Positions 1 through 64,000 of a stretch of DNA of 64,000 nt are shown here, piece after piece (the first letter of the stretch is position 1; every line of letters starts with the position of its first letter). A program made the translations under genes and the position numbers. This stretch comes from Modestobacter versicolor (lineage in GTDB: Bacteria; Actinomycetota; Actinomycetes; Mycobacteriales; Geodermatophilaceae), in NCBI RefSeq assembly GCF_014195485.1, contig NZ_JACIBU010000001.1:62001-126000 (forward strand), given 5' to 3'. The notes beneath the pieces were generated by a model. The model was not told where the DNA came from, searched no databases, and saw only the letters and a list, made by a program, of their open reading frames with translations.

Positions 1-349
1 TGCCGCGTGGGTACTCCGGGTCGCGGGCGAAGAAGGCCTCCTGCAGCCGCTCGTAGCCCAGCACCGGGTCGCGGCCGCCGGGGTCGAGGTCGAAGGTCCA
101 GCTGCGCTCGTCGTGAGTCGGGCCGCAGATGCCCATCGAGATCACCGGCTCGAGCCCGAGCAGCCGCCGGACGATCGCCGCGCGGTTGGCCCACGGGCAG
201 GCCCGGGCGATGACCAGCCGGTAGCGGCCGGCCTCCACGGGCCAGCCGCTGGAGCCGTCGGCGGTGATCCGGTCGGTGATGTAGTTCTGGTCGCGCTGGT
301 ACTCCTGGCCGGGTGCGACGTAGCCGCTGCCGCTCTGTTCGGTGCTCAC
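1..349 (-). CDS. Glutathione S-transferase / glutathionyl-hydroquinone reductase-like protein (C-terminus outside window)
   Basis: Only the first 116 codons are present; the gene runs off the left edge. The N-terminal thioredoxin-fold portion carries the motif ACPWANRAAIVRRLLGLE, which matches the catalytic-Cys 'CPWAHR' signature of the Xi-class GST/glutathionyl-hydroquinone reductase family. That family reductively removes thiol adducts from quinols. Actinobacteria mostly lack glutathione, so a mycothiol-type thiol is the likely co-substrate (inference). The GTG start is supported by a GGGGAGGG ribosome-binding site directly upstream. Family assignment is good; substrate unknown. Confidence 0.85.
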   Translation of the reverse strand, partial: MSTEQSGSGYVAPGQEYQRDQNYITDRITADGSSGWPVEAGRYRLVIARACPWANRAAIVRRLLGLEPVISMGICGPTHDERSWTFDLDPGGRDPVLGYERLQEAFFARDPEYPRG

Positions 350-488
350 GTCCCCACCCTCCCCGAGCGGGTGCCGCAGCGCTCGGTGGGCCCGGCCGCC
401 GTTGCGCGCGGACGCACCCGTCGCGGGCCGGGACACGTGCACCCGGGCGCAACCGCGGTGCAGGCCGCGGGTCGCCTAGCCTGGGGTC

Positions 489-731
489 ATGGCCGCAGCC
501 CCGTTCCGCCCGCCCTGGTTCGGCAACGTCGGGGTGCAGGTGCTCGCCGGGATCGCGGTCGTCTACAACCTGTACCAGCTCGTCACCAAGGTCATCGACG
601 AGCAGTACGGCGAGGCGTTCCTCAGCTTCGCGTGGACCGTGGTCTTCGGTTACGTGCTGCTGGAGTCGCTGCGGGCGCGCAAGGCCCAGCAGACCGCCGT
701 CGACGACGAGCCGGCCGAGAACACCGACTGA
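489..731 (+). CDS. Small two-helix membrane protein, unknown function
   Basis: This 80-residue protein starts MAAAPFRPPWFGN and has two hydrophobic stretches (about residues 15-33 and 46-60), then a short charged tail ending in DDEPAENTD. It fits a small inner-membrane protein with both termini on the same side. The stop codon abuts, with no spacer, the stop of the convergent formate/nitrite channel gene. No known domain is recognised and function is unknown. Confidence 0.7.
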   Translation: MAAAPFRPPWFGNVGVQVLAGIAVVYNLYQLVTKVIDEQYGEAFLSFAWTVVFGYVLLESLRARKAQQTAVDDEPAENTD

Positions 732-1580
732 TCAGGCCCGCTCGGCGTCCGGCGCCGAGGTGGTCGCCGCCTCGTCGGGCTGGTCGCGCAGGAACAGGTA
801 CCAGTAGGACGTCGACACGAAGACCACCGCGCCGACCAGGTTGCCCACGCCGGCGAACAGCCAGTTGAGCAGCACGTCGCCCCAGCCGAGGTCCGGCACC
901 CCGGCGAAGACGGCCGCGGGCAGGAAGAACATGTTGGCGACGACGTGGTCGAAGCCCATCGCCACGAACGCCATGATCGGGAAGAAGATCGCCAGGATCT
1001 TTCCCGAGACGGTCTTCGACGCCAGCGACATCCACACCGCCAGGCAGACCAGCCAGTTGCAGCCGACCCCGCGCAGGAACGTCTGCCATGGCGACTCGCC
1101 CAGCGCCTTGCCCTCGGCGATCGCGGCGAGCCGCTCGTAGGTCAGCCCGGGGCTCCCGCTGGCCCCCGACTCGCCAATCACGCCGGTCTGCACGGCCAGG
1201 AAGTACGCCACCACCAGGGCGCCGATCAGGTTGCCGACCAGCACCAGCGTCAGGTTCCGGACGACGTCGCCCACGCTGATCTTGCCCCGCATGGCGCTCA
1301 GCGGGACGAGCATCATGTTGCCGGTGGCCAGGTCGGAGCCGGCGATGAGCACCAGCACCAGGCCGAGGGTGAACGCCGCACCCATGAACAGCGTCGGCAG
1401 CGTGCCCCAGGTCTCCGGGTCCAGGCCCGAGGAGACGGTGATCGCCACCAGCGCGCCGAAGGAGATGTAGGCGCCGGCTAGGAAGGCGCTGACCAGCACC
1501 CGGTCCCAGCTGCGGTGGGTCTTCTTGGTCCCGGTCGCGACGGCGGCCTGGGCCATCTCCTGCGGTTCGCGGTCGGACAT
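732..1580 (-). CDS. Formate/nitrite transporter (FNT) family channel
   Basis: This is a 282-residue integral membrane protein of normal FNT length (FocA/NirC type). It probably forms a pentameric channel for formate, nitrite or another small monovalent anion. Family features visible are the hydrophobic segment after SWDRVLVSAFLAGAYISFGA, the broken helix with SDLATGNMM, and FDHVVANMFFLPAAVF near the fifth helix. An upstream in-frame extension exists, but ATG 1580 is preferred because GGAGG sits just ahead of it and the conserved domain begins shortly after. No formate dehydrogenase or nitrite reductase is adjacent, so the substrate is open. Confidence 0.9.
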   Translation of the reverse strand: MSDREPQEMAQAAVATGTKKTHRSWDRVLVSAFLAGAYISFGALVAITVSSGLDPETWGTLPTLFMGAAFTLGLVLVLIAGSDLATGNMMLVPLSAMRGKISVGDVVRNLTLVLVGNLIGALVVAYFLAVQTGVIGESGASGSPGLTYERLAAIAEGKALGESPWQTFLRGVGCNWLVCLAVWMSLASKTVSGKILAIFFPIMAFVAMGFDHVVANMFFLPAAVFAGVPDLGWGDVLLNWLFAGVGNLVGAVVFVSTSYWYLFLRDQPDEAATTSAPDAERA

Positions 1581-1669
1581 CGGTGCCTCCGGGGGACGCT
1601 CCCGCGGCCGTCTGCTCGGCCACCGGGACCAGCCTCGCGGGCCGGGCGCCGTCCTGCCAGGCGGGAGGG

Positions 1670-1969
1670 TCAGTAGGAGCCGCCGCCGTCGCTGCCGCCG
1701 CTGCTGCCGCCGTCGGAGCCGCCACCCCAGCCGCCACCCCAGCCGCCGCCGTCCCAGCCGCCGCCGGGGTGCCGGTCGTCCCCGTTCGCCCCGCCGTCCC
1801 CGGTCCAGGTGCTGCCGGTCGACCCGTCGGTGCCGTACCCGCCCTGCTGCCACTGCCGCCGGCGCTTCCAGCGGCGGTGGTCGCGCCGCGCGCTGACGAC
1901 GACGAGCACCAGGACGGCGGTCATCGCCACGGCCATGAACGCGACCGGGATGAGGAAGAACGACGGCAC
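1670..1969 (-). CDS. Single-pass membrane protein with glycine/serine-rich tail
   Basis: A 99-residue protein with one N-terminal transmembrane helix (about residues 3-25, FFLIPVAFMAVAMTAVLVLVV), a basic stretch (RRDHRRWKRRRQW) and a tail almost entirely of Gly, Asp, Ser and Trp. The GTG start at 1969 has a GGAGGT ribosome-binding site. It is divergent from a second membrane protein with a similar Gly/Asp/Ser tail at 2050-2307. No known domain; function unknown. Confidence 0.6.
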   Translation of the reverse strand: MPSFFLIPVAFMAVAMTAVLVLVVVSARRDHRRWKRRRQWQQGGYGTDGSTGSTWTGDGGANGDDRHPGGGWDGGGWGGGWGGGSDGGSSGGSDGGGSY

Positions 1970-2049
1970 CGGGGACCTCCGGCTCGGGGGAGAGGGTGAG
2001 CCTGCCAGCTGGACTGGCGCAGCAGCGAGCACCCCGACACGATCGCCGC

Positions 2050-2307
2050 GTGAAGATCATCGCGGTCCTCGTCGTGGTCGTCGTGGTGCTGGTCGTGATC
2101 GGCCGGCTGTCCAAGAGCTCCGGGACGTCGCGGCGCACGGACGCCGGCGGGTCCGGGTACGCGGGGGACGGCGGCGGGTGGCACGGGCACCACGGCGGGC
2201 ACTCCTCCGACGGGAACGGCTCTGACGGGAACGGCTCTGACGGTGGTTCCGACGGCGGCTCGGGCGGCGGGGACGGCGGCGGTGGTGGTGGTGGCGGCGG
2301 GGACTGA
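2050..2307 (+). CDS. Small membrane protein with glycine/aspartate-rich tail
   Basis: An 85-residue protein starting VKIIAVLVVVVVVLVVIG, a single strongly hydrophobic helix. It is followed by a low-complexity tail (DGNGSDGNGSDGGSDGG, then a run of nine Gly before the final Asp). GTG 2050 is preferred because it places the helix at the N-terminus; an upstream in-frame start would add 18 residues with no recognisable signal. It is divergently paired with the similar protein at 1670-1969. A perfect 14-bp-arm hairpin lies just after the stop. Function unknown. Confidence 0.6.
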   Translation: MKIIAVLVVVVVVLVVIGRLSKSSGTSRRTDAGGSGYAGDGGGWHGHHGGHSSDGNGSDGNGSDGGSDGGSGGGDGGGGGGGGGD

Positions 2308-2325
2308 CCACCCCCTGCGCGAGTC

Positions 2326-2355
2326 GAGCTCTGCCCACAGGTGTGGGCAGAGCTC
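2326..2355. terminator. Hairpin between convergent genes (TGCTCTGC-type family, variant)
   Basis: Perfect inverted repeat with 14-bp arms (GAGCTCTGCCCACA and its complement) and a GG centre. It lies between the ends of convergent genes at 2307 and 2388 and probably acts as a bidirectional terminator. Its core resembles the hairpins at 18118, 22813 and 56266. Confidence 0.7.
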
Positions 2356-2387
2356 TAGCTCAGCGGGAGGACATGTCGCCGGCCGGG

Positions 2388-2978
2388 TCAGTCGTCGGCG
2401 GCGGACCGCGGCCGGGCACGGACGTGCATCCGCTCACCCTGCGGTCCGAACAGCGCCAGCAGCTCGACCGGCGCCGGGCCCGGGTTGGTCAGCGCGTGCG
2501 GCACGTGGGTGTCGAACTCGACCACCTCGCCCGGCATCAGCACCAGCTCCTGCTCGCCGAGGTACAGCACGAACCGGCCGTTGAGCACGTACAGCCACTC
2601 GTAGCCCTCGTGCGTCTTCAGCTCGAACCCGCCGGCCGGCCAGCCGGGCGGGACGATCAGCTTGTAGGCCTGCAGCCCGCCGGGGCGGCGGGTCAGCGGC
2701 AGCATCGTCATCCCGTTGCGCTCGACCGGGCGGGGGTGCACCCGGGGGTCGGACGACGGTGGCTCGTCGAGCAGCTGGTCCAGCGGCACCTGCAGCGCGC
2801 GGGTGAGCGGCAGCAGCAGCTCGAGGGTGGCCTTGCGCTGCCCGGACTCCAATCGGGACAGCGTGCTGACCGAGATGCCGGTGGTCTCCGACAGCTGGGT
2901 CAGCGTGGTGTCCTTGCGCTGGCGCAGCGCCCGCAGCCGGGGGCCGACCGCCTGCAGCACCGCATCGACGTCGCTCAC
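2388..2978 (-). CDS. XRE-family transcriptional regulator with C-terminal cupin
   Basis: A 196-residue regulator. Residues about 10-65 form an XRE/HTH_3 helix-turn-helix (RALRQRKDTTLTQLSETTGI, SVSTLSRLESGQRKATL). Residues about 105-180 form a cupin_2 domain (HEGYEWLYVLNGRFVLYLG, LMPGEVVEFDTHVPHAL). This is the small-molecule-sensing XRE-cupin architecture (SutR/PuuR-like). GTG 2978 is chosen; an upstream TTG at 3002 is possible. Upstream DNA holds an imperfect TTTGCC/GGCAA inverted repeat next to the start and two TTTCGGCGCCGAA palindromes, likely operators for autoregulation or control by another protein. Regulon and ligand unknown. Confidence 0.88.
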   Translation of the reverse strand: MSDVDAVLQAVGPRLRALRQRKDTTLTQLSETTGISVSTLSRLESGQRKATLELLLPLTRALQVPLDQLLDEPPSSDPRVHPRPVERNGMTMLPLTRRPGGLQAYKLIVPPGWPAGGFELKTHEGYEWLYVLNGRFVLYLGEQELVLMPGEVVEFDTHVPHALTNPGPAPVELLALFGPQGERMHVRARPRSAADD

Positions 2979-3027
2979 CCACCCAGTTTGCCGCTGTGGC
3001 AACCCGGTTTGTCAACAAGCAACTCAC

Positions 3028-3074
3028 TTTCGGCGCCGAATGTCAGGAGGCGGAGTTGGCTTTCGGCGCCGAAA
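3028..3074. promoter_or_regulatory. Twin TTTCGGCGCCGAA palindromes upstream of XRE-cupin gene
   Basis: Two near-identical palindromes, 3028-3041 and 3061-3074 (TTTCGGCGCCGAAA, the first ending in T), lie 33 bp apart centre to centre, about three helical turns. They sit in the short gap between the GH15 stop (3083) and the XRE-cupin start (2978). This is operator-like architecture; the bound protein is not known. Confidence 0.6.
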
Positions 3075-3082
3075 GCGAAAGG

Positions 3083-4924
3083 TCAGGTGGCCTCAGAGAC
3101 GGTGATCGCGGCGTTGACCAGCGCCAGGTGCGACAGCGCCTGCGGCAGGTTGCCCAGGAAGTCGCCGCTCGCCGGGTCGACCATCTCGGCCAGCAGCCCG
3201 ACGTCGTTCGCGGTGGCCATCAGCTCGTCCATCAGCGCGCGGGCCTCGTCGACCCGCCCGCACAGCGTCAGCGCCGACACCAGCCAGAACGAGCAGGCCA
3301 GGAACGCCCCCTCCTCCTTCGCCGCCCCGCTGTAGCGGTGCAGGTACGGCCCGGTGCCGAGCTCGTCGCGCAGCGCGTCCAGCGTCGAGCTCATCCGCTC
3401 GCCCCGGTCGAAGCCGCTGATCGCGTGCAGCACGATCGAGGCGTCCAGCTGGTCGCTGCCCGGGAACCAGACGTAGGCGCCGCGCTCGGCAGACCAGCAG
3501 TTCTCCTCCACCCATGACCGGATCCGGGCGGCCTCGCTGCGCCAGCGGGAGTCGTCGCCGGGGACCTGCCCCGCGTCGGCGAGCTCGACGGCCTTGGTCA
3601 GCGCCATCCAGGCGCCGAGCTTGGACGTCGTGTAGTGCCGGTGCTCGGGCAGCTCCCACATGCCGGAGTCCTTGCTCTGCCACCGGTCGCAGGTCAGGTC
3701 GGCGATCTCGGCGAGCAGCCGGCCGGTCTCGGCGTCCAGCACGTTCCCGTGCTCGACGTACAGCGAGACGATGGCGAACAGGTCGCCGAACACCCCCAGC
3801 TGCAGCTGCGCGGCCGCGTTGTTGCCGCTCACCACGGGCGTCGAGCCGCGCCAGCCGGGGACGTCGCGGAACGTCGCCTCAGGCACCAGCCCGCCGTCGA
3901 GGGAGTAGACGACCTGCGGCTCGGGGCCGTGCCGGCGCACCGTGGACAGCAGCCAGCTGATCGCCCCGTGGGTCTCCTCGCGCAGGCCGAAACGGAACAG
4001 CGCGGTGAGCGCGTAGGCGGAGTCGCGCACCCAGGCGTAGCGGTAGTCCCAGTTCTTGCTCGTGGTCAGGCTCTCCGGCAGCGAGGTGGTCGCGGCGGCG
4101 ACCATCGACCCGCTGGCGGCGTGGATGAGCTGCTTGAGCAGCAGGGTGCTGCGCCGGACGGCGTCCTCCCACGGGCCGGTCCAGGAGAACTCGCCCATCC
4201 AGGCGGTCCAGTTGTCGACGGTGCGGTCGACGCCCCGGTCGACGTCCTCGGCGGCCGGCAGGAACAGCGGCTCGCGCTCGGTGGCGACCAGGCCGAGCAG
4301 GTGCCGCGAGCCCGGCGAGGTGGTGAAGGTGACGTCGATCCGCCGGTCGCCGTCGGTGACCTCGTCGGCGTTGAGCGTGCGGACGGCGAGGGTCAGCCCG
4401 TCGACGCGCAGCACCGGGCCGTGCGCCGTCTGGTGCACCCACGGCGACACCGTGTTCAGGCAGGTGCCCGGCCGCACCGCGGCCCGCACCCGCACCGAGC
4501 CGGTGAGCCCCTCGATCCGGCGGGCCAGCTCGGACCACGGCAGGCGCCCGGCGATGCCGGAGTTCAGCGCGTCGGTGACCCGCACCGAGCCCGACGCGGT
4601 GGTGAAGGTCGTGGTGAGCACGTTGGTGTGCTCGACGTAGGACCGGACGACGGTGAAGTCCTCGTCCGGGCACAGCTCGATGCAGCCGCCGTTCTCCGCG
4701 TCCAGCAGCGCGCCGAACACCGGCGATGCGTCCATCTCCGGCAGCGGCAGCCAGTCGACGCGGCCGTCCCGGGCGATCAGCGCGATCGTGCGGCCGTCGC
4801 CGATCGCGGCGTAGGAGCGCAGGTCGGCGTAGCCCGCGTCGTCCCGCTCGTCGACCGGCGAGGCGACGGCGCCGTCCGCACCCCAGTGCAGGTGCGGACG
4901 GCGCCGGGGGTCGCCGGGGGTCAC
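3083..4924 (-). CDS. Glycoside hydrolase family 15 protein (glucoamylase/trehalase-like)
   Basis: A 613-residue cytoplasmic enzyme with the standard GH15 layout. It has an N-terminal beta-sandwich (from about residue 30, [19 protein letters not shown]) and an (alpha/alpha)6 catalytic barrel. The barrel carries [19 protein letters not shown] (about residues 290-310) and [21 protein letters not shown], typical of the bacterial glucoamylase/trehalase-like subgroup. The likely reaction is hydrolysis of alpha-glucosidic bonds (trehalose or malto-oligosaccharides); which one cannot be told from sequence. The GTG start overlaps the upstream SDR gene's stop by 4 nt, so the two are co-transcribed and translationally coupled. 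Confidence 0.92.
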
Positions 4925-5814
4925 GGGGTCGGCATCCCACCGTTGACGTTGAGGGTCTCGCCGGTGACGTAGCTGGACTCCGGCGAGGCCAGGAAGACGT
5001 AGGCCGGGCCGAGCTCCGCCGGCTGCCCGGCGCGGCCCAGCGGGGTCTCCTTGCCGAACTCCGGCAGCGCCTCGGTGGGCTGGCCGCCGGTGGCCTGCAG
5101 CGGGGTCCAGAACGGACCGGGGGCCACGACGTTCACCCGGATCCCCTTGGGCGCGAGCTGCTGGGCCAGCGCCTTGCTCATCGTGTTGATCGCGGCCTTG
5201 GTGGTCGCGTAGTCGACCAGACCGGGGGCGGGGGAGTAGGCCTGGATGGAGCTGGTGTTGATGATCGTGGAGCCCGGGGGCAGGTGCGGCAGCGCCTCCT
5301 GGACGATCCAGAACAGCGCGTAGACGTTGGTCTTGAAGGTCGCGTCGAACTGCTCGGTGGTGACGTCGGCCAGGTCGTCGACCCAGGTCTGCTTGCCGGC
5401 GACGTTGGCGACGATGTCGATGCCGCCCAGGGCGTCCAGCGTGGTGTGCACCAGGGCGCGCGCCGCGGTCTCGTCGGAGATGTCGGCCGGGGCGAGCACC
5501 GCCTTGCGGCCGGCCTCCTCGATGAGCTGGGCGACCTCCTTGGCGTCGGACTCCTCGCTGGGGAGGTAGTTCAGGACGACGTCGGCGCCCTCGCGGGCGA
5601 AGGCGATGGCGGCGGCGCGGCCGATGCCGGAGTCGGCACCGGTGACCAGCGCCTTGCGGTCGGTGAGCCGGCCGGTGCCGCGGTAGCTCTGCTCGCCGTG
5701 GTCGGCGCCGGGCGTCAGGTCCTCCGCGAGCCCGGGGGCGTCCTGGTGCTGCTCGGGATAGCCGTCGGTGCGGTAGAGCGTGGTCGGGTCGGAGAAGGTG
5801 AACTGGTCGGCCAT
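4921..5814 (-). CDS. SDR-family oxidoreductase, general-stress (YhxC/GS39-like) type
   Basis: A 297-residue short-chain dehydrogenase. The long N-terminal preamble with [22 protein letters not shown] is typical of the stress-associated YhxC/Gsp39 subfamily. The Rossmann motif TGADSGIG follows (about residues 57-64), then the NVAGKQ stretch and the catalytic YxxxK (YATTK). ATG 5814 follows a GAGGTC ribosome-binding site; an in-frame start 12 codons upstream is less likely. It is first in an operon with the overlapping GH15 gene, suggesting shared use in carbohydrate or osmotic-stress metabolism (inference). Substrate unknown. Confidence 0.88.
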
Positions 5815-5865
5815 GACCTCAGCCGTGCCCCACCCGGCGGTGTGCCACACACCGCCCGGCAGCCG

Positions 5866-7455
5866 TCAGCCGTTCCCGCGGCCGCCGCCCCCGCCACCAC
5901 CGGGGCCGCGCCAGTCGCCGACGTTCTCCTCGATCCACTCCTCGATCTCCTCGGGGGTGGTCGGGAAGGCCTCCTCACCGCCCCCGTCCTCCTCGGGTGC
6001 CGGCGCGGGGGCCGGCGCGGGTGCAGGGGCGGGAGCAGGGGCGGGAGCGGGCCGCGGGGTGGGGGTCGGGGTGGGCGTCGGCGGCGGCGGAGCGATCGCG
6101 TACGCCACCGTGACGATGGCGCCCGGCGTCAGCTGCCCGACCGGGTTGACCGTGAGCACCGAGTCGGCCGCCACGTCGGCGGTCTCCTGCGGCTGCAGGG
6201 CCACCTGCAGCTGCTTCGCCGTCAGCTCGGCCTGCACCTCGGCGACCGGGCGGCCGACGTAGTCGGCCAGCGCGAGGCCGACCAGCTCGACCGGCGGCGG
6301 GGCCGAGGTGGAGGTGGTCGTGGGTGCCGCGGCCGGCGGGTCCGGGCGGTCGGCGGCCACCGCGAGGAAGCCGGCGGTGCCGCCACCCACGACCAGCACG
6401 GTCAGCAGGGCGCCCACCAGGAACGGCCAGCGCCGGCGGGTGGGTTCGGGCTCCGGCTCGTCCTCGAGGGCGCGGAGCTCGGCCAGGTCGTGCACCTCGC
6501 CGTCCTGGGGGAGGACGAAGGCCCGGGTCGGCGGGAACGGCGGCGGCGGAGTGGGGGTGCGCACCGGCTCCGTCGTCCGGACCGCCGGCATCACCGCGGT
6601 CCGCGGGGCGTCGGCGCCCGCCGGCCGGCCGGCGATGACGTCGTCGATGGCGGCGCGGAAGGCGGCGCCGTCGGGGAAGCGCTGCTGCGGGTCCTTGACG
6701 ATGGCCTGCTCGATCAGCCGGCGCACCGGCTCGGGGACGTGCGCCGGCAGCGGCGGCGGCACCTCGCGGATCTGCCGGAGCGCGATCTGGGTGGGCGTGC
6801 CGCCGTCGAAGCCGCGGTGCCCGGCGAGGCACTCGTAGCCGATCAGCCCCAGCGCGTAGACGTCGCTGGCCGGGCCGGCCCTCATGCCCTGCGCCTGCTC
6901 GGGCGAGAGGTAGTTGGCGGTGCCGATGACCTCGCCGGTCGCGGTGAGCGGGATGCTCGCCGCGGAGACGGCGACGCCGAAGTCGGTGAGCTTGACCGAG
7001 CCGTCGGAGCCGAGCAGCACGTTGCCGGGCTTGACGTCCCGGTGGACGACGCCGGCCGCGTGCGCGGCGCCCAGCCCGGCGGCGCTGTGCCGCAGCACCT
7101 CGAGGGTGCGGTCGACCGTCAGCCGGCGCTCGCGCTCCAGCACGGTCGACAGCGCCTCTCCGCGCACCAGCTCCATCACCAGGTAGGCCTGCTGCTCGCC
7201 GGCCGCGTCGAGCACCTCGCCGTAGTCGAACAGCGTCGCGATGTTCGGGTGCACCAGGCCGGCGGAGTGCTGGGACTCGGCGCGGAACCGGGCCAGGAAC
7301 GTCGGGTCGGCGGTGTAGTCGCTGCGGAGCACCTTGACCGCGACGTCCCGGTTCAGCCGGGTGTCCCGCGCCCGCCACACCTGGCCCATGCCGCCGGTGG
7401 CGATGAGCTCGTCGAGCGCGTAGCGCCCACCGAGGAGCTGGCGGTCCGGGTCCAC
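5866..7455 (-). CDS. Ser/Thr protein kinase with extracellular PASTA-like domain (copy A)
   Basis: A 529-residue Hanks-type kinase. Residues about 10-275 form the kinase domain, with glycine loop GGMGQV at 21-26, lysine K41, HRDVKPGN at 138-145 and DFG at 158-160. A Pro-rich juxtamembrane linker (about 280-340) leads to one transmembrane helix (about 343-367). The extracellular PASTA-like unit (about 389-453, VGRPVAEVQAELTAKQLQV) is followed by an Ala-Pro repeat and a glycine-rich end. GTG 7455 has GGCAGGA upstream. It is divergent from an AAA+ ATPase and close in sequence to the kinase at 10278-11828. PASTA kinases sense cell-wall fragments; substrates here are unknown. Confidence 0.92.
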   Translation of the reverse strand: MDPDRQLLGGRYALDELIATGGMGQVWRARDTRLNRDVAVKVLRSDYTADPTFLARFRAESQHSAGLVHPNIATLFDYGEVLDAAGEQQAYLVMELVRGEALSTVLERERRLTVDRTLEVLRHSAAGLGAAHAAGVVHRDVKPGNVLLGSDGSVKLTDFGVAVSAASIPLTATGEVIGTANYLSPEQAQGMRAGPASDVYALGLIGYECLAGHRGFDGGTPTQIALRQIREVPPPLPAHVPEPVRRLIEQAIVKDPQQRFPDGAAFRAAIDDVIAGRPAGADAPRTAVMPAVRTTEPVRTPTPPPPFPPTRAFVLPQDGEVHDLAELRALEDEPEPEPTRRRWPFLVGALLTVLVVGGGTAGFLAVAADRPDPPAAAPTTTSTSAPPPVELVGLALADYVGRPVAEVQAELTAKQLQVALQPQETADVAADSVLTVNPVGQLTPGAIVTVAYAIAPPPPTPTPTPTPRPAPAPAPAPAPAPAPAPAPEEDGGGEEAFPTTPEEIEEWIEENVGDWRGPGGGGGGGRGNG

Positions 7456-7605
7456 CTGGACATCCTGCCCCGCCCGGTACCGGGGTGGGGAGTCGGCACC
7501 GGCAGAAATGTGCGGACGGCGCCGTCCGGAAACCGCTGTTGCGCCGGCGGCCGCGCTGCCAGGCTGCCCCCGGACCACCGCCGCGGTGGCCGCGGAGGAG
7601 GACGT

Positions 7606-9087
7606 GTGGAGCGCAGCTGGGCGTCGTACGGGCCGATCGCGACGGAGGCACCGGTGGGTGCCGACGGCCGCCCGCTGCAGCTCGCCGACCTGGGCAAGCT
7701 CGCCCGCCGCGGCGTGCGGGCGGTGGCCCAGGCCGCGCGGGTCGACGACCGGGTCACCTTCGCCTCGCTGCTGGGCGGGCACCTGGGCCCCCGCGCCGCC
7801 GGGGCGGAGGTGGCCGAGGAGGCCTGGCCCGGCTACGAGCACGTCAACGTGCAGGCCGGGCTGGACGCCTGGCTCGCCGGGGCCGGGCGGTCCAGCCAGG
7901 TGGTCGGCGTGCTGGCCTTCCGGCACCAGCTGTTCGGGCTGGCCGAGCTGCTCACCATGACCGACCTCGGCCCGCACTCGCCGCGGCCGGGCAACGCGGC
8001 CACCGTCAACCTGCCGTGCGGTCCGGACGGCGCCACCCGGCCCTGCCTGCGCTGCGCGCTGGTGCTGGTCGAGCAGGACGGGGTGCGCACGGCGCTGCTC
8101 GTCCGCGGCCCCGAGCCGGAGATGGGGCTGGTGCAGGCCTCGGTGCAGGCGCTGAGCACGGACCCGGCGGCCGCCGGTGCGGCGCTGCGGGAGATCCGGG
8201 TGGCCGCCGACGAGCACAACGTCTTCCGGCGGCAGGTGCTCTCCTTCGGCCAGGAGGTGTTCGGCCACGGGCAGACGCTGCTGCAGTTCCACCGCCGCAC
8301 GCAGCTGGACAGCGAGCAGCTGGTGCTCGACGCCGGGACGATGGCCGAGATCGAGCGGCAGGTGGTCGACGTCGCCCGGCACAAGGCGCGGCTGCTGGCC
8401 GCCGGGCAGCACCTCAAGCGCGGGCTGCTGCTGTACGGCCCGCCCGGGGTGGGCAAGACGCACACCGTCCGCTACTTGATCGGGCGGCTGGCCGAGACCA
8501 CCGTCGTCCAGCTGACCGGCAACGCGCTGCACCTGATCGCCGAGGCGTGCTCGGTGGCCCGGTCGCTGCAGCCGGCGATGATCGTGGTCGAGGACGTCGA
8601 CCTGATCGCCGAGGACCGCGGCATGCACCCCGGCCAGCACCCGCTGCTGTTCCAGCTGCTCAACGAGATGGACGGGCTGGCCGAGGACGCCGACGTGGTG
8701 TTCCTGCTGACCACCAACCGCGCCGACCTGCTGGAGCCGGCGCTCGCCGCGCGCCCGGGCCGGGTCGACCAGGCGGTCGAGCTGACGCTGCCCGACCGCG
8801 CCGCCCGGCGGGCGCTGTTCGACCTCTACCGCGGCTCGCTGGCGATGGACCTCGCCGGGCTGGACGACGTCCTGGACCGGACCGACGGGGTCACCGCCTC
8901 GTTCCTCAAGGAGCTGATCCGGCGGGCCGCGCTGTTCGCCGCCGATCGGACGGCGGACGGTGAGCTGCAGGTGTCGGCCGCGGACCTGACCAGCGCGCTG
9001 GACGAGCTGCTGGGCACCCGCAACGCGATGACCCGGACGCTGCTGGGCGCTCAGCCGACCAGCGCTCAGCCGACGAGGCTGGCGTAG
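7606..9087 (+). CDS. AAA+ ATPase (proteasomal/ARC-like fold), unknown role
   Basis: A 493-residue protein whose first 250 residues match no domain I know. The AAA+ core follows: Walker A GPPGVGKT at 278-285, Walker B MIVVEDVDL near 325, sensor 1 LLTTNRADL and arginine-finger region ARPGRVDQ. GTG 7606 follows GGAGGAGGA. The 3' end overlaps the convergent sortase gene by 22 bp. The CPCLRC-like cysteine pair around residues 143-150 (RPCLRC) may be structural. It is divergent from kinase A, hinting at a shared promoter region. Function is probably remodelling of a protein complex (inference). Confidence 0.88.
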   Translation: MERSWASYGPIATEAPVGADGRPLQLADLGKLARRGVRAVAQAARVDDRVTFASLLGGHLGPRAAGAEVAEEAWPGYEHVNVQAGLDAWLAGAGRSSQVVGVLAFRHQLFGLAELLTMTDLGPHSPRPGNAATVNLPCGPDGATRPCLRCALVLVEQDGVRTALLVRGPEPEMGLVQASVQALSTDPAAAGAALREIRVAADEHNVFRRQVLSFGQEVFGHGQTLLQFHRRTQLDSEQLVLDAGTMAEIERQVVDVARHKARLLAAGQHLKRGLLLYGPPGVGKTHTVRYLIGRLAETTVVQLTGNALHLIAEACSVARSLQPAMIVVEDVDLIAEDRGMHPGQHPLLFQLLNEMDGLAEDADVVFLLTTNRADLLEPALAARPGRVDQAVELTLPDRAARRALFDLYRGSLAMDLAGLDDVLDRTDGVTASFLKELIRRAALFAADRTADGELQVSAADLTSALDELLGTRNAMTRTLLGAQPTSAQPTRLA

Positions 9088-9746
9088 ACGACGACGTTGG
9101 TCGCGTAGTCGCCGGTCTCCGCGTCGAAGTCGCCGCCGCAGGTGATCAGCCGGAGACCGGCCCGGTCGATGTCGCCGTAGACCGTGCCGGACGGGAACTC
9201 GTCCTTGGTGTACTCGGCGACCCGGTCGACGACGAAGGTGGCGGTGCCGCCGTCGGCCCGGTCGATGAGCACCTCGTCGCCGGCGGTGAGGGTGTGCAGG
9301 CCCCAGAAGACGCCGGGGTCGCCTTCCCAGTCGACGTGCCCGGCGAGCACCGCGGGGCCCAGCTCGCCGGGCGTCGGGCTCTCGTCGAACCAGCCGGCCG
9401 GGTAGGCGCCGGGCGGCACCTCCATCGTCCCGTCGTCGGCCAGGCCGAGCGGCATCACCGCGGTCGTCACCCCGATCGCCGGGACGGTGATGCCGACCGG
9501 CTCGCTGCGCGGCAGCGGCGCGTGCTCGGCCGGTGCCGCCGGGGTCACCCGCATGCCGGCCCGGAAGGGCGGCGGCTCCAGCGCGTCGACGTCGACGGTG
9601 ACCAGCGACCCGGCCACGGCGACCTCGGGGGCGGCGCCGGGCAGCAGCGCGAGCGCGGCCACGCCCAGCAGGGCAGAGAGGACGGCCGTCCCGGCCCAGG
9701 CGCGGGCGGCGCGGTGACGGGGCTCGGCGACGGCGCGGTGCGGCAC
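9066..9746 (-). CDS. Class F sortase (copy A)
   Basis: A 226-residue transpeptidase. An N-terminal transmembrane anchor (about residues 18-36) precedes the sortase barrel. The catalytic His lies in VLAGHVDW (H137) and the Cys in LITCGG (C203). Class F sortases of actinobacteria attach surface proteins to the cell envelope. The arginine usually expected shortly after the Cys is not obvious (the segment reads DYATNVVVYA); R199 precedes the Cys. It lies 5 bp downstream of an Excalibur surface protein, its probable substrate or partner. The start is GTG with a weak upstream signal. A second copy is at 12793-13563. Confidence 0.9.
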   Translation of the reverse strand: MPHRAVAEPRHRAARAWAGTAVLSALLGVAALALLPGAAPEVAVAGSLVTVDVDALEPPPFRAGMRVTPAAPAEHAPLPRSEPVGITVPAIGVTTAVMPLGLADDGTMEVPPGAYPAGWFDESPTPGELGPAVLAGHVDWEGDPGVFWGLHTLTAGDEVLIDRADGGTATFVVDRVAEYTKDEFPSGTVYGDIDRAGLRLITCGGDFDAETGDYATNVVVYASLVG

Positions 9747-9751
9747 CGGGG

Positions 9752-10162
9752 TCAGGCGCGGGACGCGCGGCGAGCGGCGACCGCGGCGCCGCCGGCCACC
9801 GCGAAGGCCAGCCCACCGACGACGTACCGCAGCGGGCTGCCGTCGTGCTCGAGCACCGGGCCGGCGGAGCTGCCGTCACCGGCGGCGACGGCACCGGCCG
9901 GCCGCGCGGCGACCTGCCCGGCGGGGGTCGCGGGCACCGGCGCGGCGGCGACGCTGCCGTAGGCCTGGGCCTCGCAGGCCTGGCCGTTGTCGTTGCCGTC
10001 CAGGTCGTTGGGGTCGGTGGGGTCGGCGTCGAGCACGACCTGCGCGGCGGCCTGGTTCGGGAAGTCCGCGCAGTCGAGGTCCGCGGCCGCGGCGGTGCCG
10101 GCCAGCGGGACGGAGACGGTGGCGGCCAGGACGGCGGCAGCGACGGCGCTGCGAACGCGCAT
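9752..10162 (-). CDS. Excalibur-domain surface protein (copy A)
   Basis: A 136-residue secreted protein. A Sec signal peptide (residues 1-27, ending TAAAA) is followed by one Excalibur calcium-binding domain (about 28-66, DLDCADFPNQAAAQ ... DLDGNDNGQACE) with its two cysteines and Asp-rich DxDxDG-like loop. An Ala/Gly/Pro linker leads to a C-terminal hydrophobic helix and basic tail (LRYVVGGLAFAVAGG ... RRASRA). The end resembles a cell-wall sorting signal without a clear LPxTG. The gene directly precedes the class F sortase, so the two form a likely substrate-enzyme pair. A paralogue is at 13638-14051. Confidence 0.88.
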   Translation of the reverse strand: MRVRSAVAAAVLAATVSVPLAGTAAAADLDCADFPNQAAAQVVLDADPTDPNDLDGNDNGQACEAQAYGSVAAAPVPATPAGQVAARPAGAVAAGDGSSAGPVLEHDGSPLRYVVGGLAFAVAGGAAVAARRASRA

Positions 10163-10277
10163 GGGTGCTCCTCGATCGGACGGCGGATCGCGGAGAAGCT
10201 ACGGAGACGCCGACGTCCCGGACAGCGGCCACCGGCGTGTCCGCGCAGCGCTGAGGCCGTGTCGTGACCTCGGCGGC

Positions 10278-11828
10278 TCAGCCGTCGTTCTTCCCGTTCC
10301 CCCGGCCGTTGCCGCCGGCGTTCCCGTTCCCGTTCCCGTTCCCGTTACCGGCGTTGCCGTTCCCGCCGCCCGCGTCCTCGGCTGCGTCGTCCGCGGCGTC
10401 CTCCGCGGCGTCCGCCGCGTCCTCGGCGGCGTCCGCCGCGTCCTCCGCTGCGTCACCACCGGTCGTCGGCTGGGTGGTGTCCGGGACCGGCGCCGGTGCC
10501 GGGGCGGCCGGCGGGGCGACGGCGTGGGTGACGGTGACCGGGCTGCCCGGCGCCAGCTCGCCGGTCGGGTCGACCGCGATGACCTGGTTGTCGGGCACGT
10601 CGGCCGTCTGCAGCGGGCGCAGGGTGACCACCAGCCCGCGCGCGGTCAGCTCGGCCTGCACCTCGGTGACCGGGCGGCCCACGAGGTCGGCGGTCGCCAG
10701 TGCGATCGCCTGGGGGGACGGGGTGGCCGGCGCTGCGCTGGTCGACGTCGGCGCCGGGGTGTCCGCCGCCGCCTCGCCGTCCCCGCTGCTGCCGGCCAGC
10801 TGCAGCCCGCCGGCGACCGCAGCAGCGGCGAGCAGGGTCAGCGCCCCGGCGAGCAGCCGGCGCCGGCGGCTCTGCGGGACGTCGGTCTCCGGCTCCGTTC
10901 CCGGCCCGGTGAGCGGGACGCCGCCCGGCAGGGTGCCCGTGGGGTCGGGAACGGCTGTCACCGCCGCGGTGGGCGCGAGCCGGCGGACCGGGCGCCCGGC
11001 GAGGACGTCGTCGATGGCGTCCCGGAACGCGGCGCCGTCCGGGAACCGCTGAGCGGGGTCCTTGGCCAGCGCGCCCTCGATCAGCGACCGCACCGGCGGT
11101 GGGACGTCGTCCGGGAGGGGCTCGGGGGTGCCGTTGAGCTGCAGCAGCACGACCTGCAGCGAGCTCTCCGCGTCGAACATCCTGCGCCCGGTGAGGCACT
11201 GGTAGCCGATGACGCCGAGCGCGTAGACGTCGCTGGCCGGGGTGGCGCGGGCGCCGGCGGCCTGCTCGGGGGAGAGGTAGTGCGGGGTGCCCATGACCTG
11301 GCCGGTCTGGGTCAGCGGCACCGTCGACCCGGAGACCGCGACGCCGAAGTCGGTGATCTTCACGGTGCCGTCGGAGCCGATGAGCACGTTGCCCGGCTTG
11401 ACGTCGCGGTGGATCACCCCGGCGGCGTGCGCGGCGGCCAGCCCGGCGGCGCTCTGCCGGAGGACGTCGAGGGTGCGCTCGGGGGTCAGCGTGTGCTCGC
11501 GGTACAGCAACCCGGACAGCGACTCGCCGCGGACGAGCTCCATCACCAGGAAGGCGAGGTGCTCGTCGGTCGGGCCGGCCGGCGGCACCTCGCCGTAGTC
11601 GAACAGCGCGGCGATGTTGGGGTGCACCAGGCCGGCGGCCAGCCGGGCCTCGCCGCGGAAGCGGGTGAGGAAGGTCGGGTCGCCGGTGTACTCGCTGCGC
11701 AGCACCTTCACCGCGACGTCCCGGCCGAGCAGGGTGTCGTGGCCCTGCCAGACCTGGCCCATGCCCCCGGTGGCGATCAGCGCGACCAGCTCGTAGCGGC
11801 CGCCCAGGAGCCGGACGTCGGGGTGCAC
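10278..11828 (-). CDS. Ser/Thr protein kinase with PASTA-like domain (copy B)
   Basis: A 516-residue paralogue of kinase A. The kinase domain has GGMGQV at 21-26, K41, HRDVKPGN at 140-147 and DFG at 160-162. One transmembrane helix (about 327-348) precedes a PASTA-like domain (VGRPVTEVQAELTARGLVV). The extracellular C-terminus is very different from copy A: an acidic DAAEDAADAAED repeat followed by GNGNGNG repeats. GTG 11828 follows an AGAGGA ribosome-binding site. It lies in the same block as a second sortase/Excalibur pair. The role is presumably envelope sensing; the divergent tail may confer different localisation or ligand (inference). Confidence 0.92.
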   Translation of the reverse strand: MHPDVRLLGGRYELVALIATGGMGQVWQGHDTLLGRDVAVKVLRSEYTGDPTFLTRFRGEARLAAGLVHPNIAALFDYGEVPPAGPTDEHLAFLVMELVRGESLSGLLYREHTLTPERTLDVLRQSAAGLAAAHAAGVIHRDVKPGNVLIGSDGTVKITDFGVAVSGSTVPLTQTGQVMGTPHYLSPEQAAGARATPASDVYALGVIGYQCLTGRRMFDAESSLQVVLLQLNGTPEPLPDDVPPPVRSLIEGALAKDPAQRFPDGAAFRDAIDDVLAGRPVRRLAPTAAVTAVPDPTGTLPGGVPLTGPGTEPETDVPQSRRRRLLAGALTLLAAAAVAGGLQLAGSSGDGEAAADTPAPTSTSAAPATPSPQAIALATADLVGRPVTEVQAELTARGLVVTLRPLQTADVPDNQVIAVDPTGELAPGSPVTVTHAVAPPAAPAPAPVPDTTQPTTGGDAAEDAADAAEDAADAAEDAADDAAEDAGGGNGNAGNGNGNGNGNAGGNGRGNGKNDG

Positions 11829-11970
11829 GCACGGTCCTCTCGTCGTCCCGCGGGCTTCCGGTACCGCTCGGGCTCGGTGCGAGCATCTCACCAGGGAGCG
11901 GCCGCGGCAGCGAGCCGGGCGACACCCGATCGTGGCCGGCCGGCGCGCGGACGCGCCGGCCGGCTCGCGA

Positions 11971-12594
11971 TCAGACGGTCTCGGGCACGCGCAGGTGGGC
12001 GATGACCAGGTCGAACTCGGCGACCTCGGTGATCCGGGCGTCCATCGCGACGGCGAACTCCTCGCGCATGTCCGCGCCCATCTCCCGGGACGCCTCGAGC
12101 GACTCCCGGTCGCGGTAGGTGATCGCCGCGGTGGCCATCCCCGTGCCCCGGTCGACCATCAGGCTCACGCTGCAGAAGCCGGGCAGCTCCTCCATCCGCG
12201 ACAGCAGGCTCATCCGGAAGGCGGCGACCACGTCGTCCATCTCCTCCCGGTCGACCTCGGCCCAGATGACCCGGGCGCAGGCTCCCTCGCCGGCAGGGTG
12301 CACCCGGTGCAGCACGGCGATCTCCCACTCGGCCACGTCGATGAGCTCGGCCCGCATGACCTCGGCGGCCTTGCTGCGGACGTCGCGGACGGTCTCCGCG
12401 CTGGCCCGCATCGCCTCGTCGGTGGCCCAGGCCGCGGTGACGATGCACCGGCCCTCCATGCGGTCGGCGAGCATCGACATCCCGACGCAGCCGCTCATGC
12501 CCTGCAGTGCCGGCCAGACGGTGTCCCGGACGTGGGCGATGCCGTCATCGACGGCCCGCGGGTCACCCCGGACGGTGGTGGTCCTGGCGTACAT
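11971..12594 (-). CDS. Antibiotic-biosynthesis-monooxygenase-like (dimeric alpha/beta barrel) protein
   Basis: A 207-residue protein made of two ferredoxin-like repeats. The first (residues about 1-85) includes IAHVRDTVWPALQGMSGCVGMSMLADRMEGRCIVTAAWATDEAM and the second (about 105-200) MEELPGFCSVSLMVDRGTGMATAAITYRD. This is the pattern of ABM/YgiN-type dimeric barrels, which may act as oxygenases or simply bind small molecules. ATG 12594 has a GGAGG ribosome-binding site. A GAAGATGGCCATCT palindrome lies about 95 bp upstream. No catalytic residues can be assigned and the function is unknown. Confidence 0.75.
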   Translation of the reverse strand: MYARTTTVRGDPRAVDDGIAHVRDTVWPALQGMSGCVGMSMLADRMEGRCIVTAAWATDEAMRASAETVRDVRSKAAEVMRAELIDVAEWEIAVLHRVHPAGEGACARVIWAEVDREEMDDVVAAFRMSLLSRMEELPGFCSVSLMVDRGTGMATAAITYRDRESLEASREMGADMREEFAVAMDARITEVAEFDLVIAHLRVPETV

Positions 12595-12683
12595 GCCAGT
12601 GCTCCTCCCTGGCGGTGCCCCGGCGGCATCGCCGCACCGACGACTGTCCTCGCGTGGTCGCCCGTTCGGAACCTCCCGCGTCC

Positions 12684-12703
12684 CCCGAAGATGGCCATCT
12701 CCG
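12684..12703. repeat. GAAGATGGCCATCTTC-family palindrome (imperfect copy)
   Basis: The sequence CCGAAGATGGCCATCTCCGG is an imperfect 20-bp palindrome between the ABM-like gene start and the upstream sortase stop. It belongs to the same family as copies at 14233, 14263, 48514 and 48544. Confidence 0.6.
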
Positions 12704-12792
12704 GCCGGTTCCCGGGCTCGCACCATGTGCGCTCCGGCCGGGTTGCTCGCGTCATCAGCCGGCCTCGACGCACTCTGTACGGGCGATCGACC

Positions 12793-13563
12793 TCAGTCGG
12801 TGACCGTCAGCGACGCGAACACGATGACGTTGTCCTCGTAGTCGCCGGAGTCGTCCTCGAACGCGCCTCCGCAGGTGATCAGCCGCAGGCCCGCGTACGG
12901 CAGGTCGCCGTAGACGTCGTCGCTGGGGAACGCGTCCTTGTCGTGTTCCTCGACCCGGTCGACCCGGAAGGTGGCGGTGGTGCCGTCGGCGCGGTCGATG
13001 ACCACCTCGTCACCGGGCAGCAGTTCGCGCAGGCCGTAGAAGGCGCCGGGCTCGCCGCCCCAGTCGACGTGCCCGGCCAGGACGGCGGGACCCAGCTCTC
13101 CCGGGGTGGGGCTGCCGTCGTACCAGCCCACGGGGTAGGCGCCGGGTGGCACCTCCATGGACCCGTCCCGCTCCAGACCGAGGTCCATGACCGTCGAGGA
13201 GACGCGGAGGGCAGGGATCCGCACGCGCACCGGGTCGCTGGCCGGAAGCTGGAGGACCGGAGGTGCCACGGCTGTCGCGACCGCTGACGACGGCACCGGC
13301 ACCGTGGCGGGGGCGGCGGCAGCCGCGACCGGTACGTCCTGCCGGACGGTCGTCGGCCCACCGGAGGGCGCGAGGAGGACGGCGGCGACGCCGGCTGCAG
13401 CCAGGACGCCGGAGGCACCGGCCCACAGCTGGGCGGCCCGGGGCCTGCCTTCCCGGGGAGCGCGGTGCCGCGATCGGTCGTATCGGGTGACGCGGGAGCA
13501 CTGCAGCTCCGTCGACCCGGTCGACGGTCGGAGCGGCGGGGGATAGGCCCCCGTGATGCGCAC
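12793..13563 (-). CDS. Class F sortase (copy B)
   Basis: About 256 residues, clearly paralogous to the sortase at 9066-9746, sharing MEVPPGAYP, SPTPGELGPAVLAGHVDW (catalytic His) and LRLITCGG (catalytic Cys). A transmembrane anchor (GVLAAAGVAAVLLA) precedes a Pro/Ala-rich stalk. As in copy A, the segment after the Cys (GDYEDNVIVFASL) lacks an obvious catalytic arginine. The start is uncertain: GTG 13563 sits in the foot of a long hairpin (13558-13616) and GTG 13626 lies before it; neither has a good ribosome-binding site. It is 74 bp downstream of Excalibur copy B. Confidence 0.85.
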   Translation of the reverse strand: MRITGAYPPPLRPSTGSTELQCSRVTRYDRSRHRAPREGRPRAAQLWAGASGVLAAAGVAAVLLAPSGGPTTVRQDVPVAAAAAPATVPVPSSAVATAVAPPVLQLPASDPVRVRIPALRVSSTVMDLGLERDGSMEVPPGAYPVGWYDGSPTPGELGPAVLAGHVDWGGEPGAFYGLRELLPGDEVVIDRADGTTATFRVDRVEEHDKDAFPSDDVYGDLPYAGLRLITCGGAFEDDSGDYEDNVIVFASLTVTD

Positions 13564-13616
13564 CGGGCCAGCAGCCCGGGTCTCGACGAGACCCGGGCTG
13601 CTGGCCCGAGGTGCGC
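13558..13616. terminator. Long hairpin between Excalibur B and sortase B
   Basis: Perfect 21-bp arms (13564-13584 and 13588-13608) with a GAC loop. A further GCGCACC/GGTGCGC pairing extends the foot. It lies just downstream of the Excalibur B stop on the minus strand and overlaps the candidate sortase start, so it may terminate or attenuate transcription between substrate and sortase. Confidence 0.65.
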
Positions 13617-13637
13617 GGTGCTGCACGGCGAGTGGGA

Positions 13638-14051
13638 TCAGGCGGTGGTGCGGGAGCTGCGACGCGCCGCCAGGGCTGCGCCGCCCGCGCCCGCGAACGC
13701 CAGGCCGCCGAGGACGTAGGGCAGCGTGCTGCCATCGGCGGAAGCGCTGCCGTCACCGGCGGCGACAGCACCGGCCGGACGGGCCGAGACCTGAGCGGCC
13801 CCGAGGACCGTGGTGTCCTCGCTGACTGCCTGCGCACCCGCGCCGCCGGGCAGCGTCTCGCACGCGATGCCGTCGCCGTCCCGGTCCAGGCCGTTCGGGT
13901 CACCCGGGGTCGCGTTGAACGCGGCCTGGGCGTCTGCTTGGGTGGCGAAGTCGCTGCAGTTGAGGTCGGCGGCGTTGGCCGTGCTGGTGAACCCGATGGA
14001 CAGTGCGGCGCCGATCAGGACGCTCGCTGCGGCGGTGCTGCGAAGACGCAT
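13638..14051 (-). CDS. Excalibur-domain surface protein (copy B)
   Basis: A 137-residue secreted protein, paralogue of 9752-10162. A signal peptide (residues 1-27, ending TANAA) precedes an Excalibur domain (DLNCSDFATQADAQ ... LDRDGDGIACE) with a canonical calcium-binding DxDxDG loop. A low-complexity linker leads to a C-terminal STLPYVLGGLAFAGAGG helix with basic end RRSSRTTA. The LPYVLGG stretch occupies the position of an LPxTG sorting motif. ATG 14051 has a GGAG signal. It lies upstream of sortase B, the presumed anchoring enzyme. Confidence 0.88.
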   Translation of the reverse strand: MRLRSTAAASVLIGAALSIGFTSTANAADLNCSDFATQADAQAAFNATPGDPNGLDRDGDGIACETLPGGAGAQAVSEDTTVLGAAQVSARPAGAVAAGDGSASADGSTLPYVLGGLAFAGAGGAALAARRSSRTTA

Positions 14052-14364
14052 GGTCACTCCAGGGGATGGGGCGGTTGGTGACCTGACTCTCATCCGCTGG
14101 GGGCTCGATGCGTGACATCTGAACGGGTGTGTTCCGATACGGGCGCGGCGCCGAATTGGCACTTGTCGTCCTTGCGCCCCGCCTGGGAGAGGGAGGGCGC
14201 GGCCGCCGACCTGGCCCGGAAGGCGCAGACCTCGAAGATGGCCATCTTCGGGCCTCCCGCCGCCCCGAGAATGGCCATCTTCGGGGGCCGGGGAACGACG
14301 GACCGTGAGCGCTTGCACACCGGTTCCTGCCGCGCGGTCCCAGGGCATCAGCTAGACAGAGCGC
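14052..14364. promoter_or_regulatory. Divergent intergenic region with two GGCCATCTTCG palindromes
   Basis: 313 bp between the divergent Excalibur B and DUF4916 genes. It contains CGAAGATGGCCATCTTCG (14233-14250, perfect 18-bp palindrome) and a second, imperfect copy at 14263-14286, centred 33 bp further on. No gene is seen. Both promoters must lie here; the palindromes could be operators or members of a dispersed repeat family. Confidence 0.55.
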
Positions 14365-14895
14365 ATGACCGACGTGAACGTCTCCGATGCCGGCTGGCTC
14401 TCCCGGGAGGAGATGGACGCCGCCCGCGAGCGGCTGCCCATCCTCTACGTCGACGCGGTGCCGGTGCGGGTCGACGAGACGGGCACCGTGACCGCGGTCG
14501 GTCTGCTGCTGCGGATCGGCGAGGACGGCCAGGTCAAGCGCGCATTGGTGTCCGGGCGAGTGCTGTACCACGAGCGGGTCCGGTCGGCGCTGCTGCGCAA
14601 CCTGGAGAAGGACCTCGGGCCGCTGGCCCTGCCGCGGGTGCCGCCCTCGCCGCAGCCGTTCACGATCGCCGAGTACTTCCCGACCCCGGGCGTGACGCCG
14701 TTCCACGACCCGCGGCAGCACGCGGTGTCGCTGGCCTACGTGATCCCCGTCGAGGGCGACTGCGCGCCGCAGCAGGACGCCCTCGAGTTGACCTGGTTCT
14801 CGCCCGACGAGGCCCGCGAGCCGGCCGTGCTCGCCGAGCTGGCCAACGGCCAGAGCACCCTGCTGCTGCAGGCGCTGGCGTCGCTCGGCGTCTGA
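14365..14895 (+). CDS. DUF4916 / NUDIX-like hydrolase family protein
   Basis: A 176-residue protein matching the actinobacterial DUF4916 family: WLSREEMDAARERLPILYVDAVPVRVD at the start, then VGLLLRIGEDGQVKRALVSGRVLYHERVRSALLRNLEKDLG. The fold is NUDIX-like, but the classical Nudix box GX5EX7REUXEEXGU is not present in full; VRSALLRNLEKDLG occupies the helix position. The gene follows a palindrome-rich upstream region. Substrate unknown, possibly a nucleotide derivative by family analogy. Confidence 0.85.
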   Translation: MTDVNVSDAGWLSREEMDAARERLPILYVDAVPVRVDETGTVTAVGLLLRIGEDGQVKRALVSGRVLYHERVRSALLRNLEKDLGPLALPRVPPSPQPFTIAEYFPTPGVTPFHDPRQHAVSLAYVIPVEGDCAPQQDALELTWFSPDEAREPAVLAELANGQSTLLLQALASLGV

Positions 14896-14913
14896 CGCGC
14901 CGGACGGCGTCGG

Positions 14914-15837
14914 TCATCCCCGGCGCAGCGTTGCCCTGGCCGTCCGGGTGACCGCCAGGACCAGCAGGACGGCGGCCACGGCGCCCAGAACGGTGGACCA
15001 CGGGTGCGTGTAGACCCAGTGGACCATCGCTGCTGCCCTGCTGTAGTCGGGACTGCTGGCGCCCACCGGCCGGTAGAGGTAGACCTCCGCGATCGCGACG
15101 AGCCCGGTCGGCGCGACGATCTCCCCGTTGCTGGGCTCGCTGATGTACTGACCGGGGTAGGTCGACATCACCTCCAACGTCAGGGAGGAGAAGTCGCGGC
15201 AGCGCGTGGGCAGGCGCTGGGCGTCGTACATGTGGTCGCCGCCCTGCGACCGCAGCACCGTCGAGGCGCCGGTCGACGAGCAGGAGGTCCGGACGGTGAC
15301 CCGCTCGGCACGATCCGCACGGACGTAGGACGCCGGGTCGAGTGGCGCACCGTTGACCACGCAGACGAGCGCGACGTCGCGCAGCTGCTGCCGGAAGTCG
15401 ATGGTGAGCGTCGCGATGGGCTTCGCATCGGCGGCGGCGGCGGTCAGTGCCGCTTCCACGTCCCCCTGCGGCCGGGTGGGTACCGGCCAGGCCCACGCCG
15501 CGGTGGCCCGTCCGTCGAACGCCCAGCGGCCGTCGCGGCGGCCCTCTGCTCTGGCCTCGGACGGCCGGGGGCTGGCGCTCGCTGAACCGTCACGCAGCAT
15601 CGTCGCGACGTTGACCGCCACGTAGCCCGGGTGGTCGGAGCAGGTGGGGTTGACCCGGGAGATGCCCACGGCGATCCACGGACTCAAGGCGCCGAGGGCC
15701 AGGAGGGCGACGAGCGCGTGGATCGCGGGCTTGAGCAACCACTCGGCGAGTGCGATCGCGGTGCGCCCCATGAGTGACCGCAGCGGGCGGCGGGTCGTCT
15801 CCTCGGAGCGCTCGTCGACCCACTCGTCGTCGTCCAC
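14914..15837 (-). CDS. Membrane protein with large extracytoplasmic domain, unknown function
   Basis: 307 residues: a charged cytoplasmic N-terminus, one helix (about residues 35-57, IHALVALLALGALSPWIAVG), an extracytoplasmic domain of roughly 210 residues and a second helix near the C-terminus (VLGAVAAVLLVLAVT) before a short basic tail. The outer domain has beta-rich segments and cysteines (NPTCSDHPGY, VALVCVVNG, VRTSCSS, TRCRDFSS), perhaps a jelly-roll like NPCBM/discoidin (weak inference). GTG 15837 follows GGGGGA. It is divergent from the DUF4407 gene, with a 10+10 bp palindrome in between. Confidence 0.75.
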   Translation of the reverse strand: MDDDEWVDERSEETTRRPLRSLMGRTAIALAEWLLKPAIHALVALLALGALSPWIAVGISRVNPTCSDHPGYVAVNVATMLRDGSASASPRPSEARAEGRRDGRWAFDGRATAAWAWPVPTRPQGDVEAALTAAAADAKPIATLTIDFRQQLRDVALVCVVNGAPLDPASYVRADRAERVTVRTSCSSTGASTVLRSQGGDHMYDAQRLPTRCRDFSSLTLEVMSTYPGQYISEPSNGEIVAPTGLVAIAEVYLYRPVGASSPDYSRAAAMVHWVYTHPWSTVLGAVAAVLLVLAVTRTARATLRRG

Positions 15838-15910
15838 GGAGTCCCCCGATCCCCGTTCTGCCTGCCTGCCAGCACGGTGACGGCAGAGCGGGTCCGGCGG
15901 CAGACCTGGA

Positions 15911-15931
15911 GTCCATCCGATTCGGATGGAC
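15911..15931. promoter_or_regulatory. Operator-like palindrome in divergent promoter region
   Basis: Perfect inverted repeat GTCCATCCGA / TCGGATGGAC around a single T. It lies between the membrane protein (start 15837, minus) and the DUF4407 gene (start 16064, plus). It could control one or both; no regulator gene is adjacent. Confidence 0.5.
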
Positions 15932-16063
15932 AGCGAGCCGTCACGCTGCGTGTTGTCGGCTGGCAAGGCTCGGCGTATGACCTCACAGCCGCCCGGGGGT
16001 ATCGACGCGGGGCTGGACGACCGATACCGGTTCTGAACAGATCCGGGAGAGGACGTCATCTGC

Positions 16064-17560
16064 ATGTGGTCTCGTAAGCGATCCGTCGGCGACCGCATGG
16101 CCGTGCTCGCCGGAGCCCGGCTGGACGTGCTCCAGGTCGCCCCGGGGTCGCGTGCCAAGCACGTCGCGCTCGGTGGCGTGCTGCTGAGCACCGGAGCCCT
16201 GGCGGCGCTCTCGGCCGCGTTCGCCGTCCACATGGCGCTGGGTGCGCCGTGGGCGGTCGCGCTGCTGATCGGCCTGGGCTGGGGTCTGGTGATCGTCAAC
16301 CTGGACCGGATGCTGCTGGTCGGGATGTCGCACGACTCCTCGGTGGCGCGCAACGTCGGCATGGCGGTGCCCCGGATCGCCCTCGCCGTCCTGCTCGGCA
16401 CGGTCATCTCCACCCCGCTGACGCTGCAGGTGTTCAACAAGGAGATCGACGCGACGATCGTGACCCTGCAGGCCGAGGCGGCGGACGAGTTCACCACCGA
16501 GCTGGACGCCGACGCCAGGTACGCGCAGATCCCGGAGCTGCAGCAGCGGATCGCCGCCGAGCAGGCCGTGCTGGCCGGTGGGGGAGCGACCGACCCGAAC
16601 GCCGACCCGCGGGTGACGGCGGCGACCGCCGACCGCGAGGCCAAGCGGGCTGCTTATGACGCCGCGCAGGCCCGGTTCGCCGAGCTGCAGGCGAAGGCCC
16701 AGTGCGAGCTCGACGGGTCGTGCGGGTCTGGCGAGGCCGGCCCCGGCGACGCGTACCAGACCGCCGCCGCCGCGGCCGCCCAGCAGGCGACCGTCGTGGA
16801 CGACGCCAAGTCGCAGCTGGACGACGCCGAGGCCGCGCTGATCGACGCACGGACGTCGGCCGGCCAGGACGCCGCGAGCAACGGTGCGCGCAGCGTGTCG
16901 ATGGCCGAGGCCGACCTCGCCGCCGACCAGGCCGCGCTGGCCGCGCTGACGTCGTCCCGGGCCGCCGAGGTGGCCGCCTTCGAGGCGCAGAACTCCCAGT
17001 CCGACGGTCTGCTGGCCCGGCTCGAGGCGATGGACCGGCTCGCCGAGGACCGCCCCGCCGCCGGCACCGCGCACCTGATGCTGTTCCTGCTCTTCCTGTC
17101 GGTCGAGCTGCTGCCGGTGCTGATGAAGACGCTGATCAACTTCGCCGAGCCGACCGCCTACGAGAAGCTGGAGAAGATGCGCGACGACGAGGACGTCGAG
17201 GCGGAGACGATCCGCCGCAACGGCCGCCAGCGCGCCGTGCAGGCCCGGGCCGACCTGGTGGTCGCGGCCGAGACCGACCGGATGGCGCGGGAGATCCTGG
17301 ACCGCGAGGCCGCGGCCCGCGAGGAAGCTGCGCGCCGGGAGGCCCGTCGCCAGGCCCGCCGGGGTCGCTTCTCCCGGATCCTGCGCACCGTCGTCCCGGC
17401 CCGGACGCCGGAGCGCGAGGTCATCGAGCCGACCCTGGACACCGGCGAGCTCGAGGCGATGATGACGGCGCCGTCCGCGGTGGGCATGTGGGGGACGTCG
17501 GCGCTGCCCAAGCCCCGCCCGGCCGCCGAGCTTCTGCAGCCCGTCTCCGAGGAGCGCTGA
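16064..17560 (+). CDS. DUF4407 domain-containing membrane protein
   Basis: A 498-residue protein matching DUF4407. Two N-terminal helices (about 34-56 and 62-82, ending GLVIVNLDRMLLVG) are followed by a third (RIALAVLLGTVISTPLTLQVFNKEID). A long Ala/Glu/Gln coiled coil spans about 140-320. A fourth helix (HLMLFLLFLSVELLPVLMKTL) and a charged cytoplasmic coiled coil complete it. The topology suggests a periplasmic or extracellular coiled-coil stalk between membrane segments. Start ATG with GGGAGAGGA upstream. The biological role of DUF4407 is not established. Confidence 0.85.
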   Translation: MWSRKRSVGDRMAVLAGARLDVLQVAPGSRAKHVALGGVLLSTGALAALSAAFAVHMALGAPWAVALLIGLGWGLVIVNLDRMLLVGMSHDSSVARNVGMAVPRIALAVLLGTVISTPLTLQVFNKEIDATIVTLQAEAADEFTTELDADARYAQIPELQQRIAAEQAVLAGGGATDPNADPRVTAATADREAKRAAYDAAQARFAELQAKAQCELDGSCGSGEAGPGDAYQTAAAAAAQQATVVDDAKSQLDDAEAALIDARTSAGQDAASNGARSVSMAEADLAADQAALAALTSSRAAEVAAFEAQNSQSDGLLARLEAMDRLAEDRPAAGTAHLMLFLLFLSVELLPVLMKTLINFAEPTAYEKLEKMRDDEDVEAETIRRNGRQRAVQARADLVVAAETDRMAREILDREAAAREEAARREARRQARRGRFSRILRTVVPARTPEREVIEPTLDTGELEAMMTAPSAVGMWGTSALPKPRPAAELLQPVSEER

Positions 17561-17640
17561 GCTCCGACCTCCGATGAGTTCGGCCGGGGCGGCGGGTCTA
17601 CCAGGACGTACCCCTCGGACCGATCACCTGGAGACCCGCT

Positions 17641-18108
17641 GTGACCAGCCCCGCACACCCCGGCCGCACGCTGTTCGTCAACATGCCCGTCGCGGACGTC
17701 GCGCGCAGCAAGGCCTTCTTCACGGGGCTGGGCTTCAGCTTCGATGCGAACTTCAGCGACGAGACCGCGGCCTGCATGCTGGTCGGTGAGCAGGCCAGCG
17801 TCATGCTGCTCGAGCGCTCGACGTTCATGACGTTCTCGAAGCTGCCGATGGCCGACCCCACCACGCACGCCCTGGCGCTCTACTGCTTCAGCGTGGCGTC
17901 CCGCGAGGAGGTCGTCTCGGTGGTCGACACCGCGCTGGCTGCGGGCGCCGTCGAGGCGGACGCCCTGGAGGACCACGGCTTCATGTGCTCGCGCAGCTTC
18001 TTCGACCTGGACGGCCACGGCTGGCAGGTCATGTGGATGGACCCGGCCGCGGCGGCCCAGGGCCCGGAGGAGTTCCTGGCCTCCCAGGAGGCCGGCGCCC
18101 AGGCCTGA
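17641..18108 (+). CDS. VOC-family (glyoxalase/bleomycin-resistance-like) protein
   Basis: A 155-residue single-module vicinal-oxygen-chelate protein: N-terminal beta strand LFVNMPVADVARSKAFFTGLGFSF and C-terminal SFFDLDGHGWQVMWMDP, the latter placing the usual Glu/Gln/His metal-side residues. The start is GTG. Likely a dimeric metalloenzyme or binding protein; the substrate cannot be assigned. A perfect 18-bp-arm hairpin follows the stop. Confidence 0.85.
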   Translation: MTSPAHPGRTLFVNMPVADVARSKAFFTGLGFSFDANFSDETAACMLVGEQASVMLLERSTFMTFSKLPMADPTTHALALYCFSVASREEVVSVVDTALAAGAVEADALEDHGFMCSRSFFDLDGHGWQVMWMDPAAAAQGPEEFLASQEAGAQA

Positions 18109-18117
18109 CCGCGGCTC

Positions 18118-18155
18118 AGTAGTGCTCTGCTCACCACGGTGAGCAGAGCACTACT
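18118..18155. terminator. Bidirectional terminator hairpin, TGCTCTGC family
   Basis: Perfect 18-bp arms (18118-18135 and 18138-18155) around a two-base centre, with core GTGCTCTGCTCACC. It lies between convergent gene ends at 18108 and 18171. The core is nearly identical to the hairpins at 22813 and 56266. Confidence 0.75.
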
Positions 18156-18170
18156 CGCGCCGAACGGTGC

Positions 18171-18398
18171 TCAGGCGCTGCGGCGTCCGCGCAGCTGCCC
18201 ACCGAGGCCGAAGTAGAACTTCCCGGTGGCGGCGCCGTCGCACGCAGGGCAGCACGCCTCCGCGCGCTCCTCGGTGTCGGCCTGCCGATGGCGGAACTGG
18301 CGGGCGGTGGCCTCGCCGTCAGTCAGGTCGTGCAGCCAGTTCTCGAGCTCGCCGTCCGCGGCCGGCACCTCGTCGTGCGCACCCTTCCGAGACCTCAT
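18171..18398 (-). CDS. Small cysteine-containing protein, unknown
   Basis: A possible 75-residue protein. The N-terminal half is acidic/helical (ELENWLHDLTDGEATARQFRHRQ) and the C-terminal half holds CCPACDGAATGKFYFGLGG, a CPxC-like metal or redox motif. A terminator hairpin begins 15 bp beyond its stop, which supports a real transcript end. The ATG has only a weak ribosome-binding site, so confidence is moderate. No known family recognised. Confidence 0.5.
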   Translation of the reverse strand: MRSRKGAHDEVPAADGELENWLHDLTDGEATARQFRHRQADTEERAEACCPACDGAATGKFYFGLGGQLRGRRSA

Positions 18399-18476
18399 GG
18401 TGTCGGTCTCGGCCGGGGCGTGCCCGAGTTGACCTGTACACCGATCGGCCGCCTCGCCCGCACCATCCGCCCCGGC

Positions 18477-19304
18477 TCACCAGTCGTCGGGCGGGGTGAA
18501 CTGGCTGACGGTGAACTCCGCGCCCTGCGGGTCGCGCACCAGCGCGGTGCGGACCCAGTGCCCGTCCTCGGACTGCAGGACGGTGGCGCCCAGCCGTTCG
18601 GCGGTGGCTGCGGTCTCATCGCGGTCGGCGACCGAGAAGACGACGTGCCAGTGCGCCGGCTCGTCGGGGGCGACGACCAGTCCGCCGATGACGTCGGCGA
18701 ACCCGGGCGGTGCCGATGCCTGCCGCTCGTGGATGCTCGGGTCGACGGTCGCGGCGAGGTGATCGCCGTAGCCGGGCACCTGCAGCATCGTGCCGGCGCG
18801 GGGGACCTCCACGCCGACCCAGCCGAACAGCGGCGCGTAGAACGTCAGCGCGGCGTCGCGTTCGGGGGTGTGCAGATCGCTGAAGTTCCAGGTGTTCGGG
18901 ACGTTGACCAGCTGCGCGCCGAGCCGGCGGCGGGCCTGCCAGAGCCGAAACGGCGCCCCGGCGGGGTCGGTGCAGGCTGCTGCGCGACCACCGGGGCCGG
19001 CGTCCCACGGCCCGGCGACGATCGCCCCACCCGCCTTCGCGACCGCGGCTGCCGTCGCGTCGGCGTCGTCCACTGCGATGTACGTGTTCCAGGTGGCAGC
19101 GCCGGCAGTGGACGGTCCGAGTGCGGCGACGTCCCGCCCGTCGAGGGTGGCGATCAGGTAGGAGCCGGGGGCGCCCGGCGGCACGGCGTCGGTGAGCGTC
19201 CAGCCGAACAGCTCTGCGTAGAAGTGGGTCGCGGCGTCCAGGTCGGGCTGCTCGCTGTCGATCCAGCAGGTCACGCCGTGCGGATAGGCCCGCTGCTCGG
19301 TCAT
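18477..19304 (-). CDS. Two-module VOC-family protein
   Basis: 275 residues with two glyoxalase modules in tandem: residues about 8-125 (CWIDSEQPDLDAATHFYAELFGWTL ... DPAGAPFRLWQ) and about 138-268 (NFSDLHTPERDAALTFYAPLFGWVG ... DPQGAEFTVSQ). This resembles the hydroxylase-associated or CFP32-type proteins of actinobacteria. The ATG overlaps the stop of the upstream D-2-hydroxyacid dehydrogenase by 4 nt, so they are co-translated. Function unknown. Confidence 0.88.
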   Translation of the reverse strand: MTEQRAYPHGVTCWIDSEQPDLDAATHFYAELFGWTLTDAVPPGAPGSYLIATLDGRDVAALGPSTAGAATWNTYIAVDDADATAAAVAKAGGAIVAGPWDAGPGGRAAACTDPAGAPFRLWQARRRLGAQLVNVPNTWNFSDLHTPERDAALTFYAPLFGWVGVEVPRAGTMLQVPGYGDHLAATVDPSIHERQASAPPGFADVIGGLVVAPDEPAHWHVVFSVADRDETAATAERLGATVLQSEDGHWVRTALVRDPQGAEFTVSQFTPPDDW

Positions 19305-20248
19305 GGCACCTCCAGTTGGCGGAGCGGTCGGCCGGCGCGGAAGGCGACTATGTCCTCGACCGCGCCGGCGTAGAACGCTTCGTACGCCTCGGTGGTGACA
19401 TAACCGATGTGCGGCAAGAGCAGGGTGTTCGTCGTGCTGCGCAGCGGGTGGTCGGCGGGCAGTGGCTCGGTGTCGTAGACGTCCAGCCCGGCGCCGGCGA
19501 TGGCCTGCCGGTCGAGGACGTCGAGCAGCGCGGCCTCGTCGACGATGGGCCCGCGGGAGGTGTTGAGGAAGAACGCGGTGGGCTTCATGGCGCGCAGCTC
19601 GTCAGCCCCGATGAGGCCGCGGGTGGAGTCGCTGAGCACCAGGTGCACCGAGACGAAGTCCGCCGTCTTGAACACCTCCTGCTTGCCAACGGCGCGGACG
19701 CCGGCTTCCGCCGCCCGCTCTGCTGTGAGGTGCGGGCTCCAGGCGATGACCTGCATGCCGAAGGCGCGGGCGAGCGTCGCGACGGCGGTGCCGAGCCGGC
19801 CGAGGCCGACCAGGCCGAGGGTGCGGCCGGACAGCCCCGGGCCGATGGTGTGCTGCCATCCGCCGGCCCGGACGGCGCGGTCTTCCTCGACGAAGTGCCG
19901 GCTGAGCGCGATGAGCATGCCGATGACCAGCTCGGGCATCGCGTTGCCGGCGGCGCCGGTGCCGCAGACGGTGATGCCGCACTCGCGGGCGGCGGCGAGG
20001 TCGATCGAGGCGTTGCGGCCGCCGGTGGTGACCAGCAGGCGCAGGTTCGGCAGCCGTTGGAGCGTGGTGGCGGGGAACGGCGTCCGTTCGCGCATGGCGA
20101 CGACGACCTCGCTGTCGGCGAGGCGGACGACCAGTTCGTCGACGCCCGCGATGTGCTCGGTCACGACGTCGAGGTCGTCGGTCACCGCTGACCAGTCGGT
20201 GTTGGTCCGGGCGACGTCCTGGTAGTCGTCGAGCACCGTGATCCGCAT
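19301..20248 (-). CDS. D-2-hydroxyacid dehydrogenase family protein
   Basis: A 315-residue NAD-dependent dehydrogenase. It contains the Rossmann motif GLVGLGRLGTAVATLARAFG (about residues 148-167), the NTSRGPIVDEAAL signature with catalytic Arg region, the Glu of DVYDTEPLP and the catalytic His in LLPHIGYVT. It most resembles the phosphoglycerate/hydroxypyruvate dehydrogenase branch, but substrate is not fixed. ATG 20248 opens with MRITVLDDYQDV, the typical family start. It is upstream of and overlaps the VOC gene. Confidence 0.9.
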   Translation of the reverse strand: MRITVLDDYQDVARTNTDWSAVTDDLDVVTEHIAGVDELVVRLADSEVVVAMRERTPFPATTLQRLPNLRLLVTTGGRNASIDLAAARECGITVCGTGAAGNAMPELVIGMLIALSRHFVEEDRAVRAGGWQHTIGPGLSGRTLGLVGLGRLGTAVATLARAFGMQVIAWSPHLTAERAAEAGVRAVGKQEVFKTADFVSVHLVLSDSTRGLIGADELRAMKPTAFFLNTSRGPIVDEAALLDVLDRQAIAGAGLDVYDTEPLPADHPLRSTTNTLLLPHIGYVTTEAYEAFYAGAVEDIVAFRAGRPLRQLEVP

Positions 20249-20470
20249 ACCGGCGACGCTATCCCCGGCGACTGACGGCATTCCTGGCTCAGGCGCGCGC
20301 CCGTGTCCCGCCAGTCACGCGCAGGCGAGGCACATGGCCGTCGGGCACGGCCGCCGGAGGTAGCTTCGGGCGGCGATCCGCCTCCGGACTCCTGCACGCA
20401 TTGCGGCGGATCTCGGGCCGTTCGCAGCCCTCGCAGGGGCTTTCCGGCACATCTTCGAGGAGTTCACACG

Positions 20471-21726
20471 ATGGACGGCGAGATCCAGCTGATCAGTGAC
20501 GGCGACGGCCTGGCGGTCATCGGGGAGTCGACGGCTGTCGAGCGCTTCCTCGCGGCGGAGGGCCTGCCGTCGAAGGACTTCGGCCTGGCGCGGCTCAAGG
20601 GCGTCGCGAGCTTCGGAGCGGCAGCCGCACAGGCAGGCTCCGAGATCGCCGAGCACTCGGGTCGATGGGTGAAGCTGACGAAGCAGTCCGCGGAGCTGGT
20701 CGAGAAGCACGGGCTGCGGACGAGCTCGACGTCCGGTCTCAGCACCGGTGTGGTGAAGGGCAGCAAGGGCCAGATCAAGGGATTCGTGGAGTTCGCGAAG
20801 GCTCCCGGCGCACAGCTCACCAACCCGGCGTTCCTCACCGGCGCCGCGGGTGTCATGGCGCAGCTGGCGATGAAGCAGACCATGGACGAGATCACCGACT
20901 ACCTCGCCGGATCGACGAGAAGCTCGATGACGTGCTCCGCGCCCAGGAAGACGCCGTCCATGCCGACATGATCGGGGTGGGCTTCGACGTCGACGAGGCA
21001 ACGACGATCCGGGAGCACGGGGGCCGGGTCAACGAGGTCACGTGGTCGAAGGTGCAGGCCTCGTCCTCGACGATCGCCCGGACGCAGGGCTACGCGCTGC
21101 GTCAGCTCGACGCCCTCGCGGAGAAGATGGAGCGCACCTCGAGCATCGCGGATCTCGCCGAGACGACCAAGAAGGCCGACTCCAAGGTCCAGGGGTGGCT
21201 CGTCGTGCTGGCCCGCTGCTTCCAGCTGCAGGACGCCATCGCCGTGCTCGAGCTCGACCGGGTGCTGGACGTGGCTCCGGACGACCTGGACGGGCACCGG
21301 ATGGGACTCCGGGCCGTCCGGCAGAAGCGGCTGGAGACCATCACGCAGACCACCGAGCGCCTGCTCGACCGGATGAGGACCGCTGCGGACCTGGCCAACG
21401 CGAAGGTGCTCCTGAACCCGATCCAGTCTCCGGCGATCGTGAGGTCGAGGGAACACGTGGCCATCGCTGTCACCGACTTCCACGGCCGGCTCGGGATCGA
21501 GTCGGGGCGGGAGGCGCTGGAAGCGCGCGCATGGGTCGACGCCGCCTCGGACGTGAAGGACAAGGTCTTCGAGACGGGTGCCACCCAGTTCGACGCGTCC
21601 AAGCGGATGGGCATCAAGGCCTTCGGTCAGGCCAAGTCGGTGACCGGCAGGTTCTCCAGCGGCATCGCCGACCGGACGCTGCGTCGGCGCGGCGGCGGCG
21701 AGGCAGGCGACGACGCAGCGGAGTGA
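20471..21726 (+). pseudogene. Conserved actinobacterial protein interrupted by a -1 frameshift
   Basis: The ATG at 20471 has a GAGGAG ribosome-binding site and reads MDGEIQLISDGDGLAVIGEST ... MKQTMDEITDYLAG. At about 20910 the frame is lost; the adjacent frame continues as IDEKLDDVLRAQEDAVHADMIGVG to a stop at 21726. Inserting one base in GCCGG|ATCGAC restores a single protein of about 418 residues. Both halves look well conserved and normally composed, so this is either a recent mutation or a sequencing error. The protein is soluble, helical in its C-terminal two thirds and of unknown function; similar unannotated proteins are common in actinobacteria. Confidence 0.75.
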
Positions 21727-21771
21727 GCACCGGCGTGCAGCGGTGCCCGGACCATCGCGGATGATCAGCAC

Positions 21772-22785
21772 ATGCCGCTGCCTGGGGTGCCGTTGGAGAA
21801 GCTCGGGTTCCTGACCATCGGGTTGTTCGACGGGGACGACCCCGGGCCCGGGCACGAGTCGACGCTGCAGGTGATCGAGCTGGGGGAGCGGCTCGGCTTC
21901 GACAGCGCGTGGCTGCGGCACCGGCACCTGCAGTACGGCATCAGCTCGCCGGTCGCCGTCCTGGCTGCTGCCACGCAGCGGACGTCGCGAATCTCGCTGG
22001 GCACCGCGGTGACGCCGCTGGCCTGGGAGAACCCGCTGCGGCTGGCCGAGGACCTCGCGACGGTCGACGTGCTCAGCGGCGGCCGGCTGAACCCCGGCGT
22101 CAGCGTCGGGCAGCCGATGCACTGGGACGACGTCAAGGCCGCGCTCTACCCGGACACCGCCGACGTCGAGGACTTCTCCTACGAGCGGGTGTCCCGGCTG
22201 CGGCGGCTGATCGCCGGTGAGCCCGCCTCGTCGTTCCGCGGCAAGGAGGGCGTGGTCGAGGAGTGGTCGGACCGGGTGCAGCCGCACTCGCCGGGGCTCG
22301 CCGACCGGCTCTGGTACGGCGGGGCGTCGCTGCGGTCGGCGCAGTGGGCCGGGGAGCAGGGGATGAACTTCCTGACCTCCAGCGTGCTGAAGGCCGACAC
22401 CGACGAGGACTTCGCGACCCAGCAGGCGACGCAGGTGCGGGCGTTCAAGGCGGCCAACCCGACCGGCCGGGTGTCGCAGGGGCTGGTGGTCATCCCGACC
22501 GACTCCGCGTCGCCGGAGCAGGTCGCCAAGTACCAGGCGTACGTCGACGCCCGGACGCCGCGGACTCTCGAGCCGCAGGGCCCGGCCCGGATGCTGTTCG
22601 CGCTGGACCTGATCGGGACGTCGGAGCAGATCGCCGAGCAGCTGTACGCCCACACCGGCTTCCGCGAGGTGACCGAGGTGGTGTTCGCCCTGCCGTTCAG
22701 CTTCGAGCACGACGACTACGTGCAGATCCTCACCGACATGGCCCAGCACCTCGGCCCGGCGCTCGGCTGGTCGCCGACCGCCTGA
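21772..22785 (+). CDS. LLM-class flavin-dependent oxidoreductase
   Basis: A 337-residue luciferase-like monooxygenase: N-terminal strand LGFLTIGLFDG, WLRHRHLQYGISSPVAVLAAATQRTSRISLGTAVTPLAWENPLRLAEDLATVDVLSGGRLNPGVSVG and a C-terminal TIM-barrel end. The family uses FMNH2 or F420; in this clade either is possible. The gene is preceded by a 45-bp gap from the frameshifted gene and followed by a strong hairpin. Substrate unknown. Confidence 0.9.
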   Translation: MPLPGVPLEKLGFLTIGLFDGDDPGPGHESTLQVIELGERLGFDSAWLRHRHLQYGISSPVAVLAAATQRTSRISLGTAVTPLAWENPLRLAEDLATVDVLSGGRLNPGVSVGQPMHWDDVKAALYPDTADVEDFSYERVSRLRRLIAGEPASSFRGKEGVVEEWSDRVQPHSPGLADRLWYGGASLRSAQWAGEQGMNFLTSSVLKADTDEDFATQQATQVRAFKAANPTGRVSQGLVVIPTDSASPEQVAKYQAYVDARTPRTLEPQGPARMLFALDLIGTSEQIAEQLYAHTGFREVTEVVFALPFSFEHDDYVQILTDMAQHLGPALGWSPTA

Positions 22786-22812
22786 GCCGGCCGACGGACG
22801 AGGTGCACGGAA

Positions 22813-22851
22813 GCTTGTGCTCTGCTCCCCCCGGGGGAGCAGAGCACAAGC
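22813..22851. terminator. Bidirectional terminator hairpin, TGCTCTGC family
   Basis: A 39-bp palindrome with 19-bp arms (22813-22831 and 22833-22851) and core TTGTGCTCTGCTCCCCC. It lies between convergent gene ends at 22785 and 22891. Same family as the hairpins at 18118 and 56266. Confidence 0.75.
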
Positions 22852-22890
22852 GAAGCGGGATCGACCTGTCGGCCGCCGCGAGGGCGGGTG

Positions 22891-23676
22891 TCAGACCGCC
22901 GCGGGCACCGTGTGCACGAGCTCAGCGATCTCCCGCTTGACCTCGTTGAACGCCGGCGAGGTCACGTCGCGATCGGCCAGCTCGACCGGCACGACCCGGC
23001 TGATGTGCCCGGGCACGCCGTGCGACGCGCCGCCGGTCATCACGACCACCCGGTCGGCGAGGTAGACCGCCTCCTCGATCGAGTGGGTCACGAAGACGAC
23101 CGTCGTCCGGGTCTCGACGTGGATCCGCTTGAGCTCGGCCTGCAGGTCCGAGCGGGTCAGCGCGTCGAGCGCACCGAACGGCTCGTCCATGAGCAGCAGC
23201 GACGGGTCGTTGGCCAGCACCCGGGCGATCGCCACCCGCTGCTGCATCCCGCCCGACAGCTGCGAGGGGTACTTCGCGGCGAACCGGGTGAGCCCGACCG
23301 CGGCGATGAACCGGTCGGTGATCCCCGCGACCTCCGCCTTGGGCAGCTTCTTGCGCGCCGGGCCGTAGCCGACGTTCTCCCGCACCGACAGCCAGGGGAA
23401 CAGCCCGTAGTCCTGGAAGACGACGCCGCGGTCGGGGCCCGGCCCGGTGACCGGCGTCCCGCCCACCTCGACGACGCCGGCGCTGGGCCGCTCGAAGCCG
23501 GCCAGGATCCGCAGCAGCGTGCTCTTGCCGCAGCCGCTGGCGCCGACCACCGCGACGAACTCGCCGGAGGCGATGGTCAGGTCGACGTCGGCCATCGCGG
23601 TCACCGCGCCGGCGTAGGTCTTGGTCAGCCCGGCGATCCGGACGTCGGCCATCCGGCCGGCGACGAGGTGCTCCAT
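22891..23676 (-). CDS. ABC transporter ATP-binding protein, NitT/TauT/SsuB family
   Basis: A 261-residue ATPase: Walker A GASGCGKST, Q-loop VFQDYGLFPWLSV, signature LSGGMQQRVAIARVL, Walker B LLLMDEPFGALD and switch His in VTHSIEEAV. The FQDYGLFPW Q-loop is typical of the NitT/TauT/SsuB/ThiZ importers. ATG 23676 is preceded by AGGAG. It is the last gene of a three-gene operon (binding protein, permease, ATPase). Context with the divergent cytosine deaminase suggests a pyrimidine-like substrate (inference). Confidence 0.93.
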   Translation of the reverse strand: MEHLVAGRMADVRIAGLTKTYAGAVTAMADVDLTIASGEFVAVVGASGCGKSTLLRILAGFERPSAGVVEVGGTPVTGPGPDRGVVFQDYGLFPWLSVRENVGYGPARKKLPKAEVAGITDRFIAAVGLTRFAAKYPSQLSGGMQQRVAIARVLANDPSLLLMDEPFGALDALTRSDLQAELKRIHVETRTTVVFVTHSIEEAVYLADRVVVMTGGASHGVPGHISRVVPVELADRDVTSPAFNEVKREIAELVHTVPAAV

Positions 23677-23684
23677 GTCGGCTC

Positions 23685-24551
23685 CTACTTGATCAGCGGT
23701 CGGTCGCGGAACAGGACGCGGAAGACCAGCATCAGCAGCCGGTCGGAGAGGAAGCCGGCGACGGCGATGCAGATCATCCCGACGACGATCTGGTCGGTCT
23801 GGACGACGTCGCGGGCCAGGAAGATCGTCGAGCCCAGCCCGGTCGGCACGCCGGTGGTCTCGCTCAGCACGAGGATCACCCAGGACAGGCCGAGGCCCAC
23901 CCGCATGCCGTTGACGATCGCCGGCGCCGCGGCCGGCAGCACCACGCGCAGCAGCGTGCCGACGCCGGAGGTGCCGAGCATCCGGGCGGCCTCCAGCAGC
24001 CGCTCGGGCACCTGCCGGGCGCCGCTGATGGTGCCCAGCACGATCGGGAAGAACGCGGACAGCGTGATCAGGAAGATCGACGCCTGGTCGCCGTAGCCGA
24101 TGAGCAGCGCGACCAGCGGCACCCAGGCGGTCGCCGGGATGGGCCGGAACAGGTTGATCATCGGGTCGAACAGCGCGTGCACGGTGCTGAACCGGCCCAT
24201 CAGCACGCCGAGCGGGACGGCGACCAGGGTGGCCAGCGCGAAGCCGGAGAAGACCCGCAGCGCGCTGGCCGGAAGGTCCTCCCAGAGCAGGCTGCTGAAG
24301 GCGTCGTCCCGGGTGCCGATCGCGTAGTTCGCCAGCCCGCGGGCGACGTCGGCGGGGTAGGGGAGGAAGCCCATCCGGATGCCGAACGGCAGCTCCCAGG
24401 CGTTCTCCCGGCCGACGTGCCACAGCAGCAGGAACAGCAGCGGGACCGGCAGGCCGAGCAGGACGGTGCGCAGCCGGCCGCGGTTCCTGCGGACCGGCTC
24501 GGAGGGGACGGTGGGGGCCGCAGCCGAGACGGGGACGGCGGTGGTGGTCAT
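23685..24551 (-). CDS. ABC transporter permease, NitT/TauT family
   Basis: A 288-residue inner-membrane permease with about six helices and the binding-protein-dependent EAA-like loop EAARMLGTSGVGTLLRVVLPAAAPAIVNGMRVGLG, which docks with the ATPase. RPIPATAWVPL is typical of the SsuC/TauC group. It lies 8 bp upstream of the ATPase gene and 61 bp downstream of the binding-protein gene, with an intercistronic hairpin between them. Confidence 0.93.
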   Translation of the reverse strand: MTTTAVPVSAAAPTVPSEPVRRNRGRLRTVLLGLPVPLLFLLLWHVGRENAWELPFGIRMGFLPYPADVARGLANYAIGTRDDAFSSLLWEDLPASALRVFSGFALATLVAVPLGVLMGRFSTVHALFDPMINLFRPIPATAWVPLVALLIGYGDQASIFLITLSAFFPIVLGTISGARQVPERLLEAARMLGTSGVGTLLRVVLPAAAPAIVNGMRVGLGLSWVILVLSETTGVPTGLGSTIFLARDVVQTDQIVVGMICIAVAGFLSDRLLMLVFRVLFRDRPLIK

Positions 24552-24574
24552 GGCGTACCTCCCGGAGAGGAGAA

Positions 24575-24603
24575 GGGCGCCGGCACGGACTGCGCCGGCG
24601 CCC
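24575..24603 (-). promoter_or_regulatory. Intercistronic hairpin after the binding-protein gene
   Basis: Perfect 10-bp arms GGGCGCCGGC / GCCGGCGCCC with a 9-nt loop, between the binding-protein stop and the permease start. Such structures in ABC operons usually stabilise the upstream message or attenuate the downstream genes, giving excess binding protein. Confidence 0.6.
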
Positions 24604-24612
24604 TCCGTCAGG

Positions 24613-25584
24613 TCAGGCCTCGGGTGCGAAGGAGGCGTCGACGAGGTCGTCCGCGGTCGGGGCGGTGTCGATCAGCCCGAGCTCGACCATCGCGCCGGCG
24701 AGCGCTTCGACCTGGCCCTGGTACTCCTCGTTCAGGTCGGCGCGCAGCCAGAAGTTCTCCAGCGCCGACTCCAGCACCGCCTGGTCACCGCCGAACTCCT
24801 GGACCATCTCCGGCAGCCACTCGTCGATGTTGTCGGTCATGTACGCGGTGGTCGCGGCGTGCGTGTCGACGACCTTCTGCACCAGCTCGGGGTCGTCCTC
24901 GACCAGCGAGCCGGTGGTGACCAGGCCGATGTTCACCTTGCCGATGGGGGTGTCGTACGGGTCGGTGATCGCGTGGCCGCCGGCCGCCGTGGCCAGCGAG
25001 ACGGCGATCTCGGTGCCGAAGAAGGCGTCGATCGAGCCGCTGTTGAAGGCCGAGGCCATCTCCGGCGGCGGGACGGCGACCAGCTCGAGGCTGCTCGGGT
25101 CGACGTCGTTCTCGGCCAGGATCAGCCGCATCGCCACCTCGGGCGCGCTGCCCTGGATGTAGCCGACCTTCTTGCCGGCCAGGTCGGCGACGGTGTCGAT
25201 GTCGTCGCCGCCGATGAAGCCGGAGCCGCCGTCGGCCGCCGACGCCACGATCGTGAGGTCCCGGTCCTGGGAGATGCCGGAGATGGTCGCGGTGATGCCG
25301 GTGATCGCGAAGTCGACGGTGCCGGAGGAGACCGCGTCGGTCAGCGCCGGGGTGCTGTCCAGCGTGACGACCTCGAACTCCACGCCGTCCACCGCGTTCT
25401 CCTCGTAGAGGAACGGTGCGTAGAAGTGCGGCTGGCCGCGCAGGGTGCCGACGGTGACCGTCTGCGTCTCACCGCTGCCCGACGCCTCGGCCTCCGAGGA
25501 GTCGGAGCCGCAGGCGGCGAGGGAGAGGACGGTCGCGGCGACGGCGGTGCCGGCGATCGCGCGGCGGACGGCGGTGGGGCTCAA
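24613..25584 (-). CDS. ABC transporter substrate-binding lipoprotein (NMT1/SsuA-like)
   Basis: A 323-residue secreted lipoprotein: signal peptide with lipobox LSLAAC (Cys at about residue 25) and an NMT1/THI5/SsuA-type binding domain (VGTLRGQPHFYAPFLYEE, DFAITGITATISGI, KKVGYIQGS). The start is TTG at 25584, supported by GAGGAGAA just upstream. It is the first gene of the importer operon. Homologues bind nitrate, sulfonates, pyrimidine precursors or riboflavin; the ligand here cannot be read from sequence, but the divergent cytosine deaminase points to a nucleobase-like compound. Confidence 0.9.
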   Translation of the reverse strand: MSPTAVRRAIAGTAVAATVLSLAACGSDSSEAEASGSGETQTVTVGTLRGQPHFYAPFLYEENAVDGVEFEVVTLDSTPALTDAVSSGTVDFAITGITATISGISQDRDLTIVASAADGGSGFIGGDDIDTVADLAGKKVGYIQGSAPEVAMRLILAENDVDPSSLELVAVPPPEMASAFNSGSIDAFFGTEIAVSLATAAGGHAITDPYDTPIGKVNIGLVTTGSLVEDDPELVQKVVDTHAATTAYMTDNIDEWLPEMVQEFGGDQAVLESALENFWLRADLNEEYQGQVEALAGAMVELGLIDTAPTADDLVDASFAPEA

Positions 25585-25671
25585 CGGTTCTCCTCGGGGC
25601 AGCGGTGTGGCGCGCTGGGTGTCGCCGGGGAGGACTCAACAGACCGCCTGGGTGCCGTCCGTGTCCGCGCT

Positions 25672-25703
25672 GTAACGAGCCCGTGAAGTGACCTCGCCGT
25701 GAC
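25672..25703. promoter_or_regulatory. GTnAC-type direct repeats between importer and cytosine deaminase
   Basis: The divergent gap contains GTAAC (25672-25676), GTGAA (25683-25687), GTGAC (25688-25692) and GTGAC (25699-25703). Spacings of six bases recall parts of the actinobacterial GlnR box (GTnAC-n6-GaAAc), though the full consensus is not met. Weak evidence for nitrogen control. Confidence 0.3.
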
Positions 25704-25776
25704 CTGCCTGCCCCGGCGACCGGGCCTGCCGCACCCCTACCGTCGGGCCCGAGCCCGTCCACCTCCTGGAGGTCCC

Positions 25777-26238
25777 GTGTCCGGATCCGTCCACCAGTCC
25801 GCCGAGCAGCTCGCGCACGCCCTGGCCGAGGCCCGCCGCGGCCGGGACGAGGGCGGGGTGCCCATCGGAGCCGCGCTGGTCGTCGACGGGGAGGTGATCG
25901 CGGTCGGGCGCAACCGCCGGGTGCAGCAGAACAGCGCGATCCGGCACGGCGAGACCGACTGCCTGGAGCAGGCCGGGCGGTTGCCGGCGTCGGTCTACGC
26001 GCGGGCCACGATGGTGACCACGTTGTCCCCGTGCGACATGTGCACCGGCGCGATCCTGCTGTACAAGATCCCGCGGGTGGTGATCGGGGAGAACCGCACG
26101 TTCTACGGCGGGGAGGACCTGCTGCGCGCCCGCGGGGTGGACGTCGTGGTGCTCGACGACGCCGAGTGCATCGAGCTGATGACGGACTTCATCGCCCGTG
26201 AGCCGGGCCTGTGGAACGAGGACATCGGCGAACAGTGA
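25777..26238 (+). CDS. Cytosine deaminase, fungal FCY1-like
   Basis: A 153-residue zinc deaminase of the CDA fold: HGETDCLEQ (HxE, zinc His and proton-shuttle Glu) and TTLSPCDMCTGAILLYKIPRVV (PCxxC zinc ligands). The C-terminal VVVLDDAECIELMTDFI ... WNEDIGE closely matches yeast cytosine deaminase, which differs from the TIM-barrel CodA of most bacteria. It converts cytosine to uracil with ammonia release. GTG 25777 follows CTGGAGGT. It is divergent from a NitT/TauT-type importer, suggesting a salvage unit. Confidence 0.88.
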   Translation: MSGSVHQSAEQLAHALAEARRGRDEGGVPIGAALVVDGEVIAVGRNRRVQQNSAIRHGETDCLEQAGRLPASVYARATMVTTLSPCDMCTGAILLYKIPRVVIGENRTFYGGEDLLRARGVDVVVLDDAECIELMTDFIAREPGLWNEDIGEQ

Positions 26239-26265
26239 GCCGCTCGGCGCCGGTGGGCCGACAGC

Positions 26266-26829
26266 TCATCCGATGGACCCCGGGTGCCGGGAGCCGGCCG
26301 GACGGATCAGGACCGGCCCGACGGCGGAGCCTGACGCGTCCAGGCCGGTGACCTGCGGCGGCTGCCGCGTCCAGACGACGACCGCGCAGCCGTGGGCGGC
26401 GACCGGCAGGAACCGGGCGTCGACGCGCAGGGCGGTCACCTCCTCGGCCACGCGCAGCTCCGCCCACCAGATCCAGCCGCTCCGTCGCCTGCGCAGCCAG
26501 CTGCCCGACGTGCGTGCGGTCCCACCGCCGCTGGAGCTCACCGCCGGACTGCCCAGGTCGACCAGTCGTGGCCGGCCCCGCGTCGCGCCGTCCCCGGGCC
26601 CACCGCCGCCGCCGAGGGTCGACCAGACGCCGTCGACCAGCTCGAGGGTGTGGACGTCGAGCTCCGGGACCCCGCTGACGCCGCGGCGCAGGAACATCGT
26701 GGCGGCGACGTCGCCGTCCCGGTCCACGGCCAGCGGCAGGTGCCGCACGCGACGGCTCAGCCGTGCCGCGCCGGCCGGCGGCGCGCCCTCGAGCAGCCGC
26801 ACGCTCTCGACCAGGGCGTCGTAGCTCAC
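26266..26829 (-). CDS. Hypothetical protein
   Basis: A 187-residue protein with no signal peptide or membrane helix. The sequence is beta-rich (VDRDGDVAATMFLRRGVSGVPELDVHTLELVDGVW ... LRVDARFLPVAAHGCAVVVWTR) with a Gly-rich middle. GTG 26829 lies 10 bp after the upstream gene's stop, so the two probably form an operon. No family recognised. Confidence 0.65.
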   Translation of the reverse strand: MSYDALVESVRLLEGAPPAGAARLSRRVRHLPLAVDRDGDVAATMFLRRGVSGVPELDVHTLELVDGVWSTLGGGGGPGDGATRGRPRLVDLGSPAVSSSGGGTARTSGSWLRRRRSGWIWWAELRVAEEVTALRVDARFLPVAAHGCAVVVWTRQPPQVTGLDASGSAVGPVLIRPAGSRHPGSIG

Positions 26830-26839
26830 GCCGCCGACG

Positions 26840-27541
26840 CTACGGCTGCGGCCGGTGCTCGGGCGGGAGGTCGGTCGGGCGCTGCTTGCGCTCGTCCTGG
26901 GCGCGCCGCCGCCGCACCTCGGCCCGGGCCACGGCCAACGCCACCAGCACCGGGACGACGTACTTGGCCTTGTCCAGCAGCTCCCGCAGCCAGGCCGGCA
27001 GCTCGGGCAGGTCCCAGTCGGGCAGCGGGATGGAGATGTCCGGCCACGGGATCGACGGCAGGTCCCAGTCCGGCCACGGGATGCTCGGCCAGGGGATGTC
27101 GATCCGGGACAGCAGCCAGATGCCCAGGATCGGCAGCACCACGCCGAGCACGGCGGCCCCGGTGCGCCGGGCGGCGTGCAGGTTGGGGTGCTCCCGGATC
27201 CACGCCTCCCGGACGGCGGCCTTCGAGCCGGGCTCGGGGTCGAAGTCGGTGCCGCCGAGGCCGGTCTGCGCGACGGCGACCGCTTGGGCGCCGGGTGGGT
27301 ACCAGGTGACCCGGCGGGCGGGGCCGGTGAACGTGGGCAGCCGGACGCCGACAGCGCCGTGCTCGCCGCCGTCCAGGACGACCTTCTCGTCGCTGGTCGT
27401 CTTGGTCGCGGCCTCGGTGCCGTCGACCGACCAGGTGAGCCGGCGGCGGAGGCCGACCTCGGCGATCTCGACCAGGTGCTCGTGCCCGTCAGAGGTCAGC
27501 AGCCAGCGCTCGGGCTGCTTCCCCGCGCTGGCCGGCGTCAC
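26840..27541 (-). CDS. Membrane-anchored protein with tryptophan/proline repeat, unknown
   Basis: A 233-residue protein. Residues 1-115 form a soluble beta-rich N-terminal region. A transmembrane helix (about 130-148, AAVLGVVLPILGIWLLS) leads into an unusual repetitive stretch of IPWPSIPWPDWDLP and ISIPLPDWDLPELP, then a second hydrophobic segment (YVVPVLVALAVA) and a basic tail. GTG 27541 has no ribosome-binding site, but TAGTAT lies 7 nt upstream, so the message is probably leaderless. It is divergent from a TetR regulator only 40 bp away. Function unknown. Confidence 0.7.
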   Translation of the reverse strand: MTPASAGKQPERWLLTSDGHEHLVEIAEVGLRRRLTWSVDGTEAATKTTSDEKVVLDGGEHGAVGVRLPTFTGPARRVTWYPPGAQAVAVAQTGLGGTDFDPEPGSKAAVREAWIREHPNLHAARRTGAAVLGVVLPILGIWLLSRIDIPWPSIPWPDWDLPSIPWPDISIPLPDWDLPELPAWLRELLDKAKYVVPVLVALAVARAEVRRRRAQDERKQRPTDLPPEHRPQP

Positions 27542-27581
27542 GGCGTGAATACTAGAGCGGTCACTCCAGGAAAGGGAGTCC

Positions 27582-28184
27582 GTGGCCCGCACGATCGACC
27601 CGGCCCGGCACGAGGCGCGGCGGATGGTGATCATCGACGCCGCGCTCACCCGGTTCGCCGCCGACGGCTTCGACCGGGCGACGACCGCGGCCATCTGCCG
27701 CACCGCCGGGATCGGCTCGGGGACGTTCTTCCACTACTTCCCGACGAAGCTCGACGTCCTGCTGGCGATCCTCGAGCTGGGCACCGCGGAGACCGCCGCC
27801 TGGTTCGCCGCGCAACAGGGGCGCGCGGACGCCGGCGGGGTGCTCGGCGACTACGTCGTCCACGCCGCGACCGAGTACGCCGACCCCCGGGTGGCCGGGT
27901 TCGTGAAGGCGGTCGGTGCGGTGATGAACGACGAGCGGGTCGCCGCCGCACTCGCCCGCGACGAGGCCGTGGTCGCCGACGGGCTGCTGCCCTGGGTGCG
28001 GGCGGCGCAGGCCGCGGGGGAGGTGCGGTCCGACGTCGAGCCCGCGCGGTTGTGCGCGTGGGTGCTCGTCGTGCTCGACGGCTTCCTCGGCCGGCTCGCC
28101 GGGGAGACGGGCTTCGACGCTGCCGCCGAGCAGGACATGCTGATCGACACCGTGCAGCGGCTGCTGGCGGTCAGGAGCGGATGA
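27582..28184 (+). CDS. TetR-family transcriptional regulator
   Basis: A 200-residue repressor: N-terminal HTH (residues about 10-55, RRMVIIDAALTRFAADGFDRATTAAICRTAGIGSGTFFHYFPTK) and an all-helical ligand-binding domain. GTG start with AGGAAAGGGAG upstream. The 40-bp gap to the divergent membrane-protein gene contains TAGAGCGGTCACTC, a plausible TetR operator. Its 3' end overlaps by 14 bp the convergent gene of the selenoprotein operon. Confidence 0.9.
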   Translation: MARTIDPARHEARRMVIIDAALTRFAADGFDRATTAAICRTAGIGSGTFFHYFPTKLDVLLAILELGTAETAAWFAAQQGRADAGGVLGDYVVHAATEYADPRVAGFVKAVGAVMNDERVAAALARDEAVVADGLLPWVRAAQAAGEVRSDVEPARLCAWVLVVLDGFLGRLAGETGFDAAAEQDMLIDTVQRLLAVRSG

Positions 28185-29259
28185 CCGCGGTGCCGATCGT
28201 CTTGGTCGGGAAGCCGAGCGTCTGCACGACCGTGGAGATCCCGGCGTTGGCCGCGCCGGCCACCACCACGATCACGTCGTCCGGGGTGCGCAGCGACGTC
28301 ACGAGCTCGTCGTCCGGGACCTGACCGATGTCCGAGGCCGCCGCCTCGTCGAAGGCTCCGCCGCCGGGCGCGTTCTGGAAGACCGCCGTCGACTCACCGC
28401 GCCCTGCGGCGCGCAGCTGACCCGCCGTCCGCCCGCTGTGCTCGGCCAGGTACTCGCGGACGTCCTGCTTGGACATGCCGTGCGAGGCCAGCAGCTGGGC
28501 GTGCTCGGGCCCGATGACGACGCCGACCCGGCGGAACCGGCGGGTCATCGACCCGATGCGGCCGCAGGTGTCGGCGAGGTCGTTGAGGATCGACCGCGGG
28601 TCACCGGTGTTGCGGTTGTCGATGTGCTCGGTGCTGCGGGTGTGCAGCGCCGACACGGTGCTCACCCCGGCGTCGTGCCCGAGGGTCACCGACAACGGCT
28701 CCCACGGGCTCAGCTCCTCGTTCTCCGCGATGCACATGGAGAACTTGCCGGGGAACCCCTGGGTGGCCTGGTCGAGCTCGTGCGGGCGGACCCCGTAGGC
28801 GTTCATGATGATCAGCCGCATCGCCCGGCCGACCGTGGCGTTGGCCCGGAAGCCGGGCCCGAACACGTTGCCCGCGGAGTTGAAGCCGAGCGGGCCGCGC
28901 ACCGGGCCGTTGACGATCAGCAGCGGACCGCCGCCGGTGGTGCTCTGCCAGCCGCCGAGGCCCGGCCAGCCCTCGTCGACGGTGGCCTCGAGCGCGGCCA
29001 GCACAACCGGGAAGTGCTCGGGCTTGCAGCCGGCCATCGCGGCGTTGATCGCCGCGGCCTGCACGGTGCAGCCGCGCTTGACCTGCTTCATCGTCCAGAT
29101 GACCTCGGACGGCGAGCGGTCGGTGTGCTCGAGGAAGCGGTCGACCAGGCTCGGGATCGGCGGGACGACGGGCAGCCCGTCGGTCCAGCCGTTCTCGTAG
29201 CACTCCTCGATCGCGGCGATCAGGTCCTCAGGGCGGTACGCGGTCTGCTGCTCGGTCAC
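28171..29259 (-). CDS. Conserved protein paired with UGSC selenoprotein, function unknown
   Basis: A 362-residue soluble protein starting MTEQQTAYRPEDLIAAIEECYENGWTDGLPVVPP. It has several conserved-looking glycine and cysteine positions (KRGCTVQAAAINAAMAGCKPEHFPV, GFNSAGNVFGPGFRANATVGRAMRLI, GKFSMCIAENEELSPW). Its ATG overlaps the stop of the UGSC-family gene by 4 nt, so the pair is translated as a unit; related proteins are known to sit beside or be fused to UGSC proteins. A redox or thiol-linked role is likely by association only. No cofactor motif is recognised. Confidence 0.8.
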   Translation of the reverse strand: MTEQQTAYRPEDLIAAIEECYENGWTDGLPVVPPIPSLVDRFLEHTDRSPSEVIWTMKQVKRGCTVQAAAINAAMAGCKPEHFPVVLAALEATVDEGWPGLGGWQSTTGGGPLLIVNGPVRGPLGFNSAGNVFGPGFRANATVGRAMRLIIMNAYGVRPHELDQATQGFPGKFSMCIAENEELSPWEPLSVTLGHDAGVSTVSALHTRSTEHIDNRNTGDPRSILNDLADTCGRIGSMTRRFRRVGVVIGPEHAQLLASHGMSKQDVREYLAEHSGRTAGQLRAAGRGESTAVFQNAPGGGAFDEAAASDIGQVPDDELVTSLRTPDDVIVVVAGAANAGISTVVQTLGFPTKTIGTAVIRS

Positions 29260-29789
29260 GGGGCCTCTCCACGCAGGATGGCCATCACCTGGGGTGCGGC
29301 GATCTTCGCGACCGCGGCGATGCCCTCGGCGTCCAGGCTGCTCACCGGGTGGGGGACGACGGCGTACCGGTAGTCCGGTGCGCCCTGGATGACCGCCATG
29401 GCGTCGGCGCTCATCTTCAGTGCGTCGGTGCAGATCGCTGCCGACGGGACTCCGCGCTTCTCCATCAGGATGACGTCGGCCACACTGGCCGCGCTGCAGC
29501 TGCCCTAATCACCGACCGCTTCGAGGACGAGGTCGCACTCCTTCGCGATGGCGTCGAGCACCGCGTCGTCGGCGGGCCAGGTGGCGGGGACCGTCTTCCA
29601 GGTCACCGAGGACGGCGCCAGTTCAGGCTCGACGATCGCGAAGACCGCCTCGAGCAGCTCGCGGGCGTTGTGCTTGCCGTTGTCCATCAGCACGATCCGC
29701 TTGCCGCGCAGGTCGGCCGGCCGCTCGGCGAGCAGCACCGCCGCACCCTCGGCCTGCACGGTGGGGTCCAGCATCTCGAAGACGGGCAT
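29256..29789 (-). CDS. UGSC-family selenoprotein with selenocysteine encoded by TAG
   Basis: Reading from ATG 29789 (AGGGAG upstream), the frame runs 94 codons to VLEAVGD, meets TAG at 29507-29505, and continues in the same frame as GSCSAASVADVILMEKRG to TGA at 29256. The stop falls exactly on the U of the U-G-S-C motif that names this (seleno)protein family, so codon 95 is read as selenocysteine; total 177 residues. A SECIS-like hairpin follows 13 nt later. UAG-directed selenocysteine has been shown in Geodermatophilus and Blastococcus (Mukai and colleagues, 2016). The U-x-x-C pair suggests a thiol/selenol redox role; the reaction is unknown. The downstream gene overlaps by 4 nt. Confidence 0.9.
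29477..29491 (-). promoter_or_regulatory. Bacterial SECIS-like hairpin downstream of the TAG codon
   Basis: In the mRNA, CGGCC-AGUGU-GGCCG forms a perfect 5-bp stem with a 5-nt loop, occupying nt 14-28 after the UAG. The loop GU falls at +20/+21, the same distance as the SelB-contacting GU of the E. coli fdhF SECIS. A lower stem (G13-C30, C12-G31) is possible with a bulged A. Confidence 0.75.
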
Positions 29790-29876
29790 GTCCGCTCCCT
29801 CGCTCGGTGACCCGAGTCACGCTACGTCGCCGGGGCTCGCTGCGCGGGGCGTCGTCCGGAGGGCGGAAGGGTCGTC

Positions 29877-31115
29877 TCAGGCCGGGACGAGTTCGCGGTC
29901 TGCGGTCTTCGGCTTCGAGGTCGCGTGCGCGATGCCGGCGGCGACGATGAGCGCGGCGGTGACGGCGGGGAGCGTCATGGCGGTGGTCGCGCCGAGGGAG
30001 TCGACGACGGCGCCGGTGACCGCGGAGGAGACGGCTTGGCCGACGACGACCGCGGAGCCGAGCATCGTCATGGTGGTCGCCGAGCGGCCGGCCGGGCTGA
30101 GCTGGGCGGCGAGGCTGTACTGGCTGACCAGGGTGGGGCCGATGCCGCAGCCGAGCACCGCCAGCGCGATGACGATGGTCAGCTCGTCGCGGGCGGTGGC
30201 GTAGGCGAGGGCGGCGGCGAGCATCAGCGTCGCAAAGGTGAGCCAGCGTGCCCGAAAGCTGAACCGGGCCGGGAACGCGGCGGAGCCCAGCGCCAGTGCG
30301 GCCGAGCCGATGCCCATGACGCCGTAGAGGAGGCCAGCCCGGTCGCCGTCGCCGTCCGCGGCAAGGAAGCCGGTGAGCGAGGTGAGGGTGGCGCCGAAGA
30401 AGAGGCCGATGCCCAGTGCGCCGGCGACGACGGTGAGCAGCTTCGCGGAGGCGAGTTCCCGTGCCGGCGCCTGTTGCCGGCTGTTCTTCGTGCCGGGTTG
30501 CAGCCGGCCGGTGGGGTGCAGGGCGAACCGGGTGACGAAGACGAGGGTCAGCGCGGCGGCGCCAACGATGGCGAGCCAGGGAGCGATGGCGGTGGCCAGG
30601 ATGCCGACGAGGAAGGGGCCGACGATGAAGACGGTCTCGTCGGCGGCGGACTCGTAGGCCATGGTCGAGCTGAGGACGCGCTCGCGCTCGGAAACGCGGA
30701 TCTTGCGCGTGATGATGGCGACCAGGCGGGTGCGCGACATCGGGGCGATCTGTGGTGCGGAGGCGCCGATCAGCACGGACATCGCGAGGAGTGCGAGGTC
30801 AGGCGCTGCGCTCTGGACGACGAGGATGAAGGCGGCGAGCAGGGCGGCGTTGATGAGGCCGACCGGGACGAGCACCCGGCGCTGGCCGAGCCGGTCGGCG
30901 GCCGCGCCGAGGAGCGGGCCGGCGAGGGCGGTGCCGATGCCGGCGGCGGCGGAGTTCAGGCCGCCGAGGGTGACCGAGCCGCGCTCGGCGACGACGAGGG
31001 TGAGGACGCCGACGGTCATCATCGCGAAGGGGAGCCGGGCGATGAAGGCGAGCGGGAAGTAGGAGAGCCCGGCGTGCCGGATGAGCTCGGAGCTGGCGGA
31101 GCGCGTGTGGAACAT
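29877..31115 (-). CDS. MFS transporter
   Basis: A 412-residue protein with about 12 hydrophobic helices and the MFS loop 2-3 signature GAAADRLGQRRVLVP. Basic and charged loops alternate as expected (SRTRLVAIITRKIRVSERERV between helices 4 and 5). ATG 31115 has AGAGG upstream; an in-frame extension to 31172 lacks support. It lies at the left border of the accessory island. Probably a drug or metabolite exporter; substrate unknown. Confidence 0.88.
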   Translation of the reverse strand: MFHTRSASSELIRHAGLSYFPLAFIARLPFAMMTVGVLTLVVAERGSVTLGGLNSAAAGIGTALAGPLLGAAADRLGQRRVLVPVGLINAALLAAFILVVQSAAPDLALLAMSVLIGASAPQIAPMSRTRLVAIITRKIRVSERERVLSSTMAYESAADETVFIVGPFLVGILATAIAPWLAIVGAAALTLVFVTRFALHPTGRLQPGTKNSRQQAPARELASAKLLTVVAGALGIGLFFGATLTSLTGFLAADGDGDRAGLLYGVMGIGSAALALGSAAFPARFSFRARWLTFATLMLAAALAYATARDELTIVIALAVLGCGIGPTLVSQYSLAAQLSPAGRSATTMTMLGSAVVVGQAVSSAVTGAVVDSLGATTAMTLPAVTAALIVAAGIAHATSKPKTADRELVPA

Positions 31116-31742
31116 GACCTCTGCTGGCGCATCAGGCGTGCCGCCTTGCTTCCTCAGCAGGTAGTTGCACACGGACTAGTTCGGACGTAACACCACCGTA
31201 ACTGATGCCGTCGTGTCGCACTCAGGCCAGGACGATGGAAGTGCGTTGCCCCGCCGATCGCAGGAGGACAGGCAGGGCTCCGGCACGTAGCGGTGAGCCG
31301 ACTCAGCGCTGCTCGCCACCTCCGCTTAAAGAGCCGTTTAGGAAGACGGAGAAAGTCCACTCGGAGTTGCTGCCATTCTATGCAATCCAGGGCCGGGCGC
31401 CGGTTGTGTCGGGTATTGACAGTCGGGTGCCATCAGTGTGCCGAATCGCAAGGCATGCAAGTCGAGAATCAGCAGAAGGGCTTCGTCTCCAGGGCCATGT
31501 TTACGCAGTCTGCTGGGGCGGCCGCGGGGCGGGCGCTGTCTTCCTTACCCTCTACATCGTGGTTGACCGAGCGTGAGGAAGGGCCAATTTTCGGATGCTG
31601 ACGCCCGTATCAAATAGCGCGCGCGTAGCCTGCCTGTCGCAGCGTATAGCAGATCACTTGATGCCGAAATGGACCCAGCGCACAGGAGCTGGTCCATGGA
31701 GGTGTGGGACCGGGTGGGCGGCGTCGATGGCCGTCACTGAAT
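31116..31742. other. Non-coding border of accessory island
   Basis: About 630 bp with no convincing gene, no tRNA and no integrase remnant. Base composition is visibly less GC-biased than to the left, marking the start of the island. Several short open frames exist but lack codon bias and ribosome-binding sites. Confidence 0.5.
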
Positions 31743-31776
31743 TCGTGCCGCCTCCGCGCAGGCAGAGGCGGCACGA
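31743..31776. terminator. Terminator hairpin downstream of GmrSD-like gene
   Basis: 12-bp arms TCGTGCCGCCTC / GAGGCGGCACGA with a 10-nt loop, about 65 bp beyond the GmrSD-like stop on the minus strand. Confidence 0.6.
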
Positions 31777-31841
31777 GACTCTGTTCCGGTCCGCTGCCGC
31801 GCGATGGGGCCGGCAGGATGTATGGGTCGGGCCTCAACACG

Positions 31842-33586
31842 TCAAGCAGTGAGATCTCTAATTACGGATTTCCCTGTGACCTTTTCGATCACGGCCACCA
31901 GCGCCCGGGTGCGCGCAGCGATGAACGCGTCATAGTCGTCTGCCAACATCGCATCTCGCGACTTGTTATCGATAACGTGTGTCTTGAGCAAACGGTCCCG
32001 GTTAGGTCCGATCGACCCCGTTCTCATGTCTTGGAGATAGCTGCTCGGTGCGTTGTCGCTTATCACGCGGTTTGTTTCGGCGTCAATCAGTGTGCGATTA
32101 AGAATCAGTTCGCCGCTCAGGTCGCCGGAATACTCACGCTTCAGCCAAGCTTGAGGAAAGATGTGGTGAGCGTCGATCTCCTGTGCCTGCATTTGGCTCG
32201 CCGTGATCCGCTGACGCGTGTGAAAGTCGAGAGCCCCATTCTGCATCACCAGAACCATCGTCCCGCGATAGAGCGCACGGCGGTTCGTGCGGGCGTTCGC
32301 GATCTGACTTTCGTTGAATGCAAAGTTGGCGACAGCCTCTGGGGCAGTGTCACTCTCGCCGGCCAGCCATGCTCGCAACAACAAGTAGTCTGCCTGTGCC
32401 TGACTGTTTCCGCCTTGATCGAAGTTGGCGGTGAATACGGTGCACCAAAATACTGCTTCATTCGCTCCAGGGCGACGCCCCGCTTCTTGCTGGGCGCGTC
32501 GCGGATAACGTCCCACGCTGCCGCCATGGGGACTAGAATCATACCGTAGGGCAGCCACTTCTCGGTTTGAACCCAGCATTGATCTCTAACGAATTCGAGC
32601 GCGTCAGCGTATCCCTCAATCACGGTATTCCAATGCGCTTGAATGTTCTCTGCCCGCAAATCGAGCACCTTCGCTCGTTGAGCGGACCCTGTCGAACGAA
32701 GAGTCACCGCCTGCAAGACATTATACGGGTCCACGTTGTAGTCGACCAACACTTGGTGCTGCTGCCTTGCTGACGCCCACAAATCCCTTAGATTCTGGCC
32801 ATATGCCCAAACTCGCGCCGTAATCAACTCAAAGACGCTAAGTTTTACGCCCCGCAAATTGAGCGTCTCGAAGATCTTGCATACAGCAATCATGGTCGTC
32901 TGTTCATCCAGCTCAACGACCGGAAAGTTATATGATCCCAATGGTGTGAGCAAAGCTCTTCGAACGGACGACAGGCGCAGGCGACGACTAAGTTGAGTGT
33001 CTGAATCTCCGCCATGATGGGCCACTGCTTGTTCCACCCAAGCATCGAAACCGGCGTCGGCCTGTAGGTACTGATGTACGGGGAAGACCCAGTTGTCCTT
33101 CTGCCAATCAGCGTTATCTGATTGGATGGGGCGGCCAGCCTTAACGGTCTCAAATGTGACCAACGCATCGAAGTCAACGGCCTCCACATCCAGCGGACTG
33201 GCCGAATCAACGAGCGACGCCAAGTTAACCAGATATCGCGCATCACCGACGCCCCGGTGGGCCTGATAAAGGGACGTGAGTCGCTGCTGGCCGTCAAGAA
33301 CGAGCATTGGGGGCGTGGCGTTGACGCTCAGGTCCGGAGCGCCGGCGAAAGCCCTAGGGGCGAAGGCGTGGATACCGGTAGAAGGCTGCCGCAGCATCAA
33401 CAGCGAGCCCGAAGGAAATTTGCTCATGATGGATACCAGTAGATCGCGCGTGGCCGCCGGGTCCCAGACAAAGTCCCGCTGAAAGTCGGGCAAGGCGAGT
33501 CGCTTTGCTTCGATCTCTTGAAGCATCCAGGAGATCGGTCGGGGTTGGGTGTCGAAGATGGGGTCGCCGCCGCCGAAGACAGTCAC
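31842..33586 (-). pseudogene. GmrSD-like type IV restriction enzyme (DUF262 + DUF1524), frameshifted
   Basis: The N-terminal half (from GTG 33586) is a DUF262 domain: ALPDFQRDFVWDPAATRDLLVSI and the nucleotide-binding LVLDGQQRLTSLYQA. The C-terminal half, in another frame, is a DUF1524 HNH-type nuclease: EIDAHHIFPQAWLK ... LNRTLIDAETNR. The frame is lost at an AAAA run at 32447-32450: one extra base gives ALERMKQYF joined to WCTVFTANFDQGG, a 581-residue protein. GmrSD enzymes cleave glucosylated hydroxymethylcytosine phage DNA. The gene may be a recent pseudogene, a homopolymer sequencing error, or switchable. The GTG has TAGGCT 6 nt upstream, so the mRNA is probably leaderless. Confidence 0.8.
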
Positions 33587-33592
33587 GCCCGC

Positions 33593-33598
33593 AGCCTA
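33593..33598 (-). promoter_or_regulatory. -10 box TAGGCT of leaderless GmrSD-like gene
   Basis: TAGGCT lies 6 nt before GTG 33586 with no ribosome-binding site in between, the spacing expected when transcription starts at the start codon. The same arrangement is seen at the methyltransferase, Vsr and HTH genes of this island. Confidence 0.45.
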
Positions 33599-33770
33599 GG
33601 CAGTCAACGGGGGCCGGCGCGGGACGAGCGTCGACAACATCACCTCCGTCGGCGTTGGTGGCCCGAGGGCAGGGAGAGGGCGCGTGGCGGCAGCGCCTTC
33701 AAGGCCGCTTGAGCTCCGACCCCGCCAGCACGTCGAGGGACCGTTCGGTAGATAGCCGGTTTCACTGATG

Positions 33771-33909
33771 CCGTGCCGTGCCGTGCCGTGCCGTGCCGTG
33801 CCGTGCCGTGCCGTGCCGTGCCGTGCCGTGCCGTGCCGTGCCGTGCCGTGCCGTGCCGTGCCGTGCCGTGCCGTGCCGTGCCGTGCCGTGCCGTGCCGTG
33901 CCGTGCCGT
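33771..33909. repeat. 27-copy CCGTG pentanucleotide tandem repeat
   Basis: Twenty-seven uninterrupted perfect copies of CCGTG (33771-33905) plus a partial unit. The tract immediately follows the ATG at 33768 and leads toward the Eco29kI-like endonuclease gene. As 5 is not a multiple of 3, each copy gained or lost shifts the frame. With 27 copies the ATG frame ends at 34067 and is out of frame with the endonuclease; 25 or 28 copies would join them. Confidence 0.95.
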
Positions 33910-33936
33910 TATGCGGGAACGCCGTACGCTGCCGGG

Positions 33937-34740
33937 GTGCTCGAGGCCGGTGGAGAAGGAAAGCGCGTCGCAGAAGGACGGCGGACCAGGCGGTCTCGGA
34001 TCAACTGGTCCACCGCCGCGAGGCCGACGCCCTACGAACCGTTGAGCAAGGTGAACCTTGGTCGTAGCGTTGAGGCCGAACTTCTCCGAAGTCCCATGCA
34101 TCCTTTGAGTGAAGTCCCGCCGTTTCTCGGAGCCGGCATTTACGCCATTTACTACATCGGCGACGCCGAGCTGTACCGACCCTTATCTGGCAGTCAAACT
34201 CCTATCTATGTGGGAAAGGCAGCGCAGACGGGAGCTCGCAAGGGGCAGGTTGACCCCGAAAAGGAGGGGCATGAGCTCTGGGATCGCATCGACGAGCATC
34301 GCGCGAGTATCGATGCAGTTGAAAACTTAGAGGTCGCGGGCTTCAACGTGCGTTACCTGGTCGCGGATGAGCTGTTTATCCCGCTCGCGGAGCGGCTGAT
34401 GCTCCGTGGCTTCCAACCCCTGTGGAATGTCGTGGTCGACGGGTTCGGAAACCATGATCCTGGAGCTGGACGATATCGAGGTGCTCGCCCGTCCTGGGAT
34501 GAACTCCACCCGGGGCGTAAGTGGAATTTGAAGATGCCCAAGCCGAGCATGTACTCAGCTGATGTCTCCGTAGAGCGCATCAAGATGCACTTCGAGCGCG
34601 TGCCTCCGGTGATCGACGTTGATCCCTTGGCGCTGCTGCCGGCACCGTCGGACATCGATGCCCTCTCGGAAGGCTCGGCCGAGACTGGGCCCCTGTCTCT
34701 TTTCGATGGCACGACAACATCGCCTAGAGAGACTCCGTGA
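33937..34740 (+). CDS. Eco29kI-family GIY-YIG restriction endonuclease 1, behind repeat tract
   Basis: The GIY-YIG nuclease domain reads GAGIYAIYYIG (nt about 34129-34161), TPIYVGKA, DRIDEH (catalytic Arg and His), the catalytic Glu in PLAERLM and the Asn in LWNVVVDGFG. All active-site residues of the Eco29kI group are present. Homology with the second copy (36644-37255) begins near PYEPLSKVNLG (about 34030). The true start is uncertain: in-frame GTG 33937 lacks a ribosome-binding site, and the frame is open back through the CCGTG repeat, where it encodes PCRAV repeats. A C-terminal extension of about 75 residues is absent from copy 2. Likely recognises the sequence protected by the nearby methyltransferase. 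Confidence 0.8.
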   Translation: MLEAGGEGKRVAEGRRTRRSRINWSTAARPTPYEPLSKVNLGRSVEAELLRSPMHPLSEVPPFLGAGIYAIYYIGDAELYRPLSGSQTPIYVGKAAQTGARKGQVDPEKEGHELWDRIDEHRASIDAVENLEVAGFNVRYLVADELFIPLAERLMLRGFQPLWNVVVDGFGNHDPGAGRYRGARPSWDELHPGRKWNLKMPKPSMYSADVSVERIKMHFERVPPVIDVDPLALLPAPSDIDALSEGSAETGPLSLFDGTTTSPRETP

Positions 34741-35310
34741 CACCTTTAAGTTGCGTGTGCTCGATCGCGCAGCCTCCGCCAGAAGAAGGCTGCCGAAAGG
34801 GACTCCACATTGGCCCTCTGGCGCGACTGCTCTCTTGATGCACACGAAGCGGCGAGTATGCGCCATTTGGCGCCAGTGATGAGCGGGTTCTATGTTGCGG
34901 CAGTCAGGGCGATGCACCGCTCCCGCTTTCGTCCCCGCTTGATTAGATCGACACGTTAGCCTGCGCCGGATCTAGCCAGCTCAACCGTCGCCTTGAACAG
35001 TCGGCGTTGCGTTTCCGTGACCACCCAAGACGCTGAACCTGTCGTCGTGGCAGGTGGCTGCGGTATATCCGAGTGTCGAGCCCTGGCTGCACTTGCGAGA
35101 TGACCCGAGCCCTGGGTGGCCCGGTCCGCCGAGGCGCCCCACGGACCTCTCCCTGGGCGGTGGCGCGTCGGCGGTGGCAGCCCAACCATGGCTGCGTAGC
35201 CGCGCATGCCGGCCGCCCGTCCAGGCGGTCAAGCCCAGGCGAGAGCCCTAGCTGGAGTGAAGGTGTCCAACTCGGACCCTTCGTTGGCGGGTCCTGTCAC
35301 CCGTCCGGGT
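34741..35310. other. Gap between endonuclease 1 and methyltransferase
   Basis: About 570 bp with no convincing gene. The sequence near 35311 (TAGCCT, then GTG after 5 nt) is the likely methyltransferase promoter. No controller (C-protein) gene was found. Confidence 0.4.
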
Positions 35311-35316
35311 TAGCCT
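35311..35316 (+). promoter_or_regulatory. -10 box TAGCCT of leaderless methyltransferase gene
   Basis: TAGCCT ends 5 nt before GTG 35322, with no ribosome-binding site. This fits a leaderless transcript. Confidence 0.5.
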
Positions 35317-35321
35317 GCATC

Positions 35322-36647
35322 GTGCGCTCAGTTGAACTCTTCGCTGGAGCTGGCGGCCTCGGCCTCGGCTGTGAGCTGGCCGGCTTTCATGCGGTCAAGG
35401 TGGTCGAGTGGGACCGCTGGGCTTGCGACACAGTCCGTGAGAACCGCGCGGCGGCTCATCCCCTGGTGGCGTCTTGGGACGTGGTCGAGGGCGACGTGCG
35501 GGGGGTGGACTGGTCGGACATCGTCGAGCCGGTTGACCTAGTCACAGGTGGTCCGCCGTGCCAGCCCTTCAGCGCTGGAGGCAAGGGACGCGCGGCCGAC
35601 GATCGGCGGGACATGTTCCCGGCGGCCATTGAGGTGATCCGCACGCTGACTCCGCGGGCGTTCATCTTGGAGAATGTTAGAGGTCTGACTCGTGCCGCGT
35701 TCGCGAACTATTACCAGTATATTCTCTTGCAGCTTGCTTATCCCGAGCTTGCCAGCCGACCCGACGAGGCCTGGGGCGAGCATTATGAGCGACTTCAAGT
35801 TGAGCACACGTCAGCACACGACACCGCCCTCCGGTACAACGTCGTGCCGACATTGGTCAACGCGGCCGACTACGGAGTTCCTCAACAGCGCCATCGGGTG
35901 TTCATGGTTGGCTTTCGATCTGACATCGAAGCCGAATGGAGCTTTCCAGCGCAGACGCATTCTTTTGACTCGCTCTTGTACTCGCAGTGGGTGATCGGTG
36001 ACTACTGGGAGCGCCATAAGGTGCCAACGAAGGAGCGGCCCTCGATGCCAGAGCGAGTCGCGACGCGCGTCAACAAGCTGCGCAGCATCGACCCGTCGAT
36101 GCTGCATCGACCGTGGCGCACCGTGCGTGATGCCCTTGTTGGCCTGCCCGATCCTCGGTCTGCCGCTGCACGAAAGCATCTGAACCACGTGTTTCAGGGG
36201 GGAGCGAAGTCCTACCACGGGCACAGTGGAAGCCCGATCGACATGCCTGCCAAGGCGCTAAAGTCCGGCGTTCACGGTGTGCCCGGGGGCGAAAACATGC
36301 TTCTCAACCCGGACGGAACCATTCGGTACTTCACCGTGCGTGAGTCTGCTCGCCTTCAAACCTTCCCGGAGCGGTACGAGCTCCACGGGGCTTGGGGAGA
36401 GGCGATGAGGCAGCTCGGTAACGCCGTGCCTGTCTTGTTGGCTCAAAAGGTTGCTGGCAGCGTAGCGGAGCATCTGACCCTGGCGGCGCTGCGCGAAGCG
36501 GCCATGGACCGCAGGGCTTCAAGCACTCAAGCGGCGTATCCCACAACAGACCAACTCCAGATGGCTCCGTTGACGGAGACTGGCGACAATGTCACGGATC
36601 CGAGGGTTATCTCGGGCGACATCGTCGGTGGCGTCCCAGGCATATGA
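35322..36647 (+). CDS. C5-cytosine DNA methyltransferase (type II R-M)
   Basis: 441 residues. Motif I is ELFAGAGGLGLG (residues 5-16), motif IV GGPPCQPFS with catalytic Cys80, motif VI ENVRG (117-121), motif VIII PQQRHRVFMVGF and motif X AMRQLGNAVPVLLA, the standard order for Dcm/HhaI-type enzymes. GTG 35322 is chosen because motif I begins within five residues. It is translationally coupled to endonuclease 2 by a 4-nt ATGA overlap. With the two Eco29kI-like nucleases (Eco29kI itself recognises CCGCGG) and Vsr it forms a complete type II system. The actual target is unproven. Confidence 0.94.
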   Translation: MRSVELFAGAGGLGLGCELAGFHAVKVVEWDRWACDTVRENRAAAHPLVASWDVVEGDVRGVDWSDIVEPVDLVTGGPPCQPFSAGGKGRAADDRRDMFPAAIEVIRTLTPRAFILENVRGLTRAAFANYYQYILLQLAYPELASRPDEAWGEHYERLQVEHTSAHDTALRYNVVPTLVNAADYGVPQQRHRVFMVGFRSDIEAEWSFPAQTHSFDSLLYSQWVIGDYWERHKVPTKERPSMPERVATRVNKLRSIDPSMLHRPWRTVRDALVGLPDPRSAAARKHLNHVFQGGAKSYHGHSGSPIDMPAKALKSGVHGVPGGENMLLNPDGTIRYFTVRESARLQTFPERYELHGAWGEAMRQLGNAVPVLLAQKVAGSVAEHLTLAALREAAMDRRASSTQAAYPTTDQLQMAPLTETGDNVTDPRVISGDIVGGVPGI

Positions 36648-37255
36648 CCGACTCCTTCAACCCGCTGGACATCAAAAATCTCGGGGACAGTCTTCAGCGG
36701 GCTATCCTTAGCTCAGAGCCCATCTCTCTCGAGAACTTGCCGATGTTCCGCGGCGTCGGAATTTATGCGATCTACTATGTCGGGTATTTTCCGAGCTACG
36801 AACTGCTTGCTGAGGCTAACCGTGACGGCTCATGGGAGCAGCCGATCTACGTTGGGAAGGCGGAGCCCAAAGGTGGACGGAAGGGTGTGTTGACGGAGGA
36901 GGCTTCTGATTCGACAGCCTTGCAGAACCGATTGCGAGCTCACGGTCGCAGCATCCGCTCCGTAGAGAATCTCTATTTGTCCGACTTTTATGCCCGGTAC
37001 CTCGTCGTCGAGCCCGTATGGGTTCCGCTCGGGGAGAGCGTGCTGATCAATCGTTTCGGTCCCGTCTGGAACACCATCGTCGATGGATTTGGAAGCAATG
37101 CCGCTGGTGTAGGCCGGTTCGCCGGCATGAGGTCGCGGTGGGACACTCTTCATCCGGGGCGGCCGGCAGCAGAGTCTCTGGCATCCCGCGAAGAGGACGC
37201 GGAGGAGATCGCTCAGGACGTTTGGGAGTACCTGCGGCAAAGAATGCAAGTCTAA
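36644..37255 (+). CDS. Eco29kI-family GIY-YIG restriction endonuclease 2
   Basis: A 203-residue nuclease of normal Eco29kI length. GVGIYAIYYVG (37-47), PIYVGK (67-72), R96 and H100 (NRLRAH), E131 (LGESVLI) and N143 (VWNTIVDGFG) match the known catalytic set. The ATG overlaps the methyltransferase stop, so methyltransferase is made first from the same message. The 3' end faces the Vsr gene, 9 bp away. It shares the same domain with endonuclease 1, but the two differ substantially, so they are old paralogues rather than a fresh duplication. Confidence 0.9.
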   Translation: MTDSFNPLDIKNLGDSLQRAILSSEPISLENLPMFRGVGIYAIYYVGYFPSYELLAEANRDGSWEQPIYVGKAEPKGGRKGVLTEEASDSTALQNRLRAHGRSIRSVENLYLSDFYARYLVVEPVWVPLGESVLINRFGPVWNTIVDGFGSNAAGVGRFAGMRSRWDTLHPGRPAAESLASREEDAEEIAQDVWEYLRQRMQV

Positions 37256-37264
37256 CGGCTCGAA

Positions 37265-37705
37265 TCAGGGGCCGATATTCCGTCGTTCTCGCACCGCTCG
37301 TTCAACCCGGTCAGCCGCGCTTACCACTTGTTCGTGCTCCCACACGACGACTACCACGTATCCGGCCGCACGTAGCTGCTCCTCCGTCAGCGCGTCACGG
37401 GCGATGTTGGTCTGCAGCTTGTCCTCCCACCACTCGGCGTTGACGGAGCCTCGGCGGTAGTGATCCGGACAGCCGTGCCAGAAGCAGCCACGAACGTCTA
37501 CAGCCACCCGGGGGCCAGGAAAGACAATGTCGACGGACCTGCGTCGGTCGGGGAGAAGCTTCTTGTGAAGCCGAAACCGCAACCCTCGACGGTGCAGCTC
37601 GCGGCGTAGCGCCATCTCAGGAGCTGTGTCACGGGTCTTCTGAAGCTGCATGGCCCGGCGTCGTCGGGGCGGTTCGGGAGGCTCACGCGTTTGTCGGGCC
37701 GTCAC
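37265..37705 (-). CDS. Very short patch repair (Vsr) endonuclease
   Basis: A 146-residue Vsr protein: TRDTAPEMALRRELHRRGLRFRLH, VDIVFPGPRVAVDVRGCFWHGCPDH (catalytic Asp and the His/Cys zinc-site region) and NAEWWEDKLQTNIARD. It nicks T:G mismatches left by deamination of 5-methylcytosine, so it accompanies the C5-methyltransferase. GTG 37705 has TAACCT 6 nt upstream and no ribosome-binding site (leaderless); ATG 37651 is an alternative. Convergent with endonuclease 2. Confidence 0.93.
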   Translation of the reverse strand: MTARQTREPPEPPRRRRAMQLQKTRDTAPEMALRRELHRRGLRFRLHKKLLPDRRRSVDIVFPGPRVAVDVRGCFWHGCPDHYRRGSVNAEWWEDKLQTNIARDALTEEQLRAAGYVVVVVWEHEQVVSAADRVERAVRERRNIGP

Positions 37706-37711
37706 AATCGA

Positions 37712-37717
37712 AGGTTA
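37712..37717 (-). promoter_or_regulatory. -10 box TAACCT of leaderless vsr-type gene
   Basis: TAACCT lies 6 nt before GTG 37705 without a ribosome-binding site, matching the pattern at neighbouring island genes. Confidence 0.45.
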
Positions 37718-38063
37718 AGTCAGAGTGGAGCTCCTAGGGCGGCACGGGCGCCATCCCTGACGTCAGCAGTCGTTCGGTGCACTGCTTATCAGTTGGGCGC
37801 TGATCAAGGCGGGCAGGCCGGCACTGGCGTCCGACCTCCAGCTGCTCAAACGCCGCCGACTACGGCGCCCCAAGGTCATGCGGAGGGCGCTGCTCGTAGT
37901 TTCCTCGCAGTACTCTTGTCGGCGCGTAGAAAAATTCCCGATTCCGAACCACTCAACGGGTACTCCTCGCCGCCCAGGGTGCCGGCGTTCGCGGGCCTCG
38001 AAAGGTCTCAGGCGAGTTGAGAATGTCGGCCCGTGACGTCTGCCCTTGAGGCTCACCGAGCGT
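37718..38063. other. Intergenic region, nothing recognised
   Basis: About 345 bp between the Vsr promoter and the HTH gene stop. No coding frame with support and no RNA gene was seen. Confidence 0.4.
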
Positions 38064-38363
38064 CTAACGTCTGCTCCCCCCGCCGCGTTGCCGTTCGTCG
38101 TGGTTCTGAGGGGGAGCAGAAGTGAGCGGTTGCTTCGACGCTCCACGGCCGCGGCGGTGGACGCCGTGCTTGTCGAGAATGTTGCGTACCGCCGAGTGGG
38201 AGCGATCAGTCAGCTCTGCGATCTCTCGAAGCGATCTGCCGTCCCTGTACTGTTCGATCACAAACTCTTCGACAAGTGCTTGAATCCTTGGCTCCGGCCG
38301 AGAGGTGGCCGTCCCGGCAAATTCCTGCAATGGTCGAAGCTGCGGACGAGGCGGGTATGGCAC
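38064..38363 (-). CDS. Small helix-turn-helix DNA-binding protein
   Basis: A 99-residue protein with a resolvase/IS30-type HTH: IQALVEEFVIEQYRDGRSLREIAELTDRSHSAVRNILDKHGVHRRGRG (residues about 27-74). The pattern matches small actinobacterial HTH proteins that recur near mobile and defence loci. GTG 38363 has TATCCT 6 nt upstream (leaderless). The C-terminal coding end overlaps an 11-bp inverted repeat, TCTGCTCCCCC / GGGGGAGCAGA (38070-38080, 38110-38120). It may regulate the R-M genes (inference). Confidence 0.7.
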   Translation of the reverse strand: MPYPPRPQLRPLQEFAGTATSRPEPRIQALVEEFVIEQYRDGRSLREIAELTDRSHSAVRNILDKHGVHRRGRGASKQPLTSAPPQNHDERQRGGGSRR

Positions 38364-38375
38364 GTCAACAGGATA

Positions 38376-39205
38376 TGCGGAGCGGTTTGGCTGCCGCCAG
38401 TGTTTCAGCGAGTCGAAGTCTATTATGCACAGCTAGTTGGTCGATTCGGCTCGCGGTCTGTCAGCGCTCGTAGGCGCCAAGCGAGTCCCAGGGGCAGCGC
38501 GAGGAAGTTCGAAAGCTTCTGGTAGCTGCCGGCCGACAACGCATGGTTAGGCCCACTAGCTGTTCAACCATGCGCGCTTAGTGGCTGCGCATGGGGCGCA
38601 GAGGGAAGGCCTCCCCGTGACGCCACGACGACACCCCTGTCGGGCAAGTGCGGCAGGTGCGTTCCGAACTATGTCTGCGACTTCGGGTTGCGGGCTTTAT
38701 GCGGAAATGTGCTTGATCGGCGGCAGTGGGCAGCGGGCGGCGGAATCGTCTACTAGAGCTTGAGACACGCCCAGCGCCATCACGGTGCTGCGAGGCGGCG
38801 ACCTACCGGTGAGCGAACGAGCACAACGGCTGTGTCGCCTCATCTGCCCTCAGCAGGCGACCGACGTCGCGGTCGCACGCGGACGTGGCTCGGCGCGGAT
38901 CTCCATCGAAGCACCCCCCCTCGACGTCTACGGCAGTGAAGTCGCTGCCCGGGAAGCTACGTCCGGCTGAGAGTCGCCCGAGCACTCCTAACCCGACTAG
39001 CTGCCGTTGCGCGCGCGGGGTACCTGGGTATAACTTCCGGTCTGGAACCGATGTCAGCTCCACCGACGCGCTGCTCACCCTCACCGGGCGGGCGGTGTAG
39101 GACAACCGATGGGTTACACCGTCGACGTTCGAAGCCGGGTCAGGCGCTGATACCGCGTCCGTCTCGTCCACGCCGGGTCGCGTATCCGGATCGACGGGTC
39201 GGGGT
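38376..39205. other. Long gap in accessory island
   Basis: About 830 bp without a supported gene. An 8-bp inverted repeat GCATGGTT / AACCATGC lies near 38539-38573. Short open frames lack codon bias or ribosome-binding sites. It may be decayed sequence. Confidence 0.4.
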
Positions 39206-39275
39206 GAAGAGGCTCGTCCTGGCTCTCCGCCCCACAGCGCCATTGGCGCGGGGTGTGAGGGCCTCTTCGTTTTCT
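39206..39275 (+). terminator. Stem-loop with T run upstream of the 695-residue protein gene
   Basis: Outer stem GAAGAGGC (39206-39213) / GCCTCTTC (39261-39268) followed by GTTTTC, with an inner stem GCGCC-att-GGCGC flanked by CCCC/GGGG. It has the form of an intrinsic terminator, about 80 bp before the start codon, so it may attenuate the gene or isolate it from upstream transcription. Confidence 0.55.
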
Positions 39276-39352
39276 GGACCCCTCCACGCCGTGCCACCGG
39301 CACGGCGAACCGTCCGTGCCGGCCCGACGGATGGACCCAGTGGAGGCCCACC

Positions 39353-41440
39353 ATGCAGGAAGCGATGAACTTCGCGATGGACAACGGCGAGACCTCGTCT
39401 GAGGTTACGGTCTCGGACGAGGCGACCGCCGCGTCGCCGGTGGTTGCGGCGTCGACCGAAGCGCCCACGGTTCGGTCGATTGACGACGAGGAAGTCGACT
39501 TCGACGAGTACGCCGACGGTGCCGTCACTCTCGGTCAGCTGCCTCGAGTGCCGAAGGCGGCCGCCGTCCGCCGGCTGGCGGAGTTGCTCGTGGCTCAGTA
39601 CGGCCACTCGGAGGGCGCCGCGCGGGCCGTCGCCCGGGCAGTAGCGCGGCCGGAGGAGGTTCGCAAGCGCCTGCAGTTGCCGGTCGAGAAGCGCGTTCCG
39701 GGCGGCACGGTCCTCACCATCTCCACCTGGGTGTGGTCCCCGGCTCTCAGCACCTTTCCGGACAACCTGCGTGAGGCGGTCCAGAGGAGATACCCCTTCG
39801 CGCTCGCCGGACAGGGGCGCGGGGACTACACCCCGCTGCCTCCGGTTCACAGTCACGAGGGCGAGGCGACCGAGCTCACTTTGTCCGCTGGCAGTCGTGA
39901 AGCGGTGGTGGCGAGCCTCAACAACAGCGCGACGTTCCTCAAGAACCGAAACAACTACGACAGCAGCATCGGCACCCACGGCGTGCTGAGGGAGCTGTTG
40001 GTCGTCCCAGTGCGGTTTGAGCATAAGGACGGCAACCGATCGCAGTGGATTCTTGCGTCCGCGGACGGGAGCTCCCGGACGGCGACGGCCCACCGGTTGC
40101 TGCACATCAGTCCTGCCGACGTTGTTTACGGCTACAACGACGACGATCACCAGTTCCGGAGTCTCCTCGGCCGTGTTGCCGGCGCTGCTGCTACGCCGGC
40201 CGAAGACCTGTCAGAGGCACAGCGTCAGGAACTCCGGGCGCTGATGATGCCCGCCGAGATCGTGATCGGCTTCCGCCCGGACCCCGGGAGCAACAAGACC
40301 CTCGCGGAGGCCATCCGGTTCATTGTCGGAATCACGCACGTCGAGCCGCCGACTCAGTGGGATACGGGGTCAAAGCTCGACGCGCAGGCGGAGGCCGTGC
40401 TGGAGGATCTCTTTCACCGGGGTCGGATCACGGAAGAAGGCGCGGGCTACTTCGCGGGATTGATGACGCCGGACGAGGCGGAGGACTCCGACCACTCCCG
40501 GCACGGGGACGCTCGCGCGGCAGCAATCGTGCGGACGCTGGTAGCGCCGACGAACCGGCCGGTGAGCGCCGCTGCCATCCGACGGGTCACCGCTCGGGCC
40601 AAGATCCAGTGGCGCGACATCATGCCGGTAGCCGCCGAGCTGGCGCTCCGCGGCTGGCCGGGCAGGGCCGACCCCTCGGCCACGCGCGTGGACGGCGTGC
40701 GCTCGGCGCTGCAACGGATGTTGCTGTCTCCGGACATCGCCCGGTGCGAGTGGAGCTTGACCGGCCGGAGTCCTGACGCGCTGCTCTCGGCTTCGCTCAG
40801 CGAGACCCAGGCCGAACAGTTCGGTGGGCCGGCCGCCGTCGAGCTCGGCGTGCTCGGTGGTTGGCACTTGGTCGTGAGCGGCTTCGTGCAGCGCGAACTC
40901 AAGGACAGCCCGTCTAAGGCCGGTCTCAGCAAGGTGTTCGAGGAGCTCATCCGGTCACAGCACGGCCTGCGTCTGCTTGCTGACGCCCTGGCACGTGGGC
41001 GTCGGGGTCAGCGGCCGCGCGCGATCAACGAGGACGGGGTGCCGGTCGACCTTCGCCACTACGCGCAGAGCATTGGAGTTGATCCCGAACGGCCCTACTT
41101 CATCGATCACGGTGAGGACGACTGGGTGCGTCGCACCTTCATGGTCGAAGCCAGCCCCGAACCCGAAGAGCCGCTTGACGAGGAGAAGACCGTTCCCCCG
41201 GAGACGCAGCTCGAGGGAGCGAAGGTCTCGGTAGTGCACGCGGTCAACCGGCTCGAAGAAGCTCTCCGGGCGGTAACTCTCATCGAGGGGTACAGGCGTC
41301 CGCAGCTGATCGACGAGGCGGGGTGGCGTCCCGAGGAGGCTCAGCCTCTCGTGCAGCGGCTTCAGGACGCCGCGCGCACATTGGACCGCTACGTGTGGCT
41401 GTTCCAGGAGACGCGCGAGCCGGTGACGGCCAACGAGTAG
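39353..41440 (+). CDS. Large protein of unknown function with possible ParB/Srx-like module
   Basis: 695 residues, soluble and well codon-biased, with GGAGG before ATG 39353. An acidic N-terminus (to about residue 60) is followed by a helical region (VRRLAELLVAQYGHSEGAARAVARAVARPEEVRKRL). Near residues 233-248, ASADGSSRTATAHRLL resembles the DGxxR..A signature of ParB/sulfiredoxin-type domains (weak). The C-terminal half is helical (AIRRVTARAKIQWRDI, SKVFEELIRSQHGLRLLADALARG). A terminator-like stem-loop precedes it and a 20-bp-arm hairpin follows it, so it is a single-gene unit in the defence island. Function unknown; a role in phage defence or DNA maintenance is inferred from location only. 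Confidence 0.85.
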   Translation: MQEAMNFAMDNGETSSEVTVSDEATAASPVVAASTEAPTVRSIDDEEVDFDEYADGAVTLGQLPRVPKAAAVRRLAELLVAQYGHSEGAARAVARAVARPEEVRKRLQLPVEKRVPGGTVLTISTWVWSPALSTFPDNLREAVQRRYPFALAGQGRGDYTPLPPVHSHEGEATELTLSAGSREAVVASLNNSATFLKNRNNYDSSIGTHGVLRELLVVPVRFEHKDGNRSQWILASADGSSRTATAHRLLHISPADVVYGYNDDDHQFRSLLGRVAGAAATPAEDLSEAQRQELRALMMPAEIVIGFRPDPGSNKTLAEAIRFIVGITHVEPPTQWDTGSKLDAQAEAVLEDLFHRGRITEEGAGYFAGLMTPDEAEDSDHSRHGDARAAAIVRTLVAPTNRPVSAAAIRRVTARAKIQWRDIMPVAAELALRGWPGRADPSATRVDGVRSALQRMLLSPDIARCEWSLTGRSPDALLSASLSETQAEQFGGPAAVELGVLGGWHLVVSGFVQRELKDSPSKAGLSKVFEELIRSQHGLRLLADALARGRRGQRPRAINEDGVPVDLRHYAQSIGVDPERPYFIDHGEDDWVRRTFMVEASPEPEEPLDEEKTVPPETQLEGAKVSVVHAVNRLEEALRAVTLIEGYRRPQLIDEAGWRPEEAQPLVQRLQDAARTLDRYVWLFQETREPVTANE

Positions 41441-41446
41441 CGGCTG

Positions 41447-41488
41447 AAGCGCGGGCTGAGGCTGTCCCGACAGCCTCAGCCCGCGCTT
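41447..41488. terminator. Strong terminator hairpin after the 695-residue protein gene
   Basis: Perfect 20-bp arms (41447-41466 and 41469-41488) with a CC centre, starting 6 bp after the stop codon. Confidence 0.8.
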
Positions 41489-42321
41489 ACCGCCGAGGTG
41501 GTTGACGCGACCAGGCCGTCTTGGGGAGAGCGGCACTGGCTTAGACCTGGAGGCGAGAGGTGGCGACTCACTGAGCGGGCGCCTGCCTACGCCGAGCGCT
41601 GACGCGCAACATCGTCTCGAACTGAACAACGCAGAGGGAAAAGGGCATGATCGACAAGCTTTCGGCTTCGGGGATTGTGACGATCGCGTCATAGGAGGCA
41701 CGCAAGCCGGCGAAGCGGGGCGAAGGACCAGGCGAGGCCAAGGCAAGTTTCGCGGACTCCCGAGCCAAGCGCTGCGCGGAATCGTCGGGACCGCGCGTCG
41801 CCCACATGGGCCAGCTAAACCGTTGGCGGCTACCTATCAGCCGAGCGTCGTTCCCTGATATCCCCAACGGCCCCCCAGCGGGGGCGGCCGGAGATGATCG
41901 CGGAGACGACCGGGCGCTGGTGACATAGGTCGCTGCGCCCTCGAGCAAGCCGGGCCGGCGACCCTCGCCGGACTCCCGACACATCGCCCGCAGCGCCGAA
42001 CAGCTCCTGTTCGTTACCCATCCTGTCGGGATGGAAAGCGCACAAAGATTGCACACAGCAAGAGACTGCTGCCCGCCACTGGCCGCGTGACTGTCCGTGT
42101 CACTCAACGCACTCTTAACGTCTGGACCCAACTCGGATACGCCTTCGCCTCAACCTCTACGTACACGTGTCCACGCCGGCAGGCGGTGCGGCTCGTTGCG
42201 GTGCCGCAGCTCCGGCGCGCGCTCGACTCTGAGGGACTCATTTAGGCGTGGACCTCGTCGTCTTGGGGCACAGGATCGGAGAACGCGGCCGCCGTCGGCC
42301 GCTGAACAGGAGGAGACCACC
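41489..42321. other. Long gap at right edge of accessory island
   Basis: About 830 bp with no supported coding sequence. A weak open frame on the minus strand (41568-42131) lacks codon bias and start signals. Some local stems are visible (for example CCATCC/GGATGG near 42020). A non-coding RNA is possible but not demonstrated. Confidence 0.4.
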
Positions 42322-42480
42322 ATGGCAGGCATGATCCGGAAGCTCCTCGTCTCGACCGTCGCGACGAAGCTCATCCAGGAAGCTCGCAAGCCGCAGAATC
42401 AGGCGAAGGCCAAGAAGTTGTTCGCCGACTGGCAGGCCAAGCGCAGCGGCAAGCGCCCGGGCGGCACCAGCCGCTACTGA
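42322..42480 (+). CDS. 52-residue basic protein, unknown
   Basis: A small protein starting MAGMIRKLLVSTVATKLIQEARK and ending KKLFADWQAKRSGKRPGGTSRY. It is strongly basic, with an amphipathic N-terminal helix. A clear AGGAGG lies 8 nt before the ATG, and codon use is G/C-biased, so it is very likely real. A nucleic-acid-binding or membrane-peripheral role is conceivable; none is known. Confidence 0.75.
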   Translation: MAGMIRKLLVSTVATKLIQEARKPQNQAKAKKLFADWQAKRSGKRPGGTSRY

Positions 42481-42584
42481 GTCCACGTCCGGGGACCTCT
42501 TTCGTGGCCGGGTCGAGGCCTGCACGGCCTCGGCCACCACGAAGGAGGCACCCGGTAGCGCGATCTCGTACGAGCTGCCGACGC

Positions 42585-43355
42585 CTACCGGCGCCACACG
42601 TAGGGCGTCGTCGTCGAGACCTTCACCAAGCCGGCGCGCTCGAGGATCGGGCGCGAGTACTCCGTCGAGTCGCTGTGGATCAGCCTCTTGCCCAGCCGCA
42701 TTGCCGAGCGGGCACGTGCCGCCGTCAGCGCGCGGTAGATGCCGCGGCCGCGCCACGCTGGATGAGTCGCGCCGCCCCAGATGCCGGCGAACGTCGTCCC
42801 GGCCACCGGCTCCAGCCGGCCAGTGCTGATCACCACCCCGTCGGCCTCGCCCACCCAGAACTCGACGGCGTCAGCCCGCGCCAGCAGGGCATCCGCACCA
42901 TCCCGGGACACCGGGTCGCCGAACACCTCGTCGGCCAGCGCGCTCATCGCCCGCACGTCCGCCTCGGCCGTCACCCGCCGCAGCGCGACGCTGGCAGGCA
43001 GCGGCGCGTCGACCGCCAGCGCCGCAGCCGGCCCGATCATGATCGATTCGGCGTCCTCGGGCACGAACCCGGCGCCGACCAGCGCCTCGTGCAGCCCGGG
43101 CGCCGAGTCGTGCCCACGCGTCTTCCACTCCACCCGGTCCACAGCAGGGTCCGCCCGGAAGTGCGCCAGGGCCTGACCAACAAGCCCCGGCAGATCAGCC
43201 GACCCCAGCGATTGGTAGGTCACGAAGCCGCGCCCGCCGGGGAACGTTGCCAGCCACAGCGGCCCCACCCGGACGACGGAGCGCGCACCGACCGTCTCGG
43301 CCGACGTCCGGAGCTGCTCGTCGTAGGCCGCCAGCAGCGCAGCGGGGGAGTCCAC
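42585..43355 (-). CDS. GNAT-family N-acetyltransferase
   Basis: A 256-residue protein. The C-terminal half (about 125-256) is a GNAT domain: VALRRVTAEADVRAMSALADEVFG, FAGIWGGATHPAWRGRGIYRALTAARARSA (motif A, the acetyl-CoA R/Q-x-x-G-x-G/A loop, here RGRGIY) and LIHSDSTEYSRPILERAGLV. The N-terminal half is an extra domain of unknown role. GTG 43355 is preferred, with a weak GGCGGG signal. Substrate unknown. Confidence 0.85.
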   Translation of the reverse strand: MDSPAALLAAYDEQLRTSAETVGARSVVRVGPLWLATFPGGRGFVTYQSLGSADLPGLVGQALAHFRADPAVDRVEWKTRGHDSAPGLHEALVGAGFVPEDAESIMIGPAAALAVDAPLPASVALRRVTAEADVRAMSALADEVFGDPVSRDGADALLARADAVEFWVGEADGVVISTGRLEPVAGTTFAGIWGGATHPAWRGRGIYRALTAARARSAMRLGKRLIHSDSTEYSRPILERAGLVKVSTTTPYVWRR

Positions 43356-43480
43356 CCCGCCGATGCTGCCCGACCGGGCAAGAGCGGCCGTCCAGCAAGG
43401 TGTGGGATCGTCGGAGGCAGCTGACGAGCGCACCGCGCCCAGCGACCCCAGACCCCGAACTCAGAACGAGGCATGCCCGC

Positions 43481-43885
43481 ATGAGCACCGTCAGCCCCGA
43501 CCCCACCCCTGCCGCGGAGACCCCGGCCGAGCAACCGGTCTCGAGCAGCGAGGGCACGCTCGCCAACGTCGAGGCCACCGAGACCGAGCCCAGCTGGGTC
43601 ACCCGGCACACCACCACGCTGATCACGCTGATGGTCGCCGTCATCGTCGCGGCCGTCGCGATCGCCGGCGTGATGCTCTACAAGAACCGCATCGACGAGC
43701 AGAACTCCGACACCGAGGCCGCCTTCGCCGCCACCGTGCAGGAGCAGGGCGCCACCCTGGAGACCGTCGAGTGCGACGGCGGCACCTGCGCCGCGGTCAT
43801 CAACGGGCAGGCCTACACGATCCTGGTCCAGGAGGACGAGGACGGCGACCAGCACTTCGGCGTCTCCGCCTACGCCGGCGACTGA
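43481..43885 (+). CDS. Single-pass membrane protein, unknown function
   Basis: 134 residues: a Pro/Glu/Thr-rich cytoplasmic N-terminus (1-44), one transmembrane helix (about 46-67, LITLMVAVIVAAVAIAGVML), then an extracytoplasmic domain with two cysteines (VECDGGTCAAVINGQAYTILVQ) that could form a disulfide. ATG 43481 has GAGG upstream. No family recognised. Confidence 0.75.
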   Translation: MSTVSPDPTPAAETPAEQPVSSSEGTLANVEATETEPSWVTRHTTTLITLMVAVIVAAVAIAGVMLYKNRIDEQNSDTEAAFAATVQEQGATLETVECDGGTCAAVINGQAYTILVQEDEDGDQHFGVSAYAGD

Positions 43886-43968
43886 GTCCTCACCCCGGTG
43901 AGTGACCGGAACCGTCCGGTTCCGGTCAGCACGTCAACCCCGGACGTCGCAGGCCCGATCACCGGGGA

Positions 43969-45741
43969 GTGAGCTGGTCGACGGCGCCTGCGGTGGCGAC
44001 ACCCCGGATGATGGCGCGCGTCCTGGCCACCTTCTACGTCGCGGCCGGGATCGCGGGCCTGTTCGCCGCGTGCGCCCCCGGGGCGGAGAGCGACGGCCGC
44101 TGGGTCATCCTCAGCCTGGCCGCAGGCGCCCTGAGCGCCGGGGCGGTGACGTTCCGCTGGGGCGCGCGCTGGCCGCGGCACGCCTACCACTGGCCGGTCG
44201 CCTCGGGTGCCGTGCTCGTCGCCCTCGTGGTCGTCAGCAGCCCCGGCCCGGCCACCGCGATGGCCGCCGCCGCGCTGCTGGCCTTCGCCGCCGTCGACGC
44301 CTGCTTCTTCTTCAGCCTGCCGCTGGCCTGGCTGCACATGGCCTTCGGCATCAGCGCGGTCACCGCCGCGCTGATGGTCCAGGGCGAGGTCCCGCTGTCG
44401 ATCGCACTGGCGCTGGACTCGATCGTCGTGGCGCTGGGCACCGTCGTCCGCGGCCTGGTGATCCGGGCCTCCAGCGCCAGCCGCGACCCGCTCACCGGTC
44501 TGGCCAACCGGCGCGGCTTCGACGACTCGCTGCACGAGCTGCGCAGCGCGTCGTCCCGCACCACCAAGGTGCTGTCGGCCGCGCTGATCGACCTCGACCA
44601 CTTCAAGCGGATCAACGACACCGCCGGCCACGAGGAGGGCGACCGGGTGCTCTGCCGGATCGCCGACGTCTGGGGGCGCGAGCTGCCGCCGGGCGCCGTC
44701 CTCGCCCGGCACGGCGGCGACGAGTTCGCGCTGCTGCTGCCCGGGGTCACCGGTCCGGACGCCGTCGCGCTGGTCCGCCGCATCGCCGCCCAGCACCCGG
44801 ACATCGGGGTCTCCGTCGGCGTCGCCGAGTGCCGCCCCGGCGAGACCGCCGCCGAGCTGATGCGCCGCGCCGACCACGCGCTCTACGACGCCAAGCGCGC
44901 CGGCCGCGGCCGCTGCGAGCTCGACGGCGGCACCGACCTCGAGCTGATCCGCGACCTCGCGGCAGCGCTCGCCGCCGGCGACGTCCAGGTGCACTACCAG
45001 CCGATCGTCGCGCTGCCCGACGGCGACGTCGTCGGTGTCGAGGCGCTGGCCCGCTGGACCCACCCCGAGCGCGGCCCGGTGCCGCCGGGCGAGTTCGTCG
45101 CGGCCGCCGAGCAGAGCGGGCTGATCCACGCGCTCGGCGACCACGTGCTGCGCACCGCCTGCGCCGACCTCGCCGGGGTGCGCACCGCCGCAGGGCTGCA
45201 GGTGACCCTCGGCGTCAACGTCTCCGGCCGCGAGCTCAGCGACCCCGGCTGCGCCGACCGGGTGCAGGCCGCCCTCGCCGCGACCGGGTTCCCCGCCGGG
45301 CACCTGGTGGTCGAGGTGACCGAGAGCCTGGTGGAGGGGGAGTCGGCGACCGCGCTGGCCACCCTGCACGCGCTGCGCGCAGCCTGCCTCACCGTCTCGA
45401 TCGACGACTTCGGCACCGGTTACTCCTCGCTCAGCCGGCTGGACACGTTGCCGGCCGACGTCCTCAAGCTCGACCGCGCCTTCGTCGCCACCCTCGACGC
45501 CTCGCCGCGGCGTGCCCAGATGCTGCGCAGCCTGGTGTCGATGTGCCGGGCGCTCGGCCTGGACGTCGTCGCCGAGGGCGTGGAGACGCCCGAGCAGGAG
45601 GCCGCGGTGCGCGCGGTGGGCTGCACCTTCGCGCAGGGCTGGCTGTACGGCCGGGCAGTGCCGCTGGCCGAGTTCGTGGCCGGGCCCGGCATGTCCGGCG
45701 GGCGTCGAGTGCCAAGAGATGTGACGAGCTCTGTCGCCTGA
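43969..45741 (+). CDS. Membrane-bound GGDEF-EAL cyclic-di-GMP enzyme
   Basis: 590 residues. An N-terminal membrane region with about six helices (residues 12-165) is followed by a GGDEF domain (about 170-325) with an intact RHGGDEFALLLP active site and an EAL domain (about 330-575) with VVGVEALARW, DDFGTGYSSLS and an EGVET motif. Both catalytic signatures are complete, so it could make and degrade c-di-GMP, probably in response to a signal sensed by the membrane part. GTG 43969 or ATG 44008 are possible starts. No partner gene is adjacent. Confidence 0.9.
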   Translation: MSWSTAPAVATPRMMARVLATFYVAAGIAGLFAACAPGAESDGRWVILSLAAGALSAGAVTFRWGARWPRHAYHWPVASGAVLVALVVVSSPGPATAMAAAALLAFAAVDACFFFSLPLAWLHMAFGISAVTAALMVQGEVPLSIALALDSIVVALGTVVRGLVIRASSASRDPLTGLANRRGFDDSLHELRSASSRTTKVLSAALIDLDHFKRINDTAGHEEGDRVLCRIADVWGRELPPGAVLARHGGDEFALLLPGVTGPDAVALVRRIAAQHPDIGVSVGVAECRPGETAAELMRRADHALYDAKRAGRGRCELDGGTDLELIRDLAAALAAGDVQVHYQPIVALPDGDVVGVEALARWTHPERGPVPPGEFVAAAEQSGLIHALGDHVLRTACADLAGVRTAAGLQVTLGVNVSGRELSDPGCADRVQAALAATGFPAGHLVVEVTESLVEGESATALATLHALRAACLTVSIDDFGTGYSSLSRLDTLPADVLKLDRAFVATLDASPRRAQMLRSLVSMCRALGLDVVAEGVETPEQEAAVRAVGCTFAQGWLYGRAVPLAEFVAGPGMSGGRRVPRDVTSSVA

Positions 45742-45773
45742 CGTAACGAGCCAGAAGCACGACCCGTGGCACT

Positions 45774-48500
45774 GTGGAGGTCGTGTCTTCCGCAGTGCCC
45801 GGCGCCTCCGCTCCCGGCGTCACCCCACCGCCCGGTCCTCAGGACACCACCGCTCCCCGTAGTGCCGAGCACGCCCGGCTGGCCGAGTCCGGTGACATGG
45901 GCGCCCCCTGGCGCACCTGGGGGCCGTACCTCGCCGGCCGCCAGTGGGGGACCGTCCGCGAGGACTACTCCGAGGACGGCGACGCCTGGGCGTCCTTCCC
46001 GTTCGACCACGCCGTCGCCCGCACCTACCGCTGGGGCGAGGACGGCCTGGGCGGCATCTGCGACCGCTACGGCTTCCTCAACTTCTCCGTCGCGATGTGG
46101 AACGGCCAGGACCCGGTCCTCAAGGAGCGGCTCTTCGGCCTGACCAACGGCGAGGGCAACCACGGCGAGGACGCCAAGGAGCACTGGTGGGCCGTCGACG
46201 GCACGCCCACGCACTCCTGGATGCAATGGCTCTACCGCTACCCGCAGGCCGAGTACCCCTACGCGCAGCTCCGCGCGGAGAACGCCACGCGCAGCCGGCT
46301 GGAGCGCGAGTACGAGCTCAGCGACACCGGCGTCCTGGCCGAGGATCGGTTCTTCGACGTCCAGATGACCTATGCGAAGGCCTCGCCGGACGACGTCTGC
46401 ATCACCGTCACCGCCACCAACCACGGCCCGGACGCCGCCCCGCTGCACCTGCTGCCGCAGGTCTGGTTCCGCAACACCTGGTCCTGGGGCCTCGACGACC
46501 GCAAGCCCACGCTCACCTCCGCCCCCGACGAGGACGTCGCCACCGTCGTCGCTGAGCACGGCTACCTCGGCCGCTGGGTGCTCGCCGCCGACGGTGCGCC
46601 CGAGGTGCTGGCCTGCGACAACGAGACCAACGCGGTCGCCCTGTTCGGCGCGGCGAGCAACAGCAGCGAGTACCCGAAGGACGGCATCAACCGCCGCGTC
46701 GTGCACGAGGACAAGTCCGCGGTGAACCCGGCCGTCACCGGCACGAAGGCCGCGTTCTGGTACGTCTGGGACGCCGTCCAGCCGGGCGAGACCGTGACCG
46801 TGAAGCTGCGGCTGCGCCAGGCCGAGCCGGACGCCGCGATGTTCGGGACGGCGTTCGACGAGGTGCTCGCGACCCGGAAGACCGAGGCCGACGACTTCTA
46901 CGCCGGCGTCATCCACCCGGGGCTCTCGGACGACGACCGGCACGTGGCCCGCCGCGCCTACGCCGGCCTGCTGTGGACCAAGCAGCTGTACCGCTTCGAC
47001 GTCGCCCGCTGGCTGGACGGCGACCCCGACGTCCCGGCGCCGGAGGCACGCAAGGCCCGCGGCCGGCGCAACACCGGCTGGCGGCACCTCGCGCTCGCCG
47101 ACGTCATCTCGATGCCCGACGAGTGGGAGTACCCGTGGTTCGCCGCGTGGGACACCGCCTTCCACACCATCCCGCTGGCGCACGTCGACCCCGACTTCGC
47201 CAAGGAACAGCTCGTGCTGATGTGCCGCGAGTGGGCGATGCACCCCAACGGCCAGCTGCCGGCGTACGAGTGGGCGTTCGGTGACGTCAACCCGCCGGTG
47301 CACGCCTGGGCCGCGTGGCACGTGTACCGGATCGACGGCTACCGCGACCAGCAGTTCCTCATCCGGGTGTTCACCAAGCTGCTGATGAACTTCAGCTGGT
47401 GGGTCAACCGCAAGGACGCCGACGGCTCGAACGTCTTCGAGGGCGGCTTCCTCGGGATGGACAACATCGCGCTGTTCGACCGGTCCGCGCCCCTGCCCCC
47501 CGGCTACCGGCTCGAGCAGTCGGACGCGACCAGTTGGATGGCGTTTTACTGCCAGCAGATGCTGAAGATCGCGCTGGAGCTGTCCCGGTTCGACGTCGCG
47601 TGGGACGGCACGGTCACCAAGTTCTTCGAGCACTTCCTGTCCATCGCCGAGGCGATGAACGCGTTCGGTTCGCACGGCGTCTCGCTGTGGGACGACGACG
47701 ACGGCTTCTTCTACGACGTCCTCGTCGCCCCCGACGGCGCACCGGAGCCGCTGCGGGTGCGGTCGATGGTCGGGCTGCTGCCGATCCTGGGGGCCACGGA
47801 GATCCCGTCGTGGGTGAGCGAGCGGCTGCCGGACGTCGCCGACCGGGTGCGCTGGCTGCAGAAGCGCCGGCCGGAGCTGATGGGCCCGCTGAGCGGTCGG
47901 CGCGCGCCGGAGGGCCGAAAGCTGCTGCTGTCGCTGGTGGACCGCAAGCGGCTGGAGCGGATCCTCACCCGGATGTTCGACGAGACCGAGTTCCTGTCGC
48001 CGTTCGGCATCCGGTCGCTGTCGAAGTCGACCGGGCAGGTGTTCGCGCACGTCGGCGGGCGGGACGTGTCGATCGAGTACGAGCCGGGGGAGTCGCGCAC
48101 CGGGCTGTTCGGCGGCAACTCCAACTGGCGCGGGCCGGTGTGGTTCCCGGTGAACGTGCTGCTGGCGGACAAGCTGCGCACGCTGGGCCGGCACTACGGC
48201 GACTCGTTCACCATCGAGCTGCCGACCGGGTCGGGCAACCGCTGCACGCTGGTCGATGCCGCGGACCTGATCGACAACTCGCTGACCGCGCTGTTCCGGC
48301 CGGTCGACGGCAAGCGGCCGGCGGACGGCGACCGGATCGAGTCCAGCGACTCACCGCTGTGGCGCGAGCACCCGACGTTCAGCGAGTTCTTCGACGGCGA
48401 CACCGGCGAGGGCCTGGGCGCCACGCACCAGACCGGCTGGACGGCGTTGGTGGCTCACCTGCTCAACCCCCGCCTCCCACCCGACCCCCGCTGGGCCTGA
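45774..48500 (+). CDS. GH63-like glycoside hydrolase (MGH1-type glucosidase)
   Basis: A 908-residue cytoplasmic enzyme. The N-terminal beta-rich region begins RTWGPYLAGRQWGTVREDYS. The catalytic (alpha/alpha)6 barrel (about 400-880) contains DEWEYPWFAAWDTAFHTIPLAH, PAYEWAFGDVNPPVHAWA, FEGGFLGMDNIALFDRS and GGNSNWRGPVWFPVNVLL, typical of the GH63/mannosylglycerate-hydrolase-like group. The likely reaction is hydrolysis of an alpha-glucoside or a compatible solute such as glucosyl- or mannosylglycerate; exact substrate unknown. Start uncertain between GTG 45774 and 45783. A palindrome pair follows the stop. Confidence 0.9.
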   Translation: MEVVSSAVPGASAPGVTPPPGPQDTTAPRSAEHARLAESGDMGAPWRTWGPYLAGRQWGTVREDYSEDGDAWASFPFDHAVARTYRWGEDGLGGICDRYGFLNFSVAMWNGQDPVLKERLFGLTNGEGNHGEDAKEHWWAVDGTPTHSWMQWLYRYPQAEYPYAQLRAENATRSRLEREYELSDTGVLAEDRFFDVQMTYAKASPDDVCITVTATNHGPDAAPLHLLPQVWFRNTWSWGLDDRKPTLTSAPDEDVATVVAEHGYLGRWVLAADGAPEVLACDNETNAVALFGAASNSSEYPKDGINRRVVHEDKSAVNPAVTGTKAAFWYVWDAVQPGETVTVKLRLRQAEPDAAMFGTAFDEVLATRKTEADDFYAGVIHPGLSDDDRHVARRAYAGLLWTKQLYRFDVARWLDGDPDVPAPEARKARGRRNTGWRHLALADVISMPDEWEYPWFAAWDTAFHTIPLAHVDPDFAKEQLVLMCREWAMHPNGQLPAYEWAFGDVNPPVHAWAAWHVYRIDGYRDQQFLIRVFTKLLMNFSWWVNRKDADGSNVFEGGFLGMDNIALFDRSAPLPPGYRLEQSDATSWMAFYCQQMLKIALELSRFDVAWDGTVTKFFEHFLSIAEAMNAFGSHGVSLWDDDDGFFYDVLVAPDGAPEPLRVRSMVGLLPILGATEIPSWVSERLPDVADRVRWLQKRRPELMGPLSGRRAPEGRKLLLSLVDRKRLERILTRMFDETEFLSPFGIRSLSKSTGQVFAHVGGRDVSIEYEPGESRTGLFGGNSNWRGPVWFPVNVLLADKLRTLGRHYGDSFTIELPTGSGNRCTLVDAADLIDNSLTALFRPVDGKRPADGDRIESSDSPLWREHPTFSEFFDGDTGEGLGATHQTGWTALVAHLLNPRLPPDPRWA

Positions 48501-48513
48501 GGCCTCGCGGTCC

Positions 48514-48567
48514 CGAGGATGGCCATGTTCGTGGGCCCTACGCCCCCGAAGATGGCCATCTTCGGGG
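48514..48567. repeat. Two GAAGATGGCCATCTTC-family palindromes at convergent gene ends
   Basis: A degenerate copy (GAGGATGGCCATGTTC, 48515-48530) and a perfect 24-bp palindrome (48544-48567, core GAAGATGGCCATCTTC) lie between the GH63-like stop (48500) and the UDG-like gene stop (48586). They may act as a terminator or a dispersed protein-binding element. Confidence 0.65.
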
Positions 48568-48585
48568 CCGTGCGGCGCCTCATGA

Positions 48586-49416
48586 TCACGTGGCGAGGGA
48601 GTCGATCCAGCGTGCGTGCGCCTGGGTCCACGAACTCGAACGCTGTCCGGGGTGCACCAGTGGCAGGACGTCGATCGACCGATCGGGCAGCGCCACCGAG
48701 AACCGGCGACCGTACGACGGACGGCTCAACTGATCCGGCAGGCCGCCGGTGGTCAGAGCGGCCGCCACGGCGAGGGCCTCGTTGCCCAACGTGATGAGCA
48801 GCGGAGCCTCTGACCGGCCGATCTCGTCCATGAGCCGCTGGCCCTCTTCTGTCACGGCACGCTCGATCAGTCGATGGGGCGCGGGCCGGTCGGGCAACTG
48901 GTGGCGGGGGAGACCGTGCTCGGCAGCGAAGGGGTCGTAGCGATCGACCATGGCCGCACCCTGTGTGCCGGGACCCCGGTGCACGTGGAAGAAGGGCAGC
49001 GCGTCGGTCAACCACACGCTGTCGAGGCCCAACCCCAGGGGCCGGAGCACCTGGTCACGGAGAACGCGGCCAGATGAGCCGTTCAGTCGACCGGCCGGCT
49101 CAGCGCGACCCCAAGCGGGACGCCAGCCGACCTGTTCGCGCCACCGCTCGACACGATCCACCTCGTCCGCGCCGTCCCAGAAGGGCCACGGTTCCCTGTC
49201 GACCGCCAGTGCCGCGATCCGCGTGCGGGGGCCAGACCACCTGATGTGCAGCGCCGACGGGTAGACGCCCAGGACGACGGCGGCAGCGCCGGGCAGCTGT
49301 CTCGGTGGGCACCTGTCGGATCGTCGGCCGAACGGGAAGGTGCCCACCGGCTCGCCGATCACGAGCTGGCCGACTGACGAGCACCGTGACTGGTGGCCAT
49401 CCGCCTCACAGGTCAT
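48586..49416 (-). CDS. Uracil-DNA glycosylase-superfamily-like protein
   Basis: About 276 residues (258 if GTG 49362 is the start). It has UDG-superfamily-like elements in order: VVLGVYPSALHIRW (motif A position), PLLITLGNEALAVAA (central strand) and DVLPLVHPGQRSSSWTQAHARWID (HPS-like motif B). The assignment is by pattern, not certain. The ATG at 49416 overlaps the PD-(D/E)XK nuclease gene by 11 nt, so the two form an operon. A glycosylase plus nuclease pair suggests action on modified or damaged DNA, possibly phage DNA (inference). Confidence 0.7.
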   Translation of the reverse strand: MTCEADGHQSRCSSVGQLVIGEPVGTFPFGRRSDRCPPRQLPGAAAVVLGVYPSALHIRWSGPRTRIAALAVDREPWPFWDGADEVDRVERWREQVGWRPAWGRAEPAGRLNGSSGRVLRDQVLRPLGLGLDSVWLTDALPFFHVHRGPGTQGAAMVDRYDPFAAEHGLPRHQLPDRPAPHRLIERAVTEEGQRLMDEIGRSEAPLLITLGNEALAVAAALTTGGLPDQLSRPSYGRRFSVALPDRSIDVLPLVHPGQRSSSWTQAHARWIDSLAT

Positions 49417-50479
49417 CCGCTTCGTCGAAGTCGTCGACGACGGGCGGCGTGGCCCGGCGCCTGCGTGCTTCCTCGAGCTTGCTGGCGGCCTCTGCCAGCG
49501 AGAGCACCATGCCCGCGACGGCGTCGTCCTCCGTCTGATTCGTGGGAATCGGCACTGGCACGGCCACGCCGTCGCTCGTCTTGCGGCACACGTTGCCGAG
49601 AGCCTCTCGTGCGAGTCCTGCGCCAGCCCTGAACCGCAGCCAGATCGGGGTCTCGCCGTGCTCGGCCCACAGGTAGGGCGAGACCACCAGGATGGCTTGG
49701 ACTCCGCCGAGCGTGAGGATCTTGCCGTAGGACAGGTCGTGTCGCTTGCTGGTCTGCCGACCGCCGGCGTGGGTGGCGACCCCGTCGCGCAGCGCTCTGC
49801 TCCGGACGCTTTCCACGAGACCCACCAGCTGGAAGATGCGCTGGGCGGTGTCCCTGTCACCCACCTGCGCCTCGGACCAGGGGACGAAGGCATGTCGGTC
49901 GACGTCGTCGACCAGACCGAGCAGCTGTCGACAGTCGGCGATGACGTCCTCGGTACCCGTTGCCATGAGGCTCGCCAGCAGTTGTTGCCACGAGCACACG
50001 GCGACCACCACGCCGTTGGGCGCGTCCGCGAAGTGCCAGTCTCCGATGCCACGCCAATCGGACAATGCGTAGAAGCCGCCGACCTTGTCCTTCACCTCGA
50101 GGACGCGTCGATTCGGGACGACGAAGACGAGCGCCCCGACGTGCGGATCGTCCGGTGCACTGGACTGCCATGCCCGGTGCAGCCGGTCGAGGTACGTGCC
50201 CATCTCTTGGGCGGGTGTGAAGCCGAACCAGTACTTGCCCTCGATCAGGACGACTTCGCGCTGCTCATCTCTCGCGACGACGTCCGGGCGACCGTCCGCG
50301 CTCGCCACCTGGGTGGAGAACTCCACCTCGACCGGTACCGAAGGGGCTCCCTGTTGGACGGCCCGCATGAGTGCGCTCGCGGTCTCGGGGCGTCGCAGGA
50401 GCACGCCCAGGGCTTCGGTTCCTGTGGTCTCTCGGCGCAGGTCCGAGATGCGGGTCGCGAGTTCGGCGAGAAGAGACAT
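49406..50479 (-). CDS. PD-(D/E)XK nuclease family protein
   Basis: A 357-residue protein. The nuclease core lies near residues 45-90: EVEFSTQVASADGRPDVVARDEQREVVLIEGKYW, with D66 of the PD motif and E80-x-K82 completing the active site. The rest has mixed alpha/beta segments and an Arg-rich acidic C-terminal tail. ATG 50479 has GGAG upstream. It heads a two-gene operon with the UDG-like gene. Probably a DNA-cleaving defence or repair enzyme; substrate unknown. Confidence 0.8.
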   Translation of the reverse strand: MSLLAELATRISDLRRETTGTEALGVLLRRPETASALMRAVQQGAPSVPVEVEFSTQVASADGRPDVVARDEQREVVLIEGKYWFGFTPAQEMGTYLDRLHRAWQSSAPDDPHVGALVFVVPNRRVLEVKDKVGGFYALSDWRGIGDWHFADAPNGVVVAVCSWQQLLASLMATGTEDVIADCRQLLGLVDDVDRHAFVPWSEAQVGDRDTAQRIFQLVGLVESVRSRALRDGVATHAGGRQTSKRHDLSYGKILTLGGVQAILVVSPYLWAEHGETPIWLRFRAGAGLAREALGNVCRKTSDGVAVPVPIPTNQTEDDAVAGMVLSLAEAASKLEEARRRRATPPVVDDFDEADDL

Positions 50480-50873
50480 GCGTGCGGCTCCAAGGAGAGG
50501 GAGAGCGGCGACGAGGACCGCCTCCGCCGAGGGCGGTTTCCCTCGTGGTCATCGTGCGACCTGACGCAGCGACCCGCGGAGAGGCGCACGGAGCGACCTG
50601 CTCGGGTCACGAGCTCCGTGCGTGCACTGACGCCGATGTGGTGGATCCCCGCTGGCCTCGTTCTCCGGATCGGCCGCGGTCCGGCATCGGTCCACCTGCT
50701 GAACGCGCGGGTGCCTGCCGCCTGGAGGCACATGAACCGGGTGCTGCTGCGGCGGGTGTGGCGGCGGGGGCGGCTGTCCACCCATTCCGCAACGAATCGG
50801 TACGAATTGCACCGCGGCGCCCTACCGTTCGGCCAGCGCCGGACGAGCCGGCGGTCACACACGGGGGTCACGC
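50480..50873. other. Divergent intergenic region
   Basis: 394 bp between the divergent PD-(D/E)XK operon and the DUF4234 gene. An ACCGCC / GGGCGGT stem lies near 50518-50542. It must contain both promoters; no gene is seen. Confidence 0.4.
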
Positions 50874-51440
50874 ATGTCCACGATCGACGAGCCGACGAGT
50901 CGGCCGCAGAGTGCCGGCGGGTACGCGCCGGCGCAGTACACCCAGCCGCAGCCGTACGGGCAGCCGCCGTACGCGCAGCCGCAGTACGGCCAGCCCCAGC
51001 CGTACGCGCAGCCGTTCGGTCAGCAGCTGCCCGCGGGGTACGCGCCCGCGCCGGTGGCTCCGTTCGGGCGCCAGCTCGGCCCGATCGGGAAGGTGCGCAG
51101 CACCTGGGCGGTGATCGGCCTGAGCATCATCACGTTCGGCATCTACGGGCTCTACTACTACTTCGCCACGCACGAAGAGATGAAGCAGCACTCCGGCGAA
51201 GGTGTGGGTGGCGCGCTCGGCCTGGTCCTGGCCATCTTCACGTTCGGCCTCGTGACGCCGTTCGTGCTGCCCAACGAGGTCGGCAACCTGTACGCCCGTC
51301 AGCAGCGTCCGCGTCCGGTCAGTGCGACGACCGGCCTCTGGGTCCTGCTCGGTTGGATGATCCTGATCGGGCCCCTGGTCTGGCTCATCAAGACCAACGG
51401 CGCCCTCAACGCCTACTGGCGCAGCATGGGTGCCGTCTGA
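50874..51440 (+). CDS. DUF4234 membrane protein with Pro/Gln/Tyr-rich N-terminus
   Basis: 188 residues. The first 60 are a low-complexity Gln-Pro-Tyr repeat (YGQPPYAQPQYGQPQPYAQ). Residues about 72-185 match DUF4234: VRSTWAVIGLSIITFGIYGLYYYFATHEEM, then a second and third helix and NGALNAYWRSMG. Probably an inner-membrane protein with a disordered cytoplasmic tail. A 15-bp-arm hairpin follows. Function unknown. Confidence 0.85.
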   Translation: MSTIDEPTSRPQSAGGYAPAQYTQPQPYGQPPYAQPQYGQPQPYAQPFGQQLPAGYAPAPVAPFGRQLGPIGKVRSTWAVIGLSIITFGIYGLYYYFATHEEMKQHSGEGVGGALGLVLAIFTFGLVTPFVLPNEVGNLYARQQRPRPVSATTGLWVLLGWMILIGPLVWLIKTNGALNAYWRSMGAV

Positions 51441-51459
51441 CCCGACGAACGGCCACGCC

Positions 51460-51495
51460 AGCACCCGCTCACCTCTCCAAAGGTGGGCGGGTGCT
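51460..51495. terminator. Terminator hairpin after DUF4234 gene
   Basis: 15-bp arms AGCACCCGCTCACCT / AGGTGGGCGGGTGCT (one G-T wobble) with a 6-nt loop, 20 bp after the stop. Confidence 0.7.
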
Positions 51496-51717
51496 CCATG
51501 TCGCGGCCACACCGATCGGGCGCTCAGCTGACGCGGGGGGCGTCGATGACTGCGGCTCGCGAGGCTGACGGGACTGCTGAGCACCTCCGAAACGCCATCG
51601 TCCGGTTTCTACCGCAGTTGCATCACCTGATGTGTCACGGTCTGGCGGTTCGTTCGCCGGACCGTCGAGCACGCAGCCACATCGGCCACTCACGGTCCTC
51701 GTCCACGGGGAGAAGTC

Positions 51718-52413
51718 ATGAGCCAGCCACCATTCGGGCCGCCGCCTGGGGCGCCCGGTTACGGCCCGCCGCCGCAGGGGCAGCCTTATGCCGCGCCCAC
51801 TCAGCCGACGCAGAGCTTCGGGCAGGCATCGCAGGGACCGCAGACCCAGGCGTTCGCGGCTCCGGTGGGTGTGCCGCCGGTCGGTCAGCCCTGGCCCGCG
51901 CAGCCGCAGCAGGCGTTCGCGGGCGCGCCGAAGCCCAAGCGCCGGTGGCCGTGGGTGGCCGCAGCCATCGTCGTCGCCTTCGGGGTGGGCGCGGCCGCGA
52001 GCGGCAACGACAAGGCATCGGAGGCCGAGGCGGGTGCGGCCGCTCCGGCCGCCACGACCACGGTCACCATCACCGAGACGGCGCCTGCCCCCGCGCCTGC
52101 CCCTGCCCCTGCAAGCGAGACCGCTCCGGCCCCGCTGCAGGGCGCGCCGACGACCGCGGCGGACGTCGCGGCAGTCGTGGACTTCGCCATGCCGGACCTC
52201 GTGGGTCTCGACCTGCAGACCGCCCAGGACACGGTCCAGGGAAACGGCGTCTTCTTCAGCGTCTCGCACGACCTGCTGGGCACCCGTAACCAGGTCGTGG
52301 ACTCGAACTGGATCGTCTGCTCGCAGAACGTCGCGCCCGGGCAGCAGGTGACCGGTGACGTGGAGGGCCAGATCGACTTCGGCGTCGTCAAGCGTGGCGA
52401 GGGATATCCCTGA
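51718..52413 (+). CDS. Membrane-anchored PASTA-domain protein
   Basis: 231 residues. A cytoplasmic Pro/Gln-rich N-terminus (1-75) leads to one transmembrane helix (about 78-95, WPWVAAAIVVAFGVGAAA), an Ala/Pro/Thr linker and a PASTA-like domain (about 155-225, MPDLVGLDLQTAQDTVQGNGVFFSVSHDLLG). The N-terminal composition resembles the DUF4234 protein upstream. PASTA domains bind peptidoglycan fragments, so an envelope-sensing role is likely. ATG 51718. A terminator follows. Confidence 0.85.
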   Translation: MSQPPFGPPPGAPGYGPPPQGQPYAAPTQPTQSFGQASQGPQTQAFAAPVGVPPVGQPWPAQPQQAFAGAPKPKRRWPWVAAAIVVAFGVGAAASGNDKASEAEAGAAAPAATTTVTITETAPAPAPAPAPASETAPAPLQGAPTTAADVAAVVDFAMPDLVGLDLQTAQDTVQGNGVFFSVSHDLLGTRNQVVDSNWIVCSQNVAPGQQVTGDVEGQIDFGVVKRGEGYP

Positions 52414-52424
52414 GCCAGCGCTGA

Positions 52425-52460
52425 CCGAGCTGCCCGGGGCTCGCTCCTCGGGCAGCTCGG
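52425..52460. terminator. Terminator hairpin after PASTA gene
   Basis: Perfect 12-bp arms CCGAGCTGCCCG / CGGGCAGCTCGG with a 12-nt loop, beginning 12 bp after the stop codon. Confidence 0.7.
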
Positions 52461-52523
52461 CCGCGATGTCGGTACCCGATGGCACGGTGCAGCGGACGGG
52501 CGGAGGGCTGACGGGGGAGTGGC

Positions 52524-52997
52524 ATGGACGAGGGCTGGATGCCGGGCGACGCGGGCCTGGCTGAGGCGCTCGGCGTGGACCCGCGGACGGCGCTGCGTGC
52601 GCTCGGCGGTGGCTGGCGACCCGCCGAGGTGCACGGACGCGCGTGGCCGCTCGACCGATGGAGCGACGCCCGGTGGTTCGTCACCGGCGAGCCGCACCAG
52701 GTCCTCGCCGGCATCGACCACGCCGCGCTCGTGCTGGCCCGGCCGGTCCTCCGCTGGGAGCCGCAGCCGGTGCTCGGCTGGACGGACGAGCGCGAGTTCT
52801 CCCGCGACGACGTCGTCTACCAGCCGGACCTGATCGCCGAGACGGTCGAGGAGATCGCCCGGCAGAGCCGCCGGCGCTTCCGGTGGTGCCGCACCTGCCA
52901 CACCGTCCACGCCCCCGGCGAGATGGCCGACCGCGACGACTGCCTGAGCTGCGCAGCGGCCTACCGCGGCGTCGTCCTCCACACCCGGAGCGCCTGA
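52524..52997 (+). CDS. Hypothetical protein with C-terminal zinc ribbon
   Basis: 157 residues. The C-terminal CRTCHTVHAPGEMADRDDCLSC has two CxxC pairs (about residues 124-127 and 142-145), a zinc ribbon. The N-terminal part (EALGVDPRTALRALGGGWRPAEVHGRAWPLDRW) has no recognised domain. It overlaps or abuts the next gene by 2 nt spacing, suggesting co-transcription. Function unknown. Confidence 0.75.
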   Translation: MDEGWMPGDAGLAEALGVDPRTALRALGGGWRPAEVHGRAWPLDRWSDARWFVTGEPHQVLAGIDHAALVLARPVLRWEPQPVLGWTDEREFSRDDVVYQPDLIAETVEEIARQSRRRFRWCRTCHTVHAPGEMADRDDCLSCAAAYRGVVLHTRSA

Positions 52998-52999
52998 CC

Positions 53000-53917
53000 G
53001 TGCGCTTCCGGCTGGCCGACCTGATCGACCCACGGCTGCAGCCGCTCGTCGATGAGACGCGCGCCTTCTACGCGCAACGGACCCCGGGTCGCGGCCCCAG
53101 CAGCTGGGCGGACCTGCAGCAGGTCCGCGCAGCGACGCCAGCGCCCGCAGCGTCCGACCCGCCGGCGGTCGAGGAGGTCGTCACCATCGACGGCCGGAGC
53201 GTGCCCGTCCGCATCCACGTCCCGACCGGCAGCAGAGCAAGGGGCGTGCTGCTCGAGGTCCACGGTGGCGGCTTCTACCTGGGGTCGGCCGCGGCCAGCG
53301 ACGTCCGCAACCGGCAGCTCGCGGACGCCCTGGGCATCGCGGTCGTGAGCGTCGACCACCGGCTCGCCCCGGAGCACCCGTGGCCGGCGGCACCCGACGA
53401 CTGCGAGACGGCAGCCCGCTGGCTCGCCGCGCACGCCGAGCAGCGCTTCGGCACGACGACCGTCGCCGTCAGCGGCTTCTCCGCCGGCGCCACCCTGGCC
53501 ATGACCACGCTGCTGCGGCTGCGCGACCGGGGCGCCGTCCCGTTCGCCGCCGCGGTGCTGCAGTTCGGCACCTACGACTTCAGCGGCCGCACGCCGGCCG
53601 GCCGGCTCATCGCCGACGAGTACTTCCTCGACGCCTACGCCGGGGTGGCGCCGGACCGCACGCACCCGGACCTCTCGCCGATCTACGTGGACCTGACCGG
53701 GCTGCCGCCGGTGCTCGTCGTCGTCGGCGCGGACGACGTGCTGCTGCAGGACGACCTGGCCATGGCGACGCGGCTGTCCGCCGCCGGGGTCGACGTCGAC
53801 CTGCGGGTCTACCCGGCCGCGCCGCACGGCTTCACCGGCCACCCCACCCCGATGGCGCAGGCCGCGAACCAGGACATCGAGACCTGGCTGGACGCCCACC
53901 TCGACGCGGCGCGCTGA
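53000..53917 (+). CDS. Alpha/beta hydrolase (HSL-type esterase)
   Basis: A 305-residue esterase: oxyanion-hole motif HGGGFYLGS, nucleophile elbow SGFSAG, acid Asp in VVGADDVLLQDD and catalytic His in APHGF. This is the hormone-sensitive-lipase family. GTG 53000 lies 2 nt past the preceding stop. It is convergent with the LysR gene, whose stop is 7 bp away. Substrate probably short-chain esters. Confidence 0.9.
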   Translation: MRFRLADLIDPRLQPLVDETRAFYAQRTPGRGPSSWADLQQVRAATPAPAASDPPAVEEVVTIDGRSVPVRIHVPTGSRARGVLLEVHGGGFYLGSAAASDVRNRQLADALGIAVVSVDHRLAPEHPWPAAPDDCETAARWLAAHAEQRFGTTTVAVSGFSAGATLAMTTLLRLRDRGAVPFAAAVLQFGTYDFSGRTPAGRLIADEYFLDAYAGVAPDRTHPDLSPIYVDLTGLPPVLVVVGADDVLLQDDLAMATRLSAAGVDVDLRVYPAAPHGFTGHPTPMAQAANQDIETWLDAHLDAAR

Positions 53918-53924
53918 GCTCAGC

Positions 53925-54773
53925 TCAGAGGCGCAGGGCCGACTGGACCAGCTCTGCGACCGGCCTCGACCGGCTGTGCGGCGGCCAGGCGATCACCGTG
54001 GTGACGGGTACCGCGTCGACGACCGGGACGGCGACGAGGTCGTCGTGCAACTGCAACCGGCACGAGTCGGGCGCGACCATCAGCGCCCGGCCGAGGGAGA
54101 CCAGCTGCAGCAGCTGGCTGTGGCTCTGCACCTCGGGGCCGGCGCCCGCCGGGTAGCTGCCGTCGACCCCCGGCCAGCGGGGCTGGGGCAGGTCCGCCAG
54201 CTCGCTCAGCTCGGCCAGGCGCAGCTCGCTGCGGGTGGTGAGCGGGTGCCCGGCCGGCAGCACGGCGACCTGCCCTTCGGTGACGAGCTCCTCGACGTCC
54301 AGCCCGGTCGTGTCGTCGAACGGCTGGTGCAGCAGCGCCACGTCGGCGCGGCCGGTGCGCAGCAGCCGTCCCTGCTCGCCGGGGCGGCAGAGCAGCACCT
54401 CGACGTGCACCGACCGGGGCTCCGCGGCGTAGGCGTGCAGCAGCTTCGCCAGCAGCTCGCTGGAGGCGCCGGCCTTGGTGGCCAGGACGACGCCCGGCGA
54501 GCCCGCCGCGGCGCGGGCCGCCCGCTGGGTGCGCTGCTCGGCCGCCTCCATCGCGTCCAGCGCCGCACGGCCCTCGTGCAGCAGCACGGCACCGGCGTCG
54601 GTCAGCGTCACCGAGCGGGGAGTGCGCTCCAGCAAGGGCACGCCCAGCCGGCGCTCGAGCTGGCTGATCGCCCGGGACAACGGCGGCTGCGCGATGCCCA
54701 GCCGCTCCGCCGCCCGGCTGAAGTGCAGCTCCTCCGCGACGGCGACGAAGTACCTGAGCTCGCGCGTCTCCAC
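53925..54773 (-). CDS. LysR-family transcriptional regulator
   Basis: A 282-residue LTTR: N-terminal winged HTH (METRELRYFVAVAEELHFSRAAERLGIAQPPLSRAISQLERRLGVPLLER) and periplasmic-binding-like effector domain. It is divergent from an SDR gene with a 94-bp gap containing an ATACC-N5-GGTAT palindrome, the probable LysR box. Likely controls the SDR gene and its own expression. Confidence 0.92.
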   Translation of the reverse strand: METRELRYFVAVAEELHFSRAAERLGIAQPPLSRAISQLERRLGVPLLERTPRSVTLTDAGAVLLHEGRAALDAMEAAEQRTQRAARAAAGSPGVVLATKAGASSELLAKLLHAYAAEPRSVHVEVLLCRPGEQGRLLRTGRADVALLHQPFDDTTGLDVEELVTEGQVAVLPAGHPLTTRSELRLAELSELADLPQPRWPGVDGSYPAGAGPEVQSHSQLLQLVSLGRALMVAPDSCRLQLHDDLVAVPVVDAVPVTTVIAWPPHSRSRPVAELVQSALRL

Positions 54774-54795
54774 GGCCCGACCCTACGCGGCAGCC

Positions 54796-54810
54796 ATACC
54801 CTCGCGGTAT
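54796..54810. promoter_or_regulatory. LysR-type box ATACC-N5-GGTAT
   Basis: Perfect 5+5 bp dyad with a 5-nt centre, matching the T-N11-A LysR consensus, in the gap between the divergent LysR and SDR genes. Confidence 0.6.
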
Positions 54811-54867
54811 CGCTCCCGACCAGGACGGTCTTGGACGGTCCCGCGGCGCGCGCCGACGATCGACACC

Positions 54868-55599
54868 ATGAACGAGAAGAGGACCGCCCTGGTCACCGGG
54901 GCGAACAAGGGCATCGGCTACGAGATCGCGGCAGGGCTGGGTGCGCTGGGCTGGCGCGTCGGCGTGGGGGCCCGGGACGACGACCGGCGGGACGCGGCGG
55001 TGACCCGGCTGCGCGAGAGCGGCGTCGACGCGTTCGGCGTGCCGCTCGACGTCACCGACGACGCCAGCGTCGCCGCGGCCGCCGAGCTCATCGCCGACCG
55101 CGAGGGCCGGCTGGACGCGCTGGTCAACAACGCCGGCATCACCGGTGGCGGGCCGCAGCAGCCGACCACCGTGGACCTGGACCTCATCCGCCGGGTGGTG
55201 GAGACCAACGTCATCGGGGTCGTCCGGGTCACCAACGCGATGCTCCCGCTGCTCCGCCGCGCGGCGTCCCCGCGGATCGTGAACATGTCCAGCAGCGTCG
55301 GCTCCCTCGCCCGGCAGTCCGGGCCGGGCGGCGAGACCACCACCGGCCCGATCGCGGTGGCGTACTCGCCGTCGAAGACGTTCCTCAACGCGGTGACCGT
55401 CCAGTACGCCCGGGAGCTGGCCGGCACGAACGTGCTCATCAACGCCGCGTGCCCGGGCTTCGTCGCCACCGACCTCAACGGCTTCCGCGGTGTGCGCACC
55501 CCGCAGCAGGGCGCCGCAACCGCCATCCGCCTGGCGACCCTGCCCGACGGCGGCCCGACCGGTGGGTTCTTCGAGGACGACGGCGTCGTCCCCTGGTGA
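54868..55599 (+). CDS. SDR-family oxidoreductase
   Basis: A 243-residue classical SDR: TGANKGIGYEIAAGLG (NADP-binding), NNAGITGGG, active-site Ser in NMSSSVGS and YSPSK (catalytic Tyr/Lys). It resembles plant and actinobacterial carbonyl-reductase-like SDRs. ATG 54868. Divergent from and probably controlled by the LysR gene. Substrate unknown. Confidence 0.9.
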   Translation: MNEKRTALVTGANKGIGYEIAAGLGALGWRVGVGARDDDRRDAAVTRLRESGVDAFGVPLDVTDDASVAAAAELIADREGRLDALVNNAGITGGGPQQPTTVDLDLIRRVVETNVIGVVRVTNAMLPLLRRAASPRIVNMSSSVGSLARQSGPGGETTTGPIAVAYSPSKTFLNAVTVQYARELAGTNVLINAACPGFVATDLNGFRGVRTPQQGAATAIRLATLPDGGPTGGFFEDDGVVPW

Positions 55600-55743
55600 C
55601 GACGGGCTCCCGGGCGACTCGTGAGGTCCGTGTGGCGGGTGGGATGACGGCTCCGCAGCGTCGTCGCGTCGTGACCGTTTCCGGGCCGATCGGGCGCTGA
55701 CGTCCTCCAGGATCCGCGCAGGGACCACCGAGAGAGACAGGAC

Positions 55744-56256
55744 GTGGCGGGGATGCGCGGGATCGTCGTGATCGACCAGCCGGTCGAGGACCGGGTCGTC
55801 GGTTGGCAGGTCAACGTGGGCGTGGGGCGGCCGTCGGCCATGGCCGGGGCCTGGGTGCTGCCCGCTGACGATCCGCGGATCCCCAAGCTCCTCGACGGGC
55901 GGGTGCTGGTGACCACCGAGCGGGCTGCCCACCGGTTCGGCCGCGGCGCCGCCGTCCACCACCTCGCGATGGCCATCCTCGCGGAGACCAGCTGGATGAC
56001 CGCTGTCGCGCCGCTGAACACCCCGCGGATCCCGACCCGGCCTCGGGCGCGGGCCGCCGCCGACCCGCGGGCCAGCGCCGCGCTCACCCTCGCCACCTGG
56101 GTCGCCGAGCTGCTGGGGGCCTGGGACCGGATCGAGCAGCAGCGCGTGGCCGAGCCGCTCCTCGTCGCGCGCGGCGGCGCGACCGCCCGGCCGCTCCCGC
56201 CGGGCTGGGCGCCCGCCGAGTCGGCCCCGCCGACCGAGGCCCCGCTGGCGGCCTGA
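55744..56256 (+). CDS. Hypothetical protein
   Basis: A 170-residue protein with no signal peptide: GIVVIDQPVEDRVVGWQVNVGVGRPSAMAGAWVLPADDPRIPKLLDGRVLVTTERAAHRFG and an Ala/Pro-rich C-terminus. The GTG start lies near GAGAGAGACAGGAC. No family recognised. A strong convergent hairpin follows. Confidence 0.65.
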   Translation: MAGMRGIVVIDQPVEDRVVGWQVNVGVGRPSAMAGAWVLPADDPRIPKLLDGRVLVTTERAAHRFGRGAAVHHLAMAILAETSWMTAVAPLNTPRIPTRPRARAAADPRASAALTLATWVAELLGAWDRIEQQRVAEPLLVARGGATARPLPPGWAPAESAPPTEAPLAA

Positions 56257-56265
56257 CCTCCCGAC

Positions 56266-56304
56266 GCTCGTGCTCTGCTCCCGCCCGGTGAGCAGAGCAC
56301 GAGC
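56266..56304. terminator. Bidirectional terminator hairpin, TGCTCTGC family
   Basis: Perfect 15-bp arms GCTCGTGCTCTGCTC / GAGCAGAGCACGAGC with a 9-nt loop, between convergent gene ends at 56256 and 56323. Shares the GTGCTCTGCTC core with the hairpins at 18118 and 22813. Confidence 0.75.
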
Positions 56305-56322
56305 TCCCGGGAGGGCACCCGG

Positions 56323-57156
56323 TCAGCGCAGGGCGTGCTGCCCGAGGAACTCCGCCACCAGCGGCACGAACTCCTCGGCCCGCTCCATCCCCAGCGCGTG
56401 GCTGGACCCTGGGCCGGTGAACATCTCCAGCCGTGCCCCCGGGATGGCCTCGGCGACCTGCCTGCCGTGCCACGGCGGGGTCAGCAGGTCCTGCTCGCCG
56501 GCCACCACCAGGGTCGGCGCCGTGATCTGACCCAGCCGGTCCAGGGTGTCGTGCGCCAGGTCGGCGTCCCACTGCTCGGCGCAGGTCCGGATCTGCTCCG
56601 GCGTCGACGGGAACAGCGGCAGCACCTGGCCGATCAGCTCGCCGAACTCCGGGCTGTCCAGCAGCTGCGGGGAGAACGCGACCCCGAGCACGCCCAGAGC
56701 CGCCTCCAGGTCGCCGGTCCGCCACGGGTGGGCCAGCCCGGTCAGCATCGCCCGCTGGAAGCCGTCGGTGCGGGCCCAGGTGCAGTACAGGACCAGCGAG
56801 GCCACCCGCTCCGGCGCCGCCAGCACCAGCTCCTGGGCGATGGCACCGCCCAGCGAGTAGCCGAGCACGTGCGCGCGCTCGACCTCCAGAGCGTCCATCA
56901 GCGCCAGCGCGTCGGTGGCCAGCGACGCCACGCTGAACGGGTCGGCGCCGCGCTCGCTGCCGCCCATGCCGCGCAGGTCGTAGGTGATCACCCGGTGGCG
57001 GCCGGCCCACACCTCGGCCATCTCGCCCCAGAAGCCCAGCGACTGGCTGGTGCCGTTGATGACCAGCAGTGGTTCGCCCTCGCCGTACTCCTGCACCGCG
57101 ACGGCGATGTCGCCGACCTGAAGTGTGCGCGGCGGGTGCGTCGTCGGTGTGCTCAT
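56323..57156 (-). CDS. Alpha/beta fold hydrolase
   Basis: A 277-residue hydrolase: VINGTSQSLGFW (oxyanion region), YDLRGMGGSERG, nucleophile elbow GYSLGG and C-terminal His in GSSHALGMERAEEFVPLVAEFL. ATG 57156 has GGGAG upstream. It is divergent from the EthA-like monooxygenase, so they may act in one degradation pathway (a Baeyer-Villiger ester product then hydrolysed); this is inference. Confidence 0.9.
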   Translation of the reverse strand: MSTPTTHPPRTLQVGDIAVAVQEYGEGEPLLVINGTSQSLGFWGEMAEVWAGRHRVITYDLRGMGGSERGADPFSVASLATDALALMDALEVERAHVLGYSLGGAIAQELVLAAPERVASLVLYCTWARTDGFQRAMLTGLAHPWRTGDLEAALGVLGVAFSPQLLDSPEFGELIGQVLPLFPSTPEQIRTCAEQWDADLAHDTLDRLGQITAPTLVVAGEQDLLTPPWHGRQVAEAIPGARLEMFTGPGSSHALGMERAEEFVPLVAEFLGQHALR

Positions 57157-57326
57157 CGGGACTCCCGAGCTCGGCCAGGAACGGACCCAGAGCACAGCAC
57201 AGGACGCGCCGTCGCGGCTAGACAAAATGTGAGCCACGCCACAATCCGTCGGCCGACGGTGGTAGGAACGACCCCGGGACGGCGCACGACGAGGTGGGCC
57301 TCTCGCCGCGGACTGGGGGAACGGTC

Positions 57327-58829
57327 ATGACGATGACGCAGCCGGCCAGGACGGCGCTCGACGAGCGGGTCGAGCACGTCGACGTGCTGATCGTGGGGGC
57401 GGGCATCTCCGGCATCGGGGCCGCCTACCACCTGCGCGAACGGTTCCCGGACCGGAGCCTCGTCGTCCTCGACGCGCTGGAGAGCCACGGCGGCACGTGG
57501 TGGACCCACCAGTACCCCGGCGTCCGCTCGGACAGCGACCTGTTCACCTTCGGCTACCGGTTCAAGCCGTGGCGCGGGCCCTCGATCGCGACGTCGGCGG
57601 AGATCCTGCACTACCTGGGCGAGGTCATCTCCGAGAACGGCCTGGACGCCTACATCCGGCACCAGCACCGGGTCACCGCGGCCAGCTGGTCGACCGAGGA
57701 CCGCCGCTGGACCGTCGAGGTGACCCGCGGTGAGACGGGGGAGGAGCTGACCTTCACCACCGACTTCCTCTGGATGTGCCAGGGCTACTACCGGCACGAC
57801 CAGGGCTACACGCCCCAGTGGCCGGGCGTGGACCGGTTCGGCGGCGACGTCGTGCACCCGCAGAAGTGGCCGGCCGACCTCGACCTCACCGGCAAGCAGG
57901 TCGTCGTCATCGGCTCCGGCGCGACGGCCGCGACGCTGATCCCGGCGATCGCCGACAGCGCGGCGCACGTGACGATGCTGCAGCGGTCGCCGACCTTCTT
58001 CTACGCCCGGCCCAAGACCCACGACCTCGCCGTCCAGTTGCGCGCCCTCGACGTCCCGGAGGACTGGACGCACGAGATCCTCCGGCGCGCCTACATCGCC
58101 GAGCTCAACGAGCTGACCCGCATCTCGGCGGAGTCGCCAGACCTGGCGCGCGAGTTCCTCATCGAGTCGATGCGCCCGCAGCTGCCGCCGGACGTCGACA
58201 TCGACAAGCACTTCAACCCGACCTACCGGCCCTGGCAGCAGCGCATCGCCGTGCTGCCGGACGGCGACATGTTCACCGCCATGCGCGAGGGCAAGGCCTC
58301 CGTCGTCACCGACACGATCGAGACCTTCACCGAGACCGGCATCCGGCTCTCCTCCGGCGAGGAGCTGCAGGCCGACGTCGTCGTCACCGCCACCGGCTTC
58401 GACCTCAGCGTGTTCGGCGACATCGCCTTCACCGTGGACGGCGAGCCGGTCGACTTCGCGCAGACCGTCACCTACCGCGGGCTGATGTTCACCGGCCTGC
58501 CCAACCTCGCCTACGTGTTCGGCTACTTCCGGCACAGCTGGACGCTGCGCGCCGACCTGATCAGCGACTTCGTCTGCCGGCTGCTGGCGCACATGGAGCA
58601 GAAGGGGGCGTCGATGGTGGTGCCGCAGCTGCGGCCCGAGGACGCCGGCATGCCGCTCGGCCCGTGGGTCGACCCGGAGAACTTCAACCCCGGTTACCTC
58701 GCCCGCTCGATGCACCTGATGCCCAAGCAGGGCGACCGCGAGCCGTGGACCCACCTGCACGAGTACGCCGAGGAGAAGGACCTGCTGCCCGCCGCCGACC
58801 TGGACGACGGGACGCTCGTCTACCGCTGA
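57327..58829 (+). CDS. Flavin-containing (Baeyer-Villiger type) monooxygenase, EthA-like
   Basis: A 500-residue monooxygenase: FAD motif GAGISGIGAAYHL, the BVMO-like segment GGTWWTHQYPGVRSDSD, NADPH motif VIGSGATAATLIPAIA and ATGFDLSVFG. Length and motifs match EthA/MymA. ATG 57327 after GGGGGA. Convergent with an AraC regulator that ends 9 bp away. Oxidises ketones or thioketone-like compounds in the family; true substrate unknown. Confidence 0.9.
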   Translation: MTMTQPARTALDERVEHVDVLIVGAGISGIGAAYHLRERFPDRSLVVLDALESHGGTWWTHQYPGVRSDSDLFTFGYRFKPWRGPSIATSAEILHYLGEVISENGLDAYIRHQHRVTAASWSTEDRRWTVEVTRGETGEELTFTTDFLWMCQGYYRHDQGYTPQWPGVDRFGGDVVHPQKWPADLDLTGKQVVVIGSGATAATLIPAIADSAAHVTMLQRSPTFFYARPKTHDLAVQLRALDVPEDWTHEILRRAYIAELNELTRISAESPDLAREFLIESMRPQLPPDVDIDKHFNPTYRPWQQRIAVLPDGDMFTAMREGKASVVTDTIETFTETGIRLSSGEELQADVVVTATGFDLSVFGDIAFTVDGEPVDFAQTVTYRGLMFTGLPNLAYVFGYFRHSWTLRADLISDFVCRLLAHMEQKGASMVVPQLRPEDAGMPLGPWVDPENFNPGYLARSMHLMPKQGDREPWTHLHEYAEEKDLLPAADLDDGTLVYR

Positions 58830-58838
58830 GCGGAGCGG

Positions 58839-59786
58839 TCAGAGGTCGGCCCGCTGCCACTCACGCGGGGTCAGCCCGTAGGCGGCCTTGAAGCGGCGGG
58901 CGAAGTGGCTCGGGTCGGCGAAGCCGCAGGCGGCGGCGGTCGCGGCGATCGACCGCCGCCGTCCCGCGGGCGAGACGAGAGCAGCCCGGGCCCGCTCCAG
59001 CCGCGCGGTGATGACGTGCTGCTCCAGGCTCAGGCCGGCCTCGCTGCACGCCTGGTAGAGCAGCCGCACCGACACGGCGTGCGCGGCGGCGATCGTCGCC
59101 GGGGTCAGGTCGGGGTCGGTGAGGTGCTGCGCGACGTAGGCCCGCACCCGGCTGACCAGCGTCTGCTCGCGCACCGCCGCGGACAGCCGCGTCTCCCCGG
59201 CCGCCGAGACCAGCAGCGCCCGCACCAGCTCGACGGTCGCCGTCCCCAGCGCCGCAGCGCCGGTGGCCGCGGCGAACTCGTCGGCCCGGTTGCAGACCTG
59301 GTCCAGGTGCGCGCGCACCAGCCCGTGCAGCGGGCTGGACCGCAGCCGCGGGACCGCCCGGCGGACGACGTCCATCGGCAGGGCCAGCTGGTCCTGCGGC
59401 ACCTGGAACGACCGCGACCCGCCGCCGGTCGCGCAGCCGAACGAGTAGGGCGCGGTGAGGTCGACCAGCATCAGGTCGGCGCCGCGCACCACCTGCTCGT
59501 GCCCCCGCTGCGCGTACTCGCCCCGACCGGCCTGCTGGAACGCCAGGGCCACCATCGGGACGCTCTCCTGGCGCACGTGCCGCGGCGTGCGGACCAGCCG
59601 GAAGCCGGAGGCGTCGGTGTTGAAGACCGAGGCGGCACCGAGGGGCACCAGCGTCATCCGGGCGTGCAGCCCGCCGGTGCGCGGGCGGTGCTCGACGCGG
59701 CACGGCACCGAGGCCTCCTGCATGGCCACCCGGAAGGCCTCGAGGCGGTCGGTCCGGGGGAGGGCGCTGGTGTCGAGGAGCAGCAT
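58839..59786 (-). CDS. AraC-family transcriptional regulator
   Basis: A 315-residue regulator: N-terminal AraC_binding_2 domain (to about residue 180) and C-terminal HTH_18 (VRAYVAQHLTDPDLTPATIAAAHAVSVRLLYQACSEAG ... AATAAACGFADPSHFARRFKAAYGLTPREW). ATG 59786 has AGGGA upstream. It is divergent from the hydrolase/MBL operon and convergent with the monooxygenase; either could be its target. Confidence 0.9.
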   Translation of the reverse strand: MLLLDTSALPRTDRLEAFRVAMQEASVPCRVEHRPRTGGLHARMTLVPLGAASVFNTDASGFRLVRTPRHVRQESVPMVALAFQQAGRGEYAQRGHEQVVRGADLMLVDLTAPYSFGCATGGGSRSFQVPQDQLALPMDVVRRAVPRLRSSPLHGLVRAHLDQVCNRADEFAAATGAAALGTATVELVRALLVSAAGETRLSAAVREQTLVSRVRAYVAQHLTDPDLTPATIAAAHAVSVRLLYQACSEAGLSLEQHVITARLERARAALVSPAGRRRSIAATAAACGFADPSHFARRFKAAYGLTPREWQRADL

Positions 59787-59959
59787 CGGCGGTCCCTGGG
59801 TCGGCGACGTCCCCGTGATGGTGCTCAGCCTGGCAGCCGGCCGCGCGCCCGGGAACCACTCCTGGCACCCAGGGACCACAGCCGTGCACGCACAGCCGAT
59901 CGGCCGCCCGGAGCCGCTGCCAGGGTCGCTCTACCTGACCCACCAGCAGAGGAGATGCC

Positions 59960-60781
59960 ATGAGCGCGCCCGACACCATCGTCCTGGTCCACGGCTTCTG
60001 GGTGACCCCGCGCAGCTGGGAGGGGTGGCAGGCGCACTACGAGGCGAAGGGCTTCCGCGTGCTGGCCCCGGCCTACCCGGGGTTCGAGGTGGAGGTCGAG
60101 GCGCTGAACGCCGACCCGACGCCGGTCGCCGAGGTGACGCTGCCGCAGATCGTCGACCACCTGGCCGGCGTGATCGGTGCGCTGGACAGCCCGCCGGTGC
60201 TGATCGGCCACTCGGCCGGCGGCGCGGTCACCCAGCTGCTGCTCGACCGGGGGCTGGGCGCGGTCGGCGTCGCGCTCAACTCCGCGCCCACCGAGGGCGT
60301 GCGGGTGCTGCCGCTGTCGCAGCTGCGCTCGACGTGGACGGCGTTCAAGAACCCGGCGAACCGGCACCGCGCCGTCCCGCTCACCGAGGAGCAGTGGCAC
60401 TACGCCTTCACCAACACCTTCGACGCCGAGGAGTCGCGGCGGCTCTACGAGCGGTACGCCATCCCGGCGCCGGGGAACATCATCTGGAGCGGGGTGCTGG
60501 CCAACCTGATGCCCGGGCCGCAGGACGCGCACGTCGACTACGGCAACGCCGCCCGCCCGCCGCTGCTGTTCGTCTCCGGCAGCGAGGACCACATCATGCC
60601 CCCGTCGGTGCAGCGCTCGAACGCCAAGCACTACCGCGGCGGCACGGTCACCGAGGTCATCGAGTACGAGGGGTACCCGCACCTGCTGCCGGCCTCACCG
60701 GGCTGGGAGCGGATCGCCGACGAGGTGCTCGAGTGGGCGCTGGCGCACGCGGCCCCGGCGAGGGTCACCGGCGCGCAGTGA
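59960..60781 (+). CDS. Alpha/beta hydrolase (AB hydrolase-1 type)
   Basis: A 273-residue hydrolase: VLVHGFWVTPRSWEGW, nucleophile elbow GHSAGG, Asp in SGSEDHIMPP and His in EGYPHLLPA. The motif set matches a large actinobacterial family, often annotated only as alpha/beta hydrolase. AGAGGAG precedes ATG 59960. It overlaps the MBL-fold gene by 4 nt, so they are translated together. Confidence 0.9.
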   Translation: MSAPDTIVLVHGFWVTPRSWEGWQAHYEAKGFRVLAPAYPGFEVEVEALNADPTPVAEVTLPQIVDHLAGVIGALDSPPVLIGHSAGGAVTQLLLDRGLGAVGVALNSAPTEGVRVLPLSQLRSTWTAFKNPANRHRAVPLTEEQWHYAFTNTFDAEESRRLYERYAIPAPGNIIWSGVLANLMPGPQDAHVDYGNAARPPLLFVSGSEDHIMPPSVQRSNAKHYRGGTVTEVIEYEGYPHLLPASPGWERIADEVLEWALAHAAPARVTGAQ

Positions 60782-61554
60782 GGCTCACCCACATCGGCGG
60801 GCCGACGCTGCTGGTGGAGGTCGCCGGCTGGCGGCTGCTGACCGACCCGACGTTCGACCCGCCGGGCCGGCGGTACGCGTTCGGCTGGGGCACCAGCTCG
60901 CGCAAGCTGATCGGGCCGGCGGTGCAGCCCGCCGACCTGCCGGACGTCGACGCCGTCCTGCTGACCCACGACCACCACGCCGACAACCTGGACGACGCCG
61001 GCCGGGCGTACCTGCCCTCGGTGCCGGTGGTGGTGACGACGGCGTCCGGGGCGGCGCGGCTCGGCGGGACCGCGCGGGGCGTGCGGCCGGGGGAGTCGAC
61101 GGTGCTCGAGGCGCCCGGCCGGCCCGCGCTCACCGTGACCGCGACCCCGGCCCGGCACGGCCCGCCGCTCAGCCGGCCGGTCGCCGGGGACGTCGTCGGG
61201 TTCGCGCTGCGCTGGGACGACGGCTCGCTGTGGGTCTCCGGGGACACGGTGCTCTTCCGCGGGCTCCGCGAGGTCGCCGAACGGCTGCACGTCGACACCG
61301 CGGTGCTGCACCTGGGCGGGGTGCGGTTCCCGGTCACCGGGCCGCTGCGGTACTCGATGACCGGCCGCCAGGCGGTGCGGCTGTGCGGCGTGCTCGACGC
61401 GCGCACCGTCGTCCCGGTGCACGTCGACGGGTGGAGCCACTTCGCCCAGGACCGGGCCGGCGTCGAGCGGGACCTCGCCCGGGCGCCGGCGGACGTCCGG
61501 CGGCGCTTCCGCTGGCTGCCGGTGGGGCGGGCGGTGGAGCTGGAACCGGCCTGA
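60778..61554 (+). CDS. MBL-fold metallo-hydrolase (UlaG-like)
   Basis: A 258-residue metallo-beta-lactamase-fold enzyme. LLTHDHHADNLDDAG (residues 61-75) is the family's metal motif, followed by ARHGPP, SGDTVLF and VPVHVDGWSHF. The clade uses HADN where classical enzymes have a D-H pair. The GTG start overlaps the hydrolase stop by 4 nt. Substrate unknown. Confidence 0.88.
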   Translation: MRLTHIGGPTLLVEVAGWRLLTDPTFDPPGRRYAFGWGTSSRKLIGPAVQPADLPDVDAVLLTHDHHADNLDDAGRAYLPSVPVVVTTASGAARLGGTARGVRPGESTVLEAPGRPALTVTATPARHGPPLSRPVAGDVVGFALRWDDGSLWVSGDTVLFRGLREVAERLHVDTAVLHLGGVRFPVTGPLRYSMTGRQAVRLCGVLDARTVVPVHVDGWSHFAQDRAGVERDLARAPADVRRRFRWLPVGRAVELEPA

Positions 61555-61587
61555 CCTGACGGCCCCGGCGGTGGGATGGTCTCGATC

Positions 61588-62349
61588 ATGAGCATCCGGA
61601 TGGTGGTCGCCGGCGGGACCGGCGTGGTGGGTCGGCACGTGGTCGAGCAGGCCCGGGCGGCGGGGCACGACGTCGTCCCGCTGTCCCGCAGCAGCGGGCA
61701 GGACGTCGTCGCCGGTACCGGGCTCGCCGAGGCGCTGGCCGGGGCGGACGTGGTCATCGACGTCACGAGCACCTCCACGGCGTCGGCGAAGGCGTCGGTC
61801 GCCTTCTTCCGCGCCGCGACGGAGAACCTGCTCGCCGCCGAGCAGGCCGCCGGCGTCGGCCACCACGTCGCGCTGTCGATCGTCGGCATCGACGGCGAGA
61901 CCAGCGGCTACTACGCCGGCAAGGTCGTGCAGGAGCAGGTGCTGGCCGCCGGGCCGGTGCCCTGGACGCTGCTGCGGGCCACCCAGTTCCACGAGCTGGT
62001 GCCGCAGCTGCTGGGCCGGCTGACGTTTGGCCCGGTCGCCGTGGTGCCGGAGATGCGGACCGCGCCGATCGCGGCGGCCGAGGTGGCGACGGCGCTGGTC
62101 CGGCTGGCGGAGGGTGCTCCGCGCGGGCGGGTCGCCGACCTCGGTGGCCCGGAGGAGGCCCGGCTCGCCGACCTGGCCCGGCGCTGGTCGGTCGCCGGCG
62201 GGCAGCGCCGGCGGGTGGTGCAGGTGCCGCTGCCCGGGGGCAGCGGCCGGCGGATGCGGGACGGCTCGCTGCTGCCCGCCCCCGGCGCCGACCGCGGCCG
62301 GCAGACGTTCGCCGAGTGGCTGGCCGACCGGCGGCCGGGTCAGAGGTAG
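61588..62349 (+). CDS. NAD(P)-binding NmrA/SDR-like protein
   Basis: A 253-residue atypical SDR: VVAGGTGVVGRHVVEQARAAGHDV (Rossmann), SIVGIDGETSGYYAGKVVQEQVL with the NmrA-type YxxxK (YYAGK) and a C-terminal substrate-side region. ATG 61588 is preferred over ATG 61576. Its stop lies in the first unit of a 29-bp tandem repeat. Function unknown; relatives are redox sensors or reductases. Confidence 0.85.
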   Translation: MSIRMVVAGGTGVVGRHVVEQARAAGHDVVPLSRSSGQDVVAGTGLAEALAGADVVIDVTSTSTASAKASVAFFRAATENLLAAEQAAGVGHHVALSIVGIDGETSGYYAGKVVQEQVLAAGPVPWTLLRATQFHELVPQLLGRLTFGPVAVVPEMRTAPIAAAEVATALVRLAEGAPRGRVADLGGPEEARLADLARRWSVAGGQRRRVVQVPLPGGSGRRMRDGSLLPAPGADRGRQTFAEWLADRRPGQR

Positions 62350-62410
62350 CCGGTCGGAGGCAGCCGGGTCAGAGGTAGCCGGTCGGAGGCAGCCGGGTCA
62401 GAGGTAGCCG
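62340..62410. repeat. 29-bp tandem repeat spanning convergent gene ends
   Basis: Two full copies (62340-62368, 62369-62397) and a partial third copy (62398-62410) of a unit starting TCAGAGGTAGCCGGTCGGAG. The first holds the plus-strand stop and the third the minus-strand stop, so the repeat duplicates the shared gene end. It looks like a recent slippage duplication. Confidence 0.85.
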
Positions 62411-63480
62411 CCCACCTCGTGCACCGATCTGCCGCCCGGCAGGCTGCGCTCCTCGCGCAGCGCGTACAGCTCCGCGAGGGTCAGCCGGCCGGCCGGTGCG
62501 GGGCTGTCCGGCCCGAGCCAGACCTGGGCCTCCGCCTGGGAGAGCGGGGAGAACTCCACCGCGCTGAGGCAGCGCCCGGGCCGGGTGATCGCCGGGTGCA
62601 GGCTGCCGACGTCCTCGTTCGTGGTGAGCAGCACGAGCACCTGCAGGCCGTGGCCGAGGATGCCGTCGCAGAGGTTGAGCAGGCGGCCGAGCGAGGCGCC
62701 CGCCCGCGCCTTGGCGTCGGTGCGCAGGTACTCGTCGCAGTCCTCGGCGACCACCAGCCGCCACGGCCGGGTGCGCGCCGGCGCCTCGTCCTCGTCGCCG
62801 CCGGCCACCTCCAGCAGGTACTGCGGGTTGGCGAAGAGCTGCTCGGGGTCGGTGACGTAGTGCGTCTCGCACCAGTCCGACCACTGCCGGCTCAGCGCCC
62901 GCACCGCGGTGGTCTTGCCGGTGCCCGGCGCGCCGTGCCACAGCACCAGCCGCCCACTGCGGCCGCGCACGTCCGACAGCCGCATCAGCGGCGCGAGCCC
63001 CGCCGCCGTCTCGCCGGTGTAGTTCGCCTGCACCGCCGCCCAGCCCGGTGCCGCGACCGTGCGGCTGGACTCGACCGGGTGGTCGCCGGAACCGGACCAG
63101 AAGCGCATCCGCACCGACCCGTCGGGGACGGCGACCGCGGCCCGGGCGGCGCCCACGACCTGCACGAGGGTCGCCTCGACCTCGGCGAGGTCCGGGCCGA
63201 CGACGGAGACGTTGCTGATGCCCCAGCGCACCGAGATGTGCACGATGCCGCCGCCGACGTCGGCGAGGACCGCGCGCCACTTCTCGGCGCGCTGGTCCAG
63301 CCGGACGCGCGCACCGGCGGGCAGCAGCGAGCCCAGGTCCTCGATGGCCCCGGGGACCTCGGCCGCCCGGTGGTACGGCATGGCGCCGTTCCACTGCGCC
63401 TGGAGCAGCACGGCGTCGCTGATGTCCTCGACGTCGTTCAGCGAGAGGCTGGGGACGACGCCGTCCGGGGCGGGGGTCAC
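62398..63480 (-). CDS. DUF5925 AAA-family ATPase
   Basis: 360 residues. The N-terminal DUF5925 region (about 15-150) is followed by an AAA core: Walker A WHGAPGTGKTTAVRAL, Walker B RLVVAEDCDEYL, sensor 1 LLTTNEDVG and PAITRPGRC. GTG 63480 is chosen because AGGAG lies 7 nt upstream; GTG 63504 is possible. The family is widespread in actinobacteria without a known function. It is convergent with the NmrA-like gene, sharing the tandem repeat. Confidence 0.9.
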   Translation of the reverse strand: MTPAPDGVVPSLSLNDVEDISDAVLLQAQWNGAMPYHRAAEVPGAIEDLGSLLPAGARVRLDQRAEKWRAVLADVGGGIVHISVRWGISNVSVVGPDLAEVEATLVQVVGAARAAVAVPDGSVRMRFWSGSGDHPVESSRTVAAPGWAAVQANYTGETAAGLAPLMRLSDVRGRSGRLVLWHGAPGTGKTTAVRALSRQWSDWCETHYVTDPEQLFANPQYLLEVAGGDEDEAPARTRPWRLVVAEDCDEYLRTDAKARAGASLGRLLNLCDGILGHGLQVLVLLTTNEDVGSLHPAITRPGRCLSAVEFSPLSQAEAQVWLGPDSPAPAGRLTLAELYALREERSLPGGRSVHEVGGYL

Positions 63481-63556
63481 GCGGGTCTCCTGTTCGAGCG
63501 GCAACGAGCCTGCCGGACGGTACGGGGCAGGTCGGACGGTCTCGACCCGTTTCCCG

Positions 63557-63589
63557 GTCCCGGGGGCCGCAGCACGCAGCCCCCGGGAC
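63557..63589. terminator. Terminator hairpin downstream of NlpC/P60 gene
   Basis: Perfect 11-bp arms GTCCCGGGGGC / GCCCCCGGGAC with an 11-nt loop, just beyond the NlpC/P60 stop on the minus strand. Confidence 0.65.
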
Positions 63590-63599
63590 GGGTGCGCGG

Positions 63600-64000
63600 T
63601 CAGGCCAGGCGGCGGGCGGAGTTGAAGCCGCCCATCAGGTCGACGTCGACCACGCTGACGACGGAGCCGCTGGTCGGTGCGTGCACCATCTGCCCGTTGC
63701 CGATGTAGATGCCGACGTGGCTGACCGGGCTGTAGAAGAACACCAGGTCACCGGGCTGCAGGTCGGCGCGGGCGACCGGCGTGCCCAGCGTCGACTGCAT
63801 CCGCGACGAGTGCGGCAGCGAGATGCCGGCGGCGGCGTAGGCGAACTGGGTGAGGCCCGAGCAGTCGAAGGAGTCCGGGCCGGCCCCGGCCCAGACGTAG
63901 GGCTTGCCCTGCTGGGCCAGCGCGGTGTCGACGGCGACCTGGGTCGCCGCGGTGGGGGCGGCGACGGAGGCCACCGGGGCGGCGACCGGGGCGGCGGGGC
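63600..64000 (-). CDS. NlpC/P60 peptidoglycan endopeptidase (N-terminus outside window)
   Basis: The C-terminal 133 codons of a longer protein. An Ala/Pro/Val linker leads to a complete NlpC/P60 domain: ALAQQGKPYVWAGAGPDSFDCSGLTQFAYAAAG (catalytic Cys), QPGDLVFFYSPVSHVGIYIGNGQMVHAP (catalytic His and polar residue). It cleaves peptide stems of peptidoglycan (D-glutamyl-diaminopimelate type). The linker implies further N-terminal domains outside the window, as in RipA-like proteins. Confidence 0.92.
   Translation of the reverse strand, partial: PAAPVAAPVASVAAPTAATQVAVDTALAQQGKPYVWAGAGPDSFDCSGLTQFAYAAAGISLPHSSRMQSTLGTPVARADLQPGDLVFFYSPVSHVGIYIGNGQMVHAPTSGSVVSVVDVDLMGGFNSARRLA

Follow-up and report, generated by a model that had tools for sequence, protein, structure and literature searches.

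A predicted UAG-encoded selenoprotein of the UGSC family in Modestobacter versicolor and the distribution of selenocysteine anticodons in Geodermatophilaceae

Analysis of a 64,000-nucleotide stretch of the Modestobacter versicolor genome (the window; C1:62001-126000 of a 4.59-Mb genome) revealed a UGSC-family gene on the minus strand (29256..29789) that is predicted to encode a selenoprotein. The frame of 534 nt runs from the ATG at 29789 to a TGA and contains a single in-frame stop, a TAG at positions 29505..29507 (-) in the context VGD-*-GSC. This TAG is codon 95 of 177 and the proposed selenocysteine (Sec) codon; the UxxC motif of the UGSC family is present, and by sequence reading its first position is the TAG. 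The second Cys of the motif (Cys98) is encoded by TGC at 29496..29498 (-). GC3 was 0.936 upstream and 0.902 downstream of the TAG, and 0.727 and 0.466 in the shifted frames. The apparent intactness of the frame across the TAG is far beyond what chance would produce. A first-pass annotation of this DNA had described one frame with one stop lying exactly at the U of U-G-S-C, normal codon bias on either side, and a 4-nt overlap with the downstream gene. Each of these statements agrees with the present reading; the overlap arises from a GTG start at 29259.

The read-through product was compared with protein family profiles. It matched Pfam UGSC (PF24696) with 178.4 bits (cut-off, 25) over profile positions 1-171 of 172, and NCBIfam NF041046 with 133.3 bits (cut-off, 125), the separate halves scoring 36 and 76. 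Earlier members of the UGSC family encode Sec by UGA, unlike the present gene with its TAG. Protein searches revealed close relatives in 'Geodermatophilaceae bacterium URHA0031' and 'Geodermatophilus sp. TF02-6', and these two genes (L082 and L083) carry TAG at the matching site. The names of both fit the affinity to Geodermatophilus and Blastococcus that the first-pass annotation had suggested. Substitution rates (dN/dS) were 0.041/0.227 before and 0.016/0.091 after the TAG in the comparison with L082, 0.202/0.585 and 0.152/0.399 with L083 (L224 is the same gene and gave identical figures), 0.046/0.235 and 0.036/0.091 with L228, and 0.250/0.453 and 0.188/0.321 with L225. The comparison with L226 gave 0.094/0.210 before the TAG and nearly neutral values (0.105/0.113) after it. 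Two distant copies, L008 and L220, showed dN above dS before the TAG (1.268/0.621 and 1.169/0.610) and values of 0.468/0.757 and 0.434/0.700 after it; the upstream excess is attributed to the ungapped alignment that was used.

A SECIS-like hairpin follows the TAG at 29473..29494 (-), with a core stem formed by 29491-29486 and 29482-29477, a loop at 29485-29483, and AGU at 29486-29484. With offsets counted from the stop's first base, 16-21 are paired with 30-25 and the AGU is apical. Each of the 33 unique TAG sequences, and likewise the single TGA sequence, forms the complete set of six core pairs and has the AGU. Among 39 unique Cys sequences, six pairs were formed in 3, five in 7, four in 20, and fewer in 9. 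Synonymous reshuffling produced six pairs in 5.5-8.0% of draws (7.2% for the TAG sequences). The stem sequences vary among subgroups while the pairing is kept. The 33 hairpin sequences are related and do not represent 33 independent events, and for this reason no p-value is given. At the level of sequence and pairing, a putative SECIS hairpin is present after the UGSC TAG codon.

The gene that overlaps the selenoprotein stop (28171..29259, -) encodes a partner protein of 362 aa, for which no Pfam or NCBIfam family was matched. Of the 61 UGSC loci that comprise over 2.8 kb of DNA (the one in the window counted), 58 also contain a homologue of the partner; the three exceptions are L008, L187, and L191. 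Fold prediction for the partner was discarded as unusable (pLDDT, 39.2), and a PDB profile search with it returned nothing convincing. In a 16-sequence UGSC alignment, C95, C98, and G113 are invariant; at position 62 of the aligned fragment, the member from the window has Val in place of an otherwise conserved Lys. The UGSC model with the highest confidence (pLDDT, 69.8; best of five, ranging from 45.6 up and built with three aligned sequences) has a moderately confident fold with alternating strands and helices and the UxxC motif before a helix. Of 1562 PDB matches to this moderate model, the 50 listed included neither a specific structural relative nor a thioredoxin, and a PDB sequence search with the 16-row profile gave a best E of 0.074 and nothing convincing. 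The gene resembles the UGSC-containing selenoprotein family (PF24696, NF041046) described in PMC2398784 in its UxxC motif, its Sec and Cys forms, and its full-length match. A Trx-like fold is considered likely for the family there, whereas the present model, at moderate confidence, shows a Rossmann-like succession of strands and helices. Sec within UxxC is likewise shared with the proline/glycine reductases PrdB/GrdB (PF07355; PMC2398784). A link between UGSC and the PF07355 reductases was tried and rejected, with an hhalign probability of 0.2 against nine actinobacterial PF07355 proteins. With less confidence than for the coding assignment, the model suggests a Rossmann-like alpha/beta redox protein that may form a Sec95/Cys98 selenenylsulfide and work with the adjacent partner; we infer that the two proteins may form one redox enzyme. 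The gene in the window has ABC transporter and deaminase genes as neighbours and its UGSC paralogue has dehydratase and IclR genes, from which a role in small-molecule catabolism might be guessed.

The first-pass annotation had named a CUA tRNA-Sec together with selA, selB, and selD as a check of its proposal, and all four were found in the genome. The tRNA-Sec with anticodon CUA is located at C1:1687097-1687188 (-); it matches the Rfam tRNA-Sec model end to end (RF01852; 64.3 bits; gathering score, 47), and no other Rfam model matched at the locus. A second RF01852 match above the Rfam cut-off (48.1 bits) is a tRNA-Ser. ARAGORN calls the CUA tRNA-Sec (L001:1497-1592) 'tRNA-Pyl'. The products of selA (313 bits), selB (271 bits; cut-off, 242), and selD (390 bits) all scored above their cut-offs. 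The tRNA-Sec gene adjoins selA, followed by selB, and selD lies about 8.5 kb off. The SelB family match spans only profile positions 2-339 of 581; the frame also contains a C-terminal winged-helix domain (PF09107; 49.9 bits). Four UGSC copies are present in the genome, two with TGC (L006 and L007) and two with TAG, namely the gene in the window and a paralogue at C1:800585-801091 (L008). A formate dehydrogenase (FDH) gene (TIGR01553; C1:2816748-2817674) also has TAG at its Sec site in the context QARI-*-HSSTVPGL, followed by a hairpin whose loop contains GU. A second FDH-like gene (TIGR01591, under the family cut-off) has no stop.

The survey was extended to 112 genomes of Geodermatophilaceae, 54 of which contained UGSC genes (95 matches). 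One in-frame stop each was present in 72 matches and none in the other 23; the stop was TAG in all 72 and always lay at the U of UGSC. The 72 matches belong to 48 genomes, and 48/48 have a CUA tRNA-Sec. Codons at the motif were read at 123 UGSC loci, where two of the 95 matches (G061:C18 and G067:C15:11146) had no locus of their own. These comprised 75 TAG (including 3 duplicates), 1 TGA, 39 Cys codons, and 8 loci lacking the xGSC motif, which were excluded from the Cys count. The motif position was thus Cys or stop in 115/115 xGSC-bearing loci, and the comparison with UGSC relatives that the first-pass annotation had proposed yielded TAG, TGA, or Cys at the matching site. A tRNA-Sec was detected in 108/112 genomes; all 110 matches were read, giving 102 CUA (101 genomes) and 8 UCA. 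The UCA anticodon occurred in the genera g6, g7, and g8 (seven genomes; L053-L058 and L061) and in G059, where it stands beside CUA. The seven UCA-only genomes each consist of at least 190 contigs and are perhaps derived from metagenomes. A search of 20 chosen genomes for the TIGR01553 FDH gave matches in 13, all with CUA, and their 16 stops were all TAG; no TIGR01553 match was found in the seven UCA-only genomes. An FDH-like gene with TGA in the context NRT-*-HAPSVVGL was present in all three g8 genomes searched (the fourth, G072, was left out).

A class sample of 394 genomes, including 2 from the family, was analyzed with up to 8 candidates scored per genome. UGSC genes were found in 23 of these genomes. 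The sole stop-bearing copy outside the family (G197) has TGA, in a genome whose tRNA-Sec is UCA, and its residue context, VVIEALAD*GSCTSCSVH, recurs in many TAG members. The sample yielded 109 tRNA-Sec matches, 2 in the family (CUA) and 107 outside. Seventy of these 107 were read as 62 UCA, 7 probable tRNA-Ser, and 1 ACA, with no CUA among them. The seven probable tRNA-Ser (L334-L340; 52.7-55.2 bits) were dropped as tRNA-Sec candidates, their anticodon UGA fitting tRNA-Ser. The ACA match (L341; G386:C1:117033-117124; 66.8 bits), a second tRNA-Sec predicted to read UGU, comes from an 8.3-Mb genome belonging to a different family of the class.

The full-profile match, the in-frame TAG at the putative redox position, the CUA tRNA-Sec, the sel genes, and the conserved hairpin support the proposal that the gene encodes a UGSC-family selenoprotein in a bacterium using UAG as a Sec codon, and we consider this reading very probably correct. 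According to the established bacterial pathway, SerRS would charge tRNA-Sec, SelD would supply the selenophosphate with which SelA converts Ser into Sec, and SelB, guided by the hairpin, would deliver Sec-tRNA(CUA) to a ribosome that has paused at UAG. Release factor 1 would compete with this insertion. Other genes probably still end at UAG; in a rough count, which may include false frames, TAG closes 6/30 long frames with high GC3 in the window.

An in-frame stop is the usual sign of decay, and the organism's own paralogues L006 and L007 have TGC at the site, so the possibility that a Cys codon was lost through a nonsense mutation or misread in sequencing was weighed. A pseudogene or sequencing error of this kind has a negligible probability: the TAG recurs in 72/95 family matches from 48 genomes, the Sec site of the FDH gene is likewise TAG, dN is below dS on either side of the TAG against most near relatives, and TGC to TAG requires two base changes. 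UAG might instead mainly terminate, with the downstream half produced only by near-cognate read-through or re-initiation. This account gains from the UAG termination of other genes suggested by the window count and from the fact that Sec insertion is commonly incomplete. It appears very unlikely: the genome has the sel genes, the hairpin, and a tRNA-Sec whose anticodon matches UAG, and the motif position is never anything other than Cys or stop among the xGSC-bearing loci. Pyrrolysine at UAG would agree with the ARAGORN label of the CUA tRNA and with a table entry for Geodermatophilus obscurus in PMC3639795, a paper concerned with pyrrolysine genes. That tRNA, however, corresponds to the Rfam tRNA-Sec model over its whole length above the gathering score and adjoins selA and selB, and relatives carry Cys or TGA at the site, which leaves pyrrolysine with almost no probability. 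It is possible that the ARAGORN label is a source of false pyrrolysine leads, for example the Geodermatophilus obscurus row in that table. UAG-encoded Sec remains the preferred reading, and standard-code annotation would miss such a gene, which would represent a working change of stop-codon meaning.

Such genes were reported earlier, presumably by Mukai et al. 2016, which we take to be reference 56 of PMC5330540. In a passage of PMC5330540 (2017), FDHs and UGSC-motif selenoproteins with a CUA-matching codon in Geodermatophilaceae are credited to that reference, and a TAG AhpC of Blastococcus saxobsidens is added. UAG-encoded Sec in UGSC proteins of this family is therefore not new, as that passage already has it in print, in line with the claim of the first-pass annotation that it is established for Geodermatophilus and Blastococcus. 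The present case resembles those selenoproteins in the family concerned, the CUA tRNA-Sec, and the TAG UGSC and FDH genes. It differs in scope: that passage of PMC5330540 deals with three such genomes, and the present survey covers 112 family genomes with three UCA genera and one two-anticodon genome. This extends a report on few genomes to a family-wide pattern in which every genome with a TAG UGSC gene has the matching anticodon. The same passage counts eight bacterial genomes that carry a pair of tRNA-Sec genes and is silent on differing anticodons. The literature searched, which included few subscription journals and in part only portions of papers, contained no report of UCA genera in Geodermatophilaceae or of a genome with two Sec codons.

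The two-anticodon genome, G059 (genus g4, Geodermatophilus-type), has a CUA tRNA-Sec, a TAG UGSC gene, and a TAG FDH gene. Its second tRNA-Sec, with UCA, is located at C17:1173-1263 (-) and scored 81.8 bits. An AhpD-like (CFYU) ORF (C17, 1579-2154, +) lies 0.3 kb from this tRNA; read through a TGA at 1870-1872, it matched TIGR01926 with 112.6 bits (cut-off, 81.8; halves, 23.6 and 68.9), and downstream of the TGA lies a hairpin with AGU at its apex. The segment C17 1001-6000 has a GC content of 0.59-0.65, compared with 0.743 for the whole contig, and its tetranucleotide correlation with another contig of the genome is 0.807, compared with at least 0.960 for the 5-kb steps beyond 5 kb. An IS110 transposase is encoded at 6089-6862. 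It is possible that this contig end is misjoined or foreign. No relative of the cassette was found in viral contigs, and the AhpD-like protein had only matches below 60% identity on plasmids (333 records). The cassette DNA matched 30 plasmid records, and the 10 of these that were listed shared with it only the tRNA-Sec stretch or a segment at its right end, the latter being called an IS256 transposase in several records. The tRNA-Sec alone had similar sequences in 7 plasmid records and no phage match. One of the similar tRNA-Sec genes (80% identity) lies between selA and selD on a conjugative Arthrobacter plasmid (L382; NZ_CP110115.1:27700-37814), which also carries selB and a formate dehydrogenase gene nearby, the set adjoining a Tn3 transposase; such Sec gene sets can therefore sit on mobile DNA.

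We slightly favor the view that the UAG Sec code arose inside Geodermatophilaceae and is invadable, G059 having acquired a UCA tRNA-Sec that lies near a TGA AhpD-like gene. The UCA tRNA-Sec of g6, g7, and g8, with the TGA FDH-like gene of g8, perhaps represents the state before the UAG switch. If this holds, one G059 cell would read two stop codons as Sec, and one SelA/SelB set might serve both. Through the UCA genera and the two-anticodon genome it becomes possible to test when the switch took place, whether the change in the tRNA preceded or followed that in the genes, and whether a cell can sustain two Sec codons.

Elsewhere in the window, 28 perfect copies of TGCCG were observed at 33769-33909, just upstream of two overlapping minus-strand frames. 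These frames, 32246-33586 and 31842-32579 (-), look by eye like one frameshifted gene.
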